From the NCBI GenBank assembly GCA_005879245.1, contig VBLA01000096.1, positions 1 to 11,039 on the forward strand: a DNA stretch of 11,039 bases, written 5' to 3'. The translations under genes and the position numbers were made by a program. Under the pieces are notes generated by a model that was not told the DNA's origin, ran no database searches, and saw only the letters and a program-made list of their open reading frames with translations. Below are positions 1 to 11,039 of this stretch, in pieces (position 1 is the stretch's first letter; each line of letters starts with the position of its first letter). The DNA comes from Deltaproteobacteria bacterium (GTDB lineage: Bacteria; Desulfobacterota; Binatia; DP-6).

Positions 1-2
1 TC

Positions 3-1103
3 GAGGCGATTCTCCGCGGGATGGTGGAGGGCGTGCTGGTCACGGACCTCGACGGCCGCGTCGTGTTGCTGAACGGGCGCGCGCGGGAGGTCCTCGACAT
101 CCCGGCCGAGCTCGACGGCCAGGGCCGTCCGCTCGCGGAGCTGACCCGCGACCCTGCACTGGCCGAGCTGACTCGCGAGCTCCGTGCCGGCGCTTCGGTG
201 GTGTCGCGCGACGTGACCCTCGGCGGCGGCGAGGGGCGCACGCTCCAGGCGAACGGGGCCCGCCTGCGGGGAGTGGACGGACAGCCGTTCGGCTTCGTCC
301 TCGTCCTCCACGACGTGACGGAGCTCCGCCGGCTCGAGGTGATCCGGCGAGACTTCGTGGCCAACGTGTCGCACGAGCTCCGGACCCCCCTCACCGCCAT
401 CAAGGGCTACGCGGAGACGCTCCTCGGCGGCGCCGGGGACGATCCGGCAACGCGGGGCCGGTTCCTCTCCGTCATCGACCGGCACTCCGAGCGCCTCGGC
501 CGGCTGATCGACGACCTCCTCGCGCTCTCCGATCTGGAGCTCGGGCGGAGGCCCCTCCGCCTGGGGACCGTGGCCGTCACGCCCGCGATCGAAGACGTGC
601 TGCAGATTCTCGGCGATGCGGCGGCCCGGTCCGGGTTGAGCCTCGAGCAGGCCGTTGCCCCCGAGACGTCCCTCATCACCGCCGATGGAGATCGCTTCCG
701 GCAGGTGCTCATCAACCTCGTCGACAACGCGATCAAGTACACGCCGGCCGGCGGTCGGGTGGTGGTCCGGGCGCGGCCGGCGGGCGGCGGACACGCCGGC
801 ATGGTCGAGATCGCCGTCGAGGACACCGGGATCGGCATCCCGGCACGCGATGTCCCGCGGCTGACGGAGCGCTTCTTCCGCGTCGACAAGGCGCGGTCCC
901 GGGAGCTCGGCGGCACGGGCCTCGGGCTCGCGATCGTCAAGCACATCGTCCAGGCTCACGGCGGCGAGCTCGCCATCGCGAGCACGATGGGCCGGGGGAC
1001 GACGGTGAGCGTCTTCCTTCCGGCGGTGCCGACCGGATCCCGCGCCGAGCGCAACGCCGCCACCCGCGCGGCGTCGACGCGAGCGACGTCCCTTCCCCGG
1101 TGA
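3..1103 (+). CDS. phoR: PhoR-type sensor histidine kinase, C-terminal part (5' end outside window)
   Basis: This is the cytoplasmic part of a membrane sensor histidine kinase, most likely PhoR, which phosphorylates PhoB when phosphate is scarce. The frame is already open at base 3 and reads EAILRG before the ATG at 21, so that ATG is probably internal and the membrane segments lie upstream. Residues are counted from the ATG at 21. A PAS domain covers about 1-105. The HisKA H-box contains VSHELRTP with the phospho-acceptor His118. The HATPase domain has an N-box with Asn236 (NLVDNAIKY), a G1 box DTGIGIP at 268-274, an F-box near ERFFRVDKA and a G2 box GTGLGL at 298-303. All catalytic motifs are intact. 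The PhoR identity rests on domain order and on the adjoining pst-phoU genes, which it meets tail to tail. phoB would be expected upstream, off the window. Another PAS-type kinase cannot be excluded. Confidence 0.88.
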   Translation, partial: EAILRGMVEGVLVTDLDGRVVLLNGRAREVLDIPAELDGQGRPLAELTRDPALAELTRELRAGASVVSRDVTLGGGEGRTLQANGARLRGVDGQPFGFVLVLHDVTELRRLEVIRRDFVANVSHELRTPLTAIKGYAETLLGGAGDDPATRGRFLSVIDRHSERLGRLIDDLLALSDLELGRRPLRLGTVAVTPAIEDVLQILGDAAARSGLSLEQAVAPETSLITADGDRFRQVLINLVDNAIKYTPAGGRVVVRARPAGGGHAGMVEIAVEDTGIGIPARDVPRLTERFFRVDKARSRELGGTGLGLAIVKHIVQAHGGELAIASTMGRGTTVSVFLPAVPTGSRAERNAATRAASTRATSLPR

Positions 1104-1115
1104 CCGCCGACGCGG

Positions 1116-1799
1116 CTAGAGATCGCGCGGCGGGGTGTCCATGTGGCGGATCGAGCGACCCTTCACCATGAAGATCACCATCTCGGCAATGTTCGTGGCG
1201 TGATCGCCGACCCGCTCGAGACACTTCGACACGAAGAGGAGGCGCATCGCCCGGGTGACGGTCGTCGGGTCCTCGACCATGAACGAGAGCAGCTCGCGGA
1301 AGAGCTGCTCGTGGAGCTTGTCGATCTGGTCGTCCGCGACGCAGACGGCGAGCGCTAGCTCGACGTCCTCGCGCACGAAGGCGTCGAGGCTCCGATGAAG
1401 CATGTCGCGCGAGAGCTCCGCCATGCGGGGAATGTCGATGTAGGGCTTGATGGGCGACTCGTGCACCAGCTCGACGGCGCGCTCCGCGATGTGCTCAGCC
1501 ATGTCCCCGATGCGCTCGAGATCGGTCGTGATCTTGAGCGCGGTGGTGATCAGGCGGAGATCGCGCGCGGCCGGCTGGTGGAGGGCGAGCAGCTTGAGGC
1601 AGAGGTCGTCGATCTCGACGTCGAAGCGGTTGACGGTGTGATCCCGTGCGATGGTCGAGCGGGCGAGCGGCTCGTTCCGTTCGATGAGCGCCCGCACGGC
1701 CTGCCCGATCTGCTCTTCCACGAGTCCACCCATCTCGAGCACCGCGGTGCGGAGCTCGCCCAGGTGCTCCTCGTACGTCCTGTCGGTGTGGAGGGGCAT
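1116..1799 (-). CDS. phoU: Phosphate transport system regulator PhoU
   Basis: PhoU is a cytoplasmic all-helical protein that links the Pst transporter to PhoR and represses the Pho response when phosphate is plentiful. The protein is 227 aa, the usual length for the family. It has two PhoU repeats, each with the acidic metal-binding motif: ERIGD at 95-99 (followed by MAEHIAE) and ERVGDHATN at 195-203. The start ATG at 1799 overlaps the pstB stop by one base (TGATG), implying translational coupling. It is the last gene of the minus-strand pst operon, and its stop lies 12 bases from the convergent phoR stop. The reading frame stays open upstream through pstB in the frame of the broken PstB N-terminus, but that upstream part shows no family similarity, so the ATG at 1799 is taken as the start. 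Confidence 0.95.
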
Positions 1800-2513
1800 C
1801 ACCCGAAGCGACCCGTGATGTAGTCCTCCGTCTCCTGCCGGGTGGGATTGGTGAAGAGCCGTTCGGTCGGGCCGAACTCGATCAGGCGGCCGAGGTAGAA
1901 GTACGCCGTCAGATCGGAGACACGGGCGGCCTGCTGCATGTTGTGGGTCACGATGACGATCGTGTACGCCGATTTCAACTCGTGGATCAACTCCTCGATC
2001 TTCGCCGTGGCGATCGGATCGAGCGCCGAGGCCGGCTCGTCCATGAGGAGAATCTCCGGCTCGACGGCGAGCGCGCGGGCGATGCACAGGCGTTGCTGCT
2101 GGCCCCCGGAGAGCTCGAGGGCCGACGCCTCGAGCCGATCGGCGACCTCCTCCCAGAGCGCCGCCTGCCGGAGGGTGCGCTCGACGATGCCCCTCAGCTG
2201 CACGGCGTCGCGCACGCCGTGCACGCGCGGACCGAACGCGACGTTGTCGAAGATCGACTTCGGGAAGGGGTTCGACTTCTGGAACACCATGCCGACCCGC
2301 CGGCGGAGGGAGAAAGCTCGACTTCCCGCAGCCCGATGGACCGATGAGGGCGGTGACGCGGTGCGAGGGGATGTCCATCGACACGGCGTCGAGGGCGACC
2401 GTGTCGCCGTAACGGACGGTCAGGTCCCGCACGACGATCTTGACCGGTGCGGCGGCCTCGGTGCCGGGTGTGCTCGATGGGCGCGGCAGGGCGATGTCGA
2501 TCGCGGCGGCCAT
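1799..2513 (-). pseudogene. pstB: pstB, phosphate ABC transporter ATPase, broken by an internal out-of-frame deletion
   Basis: PstB is the ATPase of the PstSCAB phosphate importer. The N-terminal 68 residues start at the ATG at 2513, 4 bases after the pstA stop. They carry an intact Walker A (GPSGCGKSS, 58-66) and end in FL. At about 2309/2308 the sequence jumps to [11 protein letters not shown], which in the family lies some 35 residues further on, and it is in another frame. The downstream half, running to the TGA at 1799-1801, keeps the Q-loop, the signature LSGGQQQR, Walker B ILLMDEP, the H-loop THNMQQ and the family ending DYITGRFG. Missing is the loop and strand between Walker A and the Q-loop, about 104 bases by E. 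coli spacing. No other damage is visible, so this is either a recent lesion or an assembly error. If real, the gene cannot make a working ATPase. Translation from 2513 would stay open and run in frame into phoU. Confidence 0.9.
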
Positions 2514-2517
2514 GGCG

Positions 2518-3378
2518 CTAGCCCGCGCTCCGGACCGCGCCCCCGCGCATGAGCACGCGGGCGAGGACGTTGAGGCCGAGGACGAGCATCAGGAGCACGA
2601 GCCCGCCCGCCCACGCCTGGCGGTGCCAGTCGTCGTAGGGCGCGATCGCATAGGTGAAGATCATGACTGGGAGGGAGGCGGTGGGGGCGCGCCAGCCAGG
2701 GCTCCAGAACCGGTTGTTGAGGGCGGTGAAGAGGAGGGGAGCGGTCTCGCCCGCCACCCGCGCGAGCGCGAGGAGGAGGCCGGTCACGATCCCGCGTATG
2801 CCGGCCGGAATCACGACCCGCATGATCGTCACCCAGGTCGGGGCGCCGAGCGCGAGCGCGGCCTCCCGCAGCGAGTCGGGCACGAGGCGGAGGAACTCCT
2901 CGGTGGCCCGGAGCGCCACCGGGATCATCATGAGGCCGAGCGCCACCCCGCCGGCGAAGGTCGAGAAGTGGCCGAGCGGGCGGACGAGGAGTGCGTAGAC
3001 GGCGATGCCGATCACGATCGACGGGACGCCGTTCAGCACGTCGGCCGCGTAGCGGACCCAGAAGGCAACCGAGCCCCGCCCGTACTCCGCGAGGTAGACT
3101 CCGCCGAGGAAGCCGATCGGAACGCCGACCATCGCCGCCACGAGGAGGATCTTGGCGCTGCCGACGATCGCATTCGCCATGCCACCGCCGGGCTCACCGA
3201 CCGGCGCGGGCAAGTTCGTGAAGAAGCTGAGCGAGAGCGCCGCGACGCCGTGGACCGCGATGTAACCGAGGAGGAAGAGCAGGACGCCGACGGATGTCGC
3301 GGTCGCCAGCCCCGCCGCGGTGAACATGACCCCCTCGACGATGCGCCGGCGCCGATAGCTCCCGGGGATGGGTGTCAT
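2518..3378 (-). CDS. pstA: Phosphate ABC transporter permease PstA
   Basis: PstA is one of the two inner-membrane permease subunits of the Pst high-affinity phosphate importer. The protein is 286 aa, close to the E. coli length, with about six hydrophobic membrane segments. The first is near residues 20-45. The binding-protein-dependent transport signature (EAA loop) is clear: [20 protein letters not shown], followed by the PstA-type helix with [11 protein letters not shown]. The ATG at 3378 overlaps the pstC stop in the arrangement ATGA, which fixes the start well even though no strong ribosome binding site precedes it. The frame stays open far upstream inside pstC, but that stretch is Arg/Pro-rich antisense-like composition and is not part of the gene. 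It looks intact, unlike pstB immediately downstream. Confidence 0.95.
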
Positions 3379-4295
3379 GCGGCCGCCGAGGGGGACCTCT
3401 GCACGCGCCCGATGAGCAGGCGGGCGATCGCGTTCACCACCAGCGTGATCGCGAACAGCACGAGCCCGATCTCCACCAGGGCGGCGAGGTAGACGTCGTC
3501 GGTCGCTTCGGTGAACTCGTTGGCGAGCACCGCCGCCATCGTGTAGGCGGGCGCGAACAGCGAGGCGGAGATCTCCGGCCGGTTCCCGATCACCATCGTC
3601 ACGGCCATCGTCTCCCCGAGCGCGCGGGCGAGGGCCAGGAAGATCGAGCCGAGGATGCCCGATCGCGCGTACGGCAGGACGACGTGGCGCACCATTTCCC
3701 AGCGCGTCGCGCCGAGCGCGAGGGCGGCCTCGCGCTGCGTCTGGGGCACGGCGAGCAGGACCTCGCGCGAGACCGCGATGATGAACGGGACCACCATGAC
3801 GGCGAGGAGCACGCTGGCCGTGAGCAGCCCGACGCCGTAGATCGGACCCGAGAAGAGCGGGATGAAGCCGAGCGCGTTCTGGACCGCGGTCTCCACGCTC
3901 CGCATCGCCGGCACGAGGACGAAGACGCCCACCAGTCCGTAGACGACGCTCGGCACGGCGACCAGGAGCTCGATCAGGAAGGTGAGTCCGTCGGCGACGC
4001 GCAGGGGGAGGAGCTCGGCAAGACAAACTGCTGCGCCGAGCCCGACCGGCACTGCGAGCGCGAGGGCGAGGAAGGTCGTCATCAGCGTCCCGTAGATGAA
4101 GGGGAGGGCGCCGAAGCGGAGTGCCACCGGGTCCCAGGTGGACGTCCAAAGGAACGACCAGCCGAATGCCTCCCGGGCCAGCCGCGACTGGAGGAGCAGG
4201 ACGGCCGCCACGGTGCCCGTGATGGCGAGCACCGAGAGCGCCAGGCCGAGCGTGCCGGCGCGGAAGATGATATCGCCCAGCCGGCGCGGGCGCAC
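3375..4295 (-). CDS. pstC: Phosphate ABC transporter permease PstC
   Basis: PstC is the second inner-membrane permease of the Pst phosphate importer and pairs with PstA. The chosen GTG start at 4295 gives 306 aa and an N-terminus MRPRRLGDIIFRAG leading straight into the first membrane helix, as is usual for PstC. Between this codon and the pstS stop there is no ATG, GTG or TTG in frame, so it is the first standard start. The ribosome binding site is weak. The transport signature reads [20 protein letters not shown], followed by ALGETMAVTMVIGN, a very conserved PstC block. About six membrane helices are visible. It starts 62 bases after the pstS stop, and its stop overlaps the pstA start by 4 bases. 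The frame is open upstream into pstS, but no start codon or family similarity supports a longer protein. Confidence 0.93.
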   Translation of the reverse strand: MRPRRLGDIIFRAGTLGLALSVLAITGTVAAVLLLQSRLAREAFGWSFLWTSTWDPVALRFGALPFIYGTLMTTFLALALAVPVGLGAAVCLAELLPLRVADGLTFLIELLVAVPSVVYGLVGVFVLVPAMRSVETAVQNALGFIPLFSGPIYGVGLLTASVLLAVMVVPFIIAVSREVLLAVPQTQREAALALGATRWEMVRHVVLPYARSGILGSIFLALARALGETMAVTMVIGNRPEISASLFAPAYTMAAVLANEFTEATDDVYLAALVEIGLVLFAITLVVNAIARLLIGRVQRSPSAAA

Positions 4296-4357
4296 GCAGG
4301 GTCTCGCGGCGCGGCCGACGCCGAGGGTGACCCCGATCGCCTCCGCGTGCTCCGTGA

Positions 4358-5285
4358 CTACGACCCTCCGACGGCGATCTTGCTGAGGGCCTGCCGCTCG
4401 CGGGTCACGACCGCCAGAGGCAGCGGGGCGTAGTTGAGCGGCGCGGCGAAGCTCTGCCCGTCGCTCAGCATCCACTCGAGGAATTTCTTGATCGCGGCGC
4501 CCTTCTCGGCGTCGGCGATGCGGGTCGGAACCAGGAGCCAGGTGAAGCTCGCGATCGGATAGGCCGCGGCCGCGGGCGGATCCGTGATCGACACGCGGAA
4601 GTCGTCGGGCATGTTCTCGGCCGCGGCGGCCGCTGCGGTGACGCTCTCGAGGCTCGCCAGCACGAACTGGCCGGCCCGGTTCCGGACGTCGCCGTAGGGC
4701 AGCTTGTTCTGCAGGGCGTAGATCAGCTCGACGTAGCCGATCGCATTGGGGGTCTGCTTGACCAGTCCGGCGACTCCCTCGTTGCCCTTGCCCCCGAGCC
4801 CGACCGGCCAGTTGACGGAGGTGCCCCGGCCGACGTTCCGCTGCCATTCGGGACTCACCTTGCTCAGGTAGTCGGTGAAGATGTAGGTCGTGCCGCTACC
4901 ATCCGAGCGATGCATGGGGACGAGGGCTATGGCGGGCAGCTTCACCCCGGGGTTCGCCTCTGCGATCGCCGCGTCGTCCCACTTCGTCACCTTGCCGAGG
5001 AAGATGCCGGCCAGCGCTTCGGGTGTGAAGCGGAGTCGCTCGATGCCTGCCAGGTTGAAGGTCGGGACGACGGCCCTCGGTGACCTGCCGGATGCCACCC
5101 CCGCTGCCAATCGACTGGTAGTTGATCTGGAAGTCGGAGAAGTGCTTGTGAAACTCGTCGAACCACTTGGAGTAGATCGGGTACGGGAAGGTCGCCCCCG
5201 CGCCCGTGACGAGTACCGCCGCGCGCGACGCGGCCGCGGCGAGCGCGAGACCCAGAACCCCAGCCACCCAGACTCGCTGTCGCAT
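4358..5285 (-). pseudogene. pstS: pstS, periplasmic phosphate-binding protein, broken by an internal out-of-frame deletion
   Basis: PstS captures phosphate in the periplasm for PstCAB. The ATG at 5285 follows a perfect AGGAGG, and a signal peptide of about 22 residues (MRQRVWVAGVLGLALAAAAS...) leads into GAGATFPYPIYSKW and the phosphate-binding IGSGGGIRQVTE. At about 5075/5074 the sequence jumps to AVVPTFNLAG in another frame. Relative to E. coli PstS about 30 residues are missing, including the TVDFGASD loop whose Asp binds the phosphate. The rest is well kept down to the TAG at 4358: the RSDGSGTT ligand loop, the WPVGLGGKGNEGV block and the IGYVE segment. Untouched flanks suggest a very recent lesion or an assembly error. 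If real, neither half could bind phosphate normally. It is the first gene of the pst operon, directly behind a Pho box. Confidence 0.92.
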
Positions 5286-5290
5286 GTTCC

Positions 5291-5296
5291 CCTCCT
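5291..5296 (-). promoter_or_regulatory. Strong Shine-Dalgarno site of pstS
   Basis: On the minus strand the sequence AGGAGG lies 5 bases before the ATG at 5285. It settles the pstS start against the longer open frame that begins at 5393, whose extra N-terminus is not signal-like. Such a strong site fits an abundant periplasmic binding protein. Confidence 0.85.
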
Positions 5297-5330
5297 CTCG
5301 TTCTTTCGTCGGGATCTCTAGCGGTGCAGT

Positions 5331-5359
5331 GTTACAATCACGTGACAGGCACGTGAAAG
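5331..5359 (-). promoter_or_regulatory. Pho box: three PhoB heptads with 11-bp periodicity upstream of pstS
   Basis: Read on the minus strand, three 7-base elements are separated by 4 bases each: CTTTCAC (5359-5353), CTGTCAC (5348-5342) and TTGTAAC (5337-5331). Against the E. coli PhoB heptad CTGTCA(C/T) they match at 6, 7 and 5 of 7 positions. The exact 11-bp period is that of PhoB dimers on one DNA face. The array ends 45 bases before the pstS ATG and points toward it. Ten bases downstream is TAGAGAT (5320-5314), a weak -10 candidate at the spacing known for Pho promoters, which use PhoB instead of a -35 element. A further heptad, GTGTCAC, lies at 5393-5387, about three helical turns upstream. 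The site lies between divergent pstS and ppx and could affect both. Confidence 0.75.
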
Positions 5360-5421
5360 GACGCGGCGTAGGTGGGGGGACCCCATGTGACACGAAATGG
5401 GCAGATCGCTAGGATGCCGCC

Positions 5422-6987
5422 GTGCGCCTGGCCGCCATCGACGTCGGGTCCAACTCGGTCCACATGGTGATCGCCGAGGTGAGGCCGGAAGGGCACGTGA
5501 GGGTGGTGGAGCGGGTGAAGGAGATGGTGCGCCTCGGACGGCGCGCCTTCACCACTGGCCGGCTCTCTGCCGAGGCGATGGATCTGGCGGTGCGTGCCGT
5601 GCAGGACTTCGGACGGCTCGCGCGCGCGCGGCGGGTCGACCGCTTGCGGGCCGTGGCGACGAGCGCGGTGCGCGAGGCGCGGAACGGGCCTGCGCTGGTG
5701 CGCCGGCTGCGCCGTGAGACCGGGATCGCGGTGCGGGTCATCTCTGGGCTCGAGGAGGCGCGGCTCATCTTCCGTGCCGCCCGTCATGCGCTCGGGCTCG
5801 AAGGGGGGCCGCACCTGCTCGTCGACGTGGGCGGCGGCAGCGTCGAGCTCGTGCTCGTCCACGACGGCCGCCCGCTCTGGCTGCGGAGCCTGCCGCTCGG
5901 TGTGGCGCGCCTGACCGAGCGCTTCCTGCTGCATGACCCGCCCACCGCCCGGGAGGTGCGTCGGCTCGAGCGGCACCTCGAGGAGGTGCTCGGCGCGCTG
6001 CTCGACCGCGTCCGGCACGCCGCGGTGCTACGCGCCGTCGGGACGTCAGGCACCGTCAACACGCTCGTGGCGATGGCACGCGCCGCGCGGGGCGAGGACC
6101 TCGGCCGATTGCACGGCGCGAGCGCGAGCGCGCGCGAGCTCCGACGCCTGCGCCGGCGCATCCTCGCTGCCGACGCCGCCAAACGGAGCGGGCTCGCCGG
6201 CATTGATACCAAGCGGGTCGACCTGATGCCGGCGGCGGCGGTGCTGCTCGACTTCATCCTCGCGCGGGCCGGAGCCCCGACGCTCGTCGCCTGCACGTGG
6301 GCCCTGCGTGAAGGCTTGCTCCTCGACCTCGCCCGCCTGCGCAGCGAGAACGCGGGTGGGGCACCCGCAAGGCGCCGGCGATCGGTCGAGGCGCTCGCTG
6401 CCCGCTTCGCGGGACCGAACCCGCATGGTCGCCACGTGGCCCGCCTGGCGCTCTCGCTCTTCGACGCCGTGGCTCCTGCCCTCGCGCTCCCGCCGCCCGC
6501 GCGCGAGCTCCTCGAGTACGCCGCCCTCCTCCACGACATCGGTCACGCCATCGACCGCGATCGCCACCACCGGCACTCGTGCTACCTGATCCAGAACGCC
6601 GAGCTGCTCGGCCTCGAACGGATCGAGGTCGAAACGATCGCCCAGGTGGCACGCGGCCATCGGAAACAGGCCCCCAAGCCGAGCGATCTGGGCGCGCTGC
6701 CGCCGCGGCTTCGCCAGGTCGTGCGTGGGCTCGCCGCCCTCTTGCGCGTGGCCGACGCGCTCGACCGGACCCATTCTGCGGCAGTGCGTGCCGTGAGCGC
6801 CCGGTTCACCGGCCGCCGCCTCGTCATCGAGGCCGAGCCACGGGGGGACGACGCGGAGCTGGAGCTCTGGGCGGCCGCGCGCCGGACGGATCTGCTCGCG
6901 CGGCTCCTCGAGCGGCCTGCGATCCTGCGGCAGCGGACGTCCACGGAGCCCGCGGCGGTCGGGCTTCCCGCGAGCGGGGCGCCATGA
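5422..6987 (+). CDS. ppx: Ppx/GppA-family exopolyphosphatase with C-terminal HD domain
   Basis: The family releases phosphate from polyphosphate chains (Ppx) or converts pppGpp to ppGpp (GppA). The 521-aa protein begins at GTG 5422, 7 bases after AGGA, with the actin-like ATPase phosphate-1 loop AAIDVGSNSVH near residues 4-14. The phosphate-2 loop is DVGGGSVE from Asp135, and the GTSGT loop is at 207-211. The C-terminal third is an HD domain with the apparent metal set His338, His371-Asp372 (LLHDIGHAID), His413 (GHRK) and Asp445. E. coli PPX has HEVG in place of the His-Asp pair, so here the HD site looks complete and might have activity of its own. The gene is divergent from pstS, sharing a 136-base region with the Pho box, and is the first of five overlapping genes. 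Its stop overlaps the next start as ATGA. Ppx versus GppA cannot be told from sequence; the context favours polyphosphate. Confidence 0.9.
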   Translation: MRLAAIDVGSNSVHMVIAEVRPEGHVRVVERVKEMVRLGRRAFTTGRLSAEAMDLAVRAVQDFGRLARARRVDRLRAVATSAVREARNGPALVRRLRRETGIAVRVISGLEEARLIFRAARHALGLEGGPHLLVDVGGGSVELVLVHDGRPLWLRSLPLGVARLTERFLLHDPPTAREVRRLERHLEEVLGALLDRVRHAAVLRAVGTSGTVNTLVAMARAARGEDLGRLHGASASARELRRLRRRILAADAAKRSGLAGIDTKRVDLMPAAAVLLDFILARAGAPTLVACTWALREGLLLDLARLRSENAGGAPARRRRSVEALAARFAGPNPHGRHVARLALSLFDAVAPALALPPPARELLEYAALLHDIGHAIDRDRHHRHSCYLIQNAELLGLERIEVETIAQVARGHRKQAPKPSDLGALPPRLRQVVRGLAALLRVADALDRTHSAAVRAVSARFTGRRLVIEAEPRGDDAELELWAAARRTDLLARLLERPAILRQRTSTEPAAVGLPASGAP

Positions 6988-7703
6988 TCTCCATCGCCCG
7001 GAGCGCCAGTCTGAGCCAGCCGCACCCTTATCCCGGCCGGCTCATCACCGTCGAGGGGATCGACGGCTCCGGCAAGTCGACGCAGCTCCTCCTCCTCGAC
7101 CGCTGGCTCACGTCCCGCGGCTACCCCGTGCGCTTCACGGAGTGGAACTCCTCGCGCCTCGTCCGCCGCGCGATGAAGCGCGGCAAGAAGAAGGACCTGC
7201 TGACCCCGACCACCTTCAGCCTCCTCCACGCGGTCGACTTCGCCGACCGTCTCACCTATCAGATCGTCCCGCCCCTGAAGGCGGGCATGATCGTGCTCGC
7301 CGACCGCTACGTCTACACCGCCTTCAGCCGTGACGTCGCGCGCGGCGTTCATCCTGCGTGGGTGCGCTCGGTCTACAGCTTCGCACCCCGGCCCGACCTC
7401 GCGCTCTACTTCCGCGTGCCGATCGAGGTGAGCCTCGATCGGTTGCTCGCGGGGCGGACCAAGCTCAAGTACCACGAGGCCGGCATGGACGTCGGCCTTT
7501 CGACCGATCCGGTGGACAGCTTCCGCATGTTCCAGAGCCGCGTGCTCGAAATTTACGACCAACTCGCCGAGGAGTTTGGCCTGCGCGTCGTCGACGCCAC
7601 CGCCGACATCCCGAGCCAGCAGAAGATCGTCCGCCGGCTCGTGCGGGACACGTTACGCCGCTACGAGGGGAAGCGCGCGACGGGGAGCGCGGATGGGGCC
7701 TGA
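6984..7703 (+). CDS. Thymidylate-kinase-superfamily P-loop kinase, first of a tandem pair
   Basis: This 239-aa protein has the fold signatures of dTMP kinase: Walker A EGIDGSGKST (24-33, with Lys31), a DRY motif at 107-109 (LADRYVYTAF), and a TMK-like C-terminal helix. The regions that give dTMP kinases their specificity differ. The usual TREPGGT-like segment is replaced by TEWNSS at 52-57, and the LID reads KYHEAGMD (162-169) instead of an Arg-rich DR(F/I)E loop. The product is therefore a nucleotide or nucleotide-like kinase whose substrate is uncertain. The ATG at 6984 overlaps the ppx stop by 4 bases (ATGA). The C-terminus overlaps the next gene by 11 bases. It is clearly paralogous to that gene: both share TTFSLL..A.DFADRL, ADRY.YTAF and Y.E.GM. 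The position between ppx and a CHAD gene suggests a role in polyphosphate or phosphate-stress physiology, which is inference. Confidence 0.85.
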   Translation: MISIARSASLSQPHPYPGRLITVEGIDGSGKSTQLLLLDRWLTSRGYPVRFTEWNSSRLVRRAMKRGKKKDLLTPTTFSLLHAVDFADRLTYQIVPPLKAGMIVLADRYVYTAFSRDVARGVHPAWVRSVYSFAPRPDLALYFRVPIEVSLDRLLAGRTKLKYHEAGMDVGLSTDPVDSFRMFQSRVLEIYDQLAEEFGLRVVDATADIPSQQKIVRRLVRDTLRRYEGKRATGSADGA

Positions 7704-8448
7704 AGACCGCAGACAGAAGCCATGGTACGGGGAGGGGCTGCCCTACCTCCGGGTCGGGCCGCTTCCGGGGCACCTGATCGTCATCGAGGGCACTGACGGC
7801 GTCGGGCGCTCGACCCAGATCGAGCTGCTCCGGCCGTGGCTCGAGCTCGAGGGTCATGCGGTGAGCAACACCGGGTGGACCCGTTCCCCGCTCCTTGCGG
7901 ACACGATCAACGAGGCGAAGGCGGGGCACGAGCTGACGGTCACGACGTTCAGTCTGCTCTATGCCGCGGACTTCGCCGACCGGCTCGAGCACCAGATCCT
8001 ACCGGCGCTCCATGCGGGGTCCATCGTCCTTGCCGACCGGTACATGTACACGGCGTTCGCGCGGAACCGCGTGATGGGGGCCGACCCGGCCTGGACGCGG
8101 CAGGTCTTTGGCTTCGCCCTCGTCCCGGACCTCGTCCTCTACCTCGAGATCGACGTCGAGCACCTCGTCCCGCGCGTGCTCGAAGGGAAGGGCATGGACT
8201 ACTGGGAGTCGGGGATGCACCTCGCGCTCGGCACCGACATCTTCGACTCCTTCGTGCGGTACCAGCGTCGCCTGATCGCGGAATACAACGCGCTCGGCCG
8301 GGAGTTCGGTTTCGTGACGATCGATGCGCGGCGCCCCGTCGATGCGATCCAGAGCGACCTCCGGACCCACGTCGCGATGTACCTTGCGAGTGCGCGCCGC
8401 CGGCGTCGTCCGCAACCGGAGAAGGCGCTCGGCCGGTCGCGCGCCTGA
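7693..8448 (+). CDS. Thymidylate-kinase-like P-loop protein with Arg in place of the Walker A Lys, second of the pair
   Basis: This 251-aa paralog of the preceding kinase has about 20 extra N-terminal residues (MGPEDRRQKPWYGEGLPYLR...) before the fold begins. The P-loop reads EGTDGVGRST (32-41): Arg39 replaces the Lys that normally binds the ATP phosphates. The rest of the fold is well preserved: TTFSLLYAADFADRL, ADRYMYTAF with DRY at 115-117, and DYWESGM (169-175) at the LID position. The region equivalent to the dTMP-recognition segment is TGWTRS (60-65). It may be a weak or non-catalytic partner of the first kinase, a regulatory subunit, or an enzyme that tolerates Arg. The ATG at 7693 is preceded by GGGGAG with a 5-base gap and overlaps the upstream gene by 11 bases. 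The TGA overlaps the next ATG by one base (TGATG). The basic tail (ARRRRRPQPEKALGRSRA) could bind a polyanion, which is speculative. Confidence 0.83.
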   Translation: MGPEDRRQKPWYGEGLPYLRVGPLPGHLIVIEGTDGVGRSTQIELLRPWLELEGHAVSNTGWTRSPLLADTINEAKAGHELTVTTFSLLYAADFADRLEHQILPALHAGSIVLADRYMYTAFARNRVMGADPAWTRQVFGFALVPDLVLYLEIDVEHLVPRVLEGKGMDYWESGMHLALGTDIFDSFVRYQRRLIAEYNALGREFGFVTIDARRPVDAIQSDLRTHVAMYLASARRRRRPQPEKALGRSRA

Positions 8449-9428
8449 TGGCGGAGGTCGCGAAGGCCCGGCGGACCTGGGGGCTCGTGCTCTCGCCGGA
8501 GGATGCTGCTGACGCGGCGGCCCGCGCTGTCGTGCGCCATCACCTGCGCGCGTTCACGGAGTCCGAGGAGCGGGCCCGCGCGGGCGAGGTCGAGCCGATT
8601 CACCAGCTCCGGGTGTCGACGCGGCGCCTGCGCGCGACGCTGCGACTCTTCGAGCCCGTGCTCCCCGTTCGGTTGGCCGGGCACGGACTGGCGGAGCTGG
8701 CCTGGCTCGGGAGCGCCATCGGCCCGGTGCGCGACGCCGACGTGCTCTCCGAGGCGGTGCTGGGGCGAGCGCAGCGGCTCGGTCCTGAGCTCCGGAGCCT
8801 CCTCGGTCCGCTCGGAATCGCCCTCCACGAACGGCGAGTGGCCGCCCACGAGGCCCTCATCCTCGCCCTCGACTCGAGTCGCTGCCGGCGGCTCCTCGAC
8901 CGGCTCGCGGGCTACGCGGTGTCGCCCGCGGCGAGCCGGCGTGGTGCGGTACGCCTCGGGGACATCGCGCCCGACCTCCTCCGGCCGCTCCTCCGCTCCG
9001 TGCTACGGTCCGGCCGCCGCCTGTCCGCCGACTCCTCCCCCGCCTCGTTCCATCGCCTGCGGGTCCGGGTGAAGCGGCTCCGCTACGCCGTCGAGACGCT
9101 CGGGGGCCTGGGCGGCAAGTCGATGCGGAAGCTGCTCCGGCAGCTCGTTCGCTTGCAGGACCTGCTCGGCGAGCATCAGGACGCCGTCACGATCGCTGCC
9201 CGGCTCCGCGCCCTCGCCGAGGAAGCGGGGCTCCCGCGGCCGACCGTCCTCGCCACGGGCGCGCTGGTCCTCGATTTCGTCCGCCGCGGCCGCAAGCTCC
9301 GACGGCGCTTCCCCGAAGCCTGGCAGCGCCTCGACCGGCGACGCCTGCGCGACGGCGTGGCCGCCGAGCTCCGCGCGAGCGCGAGCCGACGGGTGGCACC
9401 GCCGCGACTCCGCGCGACGGGCACATGA
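8448..9428 (+). CDS. CHAD-domain protein (probable polyphosphate-binding)
   Basis: CHAD domains are helical bundles lined with conserved His, Arg and Lys. Members of the family bind inorganic polyphosphate and can localise to polyphosphate granules. The 326-aa protein consists almost entirely of the domain. The first repeat has EPIHQLRVSTRRLRATLRLF (49-68), and the second has FHRLRVRVKRLRYAVETL (201-218), followed by LLGEHQDA near 239-246. These are the two pseudo-symmetric basic helices expected of the family. No membrane segment, signal peptide or fused CYTH domain is present, so it is probably cytosolic. The ATG at 8448 overlaps the kinase stop by one base, and its TGA overlaps the next start by 4 bases. 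The neighbouring exopolyphosphatase supports a polyphosphate role. The C-terminal tail (RASASRRVAPPRLRATGT) is basic and looks disordered. Confidence 0.9.
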   Translation: MAEVAKARRTWGLVLSPEDAADAAARAVVRHHLRAFTESEERARAGEVEPIHQLRVSTRRLRATLRLFEPVLPVRLAGHGLAELAWLGSAIGPVRDADVLSEAVLGRAQRLGPELRSLLGPLGIALHERRVAAHEALILALDSSRCRRLLDRLAGYAVSPAASRRGAVRLGDIAPDLLRPLLRSVLRSGRRLSADSSPASFHRLRVRVKRLRYAVETLGGLGGKSMRKLLRQLVRLQDLLGEHQDAVTIAARLRALAEEAGLPRPTVLATGALVLDFVRRGRKLRRRFPEAWQRLDRRRLRDGVAAELRASASRRVAPPRLRATGT

Positions 9429-9955
9429 TCCTCTACGTCATCCGGCACGGTATCGCCGAGGAGCGCGCGCCGGCCGAGGACGACGGTGCCCGGCGCCTCA
9501 CGCCACGCGGGCGCCAGCGGATACGCGGGGCGGCCGCGGGGCTGCGCGCGATCGGCGTCCGCTTCGACGTCCTTCTCACGAGTCCCCTGGTGCGCGCCGC
9601 CGAGACCGCCACGATCGTGGCGGAAATCTACGGCGGCCAGCCCGTGCCGCGGGAGCTGCCGGCGCTGGCGCAGGGTGCCCCCCCCGCGGAGACGGTGCGC
9701 GCCCTTCAACCCTTTCTTCGCCATGGGCATGTCGGGATCGTCGGCCACGAGCCCGGGCTGAGCGAGGTGGTGGCACTCCTCGTGACCGGCTCTCCGGACG
9801 GCATGGCACTGTCGCTCAAGAAGGGTGGTGTCGTTGCGCTCGAGCTCCGGGGACGCGCACCGCGGACGCACGCGAAGCTCCGCTGGCTCCTTGCCCCCCG
9901 CCACCTCCGGCGGATCGGGCGCGCGGTCCGGAAGCGGCTGCTGCCGGGCGTGTAA
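9425..9955 (+). CDS. sixA: SixA-type phosphohistidine phosphatase (histidine phosphatase family)
   Basis: Members of the short histidine-phosphatase branch remove phosphate from phosphohistidine or small phosphorylated molecules through a phospho-His intermediate. The 176-aa protein has the catalytic RHG motif at residues 7-9 (MILYVIRHGIAEE), with His8 as the nucleophile. The second Arg lies in SPLVRAAETA (Arg57, with Glu60), and the second catalytic His in VGHEPGLSEV (His108). All active-site residues are in place. The start ATG overlaps the CHAD stop as ATGA, so it is translated as the last gene of the five-gene operon. E. coli SixA acts on an Hpt domain or a PTS phosphocarrier. Here the target is unknown and could equally be a phosphorylated component of the phosphate response. 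A hydrophilic basic C-terminus (RRIGRAVRKRLLPGV) extends past the core. Confidence 0.87.
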   Translation: MILYVIRHGIAEERAPAEDDGARRLTPRGRQRIRGAAAGLRAIGVRFDVLLTSPLVRAAETATIVAEIYGGQPVPRELPALAQGAPPAETVRALQPFLRHGHVGIVGHEPGLSEVVALLVTGSPDGMALSLKKGGVVALELRGRAPRTHAKLRWLLAPRHLRRIGRAVRKRLLPGV

Positions 9956-10143
9956 CATCCCCGCAAAGATGTGACAGCGGTCGGTGGACCGTTACCCCCG
10001 TGTGACGGAGCCCGTCGGGCCAACAAAATGTGACAGCCGGGTTACGTTCCGGGGAAGAATTGAGGAAGATCGTCGAGTCCCCGGCGTGGTATTTTGACAG
10101 CAGGCCGAATTTACGACAGAGGGCAGCGCCGGGAGGGGAGACG
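9956..10143 (+). promoter_or_regulatory. Upstream region of the porin gene with repeated GTGACAG-like (Pho-box-like) heptads
   Basis: This 188-base gap before the porin holds no ORF of note. It repeats a motif: GTGACAG at 9971-9977 and 10030-10036, GTGACGG at 10002-10008, TTGACAG at 10094-10100 and ACGACAG at 10113-10119. Two pairs have the 11-bp period of PhoB sites: GTTACCC-N4-GTGACGG (9991-10008) and GTGACAG-N4-GTTACGT (10030-10047). On the opposite strand these read CTGTCAC/GTAAC, like the array before pstS, but the orientation is reversed relative to the porin. Two short GC hairpins (stems 9978-9982/9987-9991 and 10004-10008/10012-10016) lack a T tract, so a terminator is not established. 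A TATTTT at 10090-10095 is a possible -10 without a well-spaced -35. Confidence 0.4.
10131..10140 (+). promoter_or_regulatory. Shine-Dalgarno site of the porin gene
   Basis: A purine-rich GGGAGGGGAG ends 3 bases before the ATG at 10144. It offers GGGAGG at 7-base spacing and supports this ATG as the start, together with the signal peptide that follows. Confidence 0.75.
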
Positions 10144-11039
10144 ATGCGGAAGATCAAGCCGACGGCTCTGGTGACCCTCGGTCTGCTCGCCCTGCCCGCA
10201 ATGGGGCGGGCCGAGGATCCGACCGAGCGGCGGCTGCGCCTGCTCGAGGAGCAGCTCCGGAAGACCCAGGCCGAGATCCAGCAGCTGCGCGACCAGCTAC
10301 AGCAGCAGCGGGCGATCGGTCAGGCGACCCAGAAGCAGGTCGAGCAGACGGCGGAGGAGAGCAAGACCGCTGCGGCCGAGGCCAAGAAGGGGCTCGAGCT
10401 CCCCGACTGGGTGAAGAAGACGACGCTCTTCGGCGATGTGCGTCTCCGCCACGAGGGCTTCTACCACCAGCCCCACAAGAGCGGGCAGGACGTCACGGCG
10501 CGCAATCGGGAGCGGGTGCGTGCCCGCGTCGGCCTGAAGGTGGCGTTCAGCGACGAGCTCTCCGCGACCGTCCGGGTGGCCAGCGGTGATCCCAACAACC
10601 CGGTCTCCACGAACGAGACGCTGACCGGGAACTTCACACGCAAGCACGTCAATCTCGACTGGGCCTTCCTCACCCTCGCTCCAGGCGCGAGCTTCGGGAT
10701 CCGGCCCGGGGCGGTGAGCATCACCGGGGGCAAGTTCCCGAACCCGATCTTCCGCGTCGGCCAGCTCATCTTCGACGATGACCTCTCCCCCGAGGGCGCG
10801 AGCCAAACCCTCTCCCTCCTCGACAAGCCCCGCGGGGGACTCGATCAGGTGAAGGTCCACGCGCTCGAGTGGACGTACAACGAGGTCTCGAACGCGCAGG
10901 ATGGCTGGATGTTCGGCGGGCAGGTGAACCCCAGCGGCCACGTGGGGAACGTGCAGGTGGAGGCCGGTATCGGGCAGTACTGGTGGCTCAACCCCGATCA
11001 GATCGCGCAGGCACTCAACACGAACACGTCGCTCACCAA
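10144..11039 (+). CDS. Putative outer-membrane porin, 3' end outside window
   Basis: This gene is open from the ATG at 10144 to the right edge (298 complete codons), so only the N-terminal part is visible. Residues 1-23 form a signal peptide (MRKIKPTALVTLGLLALPAMGRA) with likely cleavage before EDPTE. Residues about 27-80 form a charged, Gln-rich coiled coil (LLEEQLRKTQAEIQQLRDQL), as found at the periplasmic end of several trimeric or surface-anchored porins. From about residue 87 the LPDWVKKTTLFGDVRLRHEG start and alternating polar/hydrophobic strands (ERVRARVGLKVAF, LSATVRVASGD, PGAVSITGGKFPNP) resemble the beta-barrel of the 'putative porin' family (Porin_5-like). Substrate is unknown. 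The Pho-like heptads upstream and the gene context make phosphate or another anion a reasonable guess, but the OprP-type family itself is not recognised. Confidence 0.75.
   Translation, partial: MRKIKPTALVTLGLLALPAMGRAEDPTERRLRLLEEQLRKTQAEIQQLRDQLQQQRAIGQATQKQVEQTAEESKTAAAEAKKGLELPDWVKKTTLFGDVRLRHEGFYHQPHKSGQDVTARNRERVRARVGLKVAFSDELSATVRVASGDPNNPVSTNETLTGNFTRKHVNLDWAFLTLAPGASFGIRPGAVSITGGKFPNPIFRVGQLIFDDDLSPEGASQTLSLLDKPRGGLDQVKVHALEWTYNEVSNAQDGWMFGGQVNPSGHVGNVQVEAGIGQYWWLNPDQIAQALNTNTSLT

Follow-up and report, generated by a model that had tools for sequence, protein, structure and literature searches.

Two adjacent thymidylate-kinase-fold proteins, referred to here as K1 and K2, probably form one enzyme, in two parts, for the synthesis or use of polyphosphate. 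The reading that we favor, and to which we give somewhat better than an even chance, is that of a heteromeric polyphosphate kinase with a catalytic K1 and a non-catalytic K2, encoded in an operon for polyphosphate metabolism. The genes lie in the window, i.e. the whole stretch of 11,039 nucleotides that was analyzed, from a bacterium of the class Binatia (phylum Desulfobacterota). The proposal draws on the gene order, the constant pairing of K1 with K2, the loss of the thymine-binding motifs, a Lys/Arg asymmetry between the two P-loops and a polyphosphate-related gene context.

The five-gene operon and its divergent pst–phoU-like neighbors

The operon spans positions 5422–9955 of the plus strand and comprises, in this order, genes for a Ppx(HD) protein, K1, K2, a CHAD protein and SixA. 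As proposed in the preliminary description of this DNA, the five genes are tightly coupled: all are on the plus strand and all four junctions overlap. The first gene (5422–6987, GTG start, 521 residues) encodes a Ppx/GppA exopolyphosphatase-type protein with a C-terminal HD domain, which matches PF02541 (Ppx-GppA; 195.3 bits for a cut-off of 27), PF21447 (domain III; 97 bits) and the HD profile (38 bits); its best solved relative is the exopolyphosphatase 8jgo (E 2.7e-63), and its TIGR03706 score of 277 bits is below the cut-off of that family (307). An ATGA junction, with 4 bases shared, connects it to K1 (6984–7703), the predicted catalytic subunit, which has an intact P-loop, GIDGSGKST, whose lysine (residue 31) is encoded at 7074–7076. 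K2 (7693–8448), the predicted non-catalytic partner, overlaps K1 by 11 bases; it is a paralogue of K1 with the P-loop GTDGVGRST, in which an arginine (residue 39, codon 7807–7809) takes the place of the lysine. Both proteins belong to the thymidylate kinase fold and match PF02223 (Thymidylate_kin), at 68 and 65.7 bits, respectively. The TGATG junction that follows (1 base shared) leads to a stand-alone CHAD-domain protein of the polyphosphate-binding family (8448–9428; PF05235, 182.2 bits for a cut-off of 25.6), also matched by the solved CHAD domain 6qv5 (E 1e-21), and an ATGA overlap to a SixA-type histidine phosphatase (9425–9955; TIGR00249, 90.3 bits, above the cut-off of 74.5). The operon is unlikely to be a chance assemblage, since the identical five-gene order is found again in other genomes of the class and the K1–K2 pair far beyond it. 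A search of the whole window against Rfam gave no family at the gathering threshold. PADLOC returned a weak match only (PDC-M51B, 23 and 29 bits), which we ascribe to the fold that P-loop kinases have in common.

The operon had been described as facing a pst operon across a Pho box. The divergent genes are indeed pst–phoU-like (pstS, pstC, pstA, pstB and phoU; 1116–5283, minus strand), as judged from PhoU, ABC_tran, PBP_like_2 and two BPD_transp_1 matches and from similarity to loci L025 and L034; pstS and pstB are broken in this assembly. The Pho box itself is a candidate, and its strand fits pstS. It is a PHO-box-like triple repeat, TTTCACG-4-TGTCACG-4-TGTAACA (5330–5358, minus strand), made of three 7-mers with a 4-base spacing and oriented towards pstS. 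It accounts for two overlapping one-mismatch matches, where the average over 60 simulated windows is 0.05; when up to three mismatches are allowed, the window is not unusual (6 matches versus 3.1 expected). Of 92 loci, 10 have a PhoU cluster as well and 11 a cluster of ABC ATPases that is probably PstB, one representative of each cluster having been checked.

Conservation of the K1–K2 pair and of its gene context

K1 and K2 occur paired in nearly every genome where they are found. In the 80 best loci, whose titles name 15 phyla, K2 invariably follows K1 on the same strand. Cultured environmental bacteria such as Thermanaerothrix daxensis (L111) and Ktedonobacter robiniae (L114) also carry the pair. 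Evenly sampled genomes show the pairing too: of 198 from the phylum, all seven with a K1 gene have another copy beside it, and of 149 Acidobacteriota, 30 match and 27 of these have an adjacent second copy. The distances between K1 proteins closely follow those between K2 proteins (r 0.918 over 78 loci, versus a maximum of 0.16 in 2000 shuffles). In a tree computed in quick mode and rooted by choice on PPK2, a branch with a support of 96 sets the K2 rows apart, and the archaeal homologues join K1 with a support of 91; among its canonical thymidylate kinase rows, L018, L022 and L023 come from incorrect reading frames and sit on very long branches, so that only L019, L020, L021 and L024 count.

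K1–K2 fusions were considered as proof of a complex and set aside: the ten long proteins found (P0001–P0010, all in the order K1–K2) mostly look like artefacts. P0003, P0005, P0006, P0008, P0009 and P0010 resemble deletions or frameshifts, the end of P0007 resembles a shifted frame, and only P0001, P0002 and P0004 could be real fusions. The predicted model of P0001 (pLDDT 78.8, pTM 0.76) suggests packed domains and gives no interface test; a first multi-sequence alignment for the folding, in which the K1 half seemed to be covered by K2 rows, was left out.

The genes surrounding the pair point to polyphosphate, as the preliminary description had it. Ppx is found near the pair in 63 of the 80 best loci, SixA in 48, CHAD in at least 30 (the CHAD profile was grown from the protein of this window) and any of the three in 70; a few of these neighbors are weak (SixA in L114; CHAD in L052, L054 and L059) or correspond to the HD part of Ppx only. 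The corresponding numbers in the Acidobacteriota sample (26 loci) are 15, 6, 17 and 21, and none of the three families was found around canonical thymidylate kinases in 20 control loci. Ten of the 80 loci, four of them from Chloroflexota, have no Ppx, CHAD or SixA nearby, and CHAD is near the pair in four of the 27 Nitrospirota loci, with weak scores in three. Conservation of the kinase pair beside CHAD or ppx genes, on which the earlier proposal had been made to depend, is thus clear: both the pair and its Ppx/CHAD/SixA context recur. A CHAD scaffold as the core of the module, on the other hand, is not supported, CHAD being near only 30 of the 80 pairs versus 63 for Ppx; the constant unit is K1–K2, then Ppx. 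According to a passage of PMC6537752, which cites Iyer and Aravind (2002), genes for stand-alone CHAD proteins often lie in operons with polyphosphate enzymes. The present protein, encoded by the fourth gene of its operon, is likewise a stand-alone CHAD protein; here it is tied to a kinase pair, and across the wider family the pair can do without CHAD.

Active-site residues of K1 and K2

K1 and K2 share the fold and the general P-loop kinase plan of canonical thymidylate kinases (TIGR00041) but lack the motifs of the thymine site. E-P-G (REPGG), the thymine-site Arg and Tyr-Gln (AYQG) are each present in 27 of 27 canonical enzymes (three of 30 loci, unread by the motif pattern, were left out). 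The Arg and Gln positions are taken to be those of Arg70 and Gln101 of the Staphylococcus aureus thymidylate kinase, to which an inhibitor binds within the thymine site (PMC10610096). W-N-S, Phe and a gap-Arg replace these motifs in 80/80 K1 and in 61/61 archaeal homologues, and 0/80 K2 keep them. K1 and K2 score below the TIGR00041 cut-off of 83.25 bits (68.7 and 77.1, respectively), and a separate canonical enzyme exists in 12 of the 13 pair-bearing genomes of the class. As judged from these residues, neither K1 nor K2 would be a typical dTMP kinase. That they are ordinary ATP-dependent nucleotide kinases, acting on dTMP or another NMP and placed in a phosphate-related operon by happenstance, would fit their Pfam Thymidylate_kin matches, the deposition of their nearest solved relative as a dTMP kinase (see below) and the fact that the K1 or K2 of some relatives exceeds the TIGR00041 cut-off, the pair even providing the only such matches in genome G032. 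We nevertheless regard this explanation as improbable, given the replaced thymine-site motifs, the coexisting canonical enzyme, the constant pairing, the altered P-loop and the polyphosphate context.

The two proteins differ from each other at the P-loop: at 105 of 105 distinct loci, K1 has a lysine at the key position and K2 an arginine (the 80 best plus the 26 Acidobacteriota loci, one being common to both sets). K1 retains the P-loop Lys, the Asp-Arg of the DRY motif and the lid Arg in 80/80 loci, which suggests that it is catalytic. K2 keeps many conserved residues across the 80 loci and has lost the lysine; since the Lys-to-Arg change is invariant, K2 is probably not an ordinary kinase. 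This does not fit the view of the pair as two equal nucleotide kinases, put forward initially. In three divergent loci (L152, L154 and L155), the partner of K1 has neither a P-loop nor a DRY motif. A Lys-to-Arg change that is fixed in one partner across loci whose titles name 15 phyla strikes us as an unusually clear example of a pseudo-enzyme retained alongside its active counterpart. The many residues that K2 conserves without the lysine would also suit a K1–K2 sensor rather than an enzyme, with nucleotide and polyphosphate as ligands, Ppx as the controlled protein and K2 as regulatory subunit; so would the rank of Ppx as the commonest neighbor (63/80), directly upstream of the pair and on the same strand in 52 loci. 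The catalytic residues of K1, however, and the absence of Ppx from the retrieved sequence around 17 of the 80 pairs make a sensor very improbable.

Archaeal relatives, known polyphosphate kinases and proposed function

The nearest solved relative of both K1 and K2 is Sulfolobus tokodaii ST1543 (2plr, 4nzy, 4rzx and 5h70), deposited under the name dTMP kinase, with E values of 1.7e-54 for K1 and 1.8e-39 for K2, versus 5.3e-13 and 3.1e-12, respectively, for the next solved thymidylate kinase. The ST1543-like W-N-S motif, ARD-type Arg and P-loop Lys are each present in 80/80 K1; K2 keeps the Arg in 79/80, mostly has W-T-R and always has Arg in the P-loop. A neighborhood of SixA, PPX, dTMP kinase and CHAD is drawn for biomining archaea (Sulfolobales) according to the Figure 2 legend of PMC10892726, the only paper that we found to combine the CHAD domain, polyphosphate and thymidylate kinase; its 'dTMP kinase' is presumably of the ST1543-type family. 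The bacterial system differs in being a K1–K2 pair, whereas the archaeal proteins, compared singly and apart from their loci, are all K1-type, with a P-loop Lys in 61/61. PMC13318637 states that Sulfolobus has 'a distinct PPK-type enzyme' and cites Hofmann et al. (2026, JBC 302:111283), who reportedly describe a separate family of crenarchaeal polyphosphate kinases. Because a search run with controls gave no Pfam match to PPK1 or PPK2 in S. acidocaldarius, which has a homologue in P0147, this family is, by elimination, probably the same as or related to K1/K2. The arrangement, first thought to be undescribed, therefore has a precedent in the legend and probably another in the citation just mentioned. 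Our literature search found no paper on 'thymidylate kinase-like' proteins with polyphosphate, and no report on the activity of bacterial K1 or K2.

K1 and K2 match neither PPK2 (PF03976) nor the PP_kinase domain of PPK1 at E values up to 1. PPK2 is likewise a P-loop kinase: for the Francisella tularensis enzyme, the nearest structures after other PPK2s are thymidylate kinases, including ST1543 (PMC4748334); K1 and K2 differ from it by the lack of a Pfam match. PPK2 chains are absent from the best 50 matches listed for the K1 model (two lists) and for the P0001 model, an absence that proves nothing, as these lists are filled by thymidylate kinases. The pair was also considered as a replacement for PPK1 and rejected as such, for it does not track PPK1 absence (class: 8/13 versus 7/25, p 0.08; phylum sample: 6/7 versus 173/191, p 0.51). 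In the class, PPK2 is present in 12 of the 13 genomes with the pair, which leaves another possible route for making or using polyphosphate.

The direction of the reaction separates the favored reading from its closest competitor, in which K1–K2 would be an NMP (or NDP) kinase complex with polyphosphate as the donor, spending the polymer rather than making it. This explanation, close to that of the preliminary description, is consistent with the thymidylate kinase fold and with PPK2, of related fold, favoring polyphosphate-driven ATP synthesis (PMC4748334), and the Ppx and CHAD context suits consumption as well as synthesis. It leaves the loss of the K2 lysine unexplained, however, and 11 of the 50 pair genomes examined, whose completeness is not given, lack any sign of a PPK1 or PPK2 that could supply the polymer; we consider it rather unlikely, if less so than the ordinary-kinase and sensor explanations above. 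In the polyphosphate kinase that we favor, K1 and K2 would associate physically into one thymidylate-kinase-fold enzyme that shuttles phosphate between nucleotide and polyphosphate, most likely towards the polymer. K1 would be the catalytic subunit. K2, which retains the fold with Arg for the P-loop lysine, would be non-catalytic; its part would be to give the enzyme its shape and probably to assist in holding the polyphosphate chain. Ppx, whose substrate could also be pppGpp, would strip phosphate from polyphosphate, the CHAD protein would bind it and SixA may serve as an accessory phosphatase.

In its broadest form, the proposal is that a widespread bacterial polyphosphate kinase, whose genes now bear two dTMP kinase labels, is an obligate heteromer of a catalytic subunit and a dedicated pseudo-kinase with a P-loop Arg, and that in one lineage this pseudo-kinase has degenerated into a subunit without a P-loop; we put this forward tentatively, at a little under an even chance. 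If true, the obligate K1–K2 heteromer would add a third structural solution for polyphosphate synthesis in bacteria. In the pair genomes that show no known PPK, K1–K2 is a tangible candidate for the enzyme that is missing, hidden under the name 'dTMP kinase'.

The operon and its genes

On the plus strand of the window, genes for a Ppx/GppA exopolyphosphatase-type protein with an HD domain (Ppx-HD), a thymidylate-kinase-fold protein with an intact P-loop Lys (K1), its adjoining paralogue with Arg at that position (K2), a CHAD protein and a SixA-type histidine phosphatase follow one another with overlaps of 4, 11, 1 and 4 bases. Pfam and NCBIfam agree on the family of each; the five-gene coupled module proposed in the preliminary description is confirmed in order, strand, overlaps and families. 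Both K1 and K2 match Thymidylate_kin, yet fall under the curated dTMP kinase cut-off; a canonical thymidylate kinase match, separate from the pair and partial in the assembly, lies on contig C327 of the same genome. The assembly is incomplete (81% complete, 590 contigs), and close relatives of the window K1 bear the names Candidatus Binatus, Binataceae or Binatia.

The pst–phoU genes are divergent from the operon, and a repeat at 5330–5358, which points towards pstS, is a good PHO-box candidate. This head-to-head layout is not fixed, since the pst genes of the related locus L025 stand about 4.5 kb from the module, with a porin in between. Weaker PHO-box-like repeats, with three mismatches and not above chance, occur at 9990–10046, upstream of the Porin_5 gene at 10144. 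The window pstS (4358–5393) and pstB (1799–2513) each lack some 31–35 residues relative to L025 and L034 and shift frame at that place (near 5073 and 2309, respectively), defects that look like assembly faults.

Conservation of the kinase pair and of its neighbours

The K1–K2 pair is present in 13 of the 38 genomes of the class, the window genome included. Among the 12 other loci, inspected in larger stretches, seven (L025–L031) display the Ppx–K1–K2–CHAD–SixA module with order and strand unchanged, with a split or incomplete Ppx in L030 and L031; L032 has the module without SixA, its contig ending there; Ppx is the only partner in L033 and L034; CHAD and SixA are inverted in L036; and the pair stands alone in L035. 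A split or partial ppx beside an intact pair was seen in several related loci (L030, L031, L037 and L038, L031 and L037 being one contig).

A scan of named genome contigs gave at least 557 relatives, of which the best 80 were retained. In all 80, K2 follows K1 on the same strand, with a gap of at most 100 bases between matched parts in 71. Their titles cover 15 phyla plus one unnamed bacterium, but the loci are not independent, because 27 belong to Nitrospirota, and some entries titled "Deltaproteobacteria" probably represent Binatota. Within the fetched stretches of these best 80, Ppx was found in 63 (short matches, apparently of the HD part only, in L063, L082 and L111, the last one checked), SixA in 48 and CHAD in 30 (including weak matches of 27–41 bits for SixA in L114 and CHAD in L052, L054 and L059), and any of the three in 70, the partner-less loci being L040, L050, L051, L085, L091, L102, L105, L112, L113 and L115. 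Ppx lies immediately upstream of the pair, on the same strand, in 52 of the 80. Restricting the tally to the 51 loci whose flanks were ample gives 41 (Ppx), 36 (SixA), 16 (CHAD) and 43 (any). The same profiles detected no Ppx, CHAD or SixA in 8–15 kb stretches around canonical thymidylate kinase genes of the class (0/20). CHAD is an optional neighbour of the pair. The earlier interpretation is thus supported in part: the polyphosphate setting is supported, whereas CHAD as the core is not, being near the pair in only 30 of the 80 loci retained from at least 557 relatives.

Two even genome samples avoid similarity-based picking. In the phylum sample, K1 occurs in 7 of 198 genomes, each time with an adjoining second copy. 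In Acidobacteriota, 30 of 149 genomes have a divergent K1 match, 27 of them with an adjoining second copy, at 28 loci; the 26 loci fetched (all except L088 and L101) contain K1–K2, and any of Ppx, CHAD or SixA is near in 21.

P-loop asymmetry within the pair

The P-loop Lys is found in 27/27 canonical and 61/61 archaeal proteins and in 80/80 K1 of the loci retained from at least 557 relatives, while the K2 of these loci has Arg in 80/80. The same holds for the Acidobacteriota sample (Lys in 26/26 K1, Arg in 26/26 K2), where Arg is kept though the K2 P-loops otherwise differ (e.g. GPDSSGRST); as L156 is the same as L104, both sets combined comprise 105 distinct loci. DRY and the Arg of the lid are retained by almost every K2.

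The two kinases co-evolve, the pairwise distances of K1 and K2 correlating at 0.918 (78 loci). In a quick tree (SH-aLRT support only), K1 sequences lie to one side of a branch (97) and K2 sequences to one side of another (96), archaeal homologues group with K1 (91) and four canonical thymidylate kinases fall outside.

Four further loci (L152–L155) encode a divergent K1-like protein with an intact P-loop. In L152, L154 and L155 the next gene is thymidylate-kinase-like and devoid of P-loop or DRY; no partner was found in L153, and Ppx, CHAD and SixA were not seen in the fetched stretches (0/4). In L155, Pfam places the two genes beside CotH, Porin_O_P (phosphate-selective), PLD-family and STAS/DUF4956 proteins, and L152 and L154 carry similar neighbours. 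This Acidobacteriota island differs from the Ppx/CHAD/SixA setting and is possibly also polyphosphate-related.

The probable link to polyphosphate

There is no statistical support for the pair replacing PPK1. Among 50 pair genomes from the set of 80, for which no completeness is given, 17 have PPK1, 32 have PPK2 and 11 show neither of the two; PPK2 is also carried by 12 of the 13 pair genomes of the class. A PPK2 gene lies near the pair on the same contig in two genomes (L119, G003:C192; L036, G007:C128), and PPK1 lies some 10–12 kb from it in three genomes of one family (G019:C44, G026:C38, G033:C91). In G032 (98% complete), the pair provides the only matches above the dTMP kinase cut-off, which may reflect either a genome gap or a real substitution.

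Several observations point to a polyphosphate role. Ppx is predicted to hydrolyse polyphosphate, and PhoU and transporter genes recur near the pair in other phyla. CHAD is described as binding polyphosphate (PMC6537752). The neighbourhood drawn for biomining Sulfolobales combines SixA, PPX and CHAD with a dTMP kinase, presumably a homologue of the K1/ST1543 type (PMC10892726, Figure 2 legend); the same article states that the enzyme synthesising crenarchaeal polyphosphate was unknown. Searches for PPK1 and PPK2 in S. acidocaldarius, a control genome, gave no match. According to PMC13318637, which refers to Hofmann et al. 2026, Sulfolobus has "a distinct PPK-type enzyme". Finally, the structures nearest to PPK2, after other PPK2s, are reported to be thymidylate kinases including ST1543 (PMC4748334), the Sulfolobus tokodaii protein deposited as dTMP kinase.

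A partner that is always present yet gives up catalysis in steps fits what is expected of a structural or ligand-holding subunit, and K2 would be one. The reading that we favour, with moderate confidence, is that the pair is a heteromeric polyphosphate kinase of the ST1543-like family, which would combine one catalytic and one altered subunit.
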